This document shows positions 1-64,000 of a stretch of 64,000 bases of DNA, piece after piece. The stretch spans positions 1 to 64,000 of the forward strand of contig JAVVHA010000008.1 in NCBI GenBank assembly GCA_032249735.1, written 5' to 3'. Under the pieces are notes generated by a model. It was not told the origin of the DNA. It searched no databases and was given only the letters and a program-made list of their open reading frames with translations. A program made the position numbers and the translations under genes. Position 1 is the first letter of the stretch. The number at the start of each line of letters is the position of its first letter. The DNA comes from Dehalococcoidia bacterium (GTDB taxonomy: Bacteria > Chloroflexota > Dehalococcoidia > SM23-28-2 > HRBIN24).

Positions 1-29
1 GGTCGTGCCCCCCCATTAAACACAGACTC

Positions 30-443
30 CTACACATAATTCCTTACACGACCCGTTGAGCCTTCCCACGGCCAACGCCACTCAGTACCTGACCAGCGGA
101 GGAGAAGGGTGCCAAAGTATCCCCAGTGCAAGTGTGTCTCCCAGGAGACGCGGACGATGTTCCCCAAGGTCGAGCGAGCGCCGTAGTCTATGAGCCCTTT
201 GTCATCGTTCCCGCCCGTGTTGTAAAGAAACGTCCAGGCATATCCGCAGTCTCCATAGACTATGTTTTCTGTCGAGACATCGCCCTCGTCAGACGGCCCC
301 TCCACCACAGTCAAAGGCACCAAGGTGACTTTCGTTGGTACCGCTGGTGTAGGCAGCGTCTCTGGCCCTGGCGTGGGTAGCTGTGCCCATGCCCGTGCCG
401 GTGCCCCACAGAACGACGCCATGGCTAGGGCTATCGCTACCAT
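30..443 (-). CDS. small secreted protein of unknown function
   Basis: The 137-residue product starts with a hydrophobic stretch (residues 2-20) ending in ARAWA, a good signal-peptidase I site, so the mature protein probably begins near QLPTPGP. A short Pro/Thr-rich segment (PTPGPETLPTP) follows, then a tryptophan- and glycine-rich C-terminal half that I do not recognise. The ATG at 443 has an AAAGG ribosome site about 6 nt upstream. No lipobox cysteine follows the hydrophobic segment. It is transcribed alone, away from the next gene. Secretion is well supported; no function is assigned. Confidence 0.55.
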   Translation of the reverse strand: MVAIALAMASFCGAPARAWAQLPTPGPETLPTPAVPTKVTLVPLTVVEGPSDEGDVSTENIVYGDCGYAWTFLYNTGGNDDKGLIDYGARSTLGNIVRVSWETHLHWGYFGTLLLRWSGTEWRWPWEGSTGRVRNYV

Positions 444-1034
444 AAGGACCTTTCAACTCATCGTCGTGACCCCCTCTCCATGGGGCAGCGCCCCCATACA
501 CGGGGCAATACATATTCCCCCGGCCAGCGAGTCAAGGACGCCCGAGGCTGTTTGAAGTTGGGGTTGGCAGCGGTAGATTGGTCATCGTCAACAGACGATG
601 GTTCCGAGCTGCCCTTGGCGCAGGCCCGTGGCGATAGCACCCAGACGGGGCTTGTGGCGCACATCCCGCTCAAGGGAGGGGGAAAGCCCAGGGACGAGAG
701 GCGGCTCTCGGGCAGGAGGCACTTCCATCACTCCCTCTACCGGTTGCAGGGAGTGGTGGCGGGCGTGTCCGGGGCCATTAAGACCAGGCTCGCCGGTGGC
801 TACCTCCAGGAGATGCTCCCCTCCATGGCCCAGAAGCGGGCCTACCTGGAGGCCGTGGTCAGGGGTCTTGCCGCTGCTGCGCCTTTTAATGGGCTTGTTA
901 CGACCCTGGCCCTTTAGCCCTCCACCCGCCCGCTGCAGCTATTGATTGGCATGACAAGCCCGCCCCTGCTTGACCTGGGCAGGGAGGCCGGCGTAACTTC
1001 TTATCGTTATCGGTCTCTCCAGCGGAGGTGGCGC
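444..1034. other. intergenic region, no convincing gene
   Basis: These 591 bases lie between two divergent genes. A plus-strand frame at 480-917 could encode 145 residues, whose second half (basic, then helical and leucine/alanine-rich) looks somewhat protein-like. It has no clear ribosome site and I recognise no family, so it may be a decayed gene. A perfect 7-bp inverted repeat, CATCGTC-AACA-GACGATG, lies at 583-600 and could be a hairpin or operator for the gene at 30-443. Nothing else stands out. Confidence 0.3.
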
Positions 1035-1805
1035 ATGTCGGTGGAGTTCGCACGTGAGGGGACCATCGCCATCATAACCCTCAATCGGCCAGAGAAGTTG
1101 AATGCCATGACGCCCGAGATGTACGCCGAGATCACTCGTCGCCTGCAGGAGGTGGACGGCGACGACGACATCTGGGTGGGGATCATCACGGGGGCAGGCA
1201 CTCGCGCCTTCTCCGCCGGCGCCGACCTCACCACCCTCCACCAGGGGGAGGCCGGCCCAGGGATAAAATGGCACCCCCTGCGCCAAGACCGGTTCGACAT
1301 GGGGCTTCCTGTGAGCAAGCCCCTCATCGCGGCCATCGAGGGATACTGCCTGGCGGGGGGCCTGGAGCTAGCCCTCATCTGTGATATCCGCATCGCCGGC
1401 GAGGGGGCACGTTTCGGCTGTCCAGAGGTGCGCTGGAACGTGCTCCATGGTTACGGCGCCCTAGCCCTGCCCCGCCTCATAGGCCTCTCCCGCGCCATGT
1501 ACCTCCTCCTCACGGGCGAGTTGGTGGACGCCAAGGAGGCCCTGCGCCTGGGCCTGGTGCATGAGGTGGTGGCCCAAGGGGAAGCCTTGGCACAGGCCCG
1601 CACATTGGCCGAGCGCATCTGCCGCAACGGCCCCCTGGCGGTGCGGATGACCAAAGAGCTGGCCCTGCGCAGCTTCGAGGTCCCCCTCGCCGAGGGGTTG
1701 CGCCTCTATAACGAGTTTCGTCGCCTGGTGCATATGAGCGAGGACCAGGCGGAAGGCGTGCGGGCCTTTAGGGAGCGCCGCGAGCCCCGCTATCGCGGGC
1801 GTTAG
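1035..1805 (+). CDS. enoyl-CoA hydratase/isomerase family protein
   Basis: Crotonase-fold protein of 256 residues, the usual length. Seen: the N-terminal strand with ITLNRPEKLNAM, the first oxyanion-hole segment GTRAFSAGADL, the second oxyanion segment LAGGLELALICDIRIA, and a typical C-terminal FRERREPRYRGR tail. The start is the ATG at 1035, preceded by GGAGGTG with 4 nt spacing; the frame is open further upstream but has no ribosome site there. Family role: hydration of enoyl-CoA or a related CoA-thioester reaction; the substrate cannot be read from the sequence. It stands alone, convergent with the acetyl-CoA synthetase gene. Confidence 0.9.
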   Translation: MSVEFAREGTIAIITLNRPEKLNAMTPEMYAEITRRLQEVDGDDDIWVGIITGAGTRAFSAGADLTTLHQGEAGPGIKWHPLRQDRFDMGLPVSKPLIAAIEGYCLAGGLELALICDIRIAGEGARFGCPEVRWNVLHGYGALALPRLIGLSRAMYLLLTGELVDAKEALRLGLVHEVVAQGEALAQARTLAERICRNGPLAVRMTKELALRSFEVPLAEGLRLYNEFRRLVHMSEDQAEGVRAFRERREPRYRGR

Positions 1806-1813
1806 CGCCCCCT

Positions 1814-1838
1814 CCTCATGGGCCCACACATTATGAGG
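1814..1838. terminator. hairpin between convergent genes
   Basis: CCTCAT (1814-1819) pairs with ATGAGG (1833-1838) around a 13-nt loop, and the second arm overlaps the stop codon of the acetyl-CoA synthetase gene. The position between converging genes suits a bidirectional terminator. There is no U-tract on either side, so this is weak. Confidence 0.25.
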
Positions 1839-3747
1839 ACCCCTGGGCCATCTCTTGACGCATCTGGAGCCAGGCCTGGCGGGCCTCCTCCACGGAGCCC
1901 TCGTCCTCGATGGTGGAGATGTCGCCCGGGTCCCGGTCCAATACCACCGCCTTCAGCACCCGGCGCATGATCTTGCCCGAGCGGGTCTTGGGCAGCATGG
2001 CCACGAAGTTGATGTCCCCCACCACCGCCACCGGCCCCAGCTCCCGCCGCACCGTCTCCAAAAGCTCCCGGCGCAGCTCCTCGGAGGGCCTATGCCCCTG
2101 TTTCAGGGCCACGAAGGCGGATATGACCTCCCCCCGCACCGGGTCGGGTCGCCCCGTCACCCCCGCCTCGGCCACCGCCGGATGCTTGAGGAAGGCCGAC
2201 TCCACCTCGATGGCCCCGATGCGGTGGGCGGCGATCTTGATGACCTCGTCGGCCCGACCGGCGAACCAGACGTAGCCGTCCTCGTCTATGTGGGCCGAGT
2301 CGCCCGTGAAGTAGACGCCAGGGATGCGCTGCCAGTAGTCCCGGCCGTACCGCTCCGGCTCCCCCCACAAGGTGGGCGTCAGGCTGGGGAAGGGACGCTT
2401 GATGACCAGTATCCCCTTCTCCCCGGGCCCCAGCTCCTGCCCCTCAGGGCTCATGACCGCCACCTCCATCCCAGGTAGGGGCACCCCCGCTGAGCCAGGC
2501 TTGATGGGCAGCATGCCCACCCCATAGGGGTTTCCAATGACAGGGCCCCCCGTCTCCGTCTGCCACCAGTGGTCGATGACAGGCACCCTGTCCTTTAGCA
2601 CCACCTTCTGCAGCCACTCCCAGGCGGGGGCGTTGAGCACCTCGCCAGCGCACACCACCCGCTCCAGCGAGGAGAGGTCGTAACCCTTGGCCGCCTCCTC
2701 GCCATACCGCATCAGGAGCCGCACCCCCGTGGGAGAGGTGAAGATGCCTGTCACCCCGAACTCCTCCACCACCCGCCACACGGTCTCGGGGCCTGGGTAG
2801 TCCAGCGCCCCCTCGTAGGCGATGGTGGTGCAACCTAGGAGCAGCGGCGCATAAACGATGTAGCTGTGGCCCACCACCCAGCCGATGTCAGAGGTGGCCC
2901 ACCACACATCAGTGGGCTTCATGCCGAAGCACCAGCGCCCCAGGCTGTAGATGCCCACCTGATAGCCCCCATGGACGTGCACCGCCAGCTTGGGCCGAGC
3001 AGTGGTGCCCGACGTGGCCAGGATGTAGGCCGGCTCGTTGGCCTCCATCACCTCGTGCCGTCCGTCCTCGCCCTCGCCTCGCTTGAGGAACTCGTCCCAG
3101 AAAAAGTCGCGGCCGGGGAGCATAGGCACGTCGTCGGCGGTACGCCTGAGCACCACCACCCGCTCCACCTGGTTCTCCCCCACCGAGAGGGCCTGGTCCA
3201 CCACCTCCTTCAGCCGCACTATGCTGCCGCGGCGATAGGTCGCATCGGCGGTGAAGACCAGCCGTGAGCCGCTGGCCGTGATGCGGTCGGCCAGGGCCTG
3301 GGCGCCGAACCCAGCAAACACCACCGAGTGGATGGCGCCGATGCGCACCGTGGCCAGCATGAGAACGATGGCCTCAGGGCAGACGGGCATGTAGATGGTC
3401 AGCCGGTCGCCCTTCCTCATCCCCAGGCCCCGCAGGGCAGCGGCCACCCGCTCCACCTCCCGCCGCAGCTGGGCATAGGTGAAGAGCTGCCTCTCCCCCC
3501 GCTCGTTGACGTAGATGAGGGCCGTGTGGCCACCCCAGCCCCGCCGCACGTGATAGTCCAGGCAGTTGTAGGCCAGGTTGGTCTGGGCGCCCACAAACCA
3601 GCGGAAGGTGGGGAACTGCCAATCGAAGGCCACATCCCACTTACGGAACCACGGCAACTCCTCCGCCGCCGCAGCCCAGAAAGCAGCGGGGTCGCGGCGG
3701 GCCTCCTCCTGCATGCGTCGCACCATGGGATTGATCAGCTCCACCAT
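1831..3747 (-). CDS. acsA: acetyl-CoA synthetase (AMP-forming)
   Basis: ANL-superfamily ligase of 638 residues, full length for Acs. It makes acetyl-CoA (or propionyl-CoA) from the acid, ATP and CoA through an acyl-adenylate. Seen: an N-terminal Acs region, a P-loop-like SGTTARPK near residue 250, HWWQTETGG (its Trp closes the small acyl pocket of acetate/propionate enzymes), TGDSAHIDEDGYVWFAGR, and RSGKIMRR near the C-terminus, whose lysine is the catalytic and acetylation site in Acs. The more usual glycine of SGTTGKPK is Ala here. A TTGACA promoter lies upstream. Acetate or propionate is likely; longer acids cannot be excluded. Confidence 0.92.
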   Translation of the reverse strand: MVELINPMVRRMQEEARRDPAAFWAAAAEELPWFRKWDVAFDWQFPTFRWFVGAQTNLAYNCLDYHVRRGWGGHTALIYVNERGERQLFTYAQLRREVERVAAALRGLGMRKGDRLTIYMPVCPEAIVLMLATVRIGAIHSVVFAGFGAQALADRITASGSRLVFTADATYRRGSIVRLKEVVDQALSVGENQVERVVVLRRTADDVPMLPGRDFFWDEFLKRGEGEDGRHEVMEANEPAYILATSGTTARPKLAVHVHGGYQVGIYSLGRWCFGMKPTDVWWATSDIGWVVGHSYIVYAPLLLGCTTIAYEGALDYPGPETVWRVVEEFGVTGIFTSPTGVRLLMRYGEEAAKGYDLSSLERVVCAGEVLNAPAWEWLQKVVLKDRVPVIDHWWQTETGGPVIGNPYGVGMLPIKPGSAGVPLPGMEVAVMSPEGQELGPGEKGILVIKRPFPSLTPTLWGEPERYGRDYWQRIPGVYFTGDSAHIDEDGYVWFAGRADEVIKIAAHRIGAIEVESAFLKHPAVAEAGVTGRPDPVRGEVISAFVALKQGHRPSEELRRELLETVRRELGPVAVVGDINFVAMLPKTRSGKIMRRVLKAVVLDRDPGDISTIEDEGSVEEARQAWLQMRQEMAQGSS

Positions 3748-3782
3748 GAGCCGCCCCCTTTCCCACAGCTAATTTAAAGAAG

Positions 3783-3811
3783 AAATAGCGACCAGCCATC
3801 AGGGTTGTCAA
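3783..3811 (-). promoter_or_regulatory. sigma-70-type promoter of acsA
   Basis: On the minus strand TTGACA (3806-3811) and CTATTT (3783-3788) are separated by 17 bp. Predicted transcription would start near 3776, leaving a short leader before the ATG at 3747. The rest of the 283-base gap to the next gene (3812-4030) shows nothing else clear. Confidence 0.55.
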
Positions 3812-4030
3812 GCGGCCGGCCCTCCCCCGATACTACATGGGTGGACTACCTATAGGACGGCCACAATCTGAAAGAGACCCCCGAGCGCCGACCCCGATGC
3901 CCCACAATCCCCCCACGCCTGCTCTGCTTCAGCGCAGGCGGCCATACCACACCGTGCTGCCCAGGTAGTAACCTGAGGCAGCTGACAGCGCTAGGGGGCT
4001 CGGGCCCCCATGCTCACCCAGCGCGTATCC

Positions 4031-4261
4031 CTACCGGGCTGGCGTAGGCGTTCGCGCTGGGGTGGGCGTCACCCGGGCTGGGGTGGGCGTCACCCGGGCT
4101 GGCGTGGGCGTGACAGCCGGTGTGATGCGCGGGGCGGGCGTGGGCGTCCGGACAGCGGGGGTAGGAGTGGGCGTAGGCTTCTCCTCCTCTTTGCACGCTA
4201 CTCCCACCACCAGCAGGCCAGAGACAACAGCAGCGGCTAACACGAGTGCCACCCTGCGCAT
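4031..4261 (-). CDS. short lipoprotein with Thr/Pro repeat tail
   Basis: A 76-residue lipoprotein: basic start MRR, a hydrophobic segment, then the lipobox VGVAC, whose cysteine would be lipidated. After KEEEKP the whole mature chain is TPTPA/RVTPTPA repeats with no folded domain. The DNA carries matching tandem units with the core GTCACCCGGGCTGG between about 4060 and 4110. The ATG at 4261 has a GGGGGTG ribosome site 6 nt upstream, better than the longer frame. The tail may be a cell-wall spacer remnant of a longer lipoprotein lost by repeat slippage; no function is claimed. Confidence 0.6.
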   Translation of the reverse strand: MRRVALVLAAAVVSGLLVVGVACKEEEKPTPTPTPAVRTPTPAPRITPAVTPTPARVTPTPARVTPTPARTPTPAR

Positions 4262-4424
4262 GACGTCACCCCCCAAGCATGAAGTTTGGCTACCGAAAGC
4301 GTAATGCCATTTTGCCTTAGGAGCAACCTCCAGGACATTACCCTTGGATATGCAGGCCGTCATCTAGTGAGGCCGCTACAGCATCGCTCCTGTCCCCTCT
4401 GGCCCCTGCCCCCTTCGGCCAACG

Positions 4425-4453
4425 TTGACATTGAGCTAAGAGAGCCTTACAAT
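4425..4453 (+). promoter_or_regulatory. strong sigma-70-type promoter
   Basis: TTGACA (4425-4430), a 17-bp spacer and TACAAT (4448-4453) sit 30 bases before the ATG of the Trm112-like gene at 4483. It is among the best consensus matches in the window. Confidence 0.7.
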
Positions 4454-4482
4454 GCGGGGCAGCCACGGCGGCAGGTCTTCGC

Positions 4483-4671
4483 ATGCGTAAGGAGTTGGTG
4501 GAGATCCTCGCCTGTCCCATGGACAAGGCCCCCCTGGAGCTGACCATAGAAGAGGAGAGGGGGGACGAGGTGGTGAGGGGGCATCTGACGTGCACCCGAT
4601 GCGGCGAGCGTTATCCCATCGAGGACTCCATCCCCAACCTGCTGCCGCCCCATATGCGCAAGTCCAACTAG
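4483..4671 (+). CDS. Trm112/UPF0434 family small zinc-ribbon-like protein
   Basis: A 62-residue protein of the Trm112-like (YcaR) family. It starts with the family pattern RKELVEILACPMDKAPLEL and ends with LTCTRCGERYPIEDSIPNLLPP. Three cysteines (ACP and CTRC) are visible; the usual first CP-x-C pair has only one Cys, with Met-Asp in place of the second. Trm112 relatives act as small partners of methyltransferases; in bacteria the role is poorly known. It is followed 16 nt later by a small membrane protein. Confidence 0.85.
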   Translation: MRKELVEILACPMDKAPLELTIEEERGDEVVRGHLTCTRCGERYPIEDSIPNLLPPHMRKSN

Positions 4672-4687
4672 CGGAGGTGCCGGGGTC

Positions 4688-4909
4688 ATGCAGAAGCCGC
4701 AGATAGCAGGGGTCATCATCATGATCGGCGCCGTGTTGCAGATGGTGCTCTTCTTATGGGCGGTGGCCCGCCGCAGCTACTTGGCAGTGGCCCTGCCCGT
4801 GGCCGGGGCCCTGGCCGCTGTCTCCGCCCTCGCGTTCTGGATCGGCTGGACCCTCTTCACTAGCGAGGAGGAAGAGGAGGAAGCCCTGGAGGAAGGGCAA
4901 GGGGCCTAG
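4688..4909 (+). CDS. small two-helix membrane protein
   Basis: A 73-residue protein with two predicted membrane segments (about residues 7-25 and 32-56) and an acidic tail of consecutive glutamates. A GGAGGTGCCGGGGTC ribosome region precedes the ATG. It probably shares a transcript with the Trm112-like gene and its last 4 bases overlap the end of the convergent folK. No family is recognised. Confidence 0.65.
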   Translation: MQKPQIAGVIIMIGAVLQMVLFLWAVARRSYLAVALPVAGALAAVSALAFWIGWTLFTSEEEEEEALEEGQGA

Positions 4910-5406
4910 CCCTCTTCCCAGCCTGGCCGCAGCACCAGGCGTAGACCTTGTATCTCCACACCCCCTGCCAGTTGGGCCATGGTATACCCCAGCACCGGAT
5001 GGCGTACCTCGGGGGCTATCTCGGCCAAAGGGATCAGCACGAAGGGCCTCTCCGGCAGACGAGGGTGTGGCACCTCTAGACCCTCCTCTTTGATGACCAA
5101 CTGGTCGTAGAGGAGGATGTCCAGGTCCAGGGGCCGCGGGCCCCAACGGGGCCCCTCCCATCGCCCCATCTCCCTCTCTAGCGCCTTCAGGAAGGCGAGC
5201 AGGTCACGGGGCGAAAGGTGGGTCCGCAGGAGGCAGGCGGCATTGAGGAACGGGGGCTGGCCCGCCGGCCCCCCCAGAGGCTCCGACTCGTAAAGGGAGG
5301 AGACGGCATTTACTCGCCCTACCTGGCCTAGACGTCGCAAGGCCAGACGTAGGTTAAGGATGCGAGCACCGAGGTTCGCCCCCAGGCCTAAATACACGTC
5401 AGCCAT
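4906..5406 (-). CDS. folK: 2-amino-4-hydroxy-6-hydroxymethyldihydropteridine pyrophosphokinase
   Basis: HPPK of 166 residues, typical length. It transfers pyrophosphate from ATP to hydroxymethyldihydropterin in folate synthesis. Seen: start YLGLGANLG, SSLYESEPLGGPAGQPPFLN, and the signature RWGPRPLDLDILLYD, with the two aspartates that bind magnesium, followed by VPHPRLPERPFVLIPLAEIAP. A GAGGGGCT ribosome site precedes the ATG. No other folate gene is adjacent. Confidence 0.95.
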   Translation of the reverse strand: MADVYLGLGANLGARILNLRLALRRLGQVGRVNAVSSLYESEPLGGPAGQPPFLNAACLLRTHLSPRDLLAFLKALEREMGRWEGPRWGPRPLDLDILLYDQLVIKEEGLEVPHPRLPERPFVLIPLAEIAPEVRHPVLGYTMAQLAGGVEIQGLRLVLRPGWEEG

Positions 5407-5714
5407 AGCCCCTCACCCTGCTAGGACGGAACAGCAGGCCAACACCCCACCATCATATCGCACCTCTACTTCCCCATAGGCCACATCCCCCACCATGAGC
5501 ACCATCCCCACTGCGGCCATCCCGCATACCCTCATGTCCCTGCTGGTGGCGCTCCCCGCTACCAGGGCTGGGCGGGCGCTGAGGGCCCTGAGGGGCCCTG
5601 GGCCCATCTTAGGGCGTCCGGCGGACGAGGGCTACGCCACTTCCTTTGCAGCCCCCAGATATGGGGCAGGAGGCGCCGGCACCGTGGTGGACGGGGAAGA
5701 GATGTTCCATCCGC
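5407..5714. other. intergenic region without a convincing gene
   Basis: These 308 bases separate the end of the large minus-strand operon from folK. A 64-codon minus frame (5413-5607) exists but has no ribosome site, and its composition resembles the other chance frames here. GC-rich repeats of GGGCCC at about 5585-5605 could fold, but there is no U-tract. Confidence 0.3.
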
Positions 5715-6476
5715 CTAGGCCTTCATATACATGCCCCCGGAGATGCAGATGACCTCGCCAGTGATATAGCTGGAGAGGTCGCTAGCCAAGAACAGGGCCA
5801 GCTTGGCCACGTCGGGTGGCTCCCCCACCCGCCCCAGAGGCACCCTCTTGGCGAATCCCTCGAAGAACTCTTTGGGATAGATGCGCTCCAGAAAGGGGTT
5901 ATAGATGAGGCCGGGGGCGATGGCGTTCACCCTTATGCCGTAGCGGCCCACCTCGGCGGCCACCGCCCTGGTGAAGGCCATGACCCCAGCCTTGGCCGCA
6001 CAATAATGGGCCTCCCCCTCGTTGGAGCCCAGCCATCCCGCCACCGAGGCCAAGTTGATGATGGAGCCTTGACGGCGCTCTATCATGTGGGGCAGGACAG
6101 CACGCGTGCACCGGAAGGTACCTGTGAGGTTGACCCCGATAACCAGATCCCACGTCTCGTCGTCCATCTCCCATACGGGGGAGAGGCGGTTGATGCCAGC
6201 ATTGTTGACCAGGATATCGATGTGGCCATAACGCTCCATGGTGCGGGAGACCATCTCTCGCACCTGGTCCTCCTGGCGTACGTCCACCTGCAGGGCCATG
6301 AAGGGGCGGCCATAGTCCCTGCTCATGGCCTCGGCCGTCTCCTGGACGCGGCGGGCGTGGGCATCGGTGACCACCACCTCCGCTCCTTCCTGAGCGAACA
6401 TGCGGGCGACGGCCTGGCCGATGCCAGCGCCAGCAGCGGCCGTGACGATGGCCACCTTCCCATCTAGCAGACCCAT
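5715..6476 (-). CDS. short-chain dehydrogenase/reductase (FabG-like)
   Basis: Classical SDR of 253 residues. Seen: TAAAGAGIGQAVA cofactor loop (a variant of TGxxxGIG), Asp in VVVTDAH, NNAG, the catalytic Ser in NLASVAGWLG, YCAAK with catalytic Tyr and Lys, and a C-terminal ITGEVICISGGMYMKA. The Asp after beta-2 favours NAD(H). It probably oxidises a beta-hydroxyacyl-CoA or a ring alcohol. GGGAGGTGAGATC gives a good ribosome site. It is the last gene of the 18-gene operon. Confidence 0.9.
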   Translation of the reverse strand: MGLLDGKVAIVTAAAGAGIGQAVARMFAQEGAEVVVTDAHARRVQETAEAMSRDYGRPFMALQVDVRQEDQVREMVSRTMERYGHIDILVNNAGINRLSPVWEMDDETWDLVIGVNLTGTFRCTRAVLPHMIERRQGSIINLASVAGWLGSNEGEAHYCAAKAGVMAFTRAVAAEVGRYGIRVNAIAPGLIYNPFLERIYPKEFFEGFAKRVPLGRVGEPPDVAKLALFLASDLSSYITGEVICISGGMYMKA

Positions 6477-6503
6477 GATCTCACCTCCCTGAACATATGT
6501 CCC

Positions 6504-7334
6504 CTATGCGTTGGGGTTGTAGCGCCCCGGCAAGCGTGGGTAACGGGAAAAGTCGGGTTCCCGCCTCTCCAAGAAAGCGTTCTTGCCCTCGTCTGCCTCC
6601 CCTGAGCGGAAGAAGTCGGGCGCATACGCCTTCACCCAGTCACGGCGGGAGCGCTCCCGCAGGGGCTGGTATAGGTCGCGGAAGGACGCCTTAAGGATGC
6701 GCAAGCAACTGGGGCTCTTCTGCATCAGCTCCTGGCACCATCGGTCCACCTCCGCGTCCAGTTGCTCGTGGGGAACAGCAGCGTTGATGAGGCCCATCTG
6801 CAGCGCTTGCTGGGCATCGTAGTAACGGGTGAGCATCCACATCTCCCGCGCCTTCTTGGCCCCCACCACCCAGGTGAGGTAGCTGACGATATAGCCAGCT
6901 GCCGGGCTGCCCACCCGTGGCCCGATCTGGCCGAACCGGGCATGCTCCTGGCAAGCGATGGTGAAGTCGCAGAAGTAGGCCAAGTGGTTGCCTCCTCCCA
7001 CAGCCCATCCGTCCACCCTGGCGATGACGGGCTTCAAGATGTCCTCGATGCCCACGTGGGGGTCGAACCTCTGTTGCTCCCACTCCCCCTCCCGTTGCAC
7101 CTGGGCCAGCCATCGCACATCGCCACCAGCGCAGAAGGCCCGGCTACCGGCCCCTGTGATGACGATGACGCCGATCTCAGGATCGTTATTGGCATCCTCC
7201 ACCGCCTGGGCCATCTCCTGCAGGGTATGGCCGGTGAAGGCGTTCATCACTTGGGGGCGGTTGATGGTGATCCAGGCCGCCCCCCGCACCCGGTGGTGCT
7301 TCTCGTAGATAATGTCCGAGAACTGAGAGGTCAT
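6504..7334 (-). CDS. BadI/MenB-like ring-forming or ring-cleaving CoA hydrolase (crotonase family)
   Basis: Crotonase-fold protein of 276 residues. Beyond the general pattern (WITINRPQVMNAF, SRAFCAGGDVRWL, VGGGNHLAYFCDFTIA), the segment FGQIGPRVGSPAAGY...VVGAKKAREMWM closely follows what I recall of 2-ketocyclohexanecarboxyl-CoA hydrolase (BadI) and the related MenB: FGQVGPK-MGS, then VGEKKARE-W. In BadI this enzyme opens a six-membered ring to pimeloyl-CoA. The C-terminus (LERREPDFSRYPRLPGRY) is also of that type. This is the main clue that the operon handles a cyclic substrate. The match is from memory and needs alignment. Ribosome site GGAGGTGACTTC. Confidence 0.82.
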   Translation of the reverse strand: MTSQFSDIIYEKHHRVRGAAWITINRPQVMNAFTGHTLQEMAQAVEDANNDPEIGVIVITGAGSRAFCAGGDVRWLAQVQREGEWEQQRFDPHVGIEDILKPVIARVDGWAVGGGNHLAYFCDFTIACQEHARFGQIGPRVGSPAAGYIVSYLTWVVGAKKAREMWMLTRYYDAQQALQMGLINAAVPHEQLDAEVDRWCQELMQKSPSCLRILKASFRDLYQPLRERSRRDWVKAYAPDFFRSGEADEGKNAFLERREPDFSRYPRLPGRYNPNA

Positions 7335-7347
7335 GAAGTCACCTCCT

Positions 7348-8307
7348 TCATGATGTTTTGGCCGGGCGTTGGCTGGGAGGAATGTTCTCCTCTGCTGGCG
7401 GCGCCGGGTTGCGAATGCCCTGCATCAAGAACTCGGGCACCAAGCGCCGCAGCATACTGAGGTCCCAGATGCCATCGGTGGCGATGGTGCGGTAGGGCAT
7501 GGGCTCCTGCAGCAGGGACACCTCGCCCCCGGAGACGAAGAAGGTCTGGCCGTTAATGTTCCAGGCCTCCTCCGAGCAGAGATAGACCACCATGGGGGCC
7601 ACGTGCTCAGGCGTGCGGCGCTGCATAAGCTCAGGGTCGATGCGTCGAGGAGCGACGATGCCAGCCTGGGCCCGTTTCTCCAGGGCTTCCTGGGGCACGG
7701 TGGTGGTCATGCGGGTGGCTGCCGCTGGGGCTACGGCGTTACAGGTCACCCCGTAGCGGCCCATGTCCCTGGCCACCGCCTTAGTCAGGCCATATATGCC
7801 ACCTTTGGCCGCCGCGTAATTGGCCTGGCCGGAGGTGCCCCGCAGGGCAGCCATGGACGTACAGTTGACGATGCGCCCATACCTCTGCTGGCGCATCAGG
7901 GGGGTTACGGCCCTGATGGTGGCGAAATAGCCTTTGAGGTGCACAGCTATGACCGCATCCCACTCTTCCTCCGTCATGTTGAAGATCATCCGGTCGCGGA
8001 GGATGCCAGCAGCGTTGACCAAGATGTCCACCCTCCCGAAGTGGTCCAGGGCCGTCTGGATGACGGCCTGGCCTCCCTCCATGGAGGCGATGGAGTGATA
8101 GTCGGCCACCGCCTCCCCACCGGCCTCCTGAATGGCAGCCACCACCTCGTCGGCTGGGCCCTCATCGAAGCCGGTGCCGTCCACGTTGACCCCGGGGTCG
8201 TTGACTACCACTTTGGCCCCCTCACGGGCGAGGGCTATGGCGATGGCCCGGCCGATGCCACGGCCGCCCCCAGTCACCACAGCTACCCTGCCTTCCACTA
8301 TACCCAT
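7348..8307 (-). CDS. SDR-family 3-hydroxyacyl-CoA dehydrogenase-like protein
   Basis: SDR of 319 residues resembling the dehydrogenase part of peroxisomal multifunctional enzyme 2: TGGGRGIGRAIAIALAREGAKVVVNDPG with an insert (DGTGFDEGPADEVVAAI) typical of that group, NAAGILRD, the catalytic Ser in CTSMAAL, and YAAAKGGIYGLTKA. A C-terminal extension of about 60 residues carries a Pro-rich end. Likely role: NAD-dependent oxidation of a 3-hydroxyacyl-CoA. I chose the ATG at 8307, with GGAGGTG 6 nt upstream; an upstream GTG at 8316 overlaps that site. Confidence 0.88.
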   Translation of the reverse strand: MGIVEGRVAVVTGGGRGIGRAIAIALAREGAKVVVNDPGVNVDGTGFDEGPADEVVAAIQEAGGEAVADYHSIASMEGGQAVIQTALDHFGRVDILVNAAGILRDRMIFNMTEEEWDAVIAVHLKGYFATIRAVTPLMRQQRYGRIVNCTSMAALRGTSGQANYAAAKGGIYGLTKAVARDMGRYGVTCNAVAPAAATRMTTTVPQEALEKRAQAGIVAPRRIDPELMQRRTPEHVAPMVVYLCSEEAWNINGQTFFVSGGEVSLLQEPMPYRTIATDGIWDLSMLRRLVPEFLMQGIRNPAPPAEENIPPSQRPAKTS

Positions 8308-8319
8308 GTCGTTCACCTC

Positions 8320-8787
8320 CTAATAACGGATGAGGGTGGTCTCCTGGCGGGCCACCAGCCTCCCTTGGCCATCCAAGAACTCCGTCTCCAGGACGATGAA
8401 GACCATGGGGCCGGCGCTCCCCGTCCGCTCGTAGATGTTCTTGATGGAGGTAGTGGCCATGAGGACATCGCCGGCGCACACGTCCTGGAAGTACTCCAGG
8501 ACGGTCCCTCCGTTGAGGCGCCTCTTGAGGGGGAGCTCAGGGAGGCGTGGGGGATTGCTCGGGCGAAGAGCGGGGTTATAGACCGGTGCCCCCAGGTAGC
8601 CAAAGGGGGCCACCAGGTCGCGGTGTCCACGCCGCCTGGCCTCCTCCGCATCGTAGTAGATAGGGTCGGTGTAGCCCATGGCCCGGGCGAAGAGCCTAAT
8701 GCCTGAGGGCTCCACCTCGTATGTGATGGGGTCGAACCGACGCCCAATCCAGGCCCGCACCTCCTCAGTGATTACCTGCTGGGCCAT
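8320..8787 (-). CDS. MaoC-like N-terminal domain hydratase subunit
   Basis: A 155-residue hot-dog-fold protein of the MaoC_dehydrat_N (FAS1-like) type: RRFDPITYEVEPSGIRLFARAMGYTDPIYYD near the start, LVAPFGYLGAPVY, LNGGTVLEYFQDVCAGDVLMATTSIKNIYERTGSAGPMVFIVLETEF. In steroid catabolism, related proteins form the enoyl-CoA hydratase ChsH1-ChsH2, in which a DUF35 domain ties the hydratase to a thiolase-like retro-aldolase. All three parts are consecutive genes here. The catalytic DxxxxH hydratase motif is not obvious, so an activity in this subunit alone is uncertain. ATG at 8787 with AGAGGTG upstream. Confidence 0.82.
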   Translation of the reverse strand: MAQQVITEEVRAWIGRRFDPITYEVEPSGIRLFARAMGYTDPIYYDAEEARRRGHRDLVAPFGYLGAPVYNPALRPSNPPRLPELPLKRRLNGGTVLEYFQDVCAGDVLMATTSIKNIYERTGSAGPMVFIVLETEFLDGQGRLVARQETTLIRY

Positions 8788-8799
8788 GCTCGCCACCTC

Positions 8800-9966
8800 T
8801 TATTCCACGCCAAGGATGAGGACGCCAGCGGATGAGAGCACCCCACCGACGCCACAAACCAGGGCCGTCTTGGCCCCGGGCACCTGCCGCGGCCCACACT
8901 CCCCCCTTAGCTGCCGCACCGCCTCGATGATGAGGAACATGCCGAACATGCCTGGATGGGTGTAGGAGAGGCCACCGCCGCTGGTGTTGAGGGGGAATTG
9001 GCCCCCAGGGGCCGTGCGCTGGCCAGAGACGAAGGGCCCGCCCTCCCCCTTAGCGCAGAAGCCCAGGTCCTCCAGGGTCACCAGCACCGTGTAGGTGAAG
9101 GAGTCGTATACCTCCACCACGTCTATGTCCTCGGGGCCGAGCCCAGCCATCCTATAGGCGATGGGCGCGGCGATCTTGGCCGGGGTCTCCGTGAGGTCGG
9201 GCATGGAGTAGATGCTGATGTGGGTGTGGGCTTCGCCAGCCCCCAGCAGCCACACAGGCTTCTTTCGGCAGTGACGGGCCCGCTCCGGCGAGACCACCAC
9301 ACACGCGCCGCCGGCGTCGGTGACAAGACAGCAATCATACAGGTGAAGGGGATATGCGATGTAAGGGGACTGGAGGACGTCATCGATGGTAAGAGGATCA
9401 CGCATGAGGGCCCTGGGGTTGAGCTGGGCCCACTTACGGGTAGCCACAGCGATCTCCGCCAGCTGCTCCTGGGTGGTGCCGTACTGGTACATATGACGCA
9501 TGGCAGCCATGGCGTACACGCTGGGGGCAGTGCCCGCCCCATGGGGCCCTTCGAACTGGGAAGCGGGCAGCCAAGGGTCGGCATATGTCCAGCGGCGCGC
9601 CCGCCGCCAGGGGCGGCGACGGTCGGAATAAGTGGTCTGGCCATGGGTGATAAGGGCCACATTGCAGATGCCGGCAGCGATGGCCGCCGCCGCATGCTGG
9701 ACGTGGAACTCGAAGGAGGCCCCTCCCACCTGGGTGGTATCGCTGTAGCGCGGGGTGATGCCCAAGTACTCGGCTATGAGGACGGTGTCCATGATGCCCA
9801 CGCCAGCGGTGAAGATGGCGTCCACCTCCGATTTGTCGATCCCGGCATCTTCCAGCGCATTGCGGGCCGCCTCGGCGTGGAGCTGCAGGGCCGACTTATC
9901 GGGCACCACCCCTATCTCGTCCGACTCCGCCACCCCCACGATGGCCGCCTTCTTATTGAGGGTCAT
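8800..9966 (-). CDS. thiolase-like protein lacking the nucleophilic cysteine (lipid-transfer/Ltp2 type)
   Basis: A 388-residue SCP2-type thiolase homologue. The segment that should carry the nucleophilic Cys reads QVGGASFEFH (residues 79-88) with no cysteine, and the usual EVHD motif reads EVYDSFT, with Tyr for His; a later NTSGGGLSYTHPG keeps a His-Pro. Loss of Cys together with gain of Tyr is what is known of Ltp2-type retro-aldolases, which split beta-hydroxyacyl-CoAs with a DUF35 partner. The DUF35 gene overlaps this one by 4 nt upstream. ATG at 9966 follows GGAGGTGGGGCC. I infer a C-C lyase rather than a thiolase. Confidence 0.85.
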   Translation of the reverse strand: MTLNKKAAIVGVAESDEIGVVPDKSALQLHAEAARNALEDAGIDKSEVDAIFTAGVGIMDTVLIAEYLGITPRYSDTTQVGGASFEFHVQHAAAAIAAGICNVALITHGQTTYSDRRRPWRRARRWTYADPWLPASQFEGPHGAGTAPSVYAMAAMRHMYQYGTTQEQLAEIAVATRKWAQLNPRALMRDPLTIDDVLQSPYIAYPLHLYDCCLVTDAGGACVVVSPERARHCRKKPVWLLGAGEAHTHISIYSMPDLTETPAKIAAPIAYRMAGLGPEDIDVVEVYDSFTYTVLVTLEDLGFCAKGEGGPFVSGQRTAPGGQFPLNTSGGGLSYTHPGMFGMFLIIEAVRQLRGECGPRQVPGAKTALVCGVGGVLSSAGVLILGVE

Positions 9967-10394
9967 GGCCCCACCTCCTGTACCGGTCGGAACCGGGGGA
10001 TGGTTATCTCCTCGCTCAATTCCTGGAACACTACCTCCACGGGCATGCCGATGCGCAGTTTCTGGGGGTCGGGCTCGCACTCCACCAGCAGGGTGAAGAG
10101 CCTCACCCCCTCCTCTAGCTCCACCACGGCCGTGACATATGGAACGTCATCGGCCCACTCAGGGTTGAGAGGGCGATACTGGATGGCATAAGTATACAGG
10201 GTACCGCGCCCGCGGGAGGGTCGCCACTCCACTTGCCAGCGGAAGCAACGAGGACAGAAGGGGCGAGGATACCAGAAGTAGTCCTGGCAGTGGGGGCAAT
10301 AGGGCAGGAGGAGCTCCCCTCGCTTGCACCCCTCCCAGAAGGGTCGGGCCTCTGGCATGGGCACGGGCACCGTCTTGCGGCGGGCCTCGGTCAT
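9963..10394 (-). CDS. DUF35 OB-fold protein with zinc ribbon
   Basis: A 143-residue partner protein: helical N-terminus with PEARPFWEGCKRGELLL, a rubredoxin-like zinc ribbon (C33, C36, C47, C50 in CPHC and CPRC), then an OB fold (GRGTLYTYAIQY...PYVTAVVELEEGVRLFTLL). DUF35 proteins bind thiolase-superfamily enzymes and tether them to hydratases or synthases. The stop overlaps the start of the thiolase-like gene (ATGA), as expected for a stoichiometric complex. Strong ribosome site GAGGAGGGAGGGAG. Confidence 0.93.
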   Translation of the reverse strand: MTEARRKTVPVPMPEARPFWEGCKRGELLLPYCPHCQDYFWYPRPFCPRCFRWQVEWRPSRGRGTLYTYAIQYRPLNPEWADDVPYVTAVVELEEGVRLFTLLVECEPDPQKLRIGMPVEVVFQELSEEITIPRFRPVQEVGP

Positions 10395-10406
10395 CTCCCT
10401 CCCTCC

Positions 10407-11756
10407 TCAAGGCTGTAGCATGAGGGCCAGGGCCGATACATCCTCCACCTCTTCCAAGTGCGATATAAGGGTCAGGGCCTCCTCCACCTTTCCCGGTGGT
10501 AGGTGGAAGCAGGCGCAATCGCGGAACTTGTCGGCCAGCTCCTGCCACGTGAGGGGCCGGCGGGGGTCGCCCTTAGGGATCTCCACCCTGGCCGAGAGAT
10601 GGCCACCACCCCTGGTCAAGATGGTCACGTCCGCCCACATAAGCAGGAGATCGCCCCCAGAGGAGGCTTCCTCCTCCACCTCTATCCGATCCATCAAGTG
10701 AGCCACTTGGGGGCGTGTCACGGCCTCATCGGTGAAGGTGGCCATGCCCACATGGCGGTCGAGGAGGGCAGCGGCCACGCAGTACTCCATGCTGAACTTC
10801 CCTTCCAGGCCCGTGTGTGGCCGCTCCCGCCGCAGGGGCATGAGGGTTCCGCGGTTCACCCTCACCTTCACCTGGGCTATGTCAGACGCCTCCACCTGAT
10901 GGGCCAGGCCCAGGGCGGCGTCTATGGCACGGTGGGTGGCATAGCAACATGGGTACCGCTTCTGGCCCAGGCCAGGCTGGACGATGTCGTAGGGTTGGCC
11001 CAGGGGCGGGAGCTGGGGCTCGGCCTCAACCCTTCCCCCCAAGAAGGCGTTCAGAAAGCCATCCGGCGCATCTAGGGCCCCCTCGGCAGCGGTGAAGCCT
11101 TGGAGAGCCAGCAGGGCAGCCTGAAGGCCATTACGGGCCGCCAGCCCCACGTGCAAAGGCTTGGTCATGGTCCCGAAGTTGGCACGCACGCCACATGCCA
11201 TAGAGGCAGCGATGCCCAGAGCCATCTGCGTCCTCGTCACGTCCAGGCCCAGAAGCGTGGCACAGGCCGCGGCCGCCCCCAGGGTGCCCAAGGTGGAGGT
11301 GGGGTGCCATCCCAGGGCATAGTGGCGGCCACCCATCACCGTCCCCACCTTGGCCTCCACTTCTATGCCCAGGACAAAGGCGAGGATAAGGGCCCGCCCG
11401 CTCACGCCTATCTCTTGGGCCAGGGCCAAGGCAGCAGGCAGGACAGGGGCGCTAGGATGCCCACGCATGGAGATGCTCACATCGTCGTAGTCCAAGGCGT
11501 GGGCGGACGTGCCATTGATAAAGGCCGCCTCCTGGGGCGCCAAAGATAGGGGCCACCCCAGCACCGATGCCTTACCAGGGGCGGGGTGCTCTTGGGCCAG
11601 TCGGGCCAGGATGGCAGGCCCCTCCTCACGGCACCCCGCCAGAGCCACCCCCAAGGTGTCCAGAATGGCCCGCTTGGCCTGGAGCACGGCCTCCGGCGGC
11701 AGGTCCTCGAAGCTGGTGGCCACCAGGAACTGGGCTAGCTGCTCGCCGATGCCCAT
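10407..11756 (-). CDS. MmgE/PrpD family protein
   Basis: A 449-residue member of the family that includes 2-methylcitrate dehydratase (PrpD), cis-aconitate decarboxylase and iminodisuccinate epimerase. Seen: KRAILDTLGVALAG near the start, NGTSAHALDYDD, GHPSAPVLPAALALAQ, GWHPTSTLGTLGAAAA, MTKPLHVGLAARNGLQAALLA, and the HRAIDAALGL helix of the second domain. Members outside the methylcitrate cycle often sit in CoA-degradation clusters with unknown substrates. No prpB or prpC is nearby, so a methylcitrate role is not supported; a dehydratase role in the operon is inferred. Confidence 0.88.
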   Translation of the reverse strand: MGIGEQLAQFLVATSFEDLPPEAVLQAKRAILDTLGVALAGCREEGPAILARLAQEHPAPGKASVLGWPLSLAPQEAAFINGTSAHALDYDDVSISMRGHPSAPVLPAALALAQEIGVSGRALILAFVLGIEVEAKVGTVMGGRHYALGWHPTSTLGTLGAAAACATLLGLDVTRTQMALGIAASMACGVRANFGTMTKPLHVGLAARNGLQAALLALQGFTAAEGALDAPDGFLNAFLGGRVEAEPQLPPLGQPYDIVQPGLGQKRYPCCYATHRAIDAALGLAHQVEASDIAQVKVRVNRGTLMPLRRERPHTGLEGKFSMEYCVAAALLDRHVGMATFTDEAVTRPQVAHLMDRIEVEEEASSGGDLLLMWADVTILTRGGGHLSARVEIPKGDPRRPLTWQELADKFRDCACFHLPPGKVEEALTLISHLEEVEDVSALALMLQP

Positions 11757-11762
11757 ACCTTC

Positions 11763-12971
11763 TCACCCCCTGGGAAGGCCCAGCCCTCTTATAGCGATGA
11801 TGTTGCGCTGGATCTCGGAGGTGCCGCCGGCGATGGTGGCAGCCACGGACCACAGATAGTTACGCACGAGGCGTCCCCGCAGAGGGGCCCAGCGGTTGGC
11901 AGCGGCATCAGCCCCCGCGCCACGGTGACGGTCGAGGAGACCAAAGAGCCCCATGGTCTTGAGGCCGGTGCGGGCTACCCTCTGAGCCAGCTCCGAGGCA
12001 TATAGCTTGGCTGTGGAGGCCTCGTAGTTGGGGACGATGCCCTTCGCTTGGAGGGTCACCACCCGGTAGCAGAGGAGGCGGGCCACCTCCGTCTCGATGG
12101 CCCGCTCAGCCAGCTCCCAGCGCACAGGCTCCGGCACCCCTCCCAGGGGACCCTTACGGTGACGCACCAACTCCAGGATGTCCTCCAGCAGGTTCTGCTG
12201 GGCCATGGCCGCCCCTATGGACGAGCGCTCGAAGTCCAACGTCTTGGTGGCGTAATACCAGCCCATGTTCTCCTCGCCCAGCAGGTCCTTCTTGGGCACC
12301 ACCACGTTGTCAAAAAACACCTGGTTGAAGCCTGGCACGCCGGCCATGTTATAAAGGGGCCGCACCGTGACCCCAGGCGATCTCATGTCCAGGAGGAAGT
12401 AGGAGATGCCCTTGTGCTTAGGGGCATCGGGGTCAGTGCGGGCCAGCAGGATCATGCGGTGGGCGAACTGGGCACCAGATGTCCAGATCTTCTGGCCATT
12501 GATGATGTAGTCATCGCCCCTTCGCTGGGCTCGTGTCTTGAGGCTGGCCAGGTCCGACCCCGCCTCGGGCTCCGAGAACCCCTGGCACCAGATGACCTCC
12601 CCCGAGAGGATGCCCGGCAGGTGTTCCTGCTTCTGCTCTTGCGAGCCGAAGAGGATGATGGTGGGGCCGGCATAGTTGACCCCTACGCCGCCGGGCCTGG
12701 GGGCACGGGCGCGGGCAAACTCCTCGTTGAGGATGAACTGTTGCATGACGGTGAGCCCGGCCCCGCCGTACTCCTTGGGCCAGTGGGGGGCGATCCAGCC
12801 TTTGCGGGCCAGCTTCTTGGTCCACTCCTTGAAAAATCCGTAGCGGTCGATGCCGTCCCAAAGCTCGTGCTCCTCGCCAGAGCGGCCAAAGCCCTTGGGG
12901 AGCTCCTGGGCCAAAAACTCGCGGACCTCTCGACGGAAGGCGGCGTCCTCTGGGGAATCCCGGAACTCCAA
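11763..12971 (-). CDS. acyl-CoA dehydrogenase
   Basis: FAD-dependent dehydrogenase of 402 residues: N-terminal helical domain with WIAPHWPKEYGGAGLT, FAD/substrate region CQGFSEPEAGSDLASLKT and NGQKIWTSGAQFA, and C-terminal AGGTSEIQRNIIAIRGLGLPRG. The MCAD-type catalytic Glu (YEGT) is replaced by AGGT. A Glu in LDFERS may serve instead, as on helix G of isovaleryl-CoA dehydrogenase; that is my inference. The start is a TTG at 12971, one base after the mutase stop, with GGGGGTG 7 nt upstream. Electrons would go to the ETF encoded divergently at 25442. Confidence 0.93.
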   Translation of the reverse strand: MEFRDSPEDAAFRREVREFLAQELPKGFGRSGEEHELWDGIDRYGFFKEWTKKLARKGWIAPHWPKEYGGAGLTVMQQFILNEEFARARAPRPGGVGVNYAGPTIILFGSQEQKQEHLPGILSGEVIWCQGFSEPEAGSDLASLKTRAQRRGDDYIINGQKIWTSGAQFAHRMILLARTDPDAPKHKGISYFLLDMRSPGVTVRPLYNMAGVPGFNQVFFDNVVVPKKDLLGEENMGWYYATKTLDFERSSIGAAMAQQNLLEDILELVRHRKGPLGGVPEPVRWELAERAIETEVARLLCYRVVTLQAKGIVPNYEASTAKLYASELAQRVARTGLKTMGLFGLLDRHRGAGADAAANRWAPLRGRLVRNYLWSVAATIAGGTSEIQRNIIAIRGLGLPRG

Positions 12972-12972
12972 T

Positions 12973-14697
12973 TCAGATCACCCCCTTGGGCTCCCAGACG
13001 CCGAAAACGTCGCGGAGCACATCGCAGATCTCGCCGATGGTGCAGTAGGCCTTAACGGCATCGATGAAGTAGGGGATGAGGTTCTCCTTCTCGTTCTTGG
13101 CCGCCTCGCGGATGGCCTTAAGGGCCATGTTGACGCGGGCCTGGTCCCGCTCCTCCTTTATCTTCTTGAGCTTGGCCTTCTGCCGCTCCTCGGCCGTCTC
13201 CAGCCGCTTAGGGTCGTAGGGGTGGGGCACCAGGCGTGGAGGTATCACCTCTATCTCGTTCTCGCCCGTGAACTTGTTGACCCCCACGATAACCCGCTCC
13301 CCTGTCTCCAGCTGCCGCTGCTGCTCATAGGCGCTGCGGGCGATCTCCCGCAGGGTGTAGCCCGTCTCGATGGCCTCCACCGCCCCCCCTATCTCATCCA
13401 CCTTGCGGATGACGTCCCAGATTTCTTCCTCCACCTGATCGGTGAGGGCCTCCACGAAGTAGGAACCGGCCAGGGGGTCTACCACCTCTCCCAACTTAGC
13501 CTCGAACCGCATGATGCGGGTGGCATCTAGGGTGAGCTGGCGCGCCTCATAGCTGTGGCCCAGGCCCAGGGGCTCGTCCCAGGGCACGCCGCCGGTACCG
13601 AACCCGGTGGCCAGATAGCTGGCGATGCCACCGATGACACCACGGATGAGGTTGTTGAGGGGCCGCTGGAGGGTATAGCAGCTGGGGCCCACAAAGATGG
13701 AGTCTCCCCCCCGCATGATCCAGGAGCGGGGGTTCTTGGCCCCAAACCGCTCCCTCATGATACGGGCCCAGATGCGGCGGTTGGCACGGGCACGGGCGAT
13801 CTCCCGCCAGAAGTCCATACCCCCGCCGAAGTCCAGGAAGGTGAAGCGGGGTATGAACTCGTCCACATCCAGGCCAGCATCCACCCCCAGCTGCACATAG
13901 GCTATGGCGTGGGCGAAGGTGAAACCTGAGGCCTGGACCTCCGTTGCCCCTGCCTCCCGCATGTGGTAGCCGCAGATGCTGATGACGTTCATCTCCGGGG
14001 CGTACTTGTGGCAGAAGGTAATGGTGTCGCGGATCATGCGCATGGAAGGCCTTGGGGGGAAGATGTAGGTGCCGCGGGCAGCGAACTCCTTAAGGATATC
14101 GTTCTGGGGGGTGCCGCGCAGCTTACTCCAGGGCACACCCTTCTTCTCGGCCAGGGCGAAGTACATGGCCAGGATGATGTTGCAAGGGGCGTTAATGGTG
14201 AAGTTGGAGGCCATACGATCCAGGGTGGTGATGCCATCGAAGGCCTCGTATAAGGTCTCGAAGTCGGCCAAGGTATCGATGGCCACCCCCACCCGCCCCA
14301 CCTCCCCCTCGGCCATGGGGTGGTCGGAGTCGTAGCCGCACTGGGTAGGGAGGTCGAAGGCCACGTTGGCCCCCCGCCGCCGCTCCTGTCGCCACAAATC
14401 ACGGGTGTCCTCGGCGGTGCCGTAGCCGGCATATACGCCCGCCGTGGGACGGACGCCCATGGCATCCCCCCCATATGCGGTGGCCATGAGGGGCACGGCA
14501 TAGGTGCCCCGCGTGAAGGGATACTCGCCGGGAAAGCCCAAACGCTCCATGTACCGCTTGGGCTTCACGTCCAGGGGGGTGTAAAGGCGGACAGGCGACC
14601 TCTCCAGCCCCAGCCGCTCTAGGTTGCGCCGGAGGGTGGTCTCCTCCCAGCGCTGGCGCTCCCTCTCCAGCTCATCCCTCTCGTCCCACTCACACAT
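12973..14697 (-). CDS. acyl-CoA mutase large subunit, methylmalonyl-CoA mutase type
   Basis: A 574-residue B12-dependent mutase catalytic subunit (TIM barrel) without the B12-binding domain, which is encoded separately just upstream. Seen: GVYAGYGTAEDT, AFDLPTQCGYDSDHP, TPQNDILKEFAARGTYIFPP and the C-terminal helices. The Tyr of VYAGYG and the Arg of AARGTY fall where methylmalonyl-CoA mutase has its carboxylate-binding Tyr89 and Arg207, and Ala occupies the position that is Asp in 2-hydroxyisobutyryl-CoA mutase. I infer a methylmalonyl- or similar dicarboxyl-CoA mutase. ATG at 14697 follows GGAGGAGGTG; a longer frame to 14775 lacks a ribosome site. Confidence 0.9.
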   Translation of the reverse strand: MCEWDERDELERERQRWEETTLRRNLERLGLERSPVRLYTPLDVKPKRYMERLGFPGEYPFTRGTYAVPLMATAYGGDAMGVRPTAGVYAGYGTAEDTRDLWRQERRRGANVAFDLPTQCGYDSDHPMAEGEVGRVGVAIDTLADFETLYEAFDGITTLDRMASNFTINAPCNIILAMYFALAEKKGVPWSKLRGTPQNDILKEFAARGTYIFPPRPSMRMIRDTITFCHKYAPEMNVISICGYHMREAGATEVQASGFTFAHAIAYVQLGVDAGLDVDEFIPRFTFLDFGGGMDFWREIARARANRRIWARIMRERFGAKNPRSWIMRGGDSIFVGPSCYTLQRPLNNLIRGVIGGIASYLATGFGTGGVPWDEPLGLGHSYEARQLTLDATRIMRFEAKLGEVVDPLAGSYFVEALTDQVEEEIWDVIRKVDEIGGAVEAIETGYTLREIARSAYEQQRQLETGERVIVGVNKFTGENEIEVIPPRLVPHPYDPKRLETAEERQKAKLKKIKEERDQARVNMALKAIREAAKNEKENLIPYFIDAVKAYCTIGEICDVLRDVFGVWEPKGVI

Positions 14698-14731
14698 CTC
14701 TAAGCACCTCCTCCAAGGTTTGCTCCAATTA

Positions 14732-15163
14732 TCAGCCTTCCTCCTGGGCTTGAGAAGGGGCAGTCTGGGGGACATGGGCGCGGATGAACTCAGCTATCTG
14801 GCTAATGAGGGTTCCGGGGAGGAACACCTCGGCTATACCTTTCTCCTTCAGGTACGGGATGTCCTCTTTGGGGATGACGCCGCCCCCGATGACCAACACG
14901 TGGTGGAGGCCGCGCTTACGCAGCTCCTCTATCACGCGGGGGAAGAGGGCCTTGTGGGCCCCGGAAAGACAGGAGAGGCCCACCACGTCCACGTCCTCTT
15001 GCAAGGCCTCCTCCGCTATCTCCTCCGGTGAGCGGCGGATGCCGGAGTATATTACCTCGAAGCCGGCGTCACGCAGCCCTAAAGCCACCACCTTGGCCCC
15101 CCGGTCGTGGCCGTCCAGGCCGGGCTTGGCGATGAGGACGCGGATAGGCCGCTTTTGGGACAC
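14732..15163 (-). CDS. acyl-CoA mutase small subunit (B12-binding domain)
   Basis: A 143-residue cobalamin-binding Rossmann domain: [27 protein letters not shown] carries the DxHxxG motif whose His coordinates cobalt, followed by GLSCLSGAH and [12 protein letters not shown]. It pairs with the catalytic subunit 34 nt downstream to make a two-polypeptide mutase. The GTG at 15163 is preferred because AGGAGG lies 8 nt before it; a GTG at 15172 overlaps the ribosome site. Adenosylcobalamin could be supplied by cobT-cobS-cobU in this window. Confidence 0.93.
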
Positions 15164-15175
15164 AGGCACCACCTC

Positions 15176-17008
15176 CTACTCATAAATCCTCTCGCATTCC
15201 AGTAGGGCCACCGGGACCCCCGTGGCTCTCTCGATGTCCATATATGGGCGGCCGGTGAGGTCGCGGCGCCATGCCCCCAGGCCGAAGGGGGTGGAGGGGA
15301 TGACCACCAGGTCCGGCCGCGGGTTACCTCGCGCCAGGTAGTCGCGGATGTGGTCGATGAAGTCCTGCACCACTAGCAGGTCGCCTAGGATGATGTTGCC
15401 CCCGAAGTAGCGGTTCTCGGGAACCTCGATGTCCAAACGCACCATTGTGGCATCGATGAGGCCCACCTCCCGCAGGGCGTCCTCGAAATACGGGCGCACC
15501 AACCGAGAGGAGAGGAAGAGGACATGGCGGGCCCCCCGCTCCTGGATGAGGTCGCGTAGGGCCTCCACATAGCGGGTGCGGAACCCCATCCCCATGGTGA
15601 TGACGCCCAGATGGCGGTCGACATGGGGATCGTAGGGATAACCATGGTCTTGGGGGTCTATGGTCACCACCAGGTCTTTCTCTCCCCTTCGCACGACCAT
15701 GGGGAAGGGCTTGCCATGGGCCCTGGCCAGGGCCAGCAGGTCGCGGGCCTGGGGCCGGTTGCGCACAGCGGCGGCGCCCACAGCTACGATAAGGTCCCCT
15801 GGGGACAGGCCAGCGCGCTGAGCTGGGGAGTTGGGCACCAGGCCGATGATGCGGGCCTGGTTGCGCACACCCTCGAACCGCGTCTCCTCGTACATGGTGG
15901 GCATGGCCACAATGGGGGAGCGGACCTCTTGCCGCAACTTCCGCACCATGGTCACAATGGCCCCCCACACCTCCTCGTGGTCGAAGAGGGGGACGGAAGA
16001 GTAGTAGCGAGTGTATCCCGGTAGGTGCACCTGGAACAAATGAGGTTGGTATTGGTCGAAGTGAGAGATGGTCTCTTGCAGGTCCTCCAGCATGGGGGCA
16101 AGGCCGTCCTGGGGCCAGGGCACCAGGGCTATGGCATAGGGGATGCCGTATTCCTGCAGGAGACGGGGGGCGGCCAGCTGCACTTCAGGGCGCGCCCTGT
16201 GCACTAGGCGCGAAAGCCTATCGGGGCTAGCGGAGTGAAGGGAGAGGTAGATGTAAAGGGGGCCAAGGGCGGCCAGCTCCTTCACCATCTCCCTGGTGAG
16301 GGCCCGCCCCGACGTATAGATGCGGAAGGGCCGAAGGGTCTTCTGGCGTAACGCCTTGAGAACGGTGAGGATATGGGGGTGAACCAAGGCCTCCCTGATC
16401 TCCCCCCAGGCGGGGAAGAGGGCGCGGCCAGCCTCAGGGTCGAAGTAGCGCAAGCGGGTCATCATCTCGGCTAGCTCGTCGGCGGCTTTGCGCCGAGGGC
16501 TCACCAGCGCCAGGTCCGGCGGGTCCCCCTTCAGATAGCAGAAGGAGCAGTCCACGTTGCACCTAGTGGCGGCATAGCCGAAGACCTCCAGGGGGTCGCC
16601 AGCGGAGGGCATGAGCCAGTGGCGAGGGTCACGCAGGCGGAAGCCAGAGACGGACACCGGCCCCTCCTCCCCCTCCAGCTCTACCACCGAGAGGATGGCC
16701 GCCAGGGCCCGCTCGATGAGGACGATGCGCGGCTCGTAGAGGGCGGCGTTGCGGACGCTCTGCAGATTGGGGCGCTCCTGGCCATCTAGGCTGGGGCGCG
16801 GGCCGAAGATGCGAAACTCCTCCTCGGGGCGGGCCAGGAGACGGAACCCGTCTGCCTTCACCTCCTTCCCCCCGTAAGTGAGGACCACTACATCGAGGAG
16901 GGACTCCAGCAAGACGCGGATCATCTCCACAAGGGGGTCATGGTAGACAGGATCACGCCCGCCGGTGACCAAGGGATAGCGGAAGACGTAGTCACCCCCC
17001 TCGCTCAC
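15176..17008 (-). CDS. radical SAM protein with PDZ and DUF512-like domains
   Basis: A 610-residue protein of unusual order. Residues 1-140 are unrecognised. A radical SAM centre follows with Cys150, Cys154 and Cys157 (CNVDCSFC), barrel strands (IYTSGRAL, YIYLSLHS) to about 350, a PDZ-like domain (about 385-455; GLVPNSPAQRAGLSPGDLIVAV), and a C-terminal region with ENRYFGGNIILGDLLVVQD and VVIPSTPFGLG that resembles DUF512. Known DUF512 proteins, as I recall, have the PDZ first. Start is a GTG overlapping the upstream stop (GTGA). Function unknown. It sits inside the catabolic operon, directly before the B12 mutase, and could activate or repair a pathway enzyme or make a peptide-derived cofactor. 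Confidence 0.88.
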   Translation of the reverse strand: MSEGGDYVFRYPLVTGGRDPVYHDPLVEMIRVLLESLLDVVVLTYGGKEVKADGFRLLARPEEEFRIFGPRPSLDGQERPNLQSVRNAALYEPRIVLIERALAAILSVVELEGEEGPVSVSGFRLRDPRHWLMPSAGDPLEVFGYAATRCNVDCSFCYLKGDPPDLALVSPRRKAADELAEMMTRLRYFDPEAGRALFPAWGEIREALVHPHILTVLKALRQKTLRPFRIYTSGRALTREMVKELAALGPLYIYLSLHSASPDRLSRLVHRARPEVQLAAPRLLQEYGIPYAIALVPWPQDGLAPMLEDLQETISHFDQYQPHLFQVHLPGYTRYYSSVPLFDHEEVWGAIVTMVRKLRQEVRSPIVAMPTMYEETRFEGVRNQARIIGLVPNSPAQRAGLSPGDLIVAVGAAAVRNRPQARDLLALARAHGKPFPMVVRRGEKDLVVTIDPQDHGYPYDPHVDRHLGVITMGMGFRTRYVEALRDLIQERGARHVLFLSSRLVRPYFEDALREVGLIDATMVRLDIEVPENRYFGGNIILGDLLVVQDFIDHIRDYLARGNPRPDLVVIPSTPFGLGAWRRDLTGRPYMDIERATGVPVALLECERIYE

Positions 17009-18198
17009 CCTATCACCCCCTGGGACCGCAGCTCCTCGATGCGATCCCGCCCGTATCCTAGCACCTGGGTCAGTACCTCCTCCGTGTGCTGGCCCAGAGT
17101 TGGGGGAGATGTGAACTCATGTCGCCTCTGGTGGGAAGTGCCGGACATCTGCACCGGCACCCCAACCAGCCTTACCTCCCCACCCAAGACGTGCGGCACG
17201 GAGACCACCATCTGCGTCGCCTGCACCTGCGGGTCATCGATGGCCTCTTGCAGGTTGTTGACGGGGCCGCAAGGGATGTCCGCCTCCTGCAGGATGCGCA
17301 CCCACTCATGGGCGGGGCGGGTGCGAAAGGTGGCCGACAGCTCCTCTTCCAGGGCCTCCCGGTTCTGCAAGAGCCGATCGGGGCGGTTAAACCGCTCGTC
17401 CTCCACCAGCTCCGGCCTGCCGATGGCCTCACACACCTGGCGGAAGAGGAAGGGAGCGGCCAGGGCGAAATAACGACCATCGGAGCCCTGATAAACGTTG
17501 TAAGGGACCACCATCTGGTGCTTACATCCTATGGGCTCGGGCATGATGCCGGAGATGGTGTAGAGGGCTATCTCATAGGCCAGCTGGTACATCATGGCCT
17601 CAAGCAGGCTCGTCCCCACCTTCTGGCCCCTGCCTGTCTGCTGGCGACGGTAGAGGGCAGCGATGGTGGCGGCGGCGGCCACGAACCCCGCCCCCTGATC
17701 GGCCACCGCCACCCCGTTACGAGCCGGCGGTTGCCCAGGATGGCCAGTGATGGAGATGGCCCCACTTATGGCCTGCACCACCAGATCGTAGGCGGGCCGA
17801 TGACGGTACGGCCCCACGCTGCCATAGCCAGTTATGGATGTGCAGATGATGCGGGGGTTGATGGCTGATAGGCTCTCATAATCCACACCTAGCTTTTTGG
17901 TGACGCCCGGCCGGAAGTTGTCCATGACCACATCGCTCACCCGCACCAGGTCGTAGAACACCTCACGGCCCCGTGGGTGCTTCAGGTCCAAGGCCACGCT
18001 CTTCTTGTTACGGTTGACGCCGATGAAGTAGGCGTCCATCCCCCGATAGGAGAAGGGGCCTTGGATCTGACGGCGGGAGCCAGGACGTTCTATCTTGATG
18101 ACCTCTGCCCCCAGGTCAGCTAGGAGCATAGTGGCATAGGGTCCGGCCAGGGCCTGGGTCAGGTCCAGGACGCGCACACCTGCTAGAGCCTCCTCCAT
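17005..18198 (-). CDS. CaiB/BaiF family (class III) CoA-transferase
   Basis: A 397-residue transferase: VRVLDLTQALAGPYATMLLADLGAEVIKIE at the N-terminus, NRNKKSVALDLKHPRG, DVVMDNFRPGV, and VAVADQGAG, whose Asp is in the position of the catalytic Asp that forms the acyl anhydride in formyl-CoA transferase. It moves CoA between carboxylic acids, a plausible entry step for the operon substrate. ATG at 18198 after GGAGGTAGTCGCC. Its stop overlaps the start of the radical SAM gene. Confidence 0.93.
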   Translation of the reverse strand: MEEALAGVRVLDLTQALAGPYATMLLADLGAEVIKIERPGSRRQIQGPFSYRGMDAYFIGVNRNKKSVALDLKHPRGREVFYDLVRVSDVVMDNFRPGVTKKLGVDYESLSAINPRIICTSITGYGSVGPYRHRPAYDLVVQAISGAISITGHPGQPPARNGVAVADQGAGFVAAAATIAALYRRQQTGRGQKVGTSLLEAMMYQLAYEIALYTISGIMPEPIGCKHQMVVPYNVYQGSDGRYFALAAPFLFRQVCEAIGRPELVEDERFNRPDRLLQNREALEEELSATFRTRPAHEWVRILQEADIPCGPVNNLQEAIDDPQVQATQMVVSVPHVLGGEVRLVGVPVQMSGTSHQRRHEFTSPPTLGQHTEEVLTQVLGYGRDRIEELRSQGVIG

Positions 18199-18203
18199 GG
18201 CGA

Positions 18204-18968
18204 CTACCTCCCGCTGAACCGGGGCTTGCGCTTTTCGGCGAAGGCGGCCTGGGCCTCGCGGGCATCTTCGCTTTGGAAGGCCTGTACCATCAACTGACGG
18301 GCACGGGCCACATCCTCCGGCGAGAGGGGCCCCAAGGCCAGACGGTTGATGATGAACTTAGTGGCCTGCACAGCCAGGGGAGCGCACTCCTCGGCCAACT
18401 CCTGGGCCAGGGCCATCACCTCCTCCTCCAGCGACTCCTCAGGCTCCACCCGGTGGACGAGCCCCATCTGCAGGGCCTCCTGGGCGGTGAACTGGCGCCC
18501 TGTCAGGAACAGGGCTTTGGCCGCCGCCGGCCCTATGGTACGTACGAACATCTCATAACCATCGATGGGGTAGACGATGCCTAGGCGCACCGGGGGCATG
18601 CTGAAGCGGGCACTGGGAGAGGCGATGCGCAGGTCGCAGGCCACGGCCAAGTGCAGCCCAGCCCCGATGGCAAACCCCCTTATGGCAGCGATGACGGGAT
18701 AGGGGAACTCCTGCACCGCCTCCAGCCCATAGCGCAGAGGGTCGCCCCGCGTCTGACCAATGCGCCCGATGTCGTAGCCGGCGGAGAAGGCCTTGCCCCC
18801 CGCACCCCTGATGACCACCGCCCGCACCTCCCCCTCCTGGGCCCACTGCCGGAGCTTGTCCCCCATGGCGGTGAGCAGCTCCGGGCTGAGGGCGTTGAGA
18901 CGGTGGGGCCGGTTGATGGTGAGGATGGCCACCCGTCCCCTTCGCTCTTCCTCCAACTCCTCCCTCAT
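18204..18968 (-). CDS. enoyl-CoA hydratase/isomerase family protein
   Basis: Crotonase-fold protein of 254 residues: LTINRPHRLNALSPELL, GKAFSAGYDIGRIGQT (first oxyanion loop), FAIGAGLHLAVACDLRIA, GIVYPIDGYEMFVRTIG, and C-terminal FAEKRKPRFSGR. The catalytic Glu of classical hydratases (in the Gly-Gly-Glu/Cys-Glu loop) is not evident, so isomerase or hydrolase activity is as likely as hydration. Start ATG overlaps the stop of the amidohydrolase gene by 4 nt. Confidence 0.9.
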   Translation of the reverse strand: MREELEEERRGRVAILTINRPHRLNALSPELLTAMGDKLRQWAQEGEVRAVVIRGAGGKAFSAGYDIGRIGQTRGDPLRYGLEAVQEFPYPVIAAIRGFAIGAGLHLAVACDLRIASPSARFSMPPVRLGIVYPIDGYEMFVRTIGPAAAKALFLTGRQFTAQEALQMGLVHRVEPEESLEEEVMALAQELAEECAPLAVQATKFIINRLALGPLSPEDVARARQLMVQAFQSEDAREAQAAFAEKRKPRFSGR

Positions 18969-19777
18969 GCCTCTTTCCCCTCCTGCAGTGACAACCTCAG
19001 GATGCGTAGGGCGTTTTTATAAAGGACCTTCTCCACCACCTCCTGCGGGTATCCCTCTTGCTCGAAGTCCCGCAGCCATCGCTCCAAGGGGATGAAGGGG
19101 TGATCGGAGCCGAACATGACCCTGTCCTGGAGACGGCCTCTTATCTCCCGCTTCAGGGAATCGGGGAAGTACTTGGGCGACCACCCGGAGATCTCGAGGT
19201 AGACGTTGGACTTGTGCAAGGCCACAGCCAGCATCTCCTCCTGCCATGGCCAGGAGGGATGGGCGGCGATGATGGTGAGGCGGGGGAAATCGGCCGCCAC
19301 ATCGTCTAGATAGGGGATCGGGCGCGTGTACTTGAGCTTGATACCTCCCCCACCGGGCGCTCCCGCCCCATAGGCAGTGGTGCCTGTGTGGAAGAGGACG
19401 GGGCATCCCAGGCTCTGGCAGAGGTCCCAGAGGGGGTAGAAGCGACGGTCGTTGGCGAAGAACTGCTGGGCGGCGGCCTGGAACTTAACGCCGATAAGCC
19501 CCAGCTCCCTCACCGCCCTCTCCACCTCCCGCAGGGCCGCCTTCCCCTTCCAGGGGTCGACGCAGGCCCAACCGGTGGGGAACACATCGTTATAGGCGCG
19601 CACCACCTGGGCCACGAAGTCGTTGCTGATGGGTGGGGCGCCGGTGCGGGTCTCCTCGTCCCAGGCGATGGGCAGGCCCAAGACGTCGTTGCGACGATAG
19701 AGCTGGGCTGTCTCCGCCTCTGCCTCCACCGTCTGGCCGCGGGCCCCCACGTGGAGATGGACATCGATGGCCTTCAT
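18965..19777 (-). CDS. amidohydrolase family (TIM-barrel metal-dependent) protein
   Basis: A 270-residue amidohydrolase_2-type protein. Seen: IDVHLH metal motif at the start, FHTGT, IIAAHPSWPW with a metal-binding His, and MFGSDHPFIPLERW, with the catalytic/metal Asp. This family includes decarboxylases such as ACMSD and gamma-resorcylate decarboxylase and some ring hydrolases; the operon context suggests decarboxylation or hydrolysis of a CoA-pathway intermediate, but the substrate is unknown. GAGGAGGTGAGGT gives the ribosome site. It is translationally coupled to the next gene. Confidence 0.87.
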   Translation of the reverse strand: MKAIDVHLHVGARGQTVEAEAETAQLYRRNDVLGLPIAWDEETRTGAPPISNDFVAQVVRAYNDVFPTGWACVDPWKGKAALREVERAVRELGLIGVKFQAAAQQFFANDRRFYPLWDLCQSLGCPVLFHTGTTAYGAGAPGGGGIKLKYTRPIPYLDDVAADFPRLTIIAAHPSWPWQEEMLAVALHKSNVYLEISGWSPKYFPDSLKREIRGRLQDRVMFGSDHPFIPLERWLRDFEQEGYPQEVVEKVLYKNALRILRLSLQEGKEA

Positions 19778-19788
19778 ACCTCACCTCC

Positions 19789-21123
19789 TCATGGCCAGAA
19801 GAGCTTCTGGGCCGCCTTCCTAAGCTCCGGGCGGAAGTCGGGATGGGCAATGGCGATGAGCTCCTGGGCCCGCTGCCGCACGCTCTTCCCCTGAAGGCGG
19901 GCCACACCATACTCAGTGACCACTATGTCCACATAGTTGCGGGGGATGCTCACCACAGTGCCCTCGGGGAACTGGGGGACAATGCGAGATATCTGCCCCC
20001 CCTGAGCGGTGGAAAGCAGGCAGTGGATGCTTCGGCCACAGCGGCTGAAGTTGGCCCCCACACAGAAGTCAAGGGCTCCACCGGTGCCGCTGTAGGGCTG
20101 GGGCCCCAAGTAATCGATGCATACCTGGCCCGTGAGGTCCACGGCCAGGGCGCTGTTGATGGCCACAAAGTTATCGTGGGCCATGATGGTCCTGACGTGG
20201 GCGATGTAACCGATGTCGTACAGCTCAAAGGTGGGATTCTCATGCATGAAGGCAGCAGCCTGCCTCTGGCGCTCCGTCCCCGGCCATAGGACGAAGCAGG
20301 TGCCCACCACCTTGCCCTGGTGGATGCCCTTGCGGGCGCCGGTGATGACCCCCTTCTGCACCAGCTCCACCATCTGGGTGAAGATAAGCTCGCTGTGGAC
20401 ACCCAGGTCGTGCTTCCCCTCTAGGAACTCCAGGACGGCCTGGGAGGCCAACCCCACCCCCACCTGGATGGTATCGCCGTCCCGCACCAGCTCCGACGTA
20501 TAGGCGCCGATGACCTCCGCCGCCCGCGCCTCCTCCTCGGCCACGGGCGGGAACTGGACGCGCCGCAAGTCCAAGGGCTCCACCGGCACTAGGCGGGCGA
20601 TGCGCGAGACGTGGACGCGGTTGTCGCCATAGGTGCGTATGAAGGATGGATCCACCTCGGCGATGACGGTGCGGGCGTTGCGCGCACAGGTGGGGGAGTA
20701 CCATACGCTGTGGCCGAAGCTGCACCACCCTTCTTCATCGGGTGGGGAGACCTTCACCAGGAAGACGTCGGGGCGGGTATAGGCCCCCCACCGCTCGCCC
20801 TCTTCCTGGCGCAACTGGGTGCCATAGGACCAGGGCACCAAGTCTACCTTGCGCTCCTGGGCAAAGGGGCGGTCGAAGGGACCTACATAGCTGCATCGCA
20901 CCTCAAAACCGCCCCCTTGAAACCAGGGGTAGGGGGCATTGGGCACGGCGTGAAAGACCACCACATCCCGCAGCTGGCCCATGCGCTGGGCCAGGGCGAA
21001 TCCTAGGTTGAGAGGCTCGCCTCCCGCCCCCAAAGCGAAGACTACCAGGTCCCCATCCTGTACCAGCTCCACCGCCTCCTGGGCCGTGCACACCTTGTCA
21101 GCGTAGCGCTCCTGCCAGCTCAA
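19789..21123 (-). CDS. acetyl-CoA hydrolase/4-hydroxybutyrate CoA-transferase family protein
   Basis: A 444-residue class I-type CoA-transferase. Seen: an N-terminal WQERYADKVCTAQEAVELV, then GVHSELIFTQMVELV, whose Glu is at the CoA-thioester-forming position, GTGGALDFCVGANFS, and DIVVTEYGVARLQGKSVRQRAQELIAIAHPDFR, all typical of the family. The start is a TTG at 21123 overlapping the upstream stop (TTGA), with GGAGG about 10 nt before it; the frame continues upstream without a better start. Likely moves CoA from acetyl-CoA to the free-acid substrate. Confidence 0.88.
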   Translation of the reverse strand: MSWQERYADKVCTAQEAVELVQDGDLVVFALGAGGEPLNLGFALAQRMGQLRDVVVFHAVPNAPYPWFQGGGFEVRCSYVGPFDRPFAQERKVDLVPWSYGTQLRQEEGERWGAYTRPDVFLVKVSPPDEEGWCSFGHSVWYSPTCARNARTVIAEVDPSFIRTYGDNRVHVSRIARLVPVEPLDLRRVQFPPVAEEEARAAEVIGAYTSELVRDGDTIQVGVGLASQAVLEFLEGKHDLGVHSELIFTQMVELVQKGVITGARKGIHQGKVVGTCFVLWPGTERQRQAAAFMHENPTFELYDIGYIAHVRTIMAHDNFVAINSALAVDLTGQVCIDYLGPQPYSGTGGALDFCVGANFSRCGRSIHCLLSTAQGGQISRIVPQFPEGTVVSIPRNYVDIVVTEYGVARLQGKSVRQRAQELIAIAHPDFRPELRKAAQKLFWP

Positions 21124-22208
21124 GGCTCCGACACCTCCTCGAAGCGGGGCCAAAGCTCCCTCCTCCAGCCGTAAGCATCCTCCAGGAACCGCTGACGGAT
21201 CTGGGCCGGGAAGTGGGCCATGCGGAACTCGGAGATGACGGCCTTGCCCCACAGCTCGATGGCTTGGAGGACGCGTCGGTGAGGGAGCCCAGGCAGCGCC
21301 ATGTAACAGACAAGATAGTTAATGCCCAAGGCCTCTTGGTAACGCCGCACTTGGGCGATGCACTCATCTACATCGCCACATATGGCCGCCTCTCGCAGAT
21401 GGCCCACATCCTTTGCGGCGACGCCCAACATCTCCTGCCATACTTCAGCCAGTCCTGGCAAAGCCTCCTCCAGGGACCTTCTGGCCCCTGCGGACGTCCT
21501 CTCGACCCAAACGATGCGTGCCAAAGCATATATGTGGTCAGGTGGCACATCCCCCAAGGCCCCTTTGTACACCTGGAAAAGATAGGCCAGCTCATCGAGG
21601 CCCTGCCAAGGGAGGCCCAAGATGGGCATGCGGCGACGGGCTGCCTCCACCACCAGCCCATCTTGGGACGCCACCCAAAGGGGTATGGTTACCTGGGCTG
21701 GCTTGGGGGTGAGGGAGATGGCATCCCCAGTCGGGCGGTTGGCTGGGAGTCTAGCCGGTATGCGGTAGTGCTGTCCTTGGAAGGCGAAGGGCTGTGGCGC
21801 CCAGCCGTGTCGGAGCACCTCCACCCCCTCCCAGAAGCGCGCGAGGGCCTCGGTGGGGTCTAGCCCGTATCCCTCGGCCTCCTGTGGTCGCCAGGGCAAG
21901 GCCAAGGCCATGAGAAGACGTCCGTTGCTGATGTTGTCCACTGTCACAGCGTCCTCCGCCACATAGGCAGGATGCACTAGGGAGAGATGGCAAAGAACGC
22001 CGATACGCAGGGCGTCGGCCTGGACGGCGAGGGCGGCAGCAGGCACGAAGGGATGAGGACAGCAACCTTGGCCCGTGAAGTGGGCCTCACCGAGCCATAC
22101 GGAGTCAAAGGCGCACTCCTGGGCGAGAAGGGCCTGTTGCACCATCTCCCGGAACCGCCGGTGATGGTCCGTTCCTCCAAGCCAATAGGGCCCCAGGCCG
22201 AACTTCAT
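21120..22208 (-). CDS. LLM-class (luciferase-like) flavin-dependent oxidoreductase
   Basis: A 362-residue bacterial-luciferase-like TIM barrel: FDSVWLGEAHFTGQGCCPHPFVPAAALAVQADALRIGVLCHLSLVHPAYVAEDAVTVDNISNGRLLMALALPWRP. These enzymes use reduced FMN or F420 for monooxygenation or hydride transfer. It is paired with a second, diverged LLM enzyme immediately upstream (overlap of 4 nt), hinting at an oxygen-dependent two-component attack on the substrate. No flavin reductase is seen in the operon, unless the OYE-like protein serves. Confidence 0.9.
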   Translation of the reverse strand: MKFGLGPYWLGGTDHHRRFREMVQQALLAQECAFDSVWLGEAHFTGQGCCPHPFVPAAALAVQADALRIGVLCHLSLVHPAYVAEDAVTVDNISNGRLLMALALPWRPQEAEGYGLDPTEALARFWEGVEVLRHGWAPQPFAFQGQHYRIPARLPANRPTGDAISLTPKPAQVTIPLWVASQDGLVVEAARRRMPILGLPWQGLDELAYLFQVYKGALGDVPPDHIYALARIVWVERTSAGARRSLEEALPGLAEVWQEMLGVAAKDVGHLREAAICGDVDECIAQVRRYQEALGINYLVCYMALPGLPHRRVLQAIELWGKAVISEFRMAHFPAQIRQRFLEDAYGWRRELWPRFEEVSEP

Positions 22209-23257
22209 GGCCTACTCTCCCATTCCTCCCGCAGGGGCGAGATGACCTCTCTGGCCAACAGCTCCATGCAGCGGCGCATCTTGTCCCGGGGGGCGGTGTC
22301 GAACCGGATGCGCATAAATAGGTGAGGGATCACCCCTGGGGGACATTGCTGGAGGCGCTGCCGCAGCTGCTCCCGCACTGTCTCGGGGCGGCCGGCCATG
22401 GCCCCTTCTGCCATGGCATCGGCGATGCCCTTCAGCAGGTCTGGGCGGTCGAAGGCGATGGGCTGCCCCAAGACGGGGTCGGCGAAGAATCCCCATCCCC
22501 CCAGCTGGTCGTAGTAGAGGTACTTGGCGAGGGGCCGGATAAAGGCCTTGGCCTCCTCCTCGTCCTCCGCCACCCAGACATCGCCGCCCACTGTCATCTT
22601 GATGCCTTGGGGATCGTGGCCGGCCTGACGGGCCGCCTCCTCATAGTGGTGCCAGTCCTGAGGGCGGGCCCCCATGAGGTGCAGGCGCCGCCTCCCTGCC
22701 CGCCGCACCACTGCCGGGGCCCACCCCCCCATCCAGATGGGGATGGGGCGCTGAATGGGCTTAGGGGTGAGGCGCACGTCCTTGTACTGGAAGTGACGCC
22801 CCTGATAGGAGAACCGCTCCTTCGTCCAGGCCAGATGGAGGATGTCCAGCATCTCCTCCATGCGGCTGGCCCTCTGGCTGCGGGCGATGCCGAAGGTGTC
22901 GAACTCCAAGTCCCGATAGCCCACGGCCACCCCTAGCTCCAGCCGGCCACCGGAGACGATGTCAGCCATGGCCGCCGCTTCCGCCACCCGCAAGGGGTCG
23001 TGCATGGGCAAGAGTAGGCAAGAGGTGCCAATGCGGATGCGGGAGGTGGCCGCGGCCACGGCCCCCACAGCCGTCAGGAGCTGCGGGACGTAGCCGTCGA
23101 ACCAGACGTGGTGCTCGGTGAGCCAGAGGGCATCGAATCCTAGCTCATCTGCCCACCTCGCCTCCTCCACCATCTCCTGGTATAGCTTCACGTGATGACG
23201 GGGGTGGAGGATGAAAGCCTGCATGCCCCATAGGCCCAGTCCCGCCTCTAGCCTCAT
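22205..23257 (-). CDS. LLM-class flavin-dependent oxidoreductase
   Basis: A 350-residue luciferase-like oxidoreductase: FDALWLTEHHVWFDGYVPQLLTAVGAVAAATSRIRIGTSCLLLPMHDPLRVAEAAAMADIVSGGRLELGVAVGYRDLEFDTFGI, a textbook LLM N-terminal half, with GGDVWVAEDEEEAKAF later. The ATG at 23257 follows GGAGGTACCT; the frame runs on upstream inside the neighbouring gene but is a shadow there. Flavin type (FMN or F420) cannot be decided. It is the second gene of the operon. Confidence 0.92.
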   Translation of the reverse strand: MRLEAGLGLWGMQAFILHPRHHVKLYQEMVEEARWADELGFDALWLTEHHVWFDGYVPQLLTAVGAVAAATSRIRIGTSCLLLPMHDPLRVAEAAAMADIVSGGRLELGVAVGYRDLEFDTFGIARSQRASRMEEMLDILHLAWTKERFSYQGRHFQYKDVRLTPKPIQRPIPIWMGGWAPAVVRRAGRRRLHLMGARPQDWHHYEEAARQAGHDPQGIKMTVGGDVWVAEDEEEAKAFIRPLAKYLYYDQLGGWGFFADPVLGQPIAFDRPDLLKGIADAMAEGAMAGRPETVREQLRQRLQQCPPGVIPHLFMRIRFDTAPRDKMRRCMELLAREVISPLREEWESRP

Positions 23258-25290
23258 AGGTACCTCCCCACCATCTCCCCTTCCCAGATGGCGTACTCCA
23301 GGGTCCGAGGGGCGAGGCAATCGCCGATGCGATGCAGCTCCCGCACCTTCCCCTTTAGAGCGAAGTAGAGCTCGTCGTTGGGGCGACGACCGGTGATGAC
23401 CACCACCCCATGAGCCTCTAGCTGTTGCGTCTGCCCTGTCCACACGTGACGCACATGCACACTGGTTCCATCGATAGCCACCACCTCCTGGGACGTGAGG
23501 ATATGTACGCCCTTCAGCAGGAGGCGGGGGACAAGGAGCTGCAGCTCCATGGGGAGCAGGTGGTACCCCACGCTGGCCAGGGAGGTGACCACCGTCACTT
23601 GAAAGCCGCGGTCGGCCAGATACTCGGCGGTGCCCGCCGCCCGCCAGTGCCCGTCCTGGTCTATGACCACCACCCTCGGCCCCGGTGGGGTCTTGCCCGA
23701 AAGGACATCCCAAGCCGAGAGGACGTTGGGCTGGTCAGCCCCTGGGATGGGTTGCTGCTCCAGGCGCGAGGGGTAGAAGAAGGTGGGGACAGGCCGGCAG
23801 CCGGTGGCCACCACAATGGCGTCCCATTGCTGGGCCTGGGCCAGCACCTCCTCTGCAGTCACCCGATGGCCAGTGACCACCCGCACGCCCAACTTGCGCA
23901 CCTGCACCTCCAGGTGCTGGACGGCGTCCTCGATATCGGCACGGGTGGGCTGGCGGGCGGCCAGCCGCACCTGCCCGCCCAGGGCGTCCTGCTCCTCGAA
24001 GAGGGTGACGTTATGGCCCCGGCGGGCAGCTACCTCTGCCGCCTTGAGGCCGGCAGGACCTCCCCCCACCACCATCACTCGCTTGGGGGAGGGGGCGCGC
24101 TGCAAGGTGCCAATGCCCAGCCACTTCTCCCGCCCCGCCGCCGGATTGACGGCGCAGGCCAGGGGAAGGTTGTGCCACAGCCTTTGCACGCAGAAGAGGC
24201 AGCCAATGCAGCGGCGGATGTCATCCAGGCGTCCCTCCTGTGCCTTGCGGGGCAGCTCGGGGTCAGCAAGAAGAGCCCGCGTCATCCCCACCATGTCCGC
24301 CTGCCCCTGCTCCAAGACCCGCTCCGCCATCATCGGGTCGGTGATGCGCCCCACACAGAAGACAGGGACGTCCACCGCCTGCTTGACGGCCGCCGCCAAA
24401 TGGACGATGAACCCCGGGGGGAAGGCCATGGAGCCCACGATGACAGGGGCCACGCTCCAATATGCGCCGGCACTGACGCTGATCCAGTCCAGCTTGCCCG
24501 TGGCCGCCAGGACCTTGGCGATGGCCACCGTCTCCGACATGGTGAGCCCGCCGGGGGCGAACTCATCGCCGCTGATGCGCACCCCCACAGGGAAGTGGGG
24601 GCCCACCTCGGCCCGCACCGCGTCGATGACCTCCAGAGTCAGCCGACACCGATTCTCCAGGCTCCCTCCATAATCATCGGTGCGCTTGTTGCTTATGGGG
24701 CTCAAGAACTGCCCCAAGAGATAGCTGTGGGCAGCGTGCACCTCCACCCCGTCCAGCCCCCCAGCCTTGACGTGCCGGGCCGAGCGAACAAACCCCTCGA
24801 TGACCGCCTGGATATCCTCAGGCTCCATCTCCTTGGGCAGAAGATGGTAGAGCCCGTATTCCGCTAGCCCTGGGACGGAGGAGGGAGCCCACACCTGGTG
24901 GTAGTGGTCTATCTGGTCGCCCCTGGTGTGCATGCCCACATGGCATATCTGGGCGAAGATCTTGGTGCCCGTCCCCTGCGCATGCACCGCCTCGGCGATG
25001 CGCCGGTAGCGGGGGACGATCTCCTCCCTATAAGCGTGGGCCAAGTAGTGGATGCCCCCCGTGGAGGTGGGGTGCACCATCTGATACTCCATGATGAGTA
25101 GGCCAGCCCCCCCTTTGGCCCTCTCTACGTGGTAGTAAAGGTTCCGCTCTCCAGGCAGGGCATAAGACCCCTCCTCAGGCCCTGCTAGCACGTGGTCCTC
25201 AAAGGACTTGGCATGGGCCGTCTGCAAGATGCGGTTGGGCACCTCGATCTCACCGATGCGCAGGGGGGTGAACAGCCTGCGTAACATCAT
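23254..25290 (-). CDS. 2,4-dienoyl-CoA reductase-like NADH:flavin oxidoreductase (OYE + FeS + FAD)
   Basis: A 678-residue protein of FadH architecture. An OYE TIM barrel (LFTPLRIGEIEVPNRI, HAAHSYLLGQFLSP, RTDDYGGSLENRCRL) is followed by a 4Fe-4S cysteine set (CIGCLFC and a fourth Cys in LACAVNP), then an FAD/NADH-binding domain (VMVVGGGPAGLKAAEVA; VVVIDQDGHWRAAGTAEYLADRG). FadH reduces dienoyl-CoA; relatives reduce other enones or demethylate amines. It is the first gene of the 18-gene operon, with promoter TTGACC-N17-TAGCCT and a palindrome in the leader. ATG at 25290 (or 25287); the ribosome site is weak. Confidence 0.9.
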   Translation of the reverse strand: MMLRRLFTPLRIGEIEVPNRILQTAHAKSFEDHVLAGPEEGSYALPGERNLYYHVERAKGGAGLLIMEYQMVHPTSTGGIHYLAHAYREEIVPRYRRIAEAVHAQGTGTKIFAQICHVGMHTRGDQIDHYHQVWAPSSVPGLAEYGLYHLLPKEMEPEDIQAVIEGFVRSARHVKAGGLDGVEVHAAHSYLLGQFLSPISNKRTDDYGGSLENRCRLTLEVIDAVRAEVGPHFPVGVRISGDEFAPGGLTMSETVAIAKVLAATGKLDWISVSAGAYWSVAPVIVGSMAFPPGFIVHLAAAVKQAVDVPVFCVGRITDPMMAERVLEQGQADMVGMTRALLADPELPRKAQEGRLDDIRRCIGCLFCVQRLWHNLPLACAVNPAAGREKWLGIGTLQRAPSPKRVMVVGGGPAGLKAAEVAARRGHNVTLFEEQDALGGQVRLAARQPTRADIEDAVQHLEVQVRKLGVRVVTGHRVTAEEVLAQAQQWDAIVVATGCRPVPTFFYPSRLEQQPIPGADQPNVLSAWDVLSGKTPPGPRVVVIDQDGHWRAAGTAEYLADRGFQVTVVTSLASVGYHLLPMELQLLVPRLLLKGVHILTSQEVVAIDGTSVHVRHVWTGQTQQLEAHGVVVITGRRPNDELYFALKGKVRELHRIGDCLAPRTLEYAIWEGEMVGRYL

Positions 25291-25291
25291 C

Positions 25292-25307
25292 CGCTCACTT
25301 ATGAGCG
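25292..25307. promoter_or_regulatory. candidate operator palindrome in the operon leader
   Basis: CGCTCA-CTTA-TGAGCG is a perfect 6-bp inverted repeat with a 4-bp centre. It lies between the -10 element of the 18-gene operon and its first start codon, over the predicted transcription start near 25306. It could be a repressor site or a short hairpin at the 5' end of the mRNA. Confidence 0.45.
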
Positions 25308-25312
25308 CCAAT

Positions 25313-25341
25313 AGGCTACGCCACCTTGACGCGCAGGTCAA
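25313..25341 (-). promoter_or_regulatory. promoter of the 18-gene operon
   Basis: Minus strand TTGACC (25336-25341), 17-bp spacer, TAGCCT (25313-25318). Predicted start near 25306 gives a leader of about 16 nt. The same -10 hexamer TAGCCT follows TTGACA at 37643 and 62997. Confidence 0.55.
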
Positions 25342-25403
25342 TTGGGCAAAATCCCCACCTTTAGGTCGGGTTATGCCCTACAGATGGGGAAGGTGGAGTT
25401 CTC

Positions 25404-25431
25404 TTGACAGGGGCGGGGTGCTGGATATATT
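25404..25431 (+). promoter_or_regulatory. promoter of the ETF fusion gene
   Basis: TTGACA (25404-25409), 16-bp spacer, TATATT (25426-25431). Predicted start near 25438 is only a few bases before the GTG at 25442, so the message would be nearly leaderless, unless the GGGGGAGG at 25433-25440 is included. Confidence 0.6.
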
Positions 25432-25441
25432 CGGGGGAGGC

Positions 25442-27259
25442 GTGACGCTAGGAAACGAGGTGTGGTTCTGGCCGGAGGCCGAGGGACAGGGGCTAGCGGC
25501 GGTAGCCGCCTCCCTGGCCCAGGCCATGGGAGGAGCCAGCGTGGCCCTGGAGGTTGGGGTGGGCGGTGGCCCATGGCCTTGCACCAGGGCCTGCCAGTGG
25601 CCAGAGGTGGGCCTGACGGGCCCAGAGGTGGCCGCAGCCTTGGCCCACCTGATGGAGCAGGTAAGGCCACAGGCCCTATTGGTCCCTGCCTCCCCCTTGG
25701 GCGAGGAGGTGGCCGCCAGGGTGGCCGCCTCCTTGCGCCTGGGGCTATTGGCCCAGTGCTCCCGCCTAGAGGTGGGCCAGGCAGGCGAGCTACAGGCCCT
25801 GCGCCCGGCCTACGGCCGGCGGGCCTCCTGCCTGCTGTTGGGACCCCAAGGGGAGACGGTAGTGGCCTCCTTCTGCCTAGAGGCTCTGCGCGGCCGTGAG
25901 GCGGTAAGGGAAAGGGGGCCCACCACAACGATAAGAGGAGAGCCACCAGCACATGCCCCTTGCCCAGAAGTGGCTCAGGAGTGGCACCTGGGGCCAGGGG
26001 CCATGGAGGTAACAGAGGCCGATGTGGTGGTGGCGGGCGGGAGGGGAATGGGAGGCCCCGAGGGCTTCCGTCTGCTGTGGGAGCTGGCCTCCTACATCGG
26101 GGGGACGGTGGCCGCTTCCCGGCCGGCGGTGGACGCCGGGTGGGCGTCCAAGGACCGGCAGATAGGTAGCTCAGGGCACGCCATCGCCCCTCGCTTGTAT
26201 ATCGCTTGCGGCATATCAGGAGCCAGTCAACACCTGGTAGGGATGCAGGGGGCACAAGAGGTGGTGGCCATCAACAACGATCCTGGCGCTCCCATCTTCG
26301 CCCTAGCCCAACTGGGCCTAGTGGGGGATGCCCGGCAAGTCCTGGAGGCAGCCTTGACCAGGCTACGCGAGCGTCCCCTTCCTCCGTTTGGCAGCCCCCA
26401 TGTCCCCTCTGGCGGCCGCGGCGCTCAGGTGATGGTCTGCCTGGCCACAGGGCCTGATCCCGAGTCCCCCCTTGACTACAGACGGGTGGACAAGGCATCC
26501 CGTACCATAGGACCGGCTGACGCGGCTGCCTTGGCCCTGGGTGTCCGCCTCAAGGCCAACACCGGGAAGGTGTGGGCGGTCACCGTGGGAGAGGATGCAG
26601 GGGCGGAAGAGACCCTCCGCCTGGCCCTGGCTTTGGGGGCCGACGAAGCCCTCTGGGTCAGGGGCCTCTCCCGTGAGGCCGACGTCTTGGCCACCGCCCT
26701 CGCCCTGGCCCAGGTGGCCTACCGCCTCCAGGCCCAATTGGTGGTGTGCGGGGAGCGCTCCATCCAAGGGGAGACAGGTGCCGTGCCCTATCAGTTGTCC
26801 CAGCTCCTGGGCAGGCCGTGCATTGCCCACGTCCTAGAGGCGGCAGTGGACCATGGCCAGCTATGGGCGTTGCGGTGGCAGGCTGGAGGACGGAGAGCTT
26901 TGGTGCGCTGCGGCCTGCCGGCTGTTTTGGCCATAAGGGCAGGAGCCGCCACCCTCCCCTATCCCTCCCTGAGGGAGAGGATGCGGGTTGCCACTCGGCC
27001 CATCGCCCAGTGGTCCGTCCATGAGCTGGGGCTGGCCGAGGAGGGAGCGGGACGGGTGAAGGTGTTACGGCTGGGGCTCCCTAAGCCTATAAGCCTGGGC
27101 CCATACGTGGTAAAGGAATCGCCCTCTCCGTGGGAGCGGCTCCTTCCCTTATTGGGCGGAGGACGGCCAGCCGCCGGCCTGGTGACGGGACCGCCGGAAG
27201 CCCTGGCCCAACGCCTTCTGGACTTTTTGGCCCAGCGACATCTCCTGCCGGCGGGTTAA
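25442..27259 (+). CDS. fused electron-transfer flavoprotein, alpha then beta
   Basis: A single 605-residue chain joins both ETF subunits, which normally come from two genes. Residues 1-320 are ETF alpha, with the FAD signature GGRGMGGPEGF, GGTVAASRPAVDAGW, RQIGSSGHAIAPRLYIACGISGASQHLVGMQ and INNDPGAPIF. About residue 330 onward is ETF beta (DPESPLDYRRVDKASRTIGPADAAALALGVRL, VTVGEDAGAEETLRLALALGADEALWVRG, GERSIQGETGAVPYQLSQLLGRP). The frame is continuous without a stop. GTG at 25442 is chosen from the GGGGGAGG just before it and the alpha N-terminus NEVWFW. It would carry electrons from the acyl-CoA dehydrogenases; it is divergent from the operon. Confidence 0.92.
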   Translation: MTLGNEVWFWPEAEGQGLAAVAASLAQAMGGASVALEVGVGGGPWPCTRACQWPEVGLTGPEVAAALAHLMEQVRPQALLVPASPLGEEVAARVAASLRLGLLAQCSRLEVGQAGELQALRPAYGRRASCLLLGPQGETVVASFCLEALRGREAVRERGPTTTIRGEPPAHAPCPEVAQEWHLGPGAMEVTEADVVVAGGRGMGGPEGFRLLWELASYIGGTVAASRPAVDAGWASKDRQIGSSGHAIAPRLYIACGISGASQHLVGMQGAQEVVAINNDPGAPIFALAQLGLVGDARQVLEAALTRLRERPLPPFGSPHVPSGGRGAQVMVCLATGPDPESPLDYRRVDKASRTIGPADAAALALGVRLKANTGKVWAVTVGEDAGAEETLRLALALGADEALWVRGLSREADVLATALALAQVAYRLQAQLVVCGERSIQGETGAVPYQLSQLLGRPCIAHVLEAAVDHGQLWALRWQAGGRRALVRCGLPAVLAIRAGAATLPYPSLRERMRVATRPIAQWSVHELGLAEEGAGRVKVLRLGLPKPISLGPYVVKESPSPWERLLPLLGGGRPAAGLVTGPPEALAQRLLDFLAQRHLLPAG

Positions 27260-27268
27260 ACTATAAGC

Positions 27269-27985
27269 ATGGGTATGGTGGTGTCGCCGGCGGTGGCCGA
27301 CCCCCGCCGCCTGCGGCGGTTCGTCTCCTTCGTCGCCCCCCCCAAAGGCGCATCGGTGCTGGACGTCTGGACTGGCGCCGGCGTCATGGCCTGGGCCTTC
27401 TCCCTGCGGGTGCAGGAGGTGGTGACGGTGCTCAGGGATCACCAGCAGGCACCCCCTCGCCTGCGAGGCCGCCCCAACGTCTTTATGCTCGCTGCCTCTA
27501 CCACCTCCCCAGAGCTGCCAGTGCCTGACGAGCGGTTCGATCTCGTCACCTGTGGCATCCCATTCCATCACGTGCCTTGGCCTAAGGAGCTGCTGCTGGA
27601 GATGTGGCGGGTGTGCCGTCCGGCAGGGGTTTTGGCCCTGGAAGAGACGGTAGCCCACGAGCAGGAGGTGCGGGCCCGCTATCAGGATCGCTTGGAGCGG
27701 CTTCGTGACCGCTCCCATCCTCGATACTTCCGCCTGAGCGAGCTGGTGCACCTTCTGGGGGAGGCAGGGTTCCTGGTGCGGCGGCTGCAACTGGTGGACC
27801 TGCAGCGAGAGTTCCACGAATGGCTCAGGGGGGCTCGGCCCTCGCCCCAGCGGGTGGAGGCCATCCGCCGCCTGCTGACGGGAGGCCAGGAGGCGGACAT
27901 CGGCGGCCTCAATATCCAGATGGCCGACGATACCTTCCTATTCACCCAGCGCTTAGCCTGGGTGGTGGCGGAGAGGATGGGTTAG
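27269..27985 (+). CDS. class I SAM-dependent methyltransferase
   Basis: A 238-residue protein of the UbiE/methyltransferase-11 type: motif I VLDVWTGAGVMAWAF (Trp in place of the usual Gly/Ala), FDLVTCGIPFHHVPWPKELLLEMWRVCRPAGVLALEE, then a helical C-terminus (FRLSELVHLLGEAGFLVRRLQL). It begins 9 nt after the ETF stop, so the two are probably co-transcribed. ETF-beta lysine methyltransferases are known, but those belong to a different family branch, so a link to ETF is only a possibility. A small-molecule substrate is equally likely. Confidence 0.8.
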   Translation: MGMVVSPAVADPRRLRRFVSFVAPPKGASVLDVWTGAGVMAWAFSLRVQEVVTVLRDHQQAPPRLRGRPNVFMLAASTTSPELPVPDERFDLVTCGIPFHHVPWPKELLLEMWRVCRPAGVLALEETVAHEQEVRARYQDRLERLRDRSHPRYFRLSELVHLLGEAGFLVRRLQLVDLQREFHEWLRGARPSPQRVEAIRRLLTGGQEADIGGLNIQMADDTFLFTQRLAWVVAERMG

Positions 27986-27987
27986 GC

Positions 27988-30402
27988 TCACTGCCAAGGG
28001 TTGCGGCCGCGCCTCAGAGAGTCGATGGCCTTGAGTCCATCCTCGGCAGACAACAGGTCGCGGCGCAGCTCGAAGATCTGGTCGCGCAGGGCGGCCGCCT
28101 TCTCGAACTCCAGGTTGCGGGCCGCCTCCTTCATCTGCCTCTCCAGCTCCTTGATGAGACGGGCCAGCTCGTCCTTGGGCATGGGGCCTGCCTGCCACAC
28201 GGGGCGCTCCTCGGCCACCTTGCGCACCCGGTCGGTGAGGTCGCGGATGGCCTTCCTAATGGCCTGGGGCTGGATGCCGTGGCGCTGATTGTACTCCAGC
28301 TGGATGCGGCGGCGACGCTCCGTCTCCTCAATGGCCTTGCGCATAGATTCAGTGATGGTGTCGGCGTACATGATGACCTTGCCATTTAAATGGCGGGCCG
28401 CCCGCCCCATGGTCTGGATAAGGGACCACTCGGAGCGCAGGTAGCCCTCCTTATCGGCGTCCAGGATGGCCACCAGGCTAACCTCGGGAAGGTCGAGGCC
28501 CTCCCGCAGCAGATTGATGCCCACCACCACGTCATACACGCCCAGGCGCAAGTCGCGCAGGATCTCCACCCGCTCCAGGGTATCGATCTCGGAATGGAGG
28601 TAGTGGGTCTTGATGCCCATCTCCTGGAGGTAATCGGCCAGCCCCTCGGCCATCTTCTTGGTGAGGGTGGTGACCAGGGCCCGCTCACCCCGCGCCACTC
28701 GCGCTCGTATCTCGCCTATGAGGTCATCGATCTGCCCTTTGGTGGGGCGCACCTCCACCTCCGGGTCAGGGATGCCCGTGGGACGGATGAGCTGCTCCAC
28801 CACCTGCTCCGACACCTCGTACTCCCAGGGGCCGGGAGTTGCAGAGACGTATATCACTTGGTTGATGTGGCCCAGGAACTCCTGGAAGTTGAGAGGGCGG
28901 TTGTCCAAGGCCGATGGAAGGCGAAAGCCGTAGTCCACCAGCGTTTGCTTACGGGAGATATCGCCGTTGTACATGCCCCTGATCTGGGGAATGGCCAGGT
29001 GGGACTCGTCGATGATCATCAAGAAGTCGTCGGGGAAGTAGTCCAGGAGGGTCCAGGGGGTGGAGCCGCAGGGCTCGGCCCACGTGTTTTTAGGGCGATG
29101 GCGACGGGCCAGGTGGCAGGCATAATTCTCGATGCCCGCGCAGTAGCCCTGCTCCCTGAGGCACTCTAGGTCGTATCGGGTCCTCTCCCATAGCCGCTGG
29201 GCCTCCAGCAGCTTGCCCTGACGGCGGAACCACTCTACCCTCTCCTCCAGCTCCCGTTCGATGTCCCGCATGGCCGCCTCCAGCTTGTCCTGGGAGGTGA
29301 CGAAATGCTTGGCGGGGTAGATGTCGATCTCCTCCAGCTCCCCTAGCACCTCGCCAGTGAGGGGGTCTATCTGCAGGATGCGTTCCACCTCGTCCCCCCA
29401 GAAGTCGATGCGCACAGCCAGCTCCTCGTAGGCGGGCATGATGGTGAGGGAATCGCCCCGCAGGCGGAAGCGGCCACGAGAGAGGTTGTAGTCGTTGCGC
29501 TCGTATTGCATGTCCACCAGCTTGCGCAGCACGCGCTGGCGGTTGTGCGCCTGCCCCCTCTCGAGATGGAGGACAAACTCGTAGTACTCAGATGGCTCCC
29601 CCAATCCGTAGATGCAGGAGACGGAGGCAACGATGATGACATCGCGTCTAGTGAAGAGGGCGCGGGTGGCGGCGTGGCGCAGCTTGTCGATCTCCTCGTT
29701 GATGTCAGCGTCCTTGGCGATGTAGGTATCGGTGCGGGGGATATAGGCCTCAGGCTGATAGTAGTCGTAGTATGAGACGAAGTATTCCACGGCGTTGTGA
29801 GGGAAGAACTCCCGGAACTCGGCGTAGAGCTGGGCGGCCAACGTCTTGTTGGGGGAGATGACCAAGGTGGGCCTACCCCAGCGGGCGATGACGTTGGCCA
29901 TGGTGAAGGTCTTGCCAGAGCCGGTGACCCCTAGGAGGGTCTGGTGCTTGTAGCCCTTCTGGAGCCCCTCCAGCAGCTTCTCCACCGCCTGGGGCTGGTC
30001 GCCCGTCATCTGGAAGGGAGCCACCAGCTGGAATTGGGAGAGCATGTAGCCCTCTTTGGGCATCAACCTGTGCTCCACCGGATCCACCACAAGCCCCAGG
30101 CTCTGCAAGGTATGGGCGCCGATGATGGGCGGGGCGCCCTCGGGGGCAAAGGCCACCAGCACCTGCTCCTCGATGCCCATCACCTCCACCCTGGCCCATC
30201 CCAGGGGCCATTGTTGCTCCTGCCCATCGGCCAGGCGGAAGCGCATGGCCCGGTGGGGCCTTATGCCCAGTCGCTCCAAAAGGGGGGTGGGGAAGGCCGA
30301 GAAGGTGGCCCCCGTGTCCACCAGGGCCTCCAACCTCTCCCGCTGGCCCTGGGGCCCAATGAGGGTGATAAGCTGGGAGAAGACACCCATGCCCATGACC
30401 AT
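27988..30402 (-). CDS. uvrB: UvrB excinuclease subunit with N-terminal retropepsin-like aspartic protease domain
   Basis: An 804-residue open frame. Residues 1-118 are a single retropepsin-like domain: [24 protein letters not shown] carries the DTGA active-site motif, and [16 protein letters not shown] is the typical ILG-like C-terminal part. Residue 120 onward is complete UvrB (about 685 residues): [19 protein letters not shown], Walker A GVTGSGKT, the beta-hairpin [12 protein letters not shown], helicase motifs IIDESH and MGRAARH, and a C-terminal UVR motif. UvrB loads onto damaged DNA in nucleotide excision repair. An internal ATG at 30045 preceded by AGAGGG could start plain UvrB. It lies downstream of ruvC. 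Confidence 0.93.
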
Positions 30403-30423
30403 TGTAGCAGCAGGACCCCTAGC

Positions 30424-30900
30424 CTACGGGGCAGGACGGCGCATGAGGCAGTGGCAGATGGCCACCGCCAGAGCATCGGCGGCATCGTCAGGGGTGGGGA
30501 GCTCCTGCAGGCGCAACATCTCCTGGACTGAGGACTGGATGCGAGCCTTGTCGCCTCGGCCATAGCCGGTCACCACCCTCTTCACCTCCAGGGGCCGGTA
30601 GAGGGCGACTGGTATATCGGCCTGGGCGGCGGCGAGGAGGGCCATGGCCCGCACTTGGCCAATGGTCACGGCTGCCCGCACATGCCCCACGAAGAAGTCC
30701 TCCACGGCCACCTCGTGGGGGCGGTAGATGGCGATAATCTGGGCGATGGCATCGTATAGCTGACGCAGGCGGTGAGAGAGGGGGAAACGACGCCGCAGGC
30801 GCCAGGTGCCATAGCCCAGGGGGCGTAGAGCCCCCCCGCCGTCCTCCACCACCCCCCAGCCGGTTACCGCGCTACCAGGGTCGATGCCCAGGACACGTAA
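30424..30900 (-). CDS. ruvC: crossover junction endodeoxyribonuclease RuvC
   Basis: RuvC resolves Holliday junctions. Reading from about 30900: RVLGIDPGSAVTGWGVVEDG contains the first catalytic Asp. It continues with VAVEDFFVGHVRAAVTIGQVRAM (catalytic Glu), YRPLEVKRVVTGYGRGDKARI, and PDDAADALAVAICH (last acidic residues). The catalytic start region has no in-frame ATG, GTG or TTG; the first GTG (30852) would remove the first Asp. Start may be the CTG at 30891, or translation may enter from yebC, which overlaps by about 37 nt. A sequencing frameshift is also possible. I give the conserved extent; the exact start is unknown. Confidence 0.85.
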   Translation of the reverse strand, partial: LRVLGIDPGSAVTGWGVVEDGGGALRPLGYGTWRLRRRFPLSHRLRQLYDAIAQIIAIYRPHEVAVEDFFVGHVRAAVTIGQVRAMALLAAAQADIPVALYRPLEVKRVVTGYGRGDKARIQSSVQEMLRLQELPTPDDAADALAVAICHCLMRRPAP

Positions 30901-31685
30901 GGCCCGAGACGTCCCTGCCCCCTCGCTAAGCGCTGGGCATACTCCACAAGGACGGCTTCCGGGAACTCGGCGTTGGAATAGACCCGCTGGACATCGTCCA
31001 ACTCCTCCAAGGCGTCCAGCAGGCGCAAAACTTGCACGGCTGTTCGCTCGTCCAGGTGGACGGTGTTCTTGGGTACCATGGTCACCTCGGCGGAGGCCAC
31101 CTGATAGCCGCGCTTCTCCATAACTTCCCGTAAGGAGGAGAGATGGGAAGGAGACGTGTATACCTCCACCCGCCGTCCCTCCACCTTGACGTCTTCGGCC
31201 CCTGCATCAATGGCCGCCAAAGCTACCTCATCGGGGTCCTGACCGGGGCCAGCCTCTATGACGATGGCCCCCCTCATCTCGAACTGCCAGCTGACGGAGC
31301 CCGTCTCCCCCAGGCTGCCACCATGACGGGTCAGGACCTGGCGGATCTCGGAGATGGTGCGGTTGCGGTTATCGGTGAGGACATCCATCATGATGGCCAC
31401 CCCACCAGGCCCATAACCCTCGAAGCGTACCTCCTGATAGTGGACGTCCTCAGACTCGGCGCCCACAGCCTTCTTGATGGCCCGCTCGATGGTGTCGGCG
31501 GGCATGTTGTGGTCCCTGGCCCGCTCGATGGCCAGGCGCAGCCTGGGGTTTAGATCGGGGTCGGGGCCGCCCTGGCGGACGGCAACGGTGATCTCCCGCG
31601 CCAGCTTGGAGAATAGCTGGCCCCGCTTGGCATCGTTGGCCCATTTCTGCCTCTTGATCTGTGTCCAGTGGGAATGACCACCCAT
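30864..31685 (-). CDS. yebC: YebC/PmpR-family transcriptional regulator or translation factor
   Basis: A 273-residue YebC family protein: GGHSHWTQIKRQKWANDAKRGQLFSKLAREI at the start, MPADTIERAIKKAVG, YEGYGPGGVAIMMDVLTDNRNRT, GSLGETGSVSWQFE, and the C-terminal VQRVYSNAEFP. The family normally ends about there; about 30 more residues run into the ruvC gene. YebC proteins are DNA-binding regulators or, as shown recently, ribosome-associated factors for proline stretches. The yebC-ruvC neighbourhood is common in bacteria. ATG has GGGAGGCGGATACACC upstream. Confidence 0.95.
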   Translation of the reverse strand: MGGHSHWTQIKRQKWANDAKRGQLFSKLAREITVAVRQGGPDPDLNPRLRLAIERARDHNMPADTIERAIKKAVGAESEDVHYQEVRFEGYGPGGVAIMMDVLTDNRNRTISEIRQVLTRHGGSLGETGSVSWQFEMRGAIVIEAGPGQDPDEVALAAIDAGAEDVKVEGRRVEVYTSPSHLSSLREVMEKRGYQVASAEVTMVPKNTVHLDERTAVQVLRLLDALEELDDVQRVYSNAEFPEAVLVEYAQRLARGQGRLGPYVSWASTLVAR

Positions 31686-31752
31686 GGTGTATCCGCCTCC
31701 CAGGGTGCTTTTGCTACTCCTATTTTAGCACCGCCCCCGGGTGAAGGCCTGG

Positions 31753-32592
31753 CTAGGGCTCGATGAGCATATTATCAATAAGGCGGGCAGGACCAACGCG
31801 GGCCGCCACCAGCACCAGCGCTGGCCCCTCCACCCTCTGCAGCTCCTCCAACGTCTCTGGATGGGCAATGCTCACATAGTCCAGCTTCACCCCAGGGGCA
31901 GCACGGAAGAACTCCTCCAGGCGGTGGCGTAGCGCGGCCACATCGCGCAGGCCGCCCTTGACTAGCTCCTGAGCAAGACAGAGCCCCCTATAGAGGGCAA
32001 GGGCCTCCTCTCGTTCCTGAGGCGAGAGGTATGTGTTGCGGCTGGACATGGCCAGGCCATCGGGCTCCCTCACCGTGGGGCAGGGGACGACCTCCACCGG
32101 CAGGTTCAGGTCCTCCACCATGCGGCGGACGATACGCAGCTGCTGGGCGTCCTTCTCGCCAAAGTAGGCACGATGGGGCTGGACGATGTTAAAGAGCTTG
32201 GTCACCACCGTGGCCACACCCCGGAAGTGGCCGGGGCGGCTTTCCCCCTCTAGCCTCTCGGCCAAGGGGCCCTTCACCTCCACCCAGGTGCAGAAGCCCG
32301 GTGGATACACCTCGTCAGCGGTGGGGATGAAGACCACGTCCACTCCAAGGGGCTCCAGGAGGGCCAGGTCGCGGGCTTCATCGCGGGGGTAACGCTGGTA
32401 GTCCTCCTGCGGCCCGAACTGGGTGGGGTTGACGAAGATGCTCACTACCACATGCTCGCACTCCTGGCGGGCCCGCCGCACCAGGGAAAGATGTCCCTCG
32501 TGCAGATACCCCATGGTGGGCACAAACCCCACCATCCCAGACATATGGGAACGGGCCTCGCGCATCTGGGATATGGTGCGGGCCACCTGCAT
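31753..32592 (-). CDS. panC: pantothenate synthetase (pantoate-beta-alanine ligase)
   Basis: A 279-residue enzyme joining pantoate and beta-alanine with ATP. Seen: FVPTMGYLHEGHLSLVRRAR with the HxGH signature, FVNPTQFGPQEDYQRYPRD, RPGHFRGVATVVTKLFNIV, YFGEKDAQQLRIV and the KMSKS-like MSSRNTYLSPQER. It starts 2 nt downstream of panB, the last step of pantothenate synthesis in the panD-panB-panC operon. Confidence 0.97.
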   Translation of the reverse strand: MQVARTISQMREARSHMSGMVGFVPTMGYLHEGHLSLVRRARQECEHVVVSIFVNPTQFGPQEDYQRYPRDEARDLALLEPLGVDVVFIPTADEVYPPGFCTWVEVKGPLAERLEGESRPGHFRGVATVVTKLFNIVQPHRAYFGEKDAQQLRIVRRMVEDLNLPVEVVPCPTVREPDGLAMSSRNTYLSPQEREEALALYRGLCLAQELVKGGLRDVAALRHRLEEFFRAAPGVKLDYVSIAHPETLEELQRVEGPALVLVAARVGPARLIDNMLIEP

Positions 32593-32594
32593 GC

Positions 32595-33440
32595 CTAGCT
32601 GCCAGCCAGGGCCAGCACTTCCTCCAAAACCTTCTCGTCCATGGAGTGGCTATGCTCAGGCCCCGGGAAGGACCCCTCCTGGACCTCCGCGGCGTACTGG
32701 GCCACGGCCTGCCGCGTCAGCTCCCCCAAGCGCAGGTACTGCTTGGCATGGCGAGGGACGAAGTCGGGGTAGAGGCCCAGGATGTCCTGCAACACCTGCA
32801 CCTGGCCATCGCACCACGGGCCGGCGCCGATGCCGATGGTAGGGATGCGCACACGCTCGGTGATGGCGCGGGCCAAGGGGGCAGGCACGCTCTCCAAAAC
32901 GATGGCGTATGCTCCCGCCTCCTCCAGAGCCAGGGCGTCCCTTATCAGCTTGGCCGCCTGCTCCTTGGTCTTGCCCCGCACATGGTAGCCCCCCAGCTGG
33001 TGGATGGACTGGGGGGTGAGGCCCAGATGCCCCATAACGGGGATGCCCACCTGGGTGAGGCGACGCACCGTCTCCGCCACCTCTTCCCCTCCCTCCAGCT
33101 TGACCGACTGGGCGCCCCCCTCCTTGAGGAAACGAGCGGCGTTACGCAGGGCGTCCTCCGGGCTTATCTGGTAGCTCATGAAGGGCATGTCGGCCACCAC
33201 GTGTGCCCGCCTGCTCCCCCGCACCACAGCCTTGACGTGGTGCAGCATCTCCTCCATGGTCACGGGGATGGTGCTCTCATAGCCCAACATGACCATCCCC
33301 AGAGAGTCGCCCACCAACAAGACGTGCACGCCCGCCTCGTCCAAGATGCGGGCCATGGAGTAGTCGTAGGCAGTGAGCATGACGATCTTCTCGCCCCGCC
33401 TCTTCATGGCCTTCAGGTCGCGTGTGGTTATGCGTGACAC
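32595..33440 (-). CDS. panB: 3-methyl-2-oxobutanoate hydroxymethyltransferase
   Basis: A 281-residue ketopantoate-forming enzyme: KIVMLTAYDYSMARILDEAGVHVLLVGDSLGMVMLGYESTIPVTMEEM with the metal-binding Asp, VVADMPFMSY, VKLEGGEEV, GHLGLTPQSIHQLGGY, VLESVP with catalytic Glu, and TIGIGAGPWCDGQVQVLQD. The start is a GTG at 33440, with GAGGGGGTG 7 nt upstream; the frame is open further upstream but that overlaps panD. Substrate is alpha-ketoisovalerate plus methylene-tetrahydrofolate. Confidence 0.97.
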   Translation of the reverse strand: MSRITTRDLKAMKRRGEKIVMLTAYDYSMARILDEAGVHVLLVGDSLGMVMLGYESTIPVTMEEMLHHVKAVVRGSRRAHVVADMPFMSYQISPEDALRNAARFLKEGGAQSVKLEGGEEVAETVRRLTQVGIPVMGHLGLTPQSIHQLGGYHVRGKTKEQAAKLIRDALALEEAGAYAIVLESVPAPLARAITERVRIPTIGIGAGPWCDGQVQVLQDILGLYPDFVPRHAKQYLRLGELTRQAVAQYAAEVQEGSFPGPEHSHSMDEKVLEEVLALAGS

Positions 33441-33454
33441 CAGCTTGCACCCCC

Positions 33455-33817
33455 TCAGTGGGCGCCTGCCCTCTCCACTATGCGGTTGGCCTCGTCTACG
33501 TATACCAGGCGGGGTTGGTGGCGACGCGCCTCCTCCTCCTGCAGGGTCACGTAGCTGAGGACGATGACCACATCGCCCGGCCGCACCAGGTGGGCAGCGG
33601 CCCCGTTGATGCATACCTCCCCCGAGCCAGGGCGCCCTGGGATGGCATATGTCACCAGGCGAGCCCCATTAGTGACGTCCAGCACATGCACCTGTTCATG
33701 GGGCAAGATGTCGGCCGCCTCCATAAGCAGGGGGTCGATGGTAATGGAGCCCTCATAGTCGATGCGGGCATCGGTGACGCGGGCGCGGTGAATCTTGCTC
33801 TTGAGCAGCGTCCTCAC
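33455..33817 (-). CDS. panD: aspartate 1-decarboxylase
   Basis: A 120-residue PanD that makes beta-alanine. [27 protein letters not shown] carries the Gly23-Ser24 self-cleavage site, whose Ser becomes the pyruvoyl group; [42 protein letters not shown] is the conserved core. GTG at 33817 follows GAGGGAGGGAC. First gene of panD-panB-panC, preceded by a long leader with a terminator-like hairpin. Confidence 0.96.
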
Positions 33818-33978
33818 TGCGGTCCCTCCCTCGCAGGATGAGAAAAAAGGCCCTCCCGCTGGCCGAGAGGGCATGGGCGTAGCCTTCTGGCCGTCTCGGC
33901 CCGCCGTCTGCGGGTCCAAGCGGATCGGGACATGAGGCCCATCCTTAGCTCATCGCCCCTGACTATGGGGTCGATGGC
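33818..33978 (-). promoter_or_regulatory. structured 5' leader of the panD operon, possible cis-regulatory RNA
   Basis: About 160 nt of leader is predicted between promoter and panD start. Visible hairpins, read on the minus strand: CATCG-A-CCCC / GGGG-CGATG (a stem with a bulged A), GGATGGG / CCCGATCC, CCCGC / GCGGG, GGCC / GGCC, and finally a terminator-like hairpin. The pan RNA motif, known upstream of pan genes in Chloroflexota and others, is described as a stem with bulged adenosines; I cannot confirm a match. The layout suggests control of pantothenate synthesis by attenuation. Confidence 0.5.
33843..33872 (-). terminator. intrinsic terminator (attenuator) in the panD leader
   Basis: On the minus strand an 8-bp stem (GCCCTCTC paired with GGGAGGGC, including one G-U) with a 7-nt loop spans 33850-33872. 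It is followed by C and then six Ts (33843-33848). It sits 26 nt upstream of the panD start codon, inside the leader, so it must be conditional if panD is expressed from the upstream promoter. Confidence 0.7.
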
Positions 33979-33984
33979 ACCTAA

Positions 33985-34013
33985 AAGATATACGCCCTGG
34001 ACTACCTTGTCAA
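33985..34013 (-). promoter_or_regulatory. promoter of panD-panB-panC
   Basis: Minus strand TTGACA (34008-34013), 17-bp spacer, TATCTT (33985-33990). It lies in the divergent region facing cobT. The rest of that region (34014-34135) contains a CATAAT at 34068-34073, which might be the cobT -10, without a good -35. I looked for a cobalamin riboswitch box and did not find one. Confidence 0.65.
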
Positions 34014-34135
34014 TAGGCTAGGAAACCTATCGGGCCAAGGCTATGGCCCCGGTGAAGAGGGCGTGTGCATAATGGTGGCAAGGGGCGTGGCCAGTGCAGA
34101 AGGCCCGCCCACTTGAGGCAGAAAGGGCCTTTCCC

Positions 34136-35194
34136 ATGGGCTATCTCCTAGAGCAAGTCATCGGGCGCGTAGGGAGCCTCGACGCATCGGCCATGGAGGA
34201 GGCACAGCGACGTCTGGACCGCCTCACCAAGCCCCCAGGAAGCCTTGGGCGTCTAGAGGAGGTGGCCATATGGCTGGCAGGGGTCACGGGAAGAGTGCGC
34301 CAGCGGTTGGAGCGGCGGACGGTGATCCTCATGGCCGGCGACCACGGCGTGGTGGAGGAAGGGGTCTCAGCCTACCCCCAGAGGGTGACAGCCCAGATGG
34401 TGGCCAACTTCCTGCGGGGCGGGGCGGCCATCAACGTCCTGGCCCGCCAGGCGCGCGCCCACGTCCTGGTGGTGGATATAGGGGTGGCGGCAGAGCTACC
34501 CCAGGCCCCGGGGCTGATACAACGAAAGGTGGGCTGGGGCACCCGCAACATGGCCCACGGCCCGGCCATGCGCAGGGAGGAGGCCGTGCAGGCCGTGGAG
34601 ACGGGCATGGAGGTGGCACGGGAGGAGATAGGGCGAGGGGCCCAGCTCCTGGCCACTGGCGACATGGGCATCGGCAACACCACCATTGCTAGCGCCATCA
34701 TAGCCGCCCTCACCGGGGCGCCAGTAGAGCAGGTGACGGGGCGAGGCACGGGCCTAGACGACCAAGCCCTGCGCCACAAGGTGAAGACCATCGAGCGCGC
34801 CCTGGCCGTCAACCGCCCCGACCCATCGGACCCTCTAGACGTCCTGGCCAAGGTGGGGGGGTATGAGGTGGCCGGGCTGGTGGGGGTCATCCTGGAGGGC
34901 GCCGCTCAGCGGGTGCCGGTCATTTTGGATGGCCTCATCTCGGGGGCGGCCGCTTTGGTGGCCGTGCGCCTCTGCCCGCAGGCGCGCCACTTCCTCCTGG
35001 CATCCCACCGCTCGGCGGAGCCCGGCCATGGTTATGCCCTGGAGTCCATGGGCCTCCGCCCTCTGCTGGACCTGGATATGCGCCTGGGCGAGGGGACAGG
35101 GGCCTGCCTCGCCATGCACCTAGTAGACGCCGCCCTGGCCCTGGTGGACGAGATGGCCACCTTCCAAGAGGCAGGGGTGGATGATAGGCTTTAG
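34136..35194 (+). CDS. cobT: nicotinate-nucleotide-dimethylbenzimidazole phosphoribosyltransferase
   Basis: A 352-residue CobT that activates the lower ligand of cobalamin. Seen: LTKPPGSLGRLEEVA near the N-terminus, MAGDHGVVEEGVSAYPQRVT, NFLRGGAAINVLARQA, TGDMGIGNTTIASAI, GRGTGLDD, and RLGEGTGACLAM with the catalytic Glu. The ATG at 34136 fits the family N-terminus; a GTG at 34094 after AAGGGG would add 14 residues. Overlaps cobS by 14 nt. Supplies cobalamin for the mutase. Confidence 0.95.
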   Translation: MGYLLEQVIGRVGSLDASAMEEAQRRLDRLTKPPGSLGRLEEVAIWLAGVTGRVRQRLERRTVILMAGDHGVVEEGVSAYPQRVTAQMVANFLRGGAAINVLARQARAHVLVVDIGVAAELPQAPGLIQRKVGWGTRNMAHGPAMRREEAVQAVETGMEVAREEIGRGAQLLATGDMGIGNTTIASAIIAALTGAPVEQVTGRGTGLDDQALRHKVKTIERALAVNRPDPSDPLDVLAKVGGYEVAGLVGVILEGAAQRVPVILDGLISGAAALVAVRLCPQARHFLLASHRSAEPGHGYALESMGLRPLLDLDMRLGEGTGACLAMHLVDAALALVDEMATFQEAGVDDRL

Positions 35195-35945
35195 GGCCTT
35201 GGGGCCCCTCCTGGACGCCCTGGGGCTGCTCACGGTGCTGCCCGTGGGAAGGCGTCCCTTGGCGGCTCCCGCTGGCGCTACGACCCTCTTCTTTCCATTA
35301 GTAGGGGGTATGATAGGCGGCTTGCTACTGGGCCTCGACTGGCTGCTGGGCCATGTCCTTCCAGGAGCCCCGAGGGCCGCCCTCGTGGTGGTGGCGTGGG
35401 CTATCGCCACCGGCGGCCTGCACCTGGACGGGCTGGCGGATACCGCCGATGGCCTCATGGCGGGCGGCGACCGCAGGCGGCGTCTGGAGGCTATGGCCGA
35501 CCCGCGGGTGGGGGCTTTTGGCGCTTTGGCGGTGGCAGGCCTCCTCCTTCTTAAGTGGTCGGCCCTAAGCCCCCTTCCGGGGCGCCTGCGCATGGGCGCC
35601 CTGGCGCTAGCACCAGCCTTGAGTAGGGCGGCGGCCCTCCTACCCATGGCCATCCTCCCCCCTGCCCGCTCTGCAGGGATGGGCGCAGAAGTCATGCGTC
35701 GTGTGGGGCTCGGCTCCGCCCTTTGGGTCAACGCTGGGGCAGCGGCCATAGCCCTTGCCCCTTTCTTCCCAGCCGGCCCCTCTCTGGCCGTATCAGCTGT
35801 TCTTGCAGCGCTGGGGGTGGCCTTCCTGGCCTACAGGCGCCTGGGGGGAGTGACGGGCGACGTGCTAGGGGCAGCCATAGAGCTAGGGGAAGCGGTCGTA
35901 TTGCTTCTATGCGCCTCCTCCGTCGATAGAAGGTGGCTACTATGA
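35181..35945 (+). CDS. cobS: adenosylcobinamide-GDP ribazoletransferase (cobalamin synthase)
   Basis: A 254-residue integral membrane enzyme joining adenosylcobinamide-GDP to alpha-ribazole. Seen: GLLTVLPVG near the start, FPLVGGMIGG, the acidic signature GGLHLDGLADTADGLM, and GGVTGDVLGAAIELGEAVVLL; about six hydrophobic helices. Overlaps cobT upstream and cobU downstream. Confidence 0.95.
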   Translation: MIGFRALGPLLDALGLLTVLPVGRRPLAAPAGATTLFFPLVGGMIGGLLLGLDWLLGHVLPGAPRAALVVVAWAIATGGLHLDGLADTADGLMAGGDRRRRLEAMADPRVGAFGALAVAGLLLLKWSALSPLPGRLRMGALALAPALSRAAALLPMAILPPARSAGMGAEVMRRVGLGSALWVNAGAAAIALAPFFPAGPSLAVSAVLAALGVAFLAYRRLGGVTGDVLGAAIELGEAVVLLLCASSVDRRWLL

Positions 35946-36511
35946 CGCTGACGATGATCACAGGGGGTGCACGCAGCGGTAAATCGGCCTATGGTGTGGC
36001 CCTAGCCCAGACCCTAGCCAGGGGGCGCCCGGTCTTCTTTGTGGCCACCGCCCAGCCCCTGGACGAGGAGATGGCCCAGCGCATTCGCCGCCACCGGCAG
36101 TTGCGCCCTCCTGAGTGGGTCACCATTGAGGAGCCCCTGCACCCCGCCCAGGCCATTGAATCCCGCGTCCCTTCCGGGGCGGTGGTGGTGCTGGACTGTC
36201 TCACCACGTGGCTGGGCAACCTTTTCCATCACCGGCTAGGGGAGACAGGGCCCCACAGCTCAAGGCAGGCGGAGGAGCTGCGCCGACTGGCCCTAGCGGA
36301 GACCGATGCCCTGTGTCGGCTCCCATATTCCCGCGCCCTAGACCTGGTGGTGATTACCAATGAGGTGGGCCTTGGCCTGGTGCCCGAGTCTCCCCTGGCC
36401 CGCCTATACCGCGACCTCCTAGGAGAGGTGAACCAGGTGCTGGCACGTCAGGCCGACCGTCTGGTGCTGATGGTGGCGGGCATCCCCCTAGCGGTGAAGA
36501 ACAACCCCTGA
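35942..36511 (+). CDS. cobU: adenosylcobinamide kinase / adenosylcobinamide-phosphate guanylyltransferase
   Basis: A 189-residue CobU: P-loop [11 protein letters not shown] at the start, [46 protein letters not shown], ending [10 protein letters not shown]. It phosphorylates and then guanylylates adenosylcobinamide. ATG at 35942 overlaps the cobS stop (ATGA) with AAGG about 8 nt upstream. With cobT and cobS it completes the nucleotide-loop assembly; no corrin-ring genes are in the window, so salvage or a distant cluster is implied. Confidence 0.95.
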
Positions 36512-36610
36512 GGCCTACACGCTAGGGACCACCCTCTAAACGCGCCAGTGGTTTTCCCTATGCCTCGCCCCCCCTTGGGGTAACCCCGCCCTTGTGAGGG
36601 CAAAAAAATT

Positions 36611-36685
36611 TGGAGCGGAAGACGGGATTCGAACCCGCGACCTCCTCCTTGGCAAGGAGGCGCGCTACCGCTGCGCCACTTCCGC
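36611..36685 (-). tRNA. tRNA-Gly(GCC)
   Basis: Acceptor GCGGAAG/CTTCCGC (36679-36685 and 36615-36621), anticodon loop TTGCCAA flanked by CCTCC/GGAGG, T-loop GGTTCGAATCC. The 3' CCA is encoded (36611-36613). A T-run follows directly downstream. Confidence 0.96.
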
Positions 36686-36693
36686 TCCTGACC

Positions 36694-36780
36694 TGGTGCC
36701 GAGGGCGGGATTTGAACCCGCACGCCCTTGCGGGCACCGCCCCCTCAAGGCGGCGCGTCTGCCTATTCCGCCACCTCGGC
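36694..36780 (-). tRNA. tRNA-Leu(GAG)
   Basis: Acceptor GCCGAGG/CCTCGGC, anticodon loop TTGAGGG between CCGCC and GGCGG, long variable arm (TGCCCGCAAGGGCG), T-loop GGTTCAAATCC, encoded CCA at 36694-36696. Same strand as tRNA-Gly, 8 nt apart; likely one transcript. Confidence 0.96.
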
Positions 36781-36797
36781 ACGGGCGGCCAATTACT

Positions 36798-36825
36798 AAG
36801 ATAGCGTCCTTGGCCAACATGTCAA
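36798..36825 (-). promoter_or_regulatory. promoter of tRNA-Leu(GAG)-tRNA-Gly
   Basis: Minus strand TTGACA (36820-36825), 16-bp spacer, TATCTT (36798-36803), ending 18 bases before the tRNA-Leu 5' end. Confidence 0.6.
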
Positions 36826-37022
36826 TCCCCAGGGGGCCACAGCTGAGGTGGCCTCGCCACTACCCAGGGCCAGAGAGGCCCCCGCCTCGCTAGGGGGAGA
36901 TGGACGGCGCCTGGCCAGCAAATCTAGAATAGAACCCGAGGGGAGTCGCCAAGGGCAAAACTCCCCGTTCACGCCAGGGGCGACACCGCCTCATAAGGTG
37001 CCATCTGCCTTGTGGCCCAAGA

Positions 37023-37113
37023 GGAGGGGTGCCGGAGCGGCTGAACGGGGCGGTCTCGAAAACCGCTAGGGGCCCCGTGCCCCTCGTGGGTTCGAATCCC
37101 ACCCCCTCCGCCA
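37023..37113 (+). tRNA. tRNA-Ser(CGA)
   Basis: Acceptor GGAGGGG (37023-37029) with CCCCTCC (37103-37109), anticodon loop CTCGAAA between GCGGT and ACCGC, long variable arm, T-loop GGTTCGAATCC, encoded CCA. Its body is nearly identical to the next tRNA-Ser. Confidence 0.96.
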
Positions 37114-37136
37114 CGAGAGGCAGGGGCTTGCACACC

Positions 37137-37228
37137 GGAGGGGTGCCGGAGCGGCTGAACGGGCGCGCCTGGAGAGCGCGTGTGCCTCACCATGGGCACC
37201 GTGGGTTCGAATCCCACCCCCTCCGCCA
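37137..37228 (+). tRNA. tRNA-Ser(GGA)
   Basis: Acceptor GGAGGGG (37137-37143) with CCCCTCC (37218-37224), anticodon loop CTGGAGA between CGCGC and GCGCG, long variable arm, encoded CCA. It shares its acceptor, D-arm and T-arm with tRNA-Ser(CGA) 23 nt upstream, indicating a duplication followed by anticodon and variable-arm change. Confidence 0.95.
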
Positions 37229-37317
37229 CAACATAAGACCCCATAGCCGCTAAAGCCGCTAACGCTTAAAGGGGCAGACAGGGAAGGGTCAAGAGGGATT
37301 CCTGGATAGGTTAATTT

Positions 37318-37392
37318 TGGCTCCCCGGGCAGGACTCGAACCTGCAACCTGGCGGTTAACAGCCGCCCGCTCTACCATTGAGCTACCGGGGA
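37318..37392 (-). tRNA. tRNA-Asn(GTT)
   Basis: Acceptor TCCCCGG/CCGGGGA, D-arm TAGCTCAATGGTAGAGC, anticodon loop CTGTTAA between GGCGG and CCGCC, T-loop GGTTCGAGTCC, encoded CCA at 37318-37320. Confidence 0.96.
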
Positions 37393-37405
37393 GCACATAC
37401 GATGC

Positions 37406-37479
37406 TGGCTGCGGAGCCAGGATTCGAACCTGGACCAAGGGATCCAAAGTCCCCTGTGCTACCGTTACACCACTCCGCA
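37406..37479 (-). tRNA. tRNA-Gln(TTG)
   Basis: Acceptor TGCGGAG/CTCCGCA, anticodon loop CTTTGGA between GGGGA and TCCCT, T-loop GGTTCGAATCC, encoded CCA at 37406-37408. Confidence 0.96.
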
Positions 37480-37503
37480 GCCCGAATTCAGCATATCCCC
37501 TCT

Positions 37504-37592
37504 TGGTGCCGGAGGCCGGACTCGAACCGGCACGAGGGCGGCCCCTCAGCAGATTTTGAGTCTGCCGCGTCTACCTGTTCCGCCACTCCGGC
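37504..37592 (-). tRNA. tRNA-Leu(CAA)
   Basis: Acceptor GCCGGAG/CTCCGGC, anticodon loop CTCAAAA between GCAGA and TCTGC, long variable arm, T-loop GGTTCGAGTCC, encoded CCA at 37504-37506. First of three minus-strand tRNAs (Leu-Gln-Asn) behind one promoter. Confidence 0.96.
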
Positions 37593-37605
37593 CTCGCCGT
37601 CTTTT

Positions 37606-37633
37606 ATTATAGCCCGCATCCTCCACTGGGCAA
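37606..37633 (-). promoter_or_regulatory. promoter of tRNA-Leu(CAA)-Gln-Asn
   Basis: Minus strand TTGCCC (37628-37633), 16-bp spacer, perfect TATAAT (37606-37611), ending 14 bases before the tRNA-Leu 5' end. Confidence 0.65.
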
Positions 37634-37642
37634 GGACGGGCC

Positions 37643-37671
37643 TTGACAGGGAGACGGCAGGGCCTTAGCCT
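37643..37671 (+). promoter_or_regulatory. promoter of the SRPBCC gene
   Basis: TTGACA (37643-37648), 17-bp spacer, TAGCCT (37666-37671), 33 bases before the ATG at 37704. Same -10 hexamer as at 25313 and 63020. Confidence 0.5.
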
Positions 37672-37703
37672 CCCCTCTTGGCGACGACCTGCTGGAGGAC
37701 GCT

Positions 37704-38147
37704 ATGCCCAAGATCCGCAAGCACATCGATATCGAGGCACCACCAGCACGGGTCTTTGCCGAGGTGGCAGACCCGGCTAGGCAGGTGGAGTGGGCCCTAC
37801 CCTGGCGGGAGGTGGAGCTGCTGGAAGGCGACGGCATCAGCCAAGGCAGCGTCCAACGGTGGCTTTTCAAGGTGGGGCCCCGCTCCTACCTCCTGGAGAC
37901 GGTGGTGAGCGAGTCCCGCCAGAACGAGACCTACGCCCGCCAAGTCCGGGAAGGGGGGCTGGCGTTACGGGAGCGGTTCTTCATCCTCCCCCAGTCGGGG
38001 GATGTAACCAGGCTGGAGTGGGTGGTGGAGTATGAGCCCCCCATGGGCATGCTGGGCCGCGTCCTGGATGCCCTCCTCCTCCACCGCGTCTTCCAAAACG
38101 ACATGGAGACCTCCCTGGAGCGGCTGAAGCGACGACTAGAGGCCTAG
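37704..38147 (+). CDS. SRPBCC (START-like) family protein
   Basis: A 147-residue lipid/polyketide-binding fold: start KIRKHIDIEAPPARVFAEVADPARQVEWALPW, the usual first strand and helix of polyketide-cyclase/dehydrase proteins, a central beta sheet (VTRLEWVVEYEPP), and a long C-terminal helix (FQNDMETSLERLKRRLEA). Such proteins bind hydrophobic ligands; no catalytic residues are evident. It ends convergent with, and overlapping by 4 nt, the acyl-CoA dehydrogenase gene. Confidence 0.83.
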   Translation: MPKIRKHIDIEAPPARVFAEVADPARQVEWALPWREVELLEGDGISQGSVQRWLFKVGPRSYLLETVVSESRQNETYARQVREGGLALRERFFILPQSGDVTRLEWVVEYEPPMGMLGRVLDALLLHRVFQNDMETSLERLKRRLEA

Positions 38148-39331
38148 CCCCTGGGCAGGCCTAGGCCCCGCAGGGCGATGAGGTCCCGTTGCACCTCCGA
38201 GGTGCCCGCCCCGATGGTCTCCTGCACCGCCGAGAGGTAGCCGTGGGCCACCGCCCCCGACCATACCGCCCACGGCGACCCCTCCCTGAGGGCTCCATAG
38301 GGCCCCAGAAGCCCCACCGCCACCTGGTAAAGCCTCTGGGCCAGCTCGGAGTTGAAGAGCTTGACCATGGCCGCCTTCGCCCGAAAGTCCTCCCCCCGTC
38401 CATAGGTGTCGACAGCCCTGTAAAGGAGGAGCCTAGCTACCTCGAAGCCGATGGCCAGGTCGGCCAGCCGCTGGCGGGCCAGGGCCCGCAGGGGGCCCAG
38501 ATGGCGCCCTCTGGCCCACCGCAGCAGCCCCTGAAACAGGCGCCAGTGCAGGAAGACGCGGTAGACGGTGATGCGCTCTACCCCCAGGGCGGAGGTGAGG
38601 ATCTGCCATCCCTTGTTCTCCTCCCCTAGGCAGGCCTGCCTGGGCACCTCCACCCCATCGAAGATCACCTCGTTGAACCAGTGAAGGCCCAGGAGGTTAT
38701 AGAGGGGGCGCACAGTGACCCCTGGTACGCGCATGGGCACCAGGAGGAGGGAGATGCCCCGGTGCTTGGGGGCCTCAGGGTCGGTCCTGGCCACCAGAAG
38801 GCAATAGTCGGCATCCTCCGCCCCGCTGGTGTATACCTTGCGCCCGTAGATGCGGTAGACATCGCCGTGGGCCTCGGCGCGGGTCTGGGCGGAGGCCAGG
38901 TCAGAGCCGGCCTCCGGCTCCGTATACCCCAGGCACCATACCTCTTCACCACGAGCCATGGCCGGCAGGTGCCGCCTTTTCTGCTCCTCACTGCCAAAGG
39001 CCATGATCATGGGGGCGATGATGGTGCGGCCTAGGGCATCGCTGGCAGGCGCCCCGTGGAGGGCCATCTCCTCCTCCACCAAGAACTGGTCCAGGAGGGG
39101 ACGGCCCTGGCCTCCATACTCGGGGGGCCAGCTGACAGCCAGCCACCCTCGCTCCCCCATCTTGCGCTCCAAATCCCGATGATGGAGATACCCCGGGGGG
39201 ACAGGCACCGGGTCAGTGTCGTGGCCGGCCCCCGTCTCCTGGGCCAGCCAGCGGCATACCTCCTCCTTGAGGGCCCGCTGGGCCGGACTCAGACGAAAGT
39301 CCATCGCCCCCAGTTTACTACCTTTTAACAT
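38144..39331 (-). CDS. acyl-CoA dehydrogenase
   Basis: A protein of 395 residues from the ATG at 39331: WLAVSWPPEYGGQGRPL, LGYTEPEAGSDLASAQT, YGRKVYTSGAEDADYC, FNEVIFDGVEVPR and C-terminal GAGTSEVQRDLIALRGLGLPRG. As in the other two here, the YEGT-type Glu is absent (GAGT) and a helix-G Glu (LGVERI) may be the base. ATG at 39331 has AGAGG 8 nt upstream; ATG at 39304 (MDFRLSPAQ) is the alternative that fits homologues. Isolated from the large operon and divergent from the oxoacid oxidoreductase, sharing a palindrome. Confidence 0.92.
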   Translation of the reverse strand: MLKGSKLGAMDFRLSPAQRALKEEVCRWLAQETGAGHDTDPVPVPPGYLHHRDLERKMGERGWLAVSWPPEYGGQGRPLLDQFLVEEEMALHGAPASDALGRTIIAPMIMAFGSEEQKRRHLPAMARGEEVWCLGYTEPEAGSDLASAQTRAEAHGDVYRIYGRKVYTSGAEDADYCLLVARTDPEAPKHRGISLLLVPMRVPGVTVRPLYNLLGLHWFNEVIFDGVEVPRQACLGEENKGWQILTSALGVERITVYRVFLHWRLFQGLLRWARGRHLGPLRALARQRLADLAIGFEVARLLLYRAVDTYGRGEDFRAKAAMVKLFNSELAQRLYQVAVGLLGPYGALREGSPWAVWSGAVAHGYLSAVQETIGAGTSEVQRDLIALRGLGLPRG

Positions 39332-39371
39332 CCCTGTAACCTCTTTCTCTTGACCCCACACCCCCTTTGAG

Positions 39372-39390
39372 CTTCAATTGTGAATTGAAG
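39372..39390. promoter_or_regulatory. 19-bp palindromic operator candidate
   Basis: CTTCAATT-GTG-AATTGAAG is a perfect 8-bp inverted repeat with a 3-bp centre in the divergent region between the acyl-CoA dehydrogenase and the 2-oxoacid oxidoreductase. The geometry fits a dimeric repressor that could control both directions. AT-rich arms stand out in this GC-rich DNA. Confidence 0.6.
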
Positions 39391-39449
39391 GGACGCATAG
39401 CAGAAATAGAAGATGTCAATATCAGTCCGATGAGAGATAAGGGGGCGTT

Positions 39450-41270
39450 ATGTGGTCGTTGCAGATATGTGGTGCTGGGCGGGCGGGGGATGGTACCAAC
39501 ACCTCCGTCCAGTTGTTAGGCCAGGCTCTGAAGGATGTGGGGGCCTGGGTCTTCATCTGGCGGGATGAGGTTTATTCCAACATACAGACGCGGGACAGCG
39601 CCTTCGGCATGCGGGCCGCCGACGCCCCCATATATGGGCCTGACGACTTGTTCGATGCGCTAATAGCCTTCGACGCCGGGGCGCTGGAGGACTGGACCCA
39701 CGAGGGCAGGGTGCCACCCGTGGAGCGACTGCGGGCAGGCGGGGTCCTTATCTATGACTCGTCGGCCAGGCTGGAGTATCCCAACACCGGCCACGAGATA
39801 CGGGAAGATTTAGTGGCCCACCTGCGGGAGGCCAAGGCCCTGCGCGTCTTCGGTGCCCCCTTCGGCCAGATGGCCAAGGACCAGCTCAAGAACTATATCG
39901 TGCGCAGCACCATCGCCGTGGGCGCCCTGGCTTATCTCATGGCCATACCCCTCTCCGTGCTGGAGGGGCGGTTCCAGCGCCTCTTCCGAGATGAGCTCCT
40001 GACCATAAACCTGGAGGCCCTAGCTCTTGGGTACCGCTACGCTCAGGAGCATGGCTGGCATGCGCCGGACCTGGCCCTGCCCGTGGGAACCCTCAAGGCC
40101 GGAGAACGCCAGCTCATCATGGGCAATGAGGCAGTGGCCCTAGGCTCCATCGTCGCGGGGTGCCGCTTCTTCGCCGGGTACCCCATCACCCCTGCCTCGG
40201 AGGTCTTGGAGTATATGGCCGAGAAGCTCCCCCAGCTCGGGGGGGTGGTGGTGCAGGCCGACAGCGAGATGGCTGCTGTCCACCACGTCATCGGCGCCAG
40301 CATCGCTGGCTGCCGCGCCATGACCGCCACCGCCGGCCCTGGCTTCTCCCTGATGCAGGAGGCCATATCGGCCGCTGGCATGACGGAGACGCCCGTAGTC
40401 ATCGTCGTGTCACAGAGAGGAGGGCCGGCCACCGGCCTCCCCACCAAGGTGGGGCAGGAGGACCTCAACGAGACCATCTTCGGTGGCCATGGCGACTTTG
40501 CCCGCATCGTCCTCTCCCCCACCGACCCGGAGGATGCTTTCTACCTCATGGGCACAGCCTTCAACCTGGCAGAGCGCTACCAGTGCCCGGTGTTCGTCAT
40601 CTACGACCAGGTCTTCGCCCAGTCCTACTTCACTACGCCGCCCCTGGACCCCACCCGCTTCACCATCGACCGCGGCAAGCTCATCGCACCTTGGACAGGG
40701 CACTGGGGCAACGGAACCTACCGTCGATACCGGCTCACGCGGGATGGCATCTCCCCCAGGGCCATCCCGGGGACGCCGGGCATCACCACCATCTACTACA
40801 ACAGCAACGAGCACAACGAAGAGGGATACATCACCGAGGAGATAGCCATGCGGCGGGCCATGGTGGAGAAGAGGGTGCAGAAGCGCATAGCCCTCATAAG
40901 GGGCGACCCAGAGCTACCCCCGCCGCGGGTGGTAGGCCACCCCGAGGCCAGCATCGGGCTTATAGGTTACGCCTCCACATGGGGGCCGGCAGTGGAGGTG
41001 GTGCAGCGGCTCCTGGCCCAAGGTCGCCCGGCCAAGCTCATGGCCCTGCGCACCCTCTGGCCCTTCCCCAGCCGCGAGGTGAGGAAGTTCGTGGAGTCCT
41101 GCCGCGTGGCGTACGTGGTGGAGCACTCGGCGGGAGCCCAGCTACGGGGCCTCGTGCAGAGGGAGGCCACAGGCCCCATGCCCCGTAAGCTCCGGTCCAT
41201 CGTGCGCTACGATGGGCGGCCCATAACCCCAAGCTATATCATGGCAGCTATGGAGGAGAGGAAGGCATGA
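39450..41270 (+). CDS. 2-oxoacid:ferredoxin oxidoreductase, fused gamma-alpha subunit
   Basis: A 606-residue chain. Residues 1-190 are the gamma domain (ICGAGRAGDGTNTSVQLLGQALKDVGAWV...EVYSNIQTRDSAFGMR) and 200 onward the alpha domain with GCRFFAGYPITPASEVLEYMAEKLPQLGGVVVQADSEMAAVHHVIGASIAGCRAMTATAGPGFSLMQE. This KorA type handles 2-oxoglutarate or other 2-oxoacids with ferredoxin, giving an acyl-CoA and CO2. GGGGGCG precedes the ATG. The beta subunit overlaps by 4 nt. Substrate not determined. Confidence 0.94.
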   Translation: MWSLQICGAGRAGDGTNTSVQLLGQALKDVGAWVFIWRDEVYSNIQTRDSAFGMRAADAPIYGPDDLFDALIAFDAGALEDWTHEGRVPPVERLRAGGVLIYDSSARLEYPNTGHEIREDLVAHLREAKALRVFGAPFGQMAKDQLKNYIVRSTIAVGALAYLMAIPLSVLEGRFQRLFRDELLTINLEALALGYRYAQEHGWHAPDLALPVGTLKAGERQLIMGNEAVALGSIVAGCRFFAGYPITPASEVLEYMAEKLPQLGGVVVQADSEMAAVHHVIGASIAGCRAMTATAGPGFSLMQEAISAAGMTETPVVIVVSQRGGPATGLPTKVGQEDLNETIFGGHGDFARIVLSPTDPEDAFYLMGTAFNLAERYQCPVFVIYDQVFAQSYFTTPPLDPTRFTIDRGKLIAPWTGHWGNGTYRRYRLTRDGISPRAIPGTPGITTIYYNSNEHNEEGYITEEIAMRRAMVEKRVQKRIALIRGDPELPPPRVVGHPEASIGLIGYASTWGPAVEVVQRLLAQGRPAKLMALRTLWPFPSREVRKFVESCRVAYVVEHSAGAQLRGLVQREATGPMPRKLRSIVRYDGRPITPSYIMAAMEERKA

Positions 41271-42268
41271 CTATCGAGACCGTCGCCCGTCCCATAGGTC
41301 AGGCCGACATCACCGGCCCCGGTGCGTGGTGGTGTAGCGGTTGCGGCGACTTCGGCGTCACCGCCGCCTTTAAAGAGGTGCTCCTTGAGGTGGTCAATCA
41401 ACTGGGCATCCCTCTGGAGAGGGTGTTCGTGGTCTCGGGCATAGGCTGCTCCAGCAAGGAGCCGGAGATGCTGCGGGTCAACGCCTATCATGGCCAGCAT
41501 GGGCGCTCCATCCCCGTGGCCATGGGCCTGGCCCTGGCCAACCCGCAGCTGGTCATCGTGGACTTCGGTGGCGATGGCGACACCTATGGCATCGGCATGG
41601 AGCACTTCATTCACGCCTGCATCAAGAACGTCAACATGACTTTGGTGGTCATGAACAACCAGGTCTATGGGCTCACCAAGGGACAGGCCTCCCCCACCGG
41701 CCACCTGGGCCTTAAGACCAGCTCCACCCCGTATGGCAAGGCCATCCGCCCCGTTAACCCCCTCAAGCTGGCCATCGCTGCGGGGGCCGCCTTCGTGGCG
41801 CGGGGCGTCTCCTGGAGGAAGAAGGAGCTGGCCCAACTCATGCGCCAGGCCATCCTCACCAAGGGGTTCGCCCTGGTAGACGTCTTCTCCCCATGCGTCA
41901 CTTACCACCGGGAGCCGGGCTACCGGGGCAGCGGGGCCATCGTCGACTGGTACCGCCTCAACTACGTCCTGGACATCAAAGAGGCATGGGAACGTATGCG
42001 GGACCAGGTGTTCACCGAGGAGGAGAGGAAGCGCCTCCCCGCCGACTACGACCCCACGGACCCGGAGGCTGCCCTCATGGCCCTACGCCTCATCGAGGCC
42101 GCAGCCAAGATGGGTCGCGAGGTGACGGGCCTCCTCCTCATCGATGAGTCGGCCCCCACCATGGCAGAGGCCCTGGGCATCCCAGCTGAGCGGCCTCCCG
42201 CCCTGGCCGACATATCCGTGGAGGCCAACGTGGCTACCTATCGCCAGTGGCTGCAAGAGCTCACCTGA
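41267..42268 (+). CDS. 2-oxoacid:ferredoxin oxidoreductase, beta subunit
   Basis: A 333-residue TPP-binding subunit: WWCSGCGDFGVTAAFKE, VSGIGCSSKEPEMLRVNAYHGQHGRSIPVAMGLALANPQLVIVDFGGDGDTYGIGMEHFIHACIKNVNMTLVVMNNQVYGLTKGQASPT, which includes the TPP motif GDGD...NN and cysteines for a 4Fe-4S cluster. Pairs with the gamma-alpha chain; no separate ferredoxin-domain delta subunit is encoded here. Confidence 0.95.
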   Translation: MTIETVARPIGQADITGPGAWWCSGCGDFGVTAAFKEVLLEVVNQLGIPLERVFVVSGIGCSSKEPEMLRVNAYHGQHGRSIPVAMGLALANPQLVIVDFGGDGDTYGIGMEHFIHACIKNVNMTLVVMNNQVYGLTKGQASPTGHLGLKTSSTPYGKAIRPVNPLKLAIAAGAAFVARGVSWRKKELAQLMRQAILTKGFALVDVFSPCVTYHREPGYRGSGAIVDWYRLNYVLDIKEAWERMRDQVFTEEERKRLPADYDPTDPEAALMALRLIEAAAKMGREVTGLLLIDESAPTMAEALGIPAERPPALADISVEANVATYRQWLQELT

Positions 42269-42286
42269 TGGCCAGCCCGTGATACC

Positions 42287-43684
42287 ATGGGCCCTGGGCC
42301 CATGGTGCAGGGTTCCTTCGACCTGGTGGTCATTGGCGGCGGGGTGGCCGGCTATACGGCGGCCATCTCTGCCATCCGTCACGGCCTACGCCCCCTACTG
42401 GTGGAGGAAGGGGAGGTGGGGGGCGTCTGCCTCCACCGGGGATGCATACCCACCAAGGCCCTGTTGGAGGGGGCTAGCGCCCTTGCCGCCGCCCAACGCT
42501 GGGGATTCCTCTGCGAGCCACCCAACGCGATATGGGACCGACTCCAACAGGCCAAGGAGCGGGCGGTGGCCCAGGCCCACCGCGACCTCCTGCGCCTGCT
42601 GGAGAAGCACCGCGTGCCCGTGGCCAGAGCCAGGGCCCGCCTGCTGGGGCAAAAGCGCGTGGCCCTTAGCGACGGGCGCCAAGTGGAGGCGAGGTGGGTC
42701 GTTCTGGCCACTGGATCCCGACCGCGTCAGCTCCCAGGCCTCCCCATCGATGGGCGCCGTATCCTCACCAGCGACCACCTTTTATCCCTCCCCTCGCCCC
42801 CCTCTGATCTCCTCATCGTCGGAGGTGGGGCGGTGGGGCTGGAGTTCGCCTCTCTCTTCCTAGACCTGGGGGTACGGGTGACGTTGGTGGAGGTCATGCC
42901 CCGTCTCCTGCCATCGGAGGACGAAGAGGTCTCCCAGGTACTCAGACGGGCCTTAGAGCGAAGGGGCGCCCAGGTCTTCACGGAGGCCAACCTGGTGCCA
43001 GAGGCCACCATCCCGAAAGAGGAGGGGGTGGAGGTAACGGTGGAGGTAAAGGGGGAGCCACGGCGCCTAAAGGTGAGCCATGTCTTGGTGGCTGTGGGGC
43101 GCGTGGGCAACGTGGAGGACCTGGGCCTGGAGTCCACTGCTGTGCAGGTGAAGGGGGGCTTCATAGCCGTGGACGATGGGCTACGCACAGCCCAGGGAGA
43201 CGTCTACGCCATCGGCGATGTGGCAGGGGCCCCCCTGCTGGCCCATAAGGCGGCAGCAGAGGCGGCGGCAGCTGTAGCTGATATGGTGGGTGTTCATCAA
43301 AAGCCTTTGGACCGCCGCTGCATCCCCCGCGTGGTCTACACGCGCCCCCAGGTGGCTGCTGTGGGCCTCACTGTGGAGGAGGCCGTCCGCACCGGTCTGC
43401 ACGTGCGCGCCAGGCGCCTCTCGTTGCGTATCAACGCCATGGCCGCCCTGCGCGGGGAGCAGGAGGGGTTCATAAAGCTGGTGTACGATGCCGACACAGG
43501 GCAGGTGTTGGGGGTACATACCCTGGGCCCCCAGGCAGAGGAGCTCATCGGCGAGGCCGCCCTGGCCATGGAGGCAGGCATCCATGTCCAGCAGTGGGCC
43601 CAGGTGGTCCATCCCCATCCCTCCATCGCCGAGACCCTGGGCGAGGTGGTGCGCATGGCCCACGGCTCCAGCATCCTCCTCTGA
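42287..43684 (+). CDS. lpdA: dihydrolipoamide dehydrogenase
   Basis: A 465-residue pyridine-nucleotide disulfide oxidoreductase: FDLVVIGGGVAGYTAA, redox pair GGVCLHRGCIPTK, VVLATGSRP, LLIVGGGAVGLEFASLFLDLGVRVTLVE, VYAIGDVAGAPLLAHKA, and the catalytic HPHPSIAETLGE (His-Glu dyad). Reoxidises lipoamide with NAD. The palindrome CCATGGGCCCTGGGCCCATGG covers the first codons; the second ATG at 42302 may be the true start, as neither has a clear ribosome site. It lies between the ferredoxin oxidoreductase and lipA. Confidence 0.94.
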   Translation: MGPGPMVQGSFDLVVIGGGVAGYTAAISAIRHGLRPLLVEEGEVGGVCLHRGCIPTKALLEGASALAAAQRWGFLCEPPNAIWDRLQQAKERAVAQAHRDLLRLLEKHRVPVARARARLLGQKRVALSDGRQVEARWVVLATGSRPRQLPGLPIDGRRILTSDHLLSLPSPPSDLLIVGGGAVGLEFASLFLDLGVRVTLVEVMPRLLPSEDEEVSQVLRRALERRGAQVFTEANLVPEATIPKEEGVEVTVEVKGEPRRLKVSHVLVAVGRVGNVEDLGLESTAVQVKGGFIAVDDGLRTAQGDVYAIGDVAGAPLLAHKAAAEAAAAVADMVGVHQKPLDRRCIPRVVYTRPQVAAVGLTVEEAVRTGLHVRARRLSLRINAMAALRGEQEGFIKLVYDADTGQVLGVHTLGPQAEELIGEAALAMEAGIHVQQWAQVVHPHPSIAETLGEVVRMAHGSSILL

Positions 43685-43691
43685 TGAGACC

Positions 43692-44594
43692 ATGCAGGTA
43701 CGCCCCGAAAGGAAGCCGCCTTGGTTCAAGGTGCAGGCCACCATGGGCCCCCCGTTCCTGCACCTCAAGGCACTGATGCGGAACCTGGGGCTGCACACGG
43801 TGTGTGAAGAGGCGCGTTGCCCCAACATCTTCCAGTGCTGGAGCGAACGAACAGCCACCTTCATGATCCTGGGCGACGTGTGCACCAGGCGGTGTTCCTT
43901 CTGCGCCGTGGCCCATGGCCGGCCACGGGCCCTGGACCTACTGGAAGCCAAGCGGGTGGCGGAGGCCGCCCGCCGCTTAGGTCTCCAACATGTGGTCATC
44001 ACCTCCGTCGCCCGCGACGACCTTCCCGATGGCGGGGCCTCCGCCTTCGCCGCCTGCATTGAGGAGTGCCGCGCCCTGGTGCCAGGATGCCAGGTAGAAG
44101 TGCTGATCCCGGACTTCCAGGGCTCTCGGGAGGCCCTGGCCACAGTGGTCAAGGCCAGGCCCCACGTCCTAGGCCATAACGTGGAGACGGTTCCCCGCCT
44201 TTACGCCCGCGTACGCCCAGGGGCCCGGTACGAACGCTCCCTCGAGCTGCTACGGCAGGCCAAGGCCATGGCCCCCGACCTGATCACCAAGTCCGGCCTC
44301 ATGGTGGGCCTGGGGGAGACGTGGCCGGAGCTGCGCCAGGTCCTGCATGAGCTGCGACAGGCAGGGGTGGACATCGTCACCATTGGCCAATACCTGCGTC
44401 CCACCCTCCACCATCGGCACCTGCCGGTGTCCCGATATTACAACCCCGAGGAGTTCGAGGCCCTTCGTCAGGAGGCCCTTTCCATGGGCTTTGCCGCTGC
44501 CGCATGCGGCCCCTTGGTGCGCTCATCCTACCGTGCCCACCGCCTGACCCAAGAGGTCATGGCCTCCCGGCCCCCGTCAGGCAGCGCCGCATGA
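43692..44594 (+). CDS. lipA: lipoyl synthase
   Basis: A 300-residue radical SAM enzyme inserting two sulfurs into the octanoyl chain. Seen: the auxiliary cluster motif CEEARCPNIFQCW (Cx4Cx5C), then the radical SAM motif CTRRCSFC, GLQHVVITSVARDDLPDGGA, HNVETVPRLYARVRPGARYERSLELLRQAK, GLMVGLGETWPEL and the C-terminal RSSY with the Ser that ligates the auxiliary cluster. ATG at 43692, 7 nt after lpdA. Together with lpdA it implies a lipoylated complex (for example glycine cleavage or a dehydrogenase) elsewhere. Confidence 0.97.
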   Translation: MQVRPERKPPWFKVQATMGPPFLHLKALMRNLGLHTVCEEARCPNIFQCWSERTATFMILGDVCTRRCSFCAVAHGRPRALDLLEAKRVAEAARRLGLQHVVITSVARDDLPDGGASAFAACIEECRALVPGCQVEVLIPDFQGSREALATVVKARPHVLGHNVETVPRLYARVRPGARYERSLELLRQAKAMAPDLITKSGLMVGLGETWPELRQVLHELRQAGVDIVTIGQYLRPTLHHRHLPVSRYYNPEEFEALRQEALSMGFAAAACGPLVRSSYRAHRLTQEVMASRPPSGSAA

Positions 44595-45201
44595 AGGCCG
44601 CCAAGCGGGCAGCCACGGGGGCAAACCCTAACGCCCAGAAGTGGTCGGCCCCAGGCACCACCACGAGCTCACACCTCTCCCCCAGCTCCCGCGCCCACTC
44701 CTCCAGCGCCCGGGGAGGAGCAAAGGGGTCCCTCTCCCCCCCAACGATGAAGACAGGCGCGCCTAGGGCTACCAGGGATGCCACGTCCACCATGCCTACC
44801 GGTGGGGCGATCAGGGCCAGGGCCTTCAGTCCCTGGAGGCGGGGGGCGGCCGCCGCCGCCACCGCCGCTCCGAAGGAATAGCCGGCAAGCCCCAGCGGCG
44901 CCCCCTCCGCCAGGCGCTGGGCCACATCTGCCGCCGCCAGCACGTCCTCTTGCTCCCCCACCCCCTGTTGATGAAGGCCACCGCTGCGCCCTGTCCCGCG
45001 GAAGTTGAAGCGCAGGGCCACCATCCCCGCCCCTGCCAAGGCCTGGCAGGTGGCCACCACTACATGGTTGTCCATATCCCCTCCATATAGGGGGTGTGGG
45101 TGGCAGACTACCACCGTCCCCAGGGGCCGGACCTGCGGGACGTGCGCTATACCCTCTAGGGTGATGTCGCCGCACGGGATGGCTACCGCCCGCTCTTCCA
45201 C
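44557..45201 (-). CDS. alpha/beta hydrolase (dienelactone-hydrolase-like)
   Basis: A 214-residue hydrolase: VVVCHPHPLYGGDMDNHVVVATCQAL (oxyanion region HPHPLYGG typical of this subgroup), FNFRGTGRSGG, nucleophile elbow LAGYSFGAAVA, Asp in GGERDPFAPP and His in PGADHFWALG. The catalytic triad is complete; the substrate is unknown. Start is GTG at 45201 after GGGAG. Its 3' end overlaps the convergent lipA by 38 nt. Confidence 0.88.
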   Translation of the reverse strand: MEERAVAIPCGDITLEGIAHVPQVRPLGTVVVCHPHPLYGGDMDNHVVVATCQALAGAGMVALRFNFRGTGRSGGLHQQGVGEQEDVLAAADVAQRLAEGAPLGLAGYSFGAAVAAAAAPRLQGLKALALIAPPVGMVDVASLVALGAPVFIVGGERDPFAPPRALEEWARELGERCELVVVPGADHFWALGFAPVAARLAAFMRRCLTGAGRP

Positions 45202-45210
45202 AGGACTCCC

Positions 45211-46341
45211 TCAAGGGGCAGTAGCGCCCGACTGCAAGAGCTGACGCTTCCTCGCCAAAGACTCCAGGGTGTGTAGGTAGGACTGCAGGAAGAGCTCCAC
45301 CCCCTGGGCCTCCAGGCGAACGGCCACCTCTTCCAGATCCACACCTAGGGAGCGCAGACGCTCTACCACCGCCCGCGCTTGCTGGACGCCCTGTGTGAGG
45401 GTGACCTCCGCTCGGCCATGGTGGCAGAAGGCCTCCAGGGTTACTTGGGGGACGGTGTTAACGGTATGAGGGCCGATGAGCCCCTCCACATACATCACGT
45501 CCGAGTAGCGGGGATTCTTGGTGCTGGTACTGGCCCAAAGGAGCCTCTGGGGCCTGGCCCCCATCTCGGCCAACCTGCAGAACCGAGGGTGCGAGACGAT
45601 GGCCAGGAAGCGCTGATAGGCCATCTTGGCGTTGACGATGCCCGCTTGCCCCAGTAAGGTGTCTACCTCCGGACCCAACTCCCCACGGCGGGCCTCCAGC
45701 TCCTGGTCCACCAGGGTGTCCACCCGGCTGACGAAGAAGCTGGCCACTGAGGCCACCCGGTGGAGGGGCTCGCCGGAGGCCAGGCGGGCCTCCTGCGCCC
45801 GGATGTAGGCCCAGGCCACCTCCTCATAGCGGGCGACGCTGAAAAGGAGGGTGACGTTGATGTTGATCCCCTGCCGCAGGCACTGCTCCACCGCCAATAG
45901 CCCCTCGCGGGTGCCTGGGATCTTGATCATCACGTTGGGGCGGTCAATGCGCTGCCACAGGGACTCCACAGCGGCCACGGTGCCCTTAGCATCATAGGCC
46001 AGGGCCGGCGACACCTCCACAGAGACGTATCCGTCCTCACCTTGGGAAGCATCGTACACCGGCCTGAGGACGTCCGCCGCCCAGCGCACATCGTGCACCA
46101 CCAACTCAGTGTATATCTCCTCGTCTGTCAGCCCTTGCGAGGCCAGGGCTTCTATCTGGCGGTCATAATGGTGGCCTTCGCTTATGGCCTTGTCGAAGAT
46201 GGTGGGGTTGGTGGTGACGCCGCGGATACCATAGTCCCTCACCAGACGTTCCAGTTCCCCACTCTCCAGCAGGCCCCGATGGATGTTGTCGTACCACAGG
46301 CTCTGGCCCAGACGACGCAGCACCTCGCCAGGGTTCATCAT
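45211..46341 (-). CDS. tal: transaldolase
   Basis: A 376-residue transaldolase of the longer bacterial type: [65 protein letters not shown] with the Schiff-base Lys, [39 protein letters not shown]. Transfers dihydroxyacetone units between sugar phosphates. Start ATG at 46341 follows GGAGGGTGGGCTC and overlaps the rpiB stop, so the two pentose-phosphate genes are coupled. Confidence 0.95.
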
Positions 46342-46808
46342 GAGCCCACCCTCCCCCGCTGGCACGATGCCTCTTCAAGCGCTACTACCTTGGCCAGGCG
46401 GCGGCGGTACCGCTCGTCCTCACTGAAACGGGCGCTAACGAAGGCCCGCACCAGCTCCACAGCCAGGGCGGGCCCCACCACGCGCGACCCCAGACAGAGG
46501 ACGTTCATGTCATCGTGCTCCACGCCTTGGCGGGCGGAGTAGATGTCGTGGCAGACGGCGGCCCGGATGCCCCGTAGCTTGTTGGCAGCGATGCTGGCCC
46601 CCACGCCGCTGCCGCAGATGACGATGCCCCGCTCCGCCTCCCCCCGCTGTATGGCCTCCCCTACCGCCCGCGCATAATCGGGATAGTCCACCGACTCGTT
46701 GGAAAAGGTCCCCAGGTCCAGGACGTGGTGCCCCTCCCTCTGCAGCTCGTCCACTATGATCTGCTTGAGATGAAAGCCAGCGTGATCAGCTGCTACCGCT
46801 ATCCGCAT
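46338..46808 (-). CDS. rpiB: ribose-5-phosphate isomerase B
   Basis: A 156-residue RpiB/LacAB family isomerase: [61 protein letters not shown], with the catalytic Cys of [21 protein letters not shown]. Interconverts ribose 5-phosphate and ribulose 5-phosphate. Strong GGAGGGG ribosome site; overlaps the PAP2 gene by 10 nt upstream. Confidence 0.96.
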
Positions 46809-47509
46809 GGCCCCCCTCCATCCCCTCCTAGCTTAACCGTCAACACCCCCATTGGCAAGAGGTATCCATTCATGAGATGATGCGCCTTACCTGTTATGCC
46901 ATATGCCAAGGCAGGGAGGGCGAGGACAAGACCCCAGGCCCACCCCCCCAGGACGTCGCTAGGCCAGTGGACGCCCAACCACACGTTGGGAGGGCCCGAT
47001 AGGGGGATGAGGAGGGCGGACCACACCACGGTCACACCTCTCACCAGCCCCGGCCACATACCTCCTATGGCCAGGCCCAAGAGATAGATATAAAGGGCGG
47101 TGGGGCTCATGACGTGGCCTGCGGGGAAGCTGGGGCTCGTGTAGGAGGCCCGCAGCTCGGCCAGGGGAGGGCCTGGCCGGGGCCTGTCCACCCCCTCCTT
47201 CAGCCCCCACTGCAGGAGGGGCAGGGCCACGAGCAGGCACAGTAGGGCGATGGCCTGCCGCTTCCGCCCCATGATGGCTAACGCCGCCACCATCACCCCG
47301 CCTGTGGCCAACACCACCTGGGTGGTAGTTATGGTCCTTATAACCTCAGAGGCCAACTGGCCGGGCAAGGGCTGACGTTGAAGCCAGCGCAACACCGCCC
47401 CATCGCCGGGAAGCGGAGTGATGCGGGCAGCCAGCACCGTCAGCGCCAGGGCCATCCCCAGGCCCATGGCCCAGACGACCCCAACGAAGGCGAAATACCT
47501 ACCCCTCAA
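46799..47509 (-). CDS. PAP2-family membrane phosphatase
   Basis: A 236-residue membrane protein with about six helices and the three PAP2 motifs: [16 protein letters not shown] and [12 protein letters not shown], whose His residues form the phosphoenzyme. Likely dephosphorylates a lipid phosphate such as undecaprenyl pyrophosphate or phosphatidate. The start is probably the TTG at 47509, overlapping the tetR stop (TTGA); the next Met, at residue 15, would cut the first helix. Confidence 0.85.
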
Positions 47510-48126
47510 CGCAGGCCCGCCAGAAGGGCACCGATAGCTTCCACCACCAGGGAGGCCAGAGCGCGGCGCCTCTCCTCGGCATCCTCCTGAGGTGGACGCC
47601 GCATGAGAGAGTCTAAAAAGGCCCCCAAGATGAGGGAGATGATCTGGCGCGATAGACGGGCAGGGTCGGCATCGCCCAGCTCTCCCCGCTCCTGGAACCT
47701 ACCCAGGACGACGCTGAGGGCCCTCTCCCATCTGTCCACCAGGCGCCGATACTGGTCGCCCATGGCCTCGTCCCCGGCCAACCCTTCGAGGACGATGAGG
47801 CGGAGAAAATCGCGGTGGCTATCCATGATCTCCACCGCCCGCCGGGCCACGATGGCCAAACACTCCCTCAAGGATGCCGTGGGTGCTAACTGCTCCAGGT
47901 TCTGCAGATGGCTTATGAACCCCTTCTCCTCCACCAGGGCCTCCAGAAGCTCCCTTTTGGAGGAGAAGTGATAGTAGATGGCGGCGTCGGTGATGCCCAC
48001 GTGGCGGGCGATGTCCCTTACGGTGGTACGCGTGAACCCCCTTTGGGAGAAAAGGCGTAATGAAGCCTCCAGGATCTGCCTACGGGTGGCAGAGCCGCCC
48101 CTGTCAGCTCGTCCTTGCTCCCCCAC
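47506..48126 (-). CDS. TetR-family transcriptional regulator
   Basis: A 206-residue repressor: N-terminal HTH with RRQILEASLRLFSQRGFTRTTVRDIARHVGITDAAIYYHFSSKRELLEALVEEK, then an all-helical ligand-binding domain. TetR members in such organisms often sense acyl-CoAs; a target cannot be named, though the palindromes at 25292 and 39372 are candidates. Start GTG at 48126. A TTGATA with an imperfect -10 lies in the short upstream gap (48127-48183). Confidence 0.9.
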   Translation of the reverse strand: MGEQGRADRGGSATRRQILEASLRLFSQRGFTRTTVRDIARHVGITDAAIYYHFSSKRELLEALVEEKGFISHLQNLEQLAPTASLRECLAIVARRAVEIMDSHRDFLRLIVLEGLAGDEAMGDQYRRLVDRWERALSVVLGRFQERGELGDADPARLSRQIISLILGAFLDSLMRRPPQEDAEERRRALASLVVEAIGALLAGLR

Positions 48127-48183
48127 CGCGCAACGCCCTCAGCCGTATACCGCCCTACGATAAGTATGTAGGCGCACCCCCTA

Positions 48184-48723
48184 TCAAGTCAAACGAGGCC
48201 GCGAGCGGAGCATATCCCGTGTCGCCTCCAGGGCCTGACGGAACACCCCCTCCCTGCCTTCACGGGTGACCAGGAAGAGGCGGACGTCCGGCCGCCCCTT
48301 GATGGCATCGGCAAATGGATGGGACGTCAACATCACCGTCCCCAGCACAGGATGCCCTCCCTGCAGGACAGAGAGGATCGCCTGCCGAAAGAGGGGGGAC
48401 AGGAGCTCCATTTTGCCGATTTCGTCCACCACCACCAGATGCCCTTGGCGGGCCGCCTCCAGCACAGCAGCGACACCAACTTCCTCAAGGGCCTCCAGGG
48501 CCACCCCATAACGAGAGACGCGGCGGGGCCCCTTCAAGTCCACCGAAGCCAATAGGGCCTCCCGCCCGTCCAGGGTCACCAAGCGAAAACCCCAACGCTT
48601 GCCGGCGCGGCGCACCTCCTCCGTGTAAAAGCCGCCCGCTGGCACCCCCAGGGCCTCCACCACCCTCATGACGAGGGTGGTCTTGCCACATCCTGGGGGG
48701 CCAGTGAGGAGGACAGCAGGCAT
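48184..48723 (-). CDS. THEP1-type nucleoside-triphosphatase
   Basis: A 179-residue P-loop NTPase: VLLTGPPGCGKTTLVMRVVEAL (Walker A), GGFYTEEVRRAGKRWGFRLVTLDG, which is diagnostic for the NTPase_1/THEP1 family, LVVVDEIGKMELLSPLF (Walker B), VTREGREG. The cellular role of the family is unclear (broad NTP hydrolysis, perhaps RNA-related). Its ATG overlaps the stop of the copper chaperone gene (TGATG). Confidence 0.92.
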   Translation of the reverse strand: MPAVLLTGPPGCGKTTLVMRVVEALGVPAGGFYTEEVRRAGKRWGFRLVTLDGREALLASVDLKGPRRVSRYGVALEALEEVGVAAVLEAARQGHLVVVDEIGKMELLSPLFRQAILSVLQGGHPVLGTVMLTSHPFADAIKGRPDVRLFLVTREGREGVFRQALEATRDMLRSRPRLT

Positions 48724-49199
48724 CAGTAGTGCGACATACCCCCCTCCTCGCCCTGGACTAGGGCGCGCACGGGCACGGTGATGGACACGGTGCCTGCCTT
48801 CTCGAATCGCAGCTCCAAGTTGACCTTATCGCCAGGGCGCAGCTCCCGTTGCATGTCCATCAGCATAATGTGGAGGCCGCCCGGGTGGAGAGCAGCCCAG
48901 GACCCCGCCCGCACCGGTATGCCCTGCACCGGCTCCATAGCCATCTGATCGCCGCGCATGACGGTGGTATGGAGCTCCACGCGGGCTACATCGGTGCTGG
49001 CTGCTACCAGCATATCGTCGGCATCCCCGGTGTTGCGGATGGCCAAGTATACTGCCCCTTGTTTTAGCGCCACCCTAGCCCAGGGGTCATATATCTCCAA
49101 GGGGCCCACCTTGGCCACCGGCTCCAACCCCCCACCACCGCAAGCGCCCAGCATCATAGCCACGGCCAGAAATAGGCCTATGATTATACCTCTCTTCAC
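48723..49199 (-). CDS. PCu(A)C periplasmic copper chaperone lipoprotein
   Basis: A 158-residue lipoprotein: basic KRG, hydrophobic helix, lipobox LGAC, then the PCu(A)C fold with WARVALKQGAVYLAIRNTGDADDMLVAAS, copper ligands in ELHTTVMRGDQMAM and HPGGLHIMLMDM (the H...M...HxM pattern). It passes Cu(I) to the CuA site of cytochrome oxidase, usually together with SCO. GTG at 49199 follows GGGGGGACGCTC. The SCO gene is directly upstream. Confidence 0.92.
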   Translation of the reverse strand: MKRGIIIGLFLAVAMMLGACGGGGLEPVAKVGPLEIYDPWARVALKQGAVYLAIRNTGDADDMLVAASTDVARVELHTTVMRGDQMAMEPVQGIPVRAGSWAALHPGGLHIMLMDMQRELRPGDKVNLELRFEKAGTVSITVPVRALVQGEEGGMSHY

Positions 49200-49254
49200 G
49201 AGCGTCCCCCCTATCATCTCGAGTGTCGTCCCGGCACCTGCTGCCTTCACACCC

Positions 49255-49905
49255 TCATGGCGGCACCTCCACCATCGTACGAATGTCGTGCAGAAACGTG
49301 TCCACGCTCACACCAAAGGGGTAGATGACACGGGCTAGGTTATCCTTCCCGTAGGCGATGACGAAGCCTATATGGTTAACGCTGTAGCCCCCCTCCTTTA
49401 GGGGCACCTTCTCGGGGGGGCTCCAGCGAGCGCCGAGGGCCCGCCGGCCTGCCTCATTGATCTCCTTCAGGGTACCTGTCAGCCCGATGAAGGAAGGGCT
49501 AAACAGGTCCAGCCACTGACGCAGCCTCTCCGGCGTATCCCTCTCCGGGTCCACAGTGACCATCACCACCTTCACCTGATTCCGCACCTTCTCCGGGAGC
49601 TTGCGGAGGGCGGAGGCGATGTTGGCCATATGGGCCGGGCAGACATCCGGGCAATATGTGTAACCGAAGTAGAGAAAGGTCACGTAGCCTTGAGTCTCCT
49701 CCTTAAAGGAGAAAGGGCGGCCAGAGGTGTCGGCGAGAGTGAAATCAGGCTTGGGCCACGGCTCCGCCAACATGGCGCCCAGGAAGGGGCGCTTGGAGAG
49801 AGGGGTGCCGTCGATGATGACCTCGGAGGAGGGCTTCCCCCCGCCGCAAGAGGCCAGGGCCAGGGACAAGGCCAGGGCTATGGTTGCCCATACAAGCCGC
49901 CGCAT
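49255..49905 (-). CDS. SCO1/SenC-family copper-binding lipoprotein
   Basis: A 216-residue thioredoxin-fold protein: signal with lipobox LASC, FLYFGYTYCPDVCPAHMANIASAL with the CxxxC copper/redox motif, VTVDPERDTPERLRQW, and YSVNHIGF with the third copper ligand His. It matures CuA of cytochrome c oxidase. ATG at 49905 after GGAGTGAGAAG. Followed 55 nt later by the PCu(A)C gene; together they imply a copper-containing terminal oxidase. Confidence 0.94.
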   Translation of the reverse strand: MRRLVWATIALALSLALASCGGGKPSSEVIIDGTPLSKRPFLGAMLAEPWPKPDFTLADTSGRPFSFKEETQGYVTFLYFGYTYCPDVCPAHMANIASALRKLPEKVRNQVKVVMVTVDPERDTPERLRQWLDLFSPSFIGLTGTLKEINEAGRRALGARWSPPEKVPLKEGGYSVNHIGFVIAYGKDNLARVIYPFGVSVDTFLHDIRTMVEVPP

Positions 49906-50017
49906 CTTCTCACTCCTCACCGCTCCCGAAACCAGCCATCTATGGTGACATTTCACAGCAAAAACCCTCCAATCCCTACCCCAGCATAAACACGCCGCGC
50001 CGTAAAGACAAGGGTAT

Positions 50018-50752
50018 TTACGAAGCAACCAAAAGGGCCCCACGCATGGTCACTACCACCGCCCAATGGAAGCCCACGGGGGCCGATAGCCCACCCGTCC
50101 GCAGTCGGAGGATGCTCAGCACGAGGGAGCCCGCAGCCACCCCTATCAAGGCAGCCAATTGGGCCAGCCAGAACAGGGCCGGGACATGGCCCACGGCTGT
50201 GGCCCTGATGGTGCGATAGTTGACGACCAGATGCCACAGGGCGAAGGCCAGGGAAACCCATGCCACCCCTCTCACCACCCCCCAGGATCTAATGGCGAGG
50301 GCCTGTAGGATGCCCCGAAACAGCAGCTCCTCGAACAGGGAGGTGGCCAAAGGCTGGCGCACTAGGGCCCAGAGGAGGAAAGCTCCCAGCCCCCTAGCTT
50401 CCTCCCCCTGATAGCCCACCTGGCCACCGGGGATACCGAGGGGGAATAGGAGATAGGCAGCCATGGGGGCAGCCAGCATGACCCCCACGCCTACGCCCAG
50501 AAGCCCATGACGCCACCACCCCCTTTCCCCCAGGCCTATTTCGCCAAGACCGAGGCCTGCCACCCTGCGGGCCCAGGCCAAGGCAAATCCCAGGAGGGCC
50601 AATTTCACGCCCACCAGAGCCCAGCCCTCATCCCCCATCGCACCTCCAGGGAGGGCTAATAAGGCGTTGCCCACCACCACCAAAACCAGCCCCAAGGCCA
50701 ACGCAGGCCAGGAGGGCTGGGCGGGGCTCTGGCCTTGCCAAAAGCCCTGCAT
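50018..50752 (-). CDS. CPBP-family intramembrane metalloprotease (CAAX-like)
   Basis: A 244-residue membrane protein with several helices and the CPBP motifs SLFEELLFRGILQAL (EExxxR), FALWHLVVN and GFHWAVV (two conserved His). Type II CAAX-prenyl-endopeptidase-like proteins act in membrane proteolysis, often in bacteriocin self-immunity; nothing here specifies the substrate. GGAGGAGGTGCA precedes the ATG, and a perfect TATAAT lies 24 nt further upstream with a poor -35. Confidence 0.87.
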   Translation of the reverse strand: MQGFWQGQSPAQPSWPALALGLVLVVVGNALLALPGGAMGDEGWALVGVKLALLGFALAWARRVAGLGLGEIGLGERGWWRHGLLGVGVGVMLAAPMAAYLLFPLGIPGGQVGYQGEEARGLGAFLLWALVRQPLATSLFEELLFRGILQALAIRSWGVVRGVAWVSLAFALWHLVVNYRTIRATAVGHVPALFWLAQLAALIGVAAGSLVLSILRLRTGGLSAPVGFHWAVVVTMRGALLVAS

Positions 50753-50840
50753 TGCACCTCCTCCACGGGTGCCGATTATTATATAGGTTGACCTGCCAAC
50801 GAAGACGGAAAGGGTGCAGTCCCATAGGAGGCGAGAGAGC

Positions 50841-52046
50841 ATGGGCCCTTTGAGCAATTTGCGGGTTATCGAATGTGGCCACCTGGTTTCAGCGGCCTAT
50901 GCCGCTAAACTCCTGGCCGATATGGGGGCAGAGGTCATCAAGGTGGAAGAGCCCCAGGGCGACCTCTCCCGTGCCTGCGGCCCCTTCCCCGGCGACGAAC
51001 CCCATCCCGAAAAGAGCGGCCTCTACCTCTATCTCAACTGCAACAAGAAGGGCATCACCCTGGACCTCACCCATCAGCGCGGGCAGGAGCTGCTAAAACA
51101 GCTGGTGGCTCAGGCCGACGTCCTCATCCACAATTACCCGCCCCCGCAGATGGGCGCCCGCGGTCTAGACTATGCTTCCCTATCGCGTGTGAACCCGCGC
51201 CTCGTGATGGCCTCCATCTCTCCTTTCGGCCAGGAGGGGCCTTATAGGGATTACAAGGCCTACGACCTAAACGTCATGGCCGCCGGCGGGTGGGCCTGGA
51301 TCAACGGCTGGCCCGGCCACCCCCACGAGCCCCCTCTGCGGGCCTACGGCTACCAGACGGAGTATCAGGCCGGCGTCACAGCGGCCATGGTGGTGATGGC
51401 CGCCCTCCTGGCCCGTCTGCGCACCGGCCGCGGCCAACACATCGATGTCTCGGGCCAGGAGGTGGTAGCCTCCATGCTGGAGATGACTTATGTCTTTTGG
51501 CCTTATATGCGCATGGTGGCCGTGCGCTGGGGAGAGCGCCCCATCCATCCGGTGGACTTCTTTCAGTGCAAGGATGGGGGCTGGATCTTCGTGCTGTGCG
51601 TTGAAGAGCACCAGTGGCAGAGCTTTGTAGAGCTGATGGGCAACCCGGAGTGGGCCAAATGGGAGGTATTCGGCAACCGCCTCCTGCGGGCCCAGAACTA
51701 CGATGCCCTCCGCCCCCTGCTGGAGCAGGAGGTGCGCAAATGGACGGTTGACGAGCTGTACAGGGCGGCCAACGAGCGCAAGATCCCCTTCGCTCCCGCC
51801 TCCACCATGGGCGACCTTCTGCGCTCAGACCACCTGCGGGCACGGGGCTTCTTTGTGACCATCGACCATCCGGTGGCCGGGCGGTACGAGTATGCCGGCG
51901 CTCCTTATAAGTTCAGCCGCACTCCCTGGGAGCTGCGGAGCCCAGCACCCACGCTAGGCCAGCACAATGAGGAGGTGCTGCAGGGCCTCTTAGGCCTAAG
52001 CGAGACAGAGATAGACTCCCTGAGGCAGGAAGGCATCATCTCATAA
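50841..52046 (+). CDS. CaiB/BaiF family CoA-transferase
   Basis: A 401-residue class III transferase: LRVIECGHLVSAAYAAKLLADMGAEVIKVEEPQGD, CNKKGITLDLTHQRGQELLKQLVAQADVLIHNYPPPQM, TGRGQHIDVSGQEVVASML, and ELRSPAPTLGQHNEEVLQGLLGL. The position of the catalytic Asp could not be pinned down by eye. ATG at 50841 with AGGAGG 9 nt upstream. Paired with the next CaiB gene 12 nt downstream, as in heteromeric CoA-transferases. Confidence 0.92.
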   Translation: MGPLSNLRVIECGHLVSAAYAAKLLADMGAEVIKVEEPQGDLSRACGPFPGDEPHPEKSGLYLYLNCNKKGITLDLTHQRGQELLKQLVAQADVLIHNYPPPQMGARGLDYASLSRVNPRLVMASISPFGQEGPYRDYKAYDLNVMAAGGWAWINGWPGHPHEPPLRAYGYQTEYQAGVTAAMVVMAALLARLRTGRGQHIDVSGQEVVASMLEMTYVFWPYMRMVAVRWGERPIHPVDFFQCKDGGWIFVLCVEEHQWQSFVELMGNPEWAKWEVFGNRLLRAQNYDALRPLLEQEVRKWTVDELYRAANERKIPFAPASTMGDLLRSDHLRARGFFVTIDHPVAGRYEYAGAPYKFSRTPWELRSPAPTLGQHNEEVLQGLLGLSETEIDSLRQEGIIS

Positions 52047-52058
52047 GGAGGTGAGGCC

Positions 52059-53321
52059 ATGGCAGAGCATGGCAAGGGCCCTTTGGCGGGCATCAGAATA
52101 GCGGACTTCAGTTGGGTTTGGGCGGGGCCCTTCTGCACCCTTCAGCTGGCCCACTTGGGGGCGGAGGTCATCAGGGTGGAGTCCATGCGTCGAATCTGCG
52201 TCACCCGCATGCTCCCGCCCTGGGCGGAGGACCGGCGGGACCCCAACACCGCCGGGTACTTCAACCAGTATAACCAGGGCAAGCGCAGCATCCTCTTGGA
52301 CCTGGCCAAGCCGGAGGGGGCCGATCTGGCCAAGCGCTTGGTGGCCATAAGCGATGTAGTGGTGGAGAACTTCTCGGCAGGGGTCATGGAGCGGTTTGGC
52401 CTTGGGTATGAAGAGCTGAGGAAGGTGAAGCCTGACATCATCATGATCAGCATGTCGGGCTATGGGCAGACGGGCCCCTTGCGCGACTACATCTCCTATG
52501 GCCCGGCCCAGGTGCCCATGGCTGGGTTCTCCACCCTGACCGGCTATCGGCATTGGGACCGGCCCATGCACCTAGGCCTCTCCTATGGCGACCCCAATGC
52601 CGGCCTGCACGCTGCCTTTGCCATCCTGGTGGCGTTGTGGCACCGCCACCACACAGGGGAGGGCCAGTACATCGACATGTCCCAGTGGGAGTCCACCATC
52701 GCCCTGGTGGGCGATGCCCTATTGGGCCAGCAGATGAACGGTCGCCAGCCCCCCCGCCTGGGCAACCGCGACCCCATCATGTCCCCCCATGGTATCTTCC
52801 GGTGCAAGCCCGCCGAGCCGGGGACCCTGCCCGAGGGGCTGTTGCCTGAGGACCGCTGGATAAGTATCGCCTGCCGCACCGATGAGGAGTGGCGAGCCCT
52901 CTGTCAGGTCATGGGGCGGCCGGAGCTGGCCAGCGACCCCCGCTTCGCCACCCTGGAGGCCCGCAAGGCCAACGAGGACCTATTGGAGCGCATTGTGGAG
53001 GAGTGGACCATCACCCAGGACCCATGGGAGGCCACCCGCAAGCTGCAGGAGGCAGGGGTGGCGGCCTTCCCGCCCCTATGCAATAAAGAGCTGGCCGAGG
53101 ACCCCCACCTCAATGCGCGCGGCTACTTCGTGGAGAGAGAGCATCCAGTGGTGGGGGTACGCAAGCACGGCGGCATCCCATGGCGTATGAGCGATACCCC
53201 ATGTGAAGTGTGGCGTGCAGCCCCCGTCATGGGCCAGGACAACGAGTATGTCTTCCGTCATCTCTTGGGCCTCAGCCAGGAGGAGATAGAGAGGCTCCAG
53301 CAGGCGCAGGTCATCTACTGA
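52059..53321 (+). CDS. CaiB/BaiF family CoA-transferase
   Basis: A 420-residue class III transferase: IRIADFSWVWAGPFCTLQLAHLGAEVIRVES, FNQYNQGKRSILLDLAKPEGADLAKRLVAISDVVVENFSAGVMERFGLGYEEL, MHLGLSYGDPNAGLHAAFAILVALWHRHHTGEGQYIDMSQWE. GDPNAG carries the likely catalytic Asp. AAGGAGGTGAGGCC is an ideal ribosome site. The two adjacent, clearly different CaiB genes may form one heterodimeric enzyme. Confidence 0.93.
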   Translation: MAEHGKGPLAGIRIADFSWVWAGPFCTLQLAHLGAEVIRVESMRRICVTRMLPPWAEDRRDPNTAGYFNQYNQGKRSILLDLAKPEGADLAKRLVAISDVVVENFSAGVMERFGLGYEELRKVKPDIIMISMSGYGQTGPLRDYISYGPAQVPMAGFSTLTGYRHWDRPMHLGLSYGDPNAGLHAAFAILVALWHRHHTGEGQYIDMSQWESTIALVGDALLGQQMNGRQPPRLGNRDPIMSPHGIFRCKPAEPGTLPEGLLPEDRWISIACRTDEEWRALCQVMGRPELASDPRFATLEARKANEDLLERIVEEWTITQDPWEATRKLQEAGVAAFPPLCNKELAEDPHLNARGYFVEREHPVVGVRKHGGIPWRMSDTPCEVWRAAPVMGQDNEYVFRHLLGLSQEEIERLQQAQVIY

Positions 53322-53389
53322 AGGCCTGCTCCATCCACGTGGCCAGCCGGGCACTGGAAGGCAAAGGAGCGACCCAGTGCGGCCGCTCC

Positions 53390-53524
53390 TTAGTGCTTAG
53401 CTCGGTATAAAACCGCCCTCCGGGTGACTTTCGCTTTTGGCTTCCAGCAGGCTGGCTTTGGGTTGCCCCGCTGCCTGCCCGCTTTCCGCCTCCAGCTACT
53501 CCGCCTCCCGGAGGGCACTTTCAT
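53390..53524 (-). CDS. possible 44-residue highly basic protein
   Basis: An ATG at 53524 preceded by GGGGAGGCAAT begins a 44-residue frame rich in Arg and Lys (KVPSGRRSSWRRKAGRQRG..., ending RRAVLYRAKH). The composition resembles small ribosome- or RNA-binding proteins, but I recognise no family. A TTGACA lies upstream, but its best -10 (CAATAT) would fall on the start codon, which argues against expression as drawn. The same DNA carries a long inverted repeat, so it may instead be a structured RNA. Confidence 0.3.
   Translation of the reverse strand: MKVPSGRRSSWRRKAGRQRGNPKPACWKPKAKVTRRAVLYRAKH
53415..53516. repeat. inverted repeat in an intergenic region
   Basis: GCCCTCCGGG (53415-53424) is repeated in inverted form as CCCGGAGGGC (53507-53516), 82 bases apart. 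Nearby, GGCGTTGTC occurs twice in direct orientation (53543-53551 and 53573-53581). The 328-base gap between a CaiB gene and the HPRT fusion gene (53322-53649) holds this and the possible small gene; a short hairpin TCGCT/AGCGA lies at 53641-53657. Confidence 0.5.
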
Positions 53525-53649
53525 ATTGCCTCCCCGGGGCGGCGTTGTCAACACCTCCTTCGGACGTTTAATTGGCGTTGTCGGCACGTAGAGACGCCAG
53601 GATGGCCAGATAATGTTCTATCTCACCTATAGACCGTTATTCGCTCCTG

Positions 53650-54543
53650 TTAAGCGAGGAGATGGTGCTTGACGATGGCGATGAAGGGGAGGTTGCGGTA
53701 ACGCTGGCGGAAGTCGAGGCCGTAGCCCACCACGAACTCATCGGGTATCTCGAAGCCCACGTAGTGGAGGGGGATATCCACCAGACGGCGGGCCCGCTTG
53801 TCCAGGAGAGCACAGACCCGCAGGGAGGCGGGGCCCTTGGCCTCCAGGTGGTCCAGGACCTTCCTCAGGGTTATGCCCGTATCCACGATGTCCTCCACCA
53901 GAAGGACATGGCGGCCGCGCACGTCCTCGTCCAGGTCCTTGAGGATGCGCACGGCCCCTCCCTGGCCGTATGATGAGATGGCCAGGAAGTCCACGGTGAT
54001 GGGGATGGTGAGCTGCCGCATGAGGTCAGCCATGAAGCAGATAACTCCCCTTAGCACCCCCACCAGGACGGGCTCCAGGTGGCGATAGTCCTCCTCAATG
54101 GCCTTGGCCAGCTCCGCCACCCGCTCCTGCAGCTTCTGGGGGGGTATGAGCACCCGGTCCAGCTCCGGCATATCGTCGGGCCCCAGGGGGCCATAGCCGT
54201 ACTTGGCCAAGAGGCGGAAGACGTCGCGCCTCTTCAGGAGCTTCACCCTGACCTGGGGATAGAGCTGGCGAAGGAGGCGCACCTTACGGTTCTTCTCAGT
54301 ATTTAGGCCGCCACGCAGGGTGGTCACCTCCACGTAGAGGTCCAAGTCGGGCAGGTAGAAGTCGGGGGTAAAAGCCTCCACCACCCTATCGCCCTCCCAA
54401 CGCAGTGGGAAGGAGTGGGGCTCATACTCCCAGCGGATGCCGTAAAAGTCCAGGATGCGGGCCAGCTCCGCTTCAGCGGGATGGGCGAAGGGCTCAGGTG
54501 GCCTGGCGTCCTGCCCCTTCGCTCTCTGGGCTTTCTTGGCCAT
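53650..54543 (-). CDS. hpt: hypoxanthine phosphoribosyltransferase with N-terminal PD-(D/E)XK-like domain
   Basis: A 297-residue fusion. Residues 20-125 look like a restriction-endonuclease-fold domain: AELARILDFYGIRWEYEPHSF, EAFTPDFYLPDLDLYVEVTT (Asp and Glu of the motif; the usual Lys after the Glu is Thr), then KNRKVRLLRQLYP. Residues 130-297 are a full HPRT: VLVGVLRGVICFMADLMRQL, SSYGQGG, VLLVEDIVDTGITLRKVLDHL (the PRPP loop), IPDEFVVGYGLDF. HPRT salvages hypoxanthine/guanine to IMP/GMP. The N-terminal part may bind nucleic acid or be inactive. The lone frame is continuous. Confidence 0.9.
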   Translation of the reverse strand: MAKKAQRAKGQDARPPEPFAHPAEAELARILDFYGIRWEYEPHSFPLRWEGDRVVEAFTPDFYLPDLDLYVEVTTLRGGLNTEKNRKVRLLRQLYPQVRVKLLKRRDVFRLLAKYGYGPLGPDDMPELDRVLIPPQKLQERVAELAKAIEEDYRHLEPVLVGVLRGVICFMADLMRQLTIPITVDFLAISSYGQGGAVRILKDLDEDVRGRHVLLVEDIVDTGITLRKVLDHLEAKGPASLRVCALLDKRARRLVDIPLHYVGFEIPDEFVVGYGLDFRQRYRNLPFIAIVKHHLLA

Positions 54544-54656
54544 CCCTTCCGCTTTAGCGACTCTTCCCTTTTACATTTTACGCCCAACGGAGGGCCGAGA
54601 CCATAACCTGTGGTTGCCTCTCCATGAGCGGTGGGATATCATGCGGAGGAGCCACC

Positions 54657-55448
54657 ATGCCGGTGCTCACGGTAGGGGACCTGCGCCTGTACTACGAGGT
54701 GCATGGGCAGGGGCCGTGGCTTGTCTTAGCCCACGGGGCGGCAGGGAATCACCTCTCCTGGTGGCAGCAGGTGCCCGTGTTCGCCAAGCGGTACCGATGC
54801 GTCATCTTCGACCACCGCGGGTTCGGGCTCTCGCGCAACGGCGAAGGGGAGGTGGAGCCGGCCCGCTTCGTGGACGACTTGGAGGCGCTGCTGGATCACC
54901 TAGGAGCCCAGGAGGTGCGGCTGGTGGGGCAGTCCATGGGGGGGCTCACCTGTATGGGCTTTGCCCTGCGCCATCCCGAAAGGGTGCGGGCCCTGGTCAT
55001 GGCCAGCACCCTAGCGGGGATGCGGCGGCCAGCGTGGCGGGCGGCCAGTGAGGAGGTAAGGGCCTACACCTTGAGGCTGTGGGAGAGACGGCGCCAGGGC
55101 ATCCGGCGCGCCCTCTCTCCGTCCTTCGCACGCGCCCATCCCCACCTGGCCTTTTTATATAGACAGATCGCCGCCCTCAACCCGCCCCGGCCGCCCGACC
55201 TACCCCGCCGCTACCCCATCATCGCCCAGGACCCCGCAGACTTGGCACGGCTGGTGATGCCTGTCCTGTTCATCGTGGGGGAGGAGGACGACCTCTTCCC
55301 GCCACCCTTGGTGGAGGTGGGAGTGCAGCTCCTGCCCAACGCCCGTCTGCTGGTGGTGCCAGGTGCTGGCCACTCCGTCTACTACGAGAGGCCCGATGTG
55401 TTCAACAGGGCTGTCCTGGAATTCCTAGCGGAGGTGGACGGGGCATGA
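54657..55448 (+). CDS. alpha/beta hydrolase
   Basis: A 263-residue alpha/beta hydrolase: LRLYYEVHGQGPWLVLAHGAAGNHLSWWQQVPVFAKRYRCVIFDHRGFGLS, nucleophile elbow LVGQSMGGLTCMGFALRHPERV, acid GEEDDLFPP and His in PGAGHSVYYERPDVFNRAV. Subfamily resembles 3-oxoadipate enol-lactonase-like and C-C bond hydrolases. ATG at 54657 after GGAGGAGCCACC. First gene of a coupled plus-strand set. Confidence 0.9.
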   Translation: MPVLTVGDLRLYYEVHGQGPWLVLAHGAAGNHLSWWQQVPVFAKRYRCVIFDHRGFGLSRNGEGEVEPARFVDDLEALLDHLGAQEVRLVGQSMGGLTCMGFALRHPERVRALVMASTLAGMRRPAWRAASEEVRAYTLRLWERRRQGIRRALSPSFARAHPHLAFLYRQIAALNPPRPPDLPRRYPIIAQDPADLARLVMPVLFIVGEEDDLFPPPLVEVGVQLLPNARLLVVPGAGHSVYYERPDVFNRAVLEFLAEVDGA

Positions 55449-56458
55449 GGCCTGTGCGGGTCTTCATCCTGGGCCTGGGCTCCATAGGCACAGCGGTGGC
55501 CCAGCTCATGCTAGAGGACACCCACTTTCAGGTATGCGGAGCAGCGGACACGGACGCGACAAAGGCCGGCCAAGACCTGGGCCTCCTTTTGGGCCGCGAG
55601 AACATGGGCATAGCGGTGGCAGGGCAGGCGGAGGAGGCACTAGCGGCTAGCGCTGCTGAGGTGGTGGTCCATGCTACAGGCTCCTACCTGCCCCAGGTGT
55701 ACGATCAGCTTGCCCTGTGCATAGAGGCAGGAAAACACGTAGTATCCAGCTGCGAGGAGCTGGCCTACCCCTGGGCCCAATATCCACAACTAGCGCAGGA
55801 GCTGGACTCGCTGGCCAGGCGGCGGGGCGTGCGCGTCCTGGGCGCCGGCGTCAACCCGGGGATGGCCATGGACCTCCTCCCCATATTGGCGGCCGCCTCT
55901 ACCCAAGGGGTGAGGGCCATCAGGGTGAGGCGAGTGGTGGACCTGGGGCAGCGCCGCCCCCAATTGCAGAGGAAGGCTGGGCTGGGCCTCTCGCCCCAGG
56001 AGTTCGCAGAGGCAAAAAGGGAGGGGAGGATCGGGCATGTGGGCCTGCGGGAGTCCGCCCACATGGTGGCCGAGGCCCTGGGCTGGGTCCTGCAGGACGT
56101 GCAAGAGACGCTCACGCCCGTCCTGGCCAATCGTTATGTGCGGTGCGGCCCCTTGCGCATCGCACCTGGCCAGGTGGTGGGCATCAGGCGCGAGCTGGAG
56201 GCCAAGGCCCAAGGGCGTACCGTCCTACATATGGAGCTAATTATGATGGCCGAGCCGCCGGAGGCCATGGACGCCGTGGAGGTGGAGGCCACCCCAAGCC
56301 TGAGGTTGGTCGTCCCTGGCGGCCTCCATGGGGACGTGGCCACCGCATCCCTTCTGGCCCGCTGGGCCTGGGTGGTGGCCCGCTACCCTGGCCCCGTGGG
56401 CCTGCTGACGGTGCGCGACCTGCCACTGTGGCCACGCGAGATGGAGGAGAGGAAATGA
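55445..56458 (+). CDS. DapB-like NAD(P)-dependent dehydrogenase
   Basis: A 337-residue Rossmann protein: RVFILGLGSIGTAVAQLMLEDTHFQVCGAADTDATKAGQDLG, VVVHATGSYLPQVYDQLALCIEAGKHVVSSCEELAYPW, GAGVNPGMAMDLLPILAA, which resembles 2,4-diaminopentanoate dehydrogenase and dihydrodipicolinate-reductase-like oxidoreductases. It may reduce or deaminate an amine linked to the aminotransferase next door. Overlaps both neighbours by 4 nt (ATGA). Confidence 0.82.
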   Translation: MRPVRVFILGLGSIGTAVAQLMLEDTHFQVCGAADTDATKAGQDLGLLLGRENMGIAVAGQAEEALAASAAEVVVHATGSYLPQVYDQLALCIEAGKHVVSSCEELAYPWAQYPQLAQELDSLARRRGVRVLGAGVNPGMAMDLLPILAAASTQGVRAIRVRRVVDLGQRRPQLQRKAGLGLSPQEFAEAKREGRIGHVGLRESAHMVAEALGWVLQDVQETLTPVLANRYVRCGPLRIAPGQVVGIRRELEAKAQGRTVLHMELIMMAEPPEAMDAVEVEATPSLRLVVPGGLHGDVATASLLARWAWVVARYPGPVGLLTVRDLPLWPREMEERK

Positions 56459-57804
56459 GCATCGCCGAAGAGTATATACGCCTTCACCCACGCTCGGCCC
56501 AGCTCTATGAGGAGGCCAAAGTCCTCTTCCCCTCGGGCATCACCCACGATATACGTTATGTGCCTCCCTTTCCCATCTTCGTGGAGAGGGCAGAAAGGGG
56601 GCGCAAATGGGACGTGGACGGCCATGAGATGGTGGACCTGGTGATGGGACACGGCGCCCTCTTCCTGGGCCACGCCCATCCGGCCATCGCCCAGGCGGTG
56701 GCCACGCAAGTTCGCCTCGGCACCCACTACGGCGCCAGCCACCGCCTGGAGCTAGAGTGGGCGCAGTGGGTCAGAAGGCTCATACCCAGCGCCGAGATGG
56801 TTCGCTTCACCAGCTCCGGCACCGAGGCCACCCTTATGGCCATCCGGCTGGCCAGAGCCTACACTGGACGGGACAAGATAGTCAAGTTCGACTACCACTT
56901 CCACGGGTGGCACGACGCTGTGATGTCCGCCCGCTATGCCGAGGGGGCCCCCCTGGGCATCGCCGGCATTCCCCAGGACGTCCTGAGGCACACCATCAGC
57001 GTGCCCCAAGGCGACGCCCACGCCGTGGAGGAACAGCTCCGGCAGGGGGACGTAGCAGCCGTTATCCTGGAACCCACGGGCGCCTCCTGGGGCACCCTTC
57101 CCCTTGCCCCGTCCTTCCTGCAGGACCTGCGGGAGTTGACCCTTCGCTATGGCGTCCTCCTCATCTTCGACGAGGTGGTGACGGGTTTCCGAGTGAGCCC
57201 GGGAGGAGCCCAGGCCCGCTATGGAGTCCAGCCCGATCTCACCTGCCTGGCCAAGATCTTGGGCGGGGGCCTCCCCGGAGGCTGCGTGGCCGGGCGGGCC
57301 GATGTGCTGAGCGTCATGGCCTTCCGTGAGGACCCCCACTGGGACACGGGGCGGCGGGTCTTCCATCCTGGTACCTTCAACGCCAACCCCCTCTCGGCAG
57401 CAGCAGGGGTCACCATGCTCTCCCTCATCGCCGATGGCCAGGCCCATGCCCGCGCCGATGCCCTCACGCGACGCCTCATCATGGCTATGAACGACATCTT
57501 GGCGCAGCAAAAGGTGGCCGGCTGCGTGTACGGCCTTAGCTCCTACTTCCACATCGTCCTAGGCAAGGAGTGCCCACGCCCCGAAGGCGACGTGGAGTGG
57601 CCCCTCACCGGACGCCTTCTTCCTCCACCTATGCCGCGGCGCCTGGGCCTGGCCCTTAAGCAGGCCATGATCAACCACGGGGTGGACCTCATGGGCCTCG
57701 GCGGGGGGTTCCTGTCCGCCGTCCACACTGAGGAGGACGTGGACGCCGTGCTGGAGGCCTTTGCCGCCTCCTTGCACGACATGCGCCGCGATGGCCTCCT
57801 CTGA
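56455..57804 (+). CDS. class III (GSA-like) PLP-dependent aminotransferase
   Basis: A 449-residue aminotransferase of the glutamate-1-semialdehyde-aminomutase-like branch: YEEAKVLFPSGITHDIRYVPPFPIFVERAERGRKWDVDGHEMVDLVMGHGALFLGHAHPAIAQAV, FTSSGTEATLMAIRLARAYTGRDKIVKFDYHFHGWHD, LLIFDEVVTGFR (PLP ring Asp), TCLAKILGGGLPGG (Schiff-base Lys). The extra end sequence differs from HemL, so a catabolic amine substrate is more likely than heme synthesis. ATG at 56455, after GAGAGGAA, overlaps the upstream stop. Confidence 0.9.
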   Translation: MSIAEEYIRLHPRSAQLYEEAKVLFPSGITHDIRYVPPFPIFVERAERGRKWDVDGHEMVDLVMGHGALFLGHAHPAIAQAVATQVRLGTHYGASHRLELEWAQWVRRLIPSAEMVRFTSSGTEATLMAIRLARAYTGRDKIVKFDYHFHGWHDAVMSARYAEGAPLGIAGIPQDVLRHTISVPQGDAHAVEEQLRQGDVAAVILEPTGASWGTLPLAPSFLQDLRELTLRYGVLLIFDEVVTGFRVSPGGAQARYGVQPDLTCLAKILGGGLPGGCVAGRADVLSVMAFREDPHWDTGRRVFHPGTFNANPLSAAAGVTMLSLIADGQAHARADALTRRLIMAMNDILAQQKVAGCVYGLSSYFHIVLGKECPRPEGDVEWPLTGRLLPPPMPRRLGLALKQAMINHGVDLMGLGGGFLSAVHTEEDVDAVLEAFAASLHDMRRDGLL

Positions 57805-57822
57805 GGGCTTGCCAGGTAGGCT

Positions 57823-59031
57823 ATGATGGAGGCCACCGCCCAGGGCGAAGGGCGCGTCATCGCATACACCAACGTGGGGCATGCCCTGGTGCACGCCTCT
57901 GAGGTGACCTATGGCGCCCTCCTTTTGCGTATTCAGGCCGATCTGGGGGCGACGGAGGCCTTCATGGGAGCGGTGGCCAGCGTCTTCGGCTGGGCCTTTG
58001 GGGCCACGGCCCTCCCCGCAGGATTCCTGGCCGACCGCTGGGGTCCGGCCAAGGTCCTGGCCTTCACCTTTGCCAGCGCCTGTGGCGCCTGCCTGTTGGT
58101 GGCCATGGCCGCCAGCCCCTGGATGCTGGCCCTGGGCATGGCCCTCCTGGGGCTGGCCACAGGGTTCTACCACCCGGCGGGCACCACCCTCATCGCCCAG
58201 GGAGTCCGCAGCAGGGGGCTGGCCATGGGGTATCATGGGGTGGCGGGAAACGTGGGCATGGGGCTGGCCCCGGCCATCGCCGGGGGGATAGCCACCTTGT
58301 GGAGCTGGCGGGGGGCGTATGTAGCCTTGGCCGCCTCTGCCGCCGCCCTGGCCCTGTGGGCTTCCCGGCTGCGGGTGAGGCCCCTCGCCATGTGGCAGGA
58401 GGGGCGCCACCAAGCGGGCTTTGGCGCGCCCGTGGGCCGGCTCATGGTGGCCCTGCTGGCGGTGTATGTAGGCTCCATCCTCATGGGTATGGTGTACCGG
58501 GGATCCATGACCTTCCTGCCCGCCCACCTGCACGAGAAGGCCAGCGCCCGCTTCGCCGACTCCCTCACCACCCTTGTCCTCCTCATTGGGGCATTGGGGC
58601 AGTACGCGGGAGGGGCCCTCACCCGGAGGGTGCGCCTGGAGTGGCTGGCGTTCTGGGTGGTGGCCTGGGCCCTGCCCCCACTTGTCCTGGTGGGACTGCT
58701 GGGGGGAGGGCCGATGGTAGCGGTGGCGGGGGCCTTTATATTCCTGCACTTCGCTCATCAGCCCATCTTCAACACCCTCATAGCCGATTACTCGCCGCCG
58801 GCCCTAGTGGGCAGGAGCTTCGGCCTGGTCTATCTCGCTGCCTTTGGCCTCGGCGGCGCCGGAGGGATCATCGCCGGGGCAATGGTGGACCGGTGGGACA
58901 CGGGAGCCGCCTTCATCGGCATGGCCGGCGTATGGGCCCTGGCCCTCTTGGCCACGGTGCCCCTCCCGTTCTTGGTAAAGCGGCAGACCCTGGCCCCGAA
59001 ACTGGCCCATATCGAGCCCGACAACGCATAA
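57823..59031 (+). CDS. MFS transporter
   Basis: A 402-residue membrane protein with about 12 hydrophobic helices and the MFS loop GFLADRWGPAKVL between helices 2 and 3, plus GMVYRGSMTFLPAHLHEKASARFADSL in the middle. Substrate unknown; it is likely an exporter or importer for the amine/acid handled by the adjacent aminotransferase and hydratase genes. The AGGTAGG before the ATG is a modest ribosome site. Confidence 0.9.
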   Translation: MMEATAQGEGRVIAYTNVGHALVHASEVTYGALLLRIQADLGATEAFMGAVASVFGWAFGATALPAGFLADRWGPAKVLAFTFASACGACLLVAMAASPWMLALGMALLGLATGFYHPAGTTLIAQGVRSRGLAMGYHGVAGNVGMGLAPAIAGGIATLWSWRGAYVALAASAAALALWASRLRVRPLAMWQEGRHQAGFGAPVGRLMVALLAVYVGSILMGMVYRGSMTFLPAHLHEKASARFADSLTTLVLLIGALGQYAGGALTRRVRLEWLAFWVVAWALPPLVLVGLLGGGPMVAVAGAFIFLHFAHQPIFNTLIADYSPPALVGRSFGLVYLAAFGLGGAGGIIAGAMVDRWDTGAAFIGMAGVWALALLATVPLPFLVKRQTLAPKLAHIEPDNA

Positions 59032-59050
59032 TGCATTAGGAGGTGCGCCT

Positions 59051-59854
59051 ATGGAGTTTGAGCAGATCCTCTACGAGAAGCGGGACGACGGCATCGCTAT
59101 CATAACCCTCAACCGGCCGGAGCGTATGAACGCCTTCACCCGTGTCATGCTGGACGAGTGGTACTCCGCCCTCCTGGATGCCCACCTGGACCAGGCCGTG
59201 CGGGTGGTGGTGGTCACAGGGGCCGGAAGGGCTTTCTGCGCCGGTGCCGACCTCTCCGGCGGCGCCATCGGCCTGCTGGACCCACAGCGCACCCTGGTGG
59301 AGAACCGCAACTTCCTGCGCGACACCGTCCAGCGGATACCGCGCCTGGTGGCCCAGATGGACAAGCCCTACATCGCTGCCGTCAATGGCCCTGCCATGGG
59401 GGCAGGCATGGACATGGCTTCCATGGCCGACATCCGCTTCGCCTCCACCACCGCCCGCTTTGGCATGACCTATGTGCGGGTGGGCCTCATCCCCGGCGAC
59501 GGTGGATGCTGGTACCTCCCTCGCATCGTGGGCATGGCCAAGGCCCTGGAGCTCATCTGGACAGGCGATATCATCGACGCCGAGGAGGCGCTACGCATCG
59601 GCTATGTGAGCAAGGTGCTCCCTCCAGAGGAGCTGATGCCCTACACCCTGGATTTCGCCCGCCGCCTGGCGGAAGGGCCGGCGGTGGCCATCCAGCTGGC
59701 CAAGCGCCTGGCCTACCGCGCCCTCCACACTGACATCGATGAGGCCTTGGAGGCTGCCCAGCAGGCCATGGTCATCGCCCAGATGACGGAGGACGCCAGG
59801 GAAGGCCCCCGTGCCTTCATGGAGAAGAGGCCGCCCAAGTTCAAGGGCCGCTAG
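59051..59854 (+). CDS. enoyl-CoA hydratase/isomerase family protein
   Basis: A 267-residue crotonase: IITLNRPERMNAFTRVMLDEW, AGRAFCAGADLSGGAIG, AAVNGPAMGAGMDMASMADIRFAS, FGMTYVRVGLIPGDGGCWYLPRIVG, whose GDGG segment is typical of active hydratases/isomerases, and C-terminal FMEKRPPKFKGR. AGGAGGTGCGCC gives a strong ribosome site 20 nt after the MFS gene. It closes this gene set and overlaps the convergent CapA-like gene by 14 nt. Confidence 0.93.
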   Translation: MEFEQILYEKRDDGIAIITLNRPERMNAFTRVMLDEWYSALLDAHLDQAVRVVVVTGAGRAFCAGADLSGGAIGLLDPQRTLVENRNFLRDTVQRIPRLVAQMDKPYIAAVNGPAMGAGMDMASMADIRFASTTARFGMTYVRVGLIPGDGGCWYLPRIVGMAKALELIWTGDIIDAEEALRIGYVSKVLPPEELMPYTLDFARRLAEGPAVAIQLAKRLAYRALHTDIDEALEAAQQAMVIAQMTEDAREGPRAFMEKRPPKFKGR

Positions 59855-60983
59855 AGCCGCCCGAAGAGGCCCCCAGGGCGGCCAGTTGGCGGCTGGCCGC
59901 CTCCATCTCCGCCAGCACCGCCTCCGCATCCTTCCCTTTCAGCAGGCGGGGGCGGGCATAGTCCTCGATGATATAAGGCAGGAACTCGACCTTCACCAGG
60001 TGGGGCCCATAAAAGGTGTAACGGCCGATGACACCTATGCGCGTCTCCAGGCTCCACATCTGGTCGAAGATGAAATTGCCGTGGGCGTAGACGATGAGCT
60101 TGCCCTTGTAGAGCTCCACCGCCTGCACCCAGTGAGGGTGATTGCCCAACACCAGGTCCGCTCCCGCGTCCACCGCCAGGCGGGCTATCTCCTGCGGGTC
60201 GTCGGGGGCGATGCCCGGGGCCGGCTGGGGTAGGCGCACATACTCTGCCCCCCAGTGAAAGGCCACCACCAGCACGTCCACCTGCCCATCGGCCTCCCTT
60301 ATGGCCTGGGCGATAGCCCGGCGGTCAAAATATTCTCCAACCCCGTTGAAGGCCAGGAAGCCAAAAGTGAGGCCCCGTACCTCCTTGACGGCCATGGTGC
60401 GGCGATCGGCCCAGGCGATGCCTGCGGCCTGGAGGTGGGCCACCGTCTCCGCCACCCCCTGGGGCCCATAGTCGCCGATGTGATTATTCTCCAGGGTGGC
60501 CACATCCACCCCCATGGCTTGGAGGGCCGCTACCACCCCGGGGCGCCCGCAGAAGACATAGCCCGAGTCGTGGTATGGACAGGAGGCGATGAGAGGGGCT
60601 TCCAGGTTGACCACCGTCAGGTCGGCTGCTGCTGTCACTTCCTTGACGTCCTCCACAGGATAGAGGAAGTCGTCCCCATGCCGGCGGATGATCACGTCCA
60701 CATAGCGGGCAGGGATGATATCGCCCGTCGCCACCAAGACACGTAACTCCTGCGGATGGGGCACAGGGCCCAGCTCCAGCGGCGCGAACACCTGCTCCAG
60801 GGAGGAGATGGGCGCCGGAGTGGCAACAGGGGTAGGAGACGCGCTCGCCGTAGCGACAGGGGACAGAGCAGCAGGGGTAGGGAAGGCCACCAAGAGGATG
60901 TCCTCCTCCTCAGGCCGCAGAGCACAGGCCCAAGCGGTGACGATGAGGGCGGCCACCAGCCAGGCTAGTTGTCCCCGCCCCAT
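59841..60983 (-). CDS. CapA-family (poly-gamma-glutamate synthesis-like) lipoprotein
   Basis: A 380-residue CapA/PgsA-like metallophosphatase-fold protein: signal with possible lipobox TAWAC, a Pro/Thr-rich linker (about residues 35-60), then LVATGDIIPARYVD, LTVVNLEAPL, ATLENNHIGDYGPQGV, VVAFHWGAEY and VLGNHPHWVQAVE. Family members occur in capsule synthesis and in other roles. No capB or capC is nearby. The predicted -10 for this gene is only 10 bases from the ATG, so the mRNA would be nearly leaderless, without a ribosome site. Confidence 0.88.
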   Translation of the reverse strand: MGRGQLAWLVAALIVTAWACALRPEEEDILLVAFPTPAALSPVATASASPTPVATPAPISSLEQVFAPLELGPVPHPQELRVLVATGDIIPARYVDVIIRRHGDDFLYPVEDVKEVTAAADLTVVNLEAPLIASCPYHDSGYVFCGRPGVVAALQAMGVDVATLENNHIGDYGPQGVAETVAHLQAAGIAWADRRTMAVKEVRGLTFGFLAFNGVGEYFDRRAIAQAIREADGQVDVLVVAFHWGAEYVRLPQPAPGIAPDDPQEIARLAVDAGADLVLGNHPHWVQAVELYKGKLIVYAHGNFIFDQMWSLETRIGVIGRYTFYGPHLVKVEFLPYIIEDYARPRLLKGKDAEAVLAEMEAASRQLAALGASSGGSSGP

Positions 60984-60997
60984 AGTTAAGATATATT
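60969..60997 (+). promoter_or_regulatory. promoter of the acyl-CoA dehydrogenase at 61036
   Basis: TTGTCC (60969-60974), 17-bp spacer, TATATT (60992-60997); start predicted near 61004. Confidence 0.5.
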
Positions 60998-61021
60998 ATG
61001 CCCGAGACACGTTTAACGTAA
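60993..61021 (-). promoter_or_regulatory. overlapping divergent promoter of the CapA-like gene
   Basis: Minus strand TTACGT (61016-61021), 17-bp spacer, TAATAT (60993-60998). The -10 elements of the two divergent promoters occupy the same AT-rich bases, so RNA polymerase could use only one at a time. Confidence 0.4.
61009..61019. promoter_or_regulatory. short palindrome in the divergent promoter region
   Basis: ACGTT-T-AACGT is an inverted repeat of 5 bp around one base, lying in the plus-strand leader and over the minus-strand -35. It could be an operator; being short, it may be chance. Confidence 0.3.
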
Positions 61022-61035
61022 GCGGGAGGATAGAC

Positions 61036-62226
61036 ATGGAGTTCAGGTTCGGGCCAGAGGAGGAGGCCTTCCGGCAAGAGGTGAGGGAGTTTCTACGCCA
61101 GGAGTGGCCACAGGAGGCCTTAGGGGATGCTGCCGAGAGCCCTCTGGGATATGGCGGAGGCCGCGGCCTGAACGAGATCAAGGCGTTCCAGAAGAAGCTG
61201 GCCCAAAAGGGGTGGCTGACCATGGCCTGGCCAAAGGAGTACGGCGGTCAAGGGGCCAGCATCTGGCGCCAGGTCATCTACAACGAGGAGATGGCCTACC
61301 ATAGGGCCCCCGTACAGCTGGGGGTGGGGCCCGACCGAGTGGGGCCCACCATCATGCTATACGGCACCGAGGAGCAGAAGCAGGAGCACCTGCCGCCCAT
61401 CGCCCGCGCTGAGGTGATATGGTGTCAAGGCTTCTCCGAGCCAGGGGCAGGGTCCGACCTCGCCTCCCTCCAGACCACCGCCGTCCTGGAGGGCGACTAC
61501 TTCGTCGTCAATGGCCAGAAGATCTGGACATCCCTTGCCCATGTGGCCGACTGGATGATCCTTCTGGCCCGCACCGACCCCCATGCCCCTAAACACAAAG
61601 GCATCTCCTATTTCCTGCTGGACATGAAGACGCCAGGCATCACCATCCGGCCCCTATATGACATGACGGGCCGCCACGCCTTTAACCAGGTATTCTTCGA
61701 CAACGTGCGCATCCCCCGCAAGAACCTGGTGGGGGAGCTCAACCGGGGCTGGTATGTGGCAGCAGCCACCCTGGACTTCGAGCGCTCGGGCATCAACCGG
61801 GTCATGGCTGGCATCCGCACCTATGAGGAGCTGGTCCAGTACGCCAAGGAGACCAAGGTGGGGGGCAGGCCCCTTTTGAGCATGCCACAGGTGCGCCACA
61901 AGCTAGCGGAGCTGAAGGTGGAGTTCGAGGTGGGGCGCATGCTGGCGTATAGGGTGGCCTCCATACAGGCTCAGGGCAGGATCCCCAACCAGGAGGCCTC
62001 CATAAGCAAGCTCTTCGGCTCGGAGCTGCAGCAGCGGCTGGCGGCCGCCGGGGTAAGCATCCTGGGCCTGGGGGGCCAGTTGCGACCAGGCAGCAAATGG
62101 GCACCTCTGGCCGGCCGTCTGGCCGATTATTACCTGGCCGCAGTCTCCACCACCATCGCTGCGGGCACATCGGAGATCATGCGCAACATCATCGCCATTC
62201 GCGGCCTGGGCCTGCCCAGGGGATGA
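61036..62226 (+). CDS. acyl-CoA dehydrogenase
   Basis: A 396-residue flavoprotein: WLTMAWPKEYGGQGASIWRQVIYNEEMAYHRAP, CQGFSEPGAGSDLASLQT, NGQKIWTSLAHVADWMILLARTDP, FNQVFFDNVRIPRKN, and C-terminal AAGTSEIMRNIIAIRGLGLPRG. As in the other two, the YEGT Glu is missing, with LDFERS as the possible base. GGGAGGATAGAC precedes the ATG. It is closely related in pattern to the operon enzyme at 11763. Confidence 0.94.
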   Translation: MEFRFGPEEEAFRQEVREFLRQEWPQEALGDAAESPLGYGGGRGLNEIKAFQKKLAQKGWLTMAWPKEYGGQGASIWRQVIYNEEMAYHRAPVQLGVGPDRVGPTIMLYGTEEQKQEHLPPIARAEVIWCQGFSEPGAGSDLASLQTTAVLEGDYFVVNGQKIWTSLAHVADWMILLARTDPHAPKHKGISYFLLDMKTPGITIRPLYDMTGRHAFNQVFFDNVRIPRKNLVGELNRGWYVAAATLDFERSGINRVMAGIRTYEELVQYAKETKVGGRPLLSMPQVRHKLAELKVEFEVGRMLAYRVASIQAQGRIPNQEASISKLFGSELQQRLAAAGVSILGLGGQLRPGSKWAPLAGRLADYYLAAVSTTIAAGTSEIMRNIIAIRGLGLPRG

Positions 62227-62273
62227 GAGGGCCTAGAGGCCTAAGCTAGATATGCCCCTTCCCCAGAGGAGCT

Positions 62274-62969
62274 ATGGCGGACGGGCCCTCGGGTGACCCT
62301 ATCATCGAATACTTCCGCGACGCCTTCCTCATCGGCAGCGGCGCTACGAGGCTTTACCTGGTGCGTCACGCCCAGTCCCTGAGCAATACAGGCGAGGCAG
62401 ACATCTCCACCGACCCACCCCTCACGGCGGTGGGGTGGGAGCAGGCGCGGCGGCTGGCCCAGCGCCTGGCCCGCCAGGGCATCGACCTCATATACTCCAG
62501 TCCCCAGCGGCGGGCCCTGCAGACGGCTCAAGCCATCGCCGAGGCCACCGGGCTGTCCGTCATGGTGGAGGAGGGGCTTCGGGAGGTGGGCATGGGCACA
62601 GGGGGGCTGGACGTGCGCCGCCTGGGGGTGGAGAAGGCGCGGGAGGTCACCAGACGCATCGCCGCCACCATGCGGTGGGATGCCTTCCCCGGCTCCGAGG
62701 GGAGCCGGGCCGTCCGCCGACGCGTGCGCGCCACCATCGATGCCATCGCCCGCCGCCATCCAGGCCAACGCATCGTCATCGTCACCCACTTCGGAGTCAT
62801 CCAGGCCTACGTGAGCATAGTGTTGGGCGTACGCCAGGACCTCTTGTTTTACGTCTTCAACGCCAGCATCACATCGGTGCGGGTGAAGGGCCGAAAGCGG
62901 GTGCTATGGCGCCTCAACGATGTGGCCCATCTGGACGGGCTCCCCACCGGCTTCGCAGGCATCTCCTAG
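62274..62969 (+). CDS. histidine phosphatase family protein
   Basis: A 231-residue phosphoglycerate-mutase-like protein: LYLVRHAQSLSNTGEADISTDPPLTAVGWEQARRLAQRLARQGIDLIYSSPQRRALQTAQAIAEATGL, later VIVTHFGVIQAYV with the second catalytic His. The first motif reads RHA rather than RHG, a tolerated variant. Substrate is unknown; PhoE/GpmB-like phosphatases and sugar-phosphate hydrolases share this pattern. An N-terminal extension of about 24 residues precedes the fold. Confidence 0.9.
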   Translation: MADGPSGDPIIEYFRDAFLIGSGATRLYLVRHAQSLSNTGEADISTDPPLTAVGWEQARRLAQRLARQGIDLIYSSPQRRALQTAQAIAEATGLSVMVEEGLREVGMGTGGLDVRRLGVEKAREVTRRIAATMRWDAFPGSEGSRAVRRRVRATIDAIARRHPGQRIVIVTHFGVIQAYVSIVLGVRQDLLFYVFNASITSVRVKGRKRVLWRLNDVAHLDGLPTGFAGIS

Positions 62970-62996
62970 CCCAGGGGAGCTAGATGAAGCTAAGCC

Positions 62997-63025
62997 TTGA
63001 CAACCCCTCTAGGTGGCAGTAGCCT
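62997..63025 (+). promoter_or_regulatory. putative promoter of the last CaiB gene
   Basis: TTGACA (62997-63002), 17-bp spacer, TAGCCT (63020-63025), 31 bases before the ATG at 63056. Confidence 0.45.
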
Positions 63026-63055
63026 TCTTTCTGAATTTTGGCGCTGGGGGCCAAC

Positions 63056-64000
63056 ATGGCTGGGCCGCTGGAAGGCGTCAGGGTTCTGGACTTCACCATT
63101 GCTCAGCAAGGGCCATATGCCGCCCTACTGCTGGCCGAAATGGGGGCTGAGGTCATCAAGGTGGAGGAGCCGGGGCGGGGAGACCTCGCCCGAGCCCTGG
63201 CCCGTGACCGTCGCACCAAGTTCAGTTACTATTTCCTGGCCCTGAACCGCAGCAAGAAGGGCATCGCCATCAACTTGAAGCACCCCAAGGGCCGCCAGCT
63301 GATACTGGACTTGGCCCGCCACTGCGATGTGGTAGTGGAGAACTTCCGGCCTGGGGTCATGGAGAAGCTAGGGCTGGGCTACGAGGACTTGCGCCAGGTG
63401 AACCCCCGCATCATCTATGCCCGGGCCACGGCCTTTGGCACCCGGGGTCCCTGGGGCCACCGCCGAGGCAACGACATTACAGTCCAGGCATCCAGCGGCA
63501 TCATGAGCGTCACTGGCCTAGAGAGCGACCCTCCCCTGCCGGTGGGGGTGGCCATCGCCGACCACATCGGAGGTCTGACTTTGGCAGTGGGCATCCTGGC
63601 TGCCCTCATGGCCCGAGAGCGGACAGGCGTGGGGCAGAAGGTGGAAACGTCCCTGCTGGGGAGCATGGTGGCTGCTCAGTCGCCGGAGCTGACCTATCGT
63701 CTGGCCACTGGCCAGAAGCTGGGGCGGGCTGGCTTGGGCCATACCCTGCTGCCCCACCTCTGGCGCGTCTATCGCACCGCCGATGGGTATATGGCTATCG
63801 GCGGCGTCCCCCCCGAGCGGTGGCGGGACTTCTGCCAGGCCATCGGCTGGCCAGAATTGGCCGATGACCCCCGCTTTCGGGAGGTGGGGGAGCGGTTGCG
63901 CCGCATATCGGAGCTGAATAACCTCCTGGACGAGCACTTCTCCCGGCTCCCCGCCCAGGAGTGGGTGGCCCGCCTGGAAGAGGCCGACCTGCCAGTGGCC
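63056..64000 (+). CDS. CaiB/BaiF family CoA-transferase (3' end outside the window)
   Basis: The first 315 residues are present: VRVLDFTIAQQGPYAALLLAEMGAEVIKVEEPGRGD, LNRSKKGIAINLKHPKGRQLILDLARHCDVVVENFRPGVMEKLGLGYEDL, VGVAIADHIGGLTLAVGILAAL with the likely catalytic Asp in VAIADH, and TGVGQKVETSLLGSM. The frame is open at the window end. GGGGG precedes the ATG. It is the fourth CaiB-type gene here. Confidence 0.93.
   Translation, partial: MAGPLEGVRVLDFTIAQQGPYAALLLAEMGAEVIKVEEPGRGDLARALARDRRTKFSYYFLALNRSKKGIAINLKHPKGRQLILDLARHCDVVVENFRPGVMEKLGLGYEDLRQVNPRIIYARATAFGTRGPWGHRRGNDITVQASSGIMSVTGLESDPPLPVGVAIADHIGGLTLAVGILAALMARERTGVGQKVETSLLGSMVAAQSPELTYRLATGQKLGRAGLGHTLLPHLWRVYRTADGYMAIGGVPPERWRDFCQAIGWPELADDPRFREVGERLRRISELNNLLDEHFSRLPAQEWVARLEEADLPVA

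Follow-up and report, generated by a model that had tools for sequence, protein, structure and literature searches.

A radical SAM protein with a rearranged DUF512-type domain order, predicted to depend on cobalamin, in an acyl-CoA mutase operon of a Dehalococcoidia bacterium

Introduction

The DUF512 domain was shown in 2024 by Wang et al. to be the cobalamin-binding domain of Mmp10-like radical SAM (rSAM) enzymes (PMC11659888). With SAM, four DUF512 proteins formed MeCbl together with some 5'-dA, and two structures, 9cg1 and 9cg2, are available (PMC11659888); DUF512 proteins and Mmp10 constitute a second structural class, the reactions of which were left open in a review (PMC13331322). More than 6000 DUF512 radical SAM proteins are without known substrate (PMC11659888), which the review also treats as an open question (PMC13331322).

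The protein described here is encoded in a stretch of 64,000 nucleotides from a Dehalococcoidia bacterium (contig JAVVHA010000008.1), hereafter called the window. With csDUF512 from Clostridium sporogenes (9cg1; PDZ-radical SAM-DUF512) it shares all three domains and the predicted cobalamin-contact positions; however, the PDZ of csDUF512 comes first and completes the barrel, whereas in the window protein it lies between the barrel and the cobalamin domain. Moreover, csDUF512 lacks the N-terminal units (N-units) described below, the window protein lacks the DDD motif, and the identity in the fold alignment is about 12%. The protein pfDUF512 from Pyrococcus furiosus (9cg2; 358 aa) consists of a radical SAM domain followed by a cobalamin domain and, unlike the window protein, has neither PDZ nor N-units. 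Mmp10 (the methyl-coenzyme M reductase arginine methylase, 7qbs), which serves a catabolic enzyme, has a cobalamin domain with this fold at its C-terminus, but is archaeal, MCR-linked and devoid of PDZ, and gave no direct sequence match in PDB profile searches. A search of the literature for the domain architecture of the window protein found nothing.

Results

The rSAM gene was located at positions 15176-17008 of the minus strand (the first-pass annotation had given no strand), as were its domains and the adjoining operon genes given below; it has a GTG start and encodes 610 aa, while no long ORF was present on the plus strand of the same interval. The radical SAM domain (residues ~140-372; 15893-16591) was recognized by Pfam Radical_SAM (PF04055; residues 148-295, 55.3 bits, cut-off 29.5) and by fold matches, placing the protein in this superfamily. 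Its CxxxCxxC cluster motif, CNVDCSFC (residues 150-157; 16538-16561), continues with Y158 and KGxPP, like that of the conventional Chloroflexota relatives of csDUF512; C150 and C154 were invariant in 15 aligned homologs, and C157 was kept in 14 of them. A PDZ domain (residues ~383-454; 15647-15862) was supported by Pfam PDZ_6 (PF17820; residues 390-441, 35.6 bits, cut-off 27) and by PDB profile matches. It is followed by a C-terminal DUF512-like, predicted cobalamin-binding domain (residues 455-610; 15179-15646), which scored 19.2 bits with Pfam DUF512 (PF04459; residues 475-557), under the gathering cut-off of 25. No NCBIfam family reached its cut-off, and all the maturase scores were far below theirs, setting the protein apart from radical SAM/SPASM peptide maturases.

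The radical SAM-PDZ-DUF512 order, which the first-pass annotation had singled out as unusual, is real: it is retained in the 15 homologs, down to 45% identity, so that an assembly artefact can be dismissed. Profile-profile alignments were made with the conventional PDZ-rSAM-DUF512 proteins of the same phylum, in which PDZ comes first; residues 386-472 (PDZ) aligned with their residues 13-85, 236-302 (radical SAM) with 146-212, and 491-603 (C-terminus) with 341-446. Judged by these alignments, the window protein has the components of the conventional ones in a rearranged order. Both groups have a similar cluster loop (CxxxCxFC[FY]xKGxPP), and the internal PDZ and missing DDD motif place the window protein outside the conventional group.

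The 140 N-terminal residues, previously described as unassigned, turned out to be a tandem duplication of a family-specific unit of ~55 aa (hhalign P 96.8, E 2e-10), with N-unit 1 at residues ~5-68 (16805-16996) and N-unit 2 at residues ~88-132 (16613-16747). The N-unit 1 profile independently picked up the second copy in six genomes, and in six related genomes N-unit 1 is a stand-alone ORF of ~85 aa directly upstream of the rSAM gene. No match to the units was obtained in Pfam or NCBIfam, and a profile search of 212 genomes located them in no other place than this rSAM family.

Although the DUF512 score was under the Pfam cut-off, the assignment was backed independently by the profile-profile match, by PDB profiles and by fold comparisons. 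The sequence profile of the C-terminal domain matched 9cg1 (E 0.0044), the sole other match having an E of 0.68. An AlphaFold model of the whole protein (pLDDT 73.9, pTM 0.73), a check proposed in the first-pass annotation, had 9cg2 (1.4e-8), 9cg1 (8.5e-8) and Mmp10 7qbs (2.5e-5) as its best Foldseek matches in the PDB. The C-terminal domain was also predicted separately (pLDDT 69.5, pTM 0.72), to exclude a match due to the radical SAM core alone, and its first and only match below 0.001 was again 9cg1, that is, csDUF512. The model shows a four-stranded fold C-terminal to the radical SAM core, an arrangement that would assign the protein to the second structural class.

The lower-axial L366 of csDUF512 falls on L544 in the PDB profile alignment, and T323, the position that contacts the benzimidazole base, falls on S500 in the profile-profile alignment with the conventional proteins. 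The presumptive base-contact position was Ser or Thr in 15/15 homologs, and the presumptive lower-axial position was Leu in 14/15, with one gap; L544/L545 were maintained in the family alignment, and the N-x-F-x-G-G-N motif was invariant or nearly so. The residue after the third Cys, expected between the cluster and the cobalamin, was Tyr (Y158) in 10 of the 15 homologs and Cys in the other five.

Homologs were 71% identical in the sister species and 44-54% identical in other Dehalococcoidia/Chloroflexota. Of 393 Dehalococcoidia genomes, 13 contained a full-length member in profile searches, and 400 genomes drawn from the phylum added no further one; other phyla were searched with patterns from one sequence. 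Conventional DUF512 proteins exceeded the cut-off in 60 of 151 genomes of the phylum, with 148-217 bits, whereas the window family reached 21-24 bits on PF04459 in the same search. On account of these scores, and with other phyla covered by single-sequence patterns, the window family is regarded as a separate, rare lineage. Two homologs deviate, one being broken into two ORFs and the other carrying Arg in place of the third cluster Cys (L028 2483-4434, L026 1424-3295), which may reflect sequencing errors or decay.

The coupling to both neighbors noted earlier was borne out: the gene for a CaiB-type CoA-transferase (17005-18198) overlaps the rSAM start by 4 bases (GTGA), and the gene for the B12-binding small subunit of an acyl-CoA mutase (MutS; 14732-15172, TIGR00640 180 bits) begins 3 bases past the rSAM stop. 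Beyond MutS lie the divergent mutase large subunit (MutL; 12973-14775, TIGR00641 528 bits), an acyl-CoA dehydrogenase (11763-12971) and a MmgE/PrpD family protein (10407-11756), while a crotonase-fold protein (18204-18968), a member of the subfamily linked to rSAM, stands before CaiB. Elsewhere in the window, a 683-aa ORF (25208-27259) with ETF_alpha (residues 268-347) and ETF (432-606) domains suggests a fused electron transfer flavoprotein.

Sixteen homologous loci were compared, the counts being lower bounds because some contigs stop inside the cluster. A crotonase of one subfamily adjoins the rSAM gene in at least 13 of the 16 loci, the mutase large subunit is nearby in at least 10, and genes for CaiB, MmgE/PrpD and decarboxylase components (mmdA, biotin carrier, OadB) appear repeatedly, in agreement with the catabolic setting and mutase link proposed in the first-pass annotation; LLM genes are not general companions, matches to them being confined to the window and the sister species. 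In family f24 the sodium-pumping decarboxylase genes mmdA/biotin carrier/OadB adjoin the rSAM gene, and locus L024 has an additional TRAP transporter and a FAD-binding protein.

The crotonase subfamily (> 397 bits) was present in 10 of the 13 rSAM-positive genomes and in 1 of 370 others (p 2e-16, in a test that ignores relatedness), and in that single genome the contig stops at the crotonase, where the rSAM gene would come next. The mutase subfamily was found in 12/13 rSAM-positive genomes versus 11/373 others, again ignoring relatedness; the twelfth (G329) is a contig-end fragment absent from the class-wide search list. The rSAM-linked crotonases formed one clade (97/94; few outgroups), whereas the rSAM-linked mutases were polyphyletic, so that their partnership with rSAM is not a strict one, and no mutase residues tracked the presence of rSAM. 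One genome (G043) has a cluster of rSAM and crotonase that contains no mutase, and two (G071, G286) have rSAM with neither gene nearby. Conversely, three loci (L108, L111, L113) contain mutase, CaiB, PrpD and mmdA without rSAM, and G004 and G012 have syntenic loci that lack rSAM and show no remnants of it.

Several of the genomes carry two or three copies of the divergent mutase subfamily, and locus L118 of G051 has three large-subunit genes for acyl-CoA mutase within 19 kb, one of them truncated by the end of the stretch. The rSAM-linked crotonase is tandemly duplicated in two species of one genus (L048 5508-7229 in G043, and L132 in G156), and the G048 cluster contains a 723-aa ORF without any Pfam match (L051 4172-6343).

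In the alignment, the window mutase keeps the equivalents of Tyr89 and Arg207 of methylmalonyl-CoA mutase, which suggests that its substrate carries a carboxylate. A 2-hydroxyisobutyryl-CoA mutase (HCM) was considered, since the closest PDB entry is 4r3u, but was rejected because the Tyr and Arg replace Ile90 and Gln208 of HCM. The best NCBIfam score of CaiB, below the cut-off, was for succinate-glutarate CoA-transferase. For the crotonase, an ordinary enoyl-CoA hydratase was rejected: the position of the hydratase Glu144 was not Glu in any of eight crotonases aligned, and the window protein has Ala at the equivalent of Glu164, where most relatives have Glu; the protein is thus probably not a hydratase. 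Its Tyr133 corresponds to Tyr140 of methylmalonyl-CoA decarboxylase, although the decarboxylase His66 is not kept, and it may have a decarboxylase role. Given the mutase Tyr/Arg pair, the dicarboxylate-type CaiB and the sodium-pumping decarboxylase genes, the simplest and most likely pathway would convert a substituted succinate into its CoA ester (CaiB), rearrange this to a malonyl-type ester (mutase), and then decarboxylate it to an acyl-CoA.

Discussion

Since DUF512 is a known cobalamin-binding domain, the rSAM protein is very likely B12-dependent, and at the level of enzyme class we are confident, from the profiles and the models, in assigning it to the cobalamin-dependent radical SAM enzymes with a new architecture. 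That the DUF512-like domain is a scaffold without cobalamin appears improbable; the Pfam score under the cut-off and the replacement of Y158 by Cys in one clade would fit, but the family hardly varies at the putative lower-axial Leu, at the presumptive base-contact Ser/Thr or in the N-x-F-x-G-G-N motif. What such an enzyme would act on is less certain. The reading that we tentatively favor, while giving it somewhat less than an even chance, is a class-2 (Mmp10/DUF512-type) enzyme with shuffled domains, which would act on another protein of the module rather than turn over substrate. In this mechanism the cluster would cleave SAM, SAM would methylate the bound cob(I)alamin, and the 5'-deoxyadenosyl radical would open a C-H bond, leading to a radical C-methylation of the kind put forward for csDUF512 and Mmp10; the partner, crotonase or B12 mutase, might be captured by the PDZ and the N-units. 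The rSAM protein would then mature or maintain a catabolic enzyme, as Mmp10 modifies MCR, instead of spending SAM on each substrate molecule. The PDZ and the duplicated family-specific N-unit, split off in six genomes, speak for this reading, while the polyphyly of the linked mutases, the lack of a mutase residue tracking rSAM, the rSAM genes of G043, G071 and G286 that lack a mutase or both partners nearby, the DUF512 score under the Pfam cut-off and the Cys at position 158 in 5/15 homologs speak against it. More broadly, service to the dicarboxylyl-CoA mutase/decarboxylase module in an accessory (modifying or reactivating) role seems more likely than a stoichiometric catabolic step.

Partner-protein modification is thus preferred over a pathway step, and a pathway step over upkeep of the mutase cofactor. 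As a pathway step, the rSAM enzyme would methylate, rearrange or open a dicarboxylic acid or its CoA ester, either ahead of the crotonase step or following it, which we consider rather unlikely, though a serious competitor. The crotonase subfamily tracks rSAM more closely than any other gene, and since modules without rSAM exist, the pair of rSAM and crotonase seems to be an addition that serves one particular substrate; on the other hand, the consumption of SAM is costly in catabolism, the PDZ and N-units suggest a protein partner, and we know of no catabolic flux enzyme among the cobalamin radical SAM enzymes of this class. A B12 radical SAM enzyme that goes beyond methylation does exist in OxsB (PMC11659888).

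Cofactor upkeep, in which a SAM-driven loader or re-adenosylase would turn the cob(II)alamin of the spent mutase back into AdoCbl in place of MeaB (methylmalonyl-CoA mutase-associated GTPase), is raised by a syntenic cluster in G012, a relative from the same taxonomic order, which reads crotonase-CaiB-MeaB-MutS-MutL against crotonase-CaiB-rSAM-MutS-MutL in the window, with MeaB (L120 1603-2604, TIGR00750 323 bits) between CaiB and the B12 subunit. The shared slot, a positional analogy only as the two proteins are unrelated, suggests that rSAM serves the mutase, whereas the crotonase itself is the partner indicated by the crotonase data. MeaB was local to five rSAM-free mutase loci, G012 included, and to 0/9 rSAM-linked loci, a contrast that was not significant (p 0.12). 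Crystals of pfDUF512 contained AdoCbl and 5'-dA above the cobalt, but AdoCbl was found in csDUF512 only upon co-expression with btu genes (PMC11659888). Genome G000 carries MeaB and a PduO adenosyltransferase elsewhere, and AdoCbl supply was therefore discarded as a necessity for rSAM. A search of the literature for rSAM with MeaB found nothing. Overall we judge such a role improbable, and its specific form, regeneration of AdoCbl in place on the mutase by joining the SAM-derived 5'-deoxyadenosyl radical to cob(II)alamin, slightly more so; if true, a radical SAM enzyme would stand in for both the MeaB chaperone and the ATP-dependent adenosyltransferase. Glycyl-radical activation is excluded as far as the genome is complete, given that PF01228 had no match in G000 (99% complete).

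In this clade a new domain order goes together with a gene context that is tight and repeated, so that candidate partners can be named for the DUF512 family, namely the crotonase, the B12 mutase and the decarboxylase, the first concrete ones to test for DUF512 radical SAM proteins. Two B12 chemistries, radical SAM and AdoCbl mutase, within one operon would be rare.

In a distant relative (G360, L054 1-2394), the end of a DUF512-like protein is followed by a HxsC-type radical SAM gene and then by a stand-alone N-unit of 86 aa; this operon of two radical SAM genes and a small protein is reminiscent of peptide-modifying systems.
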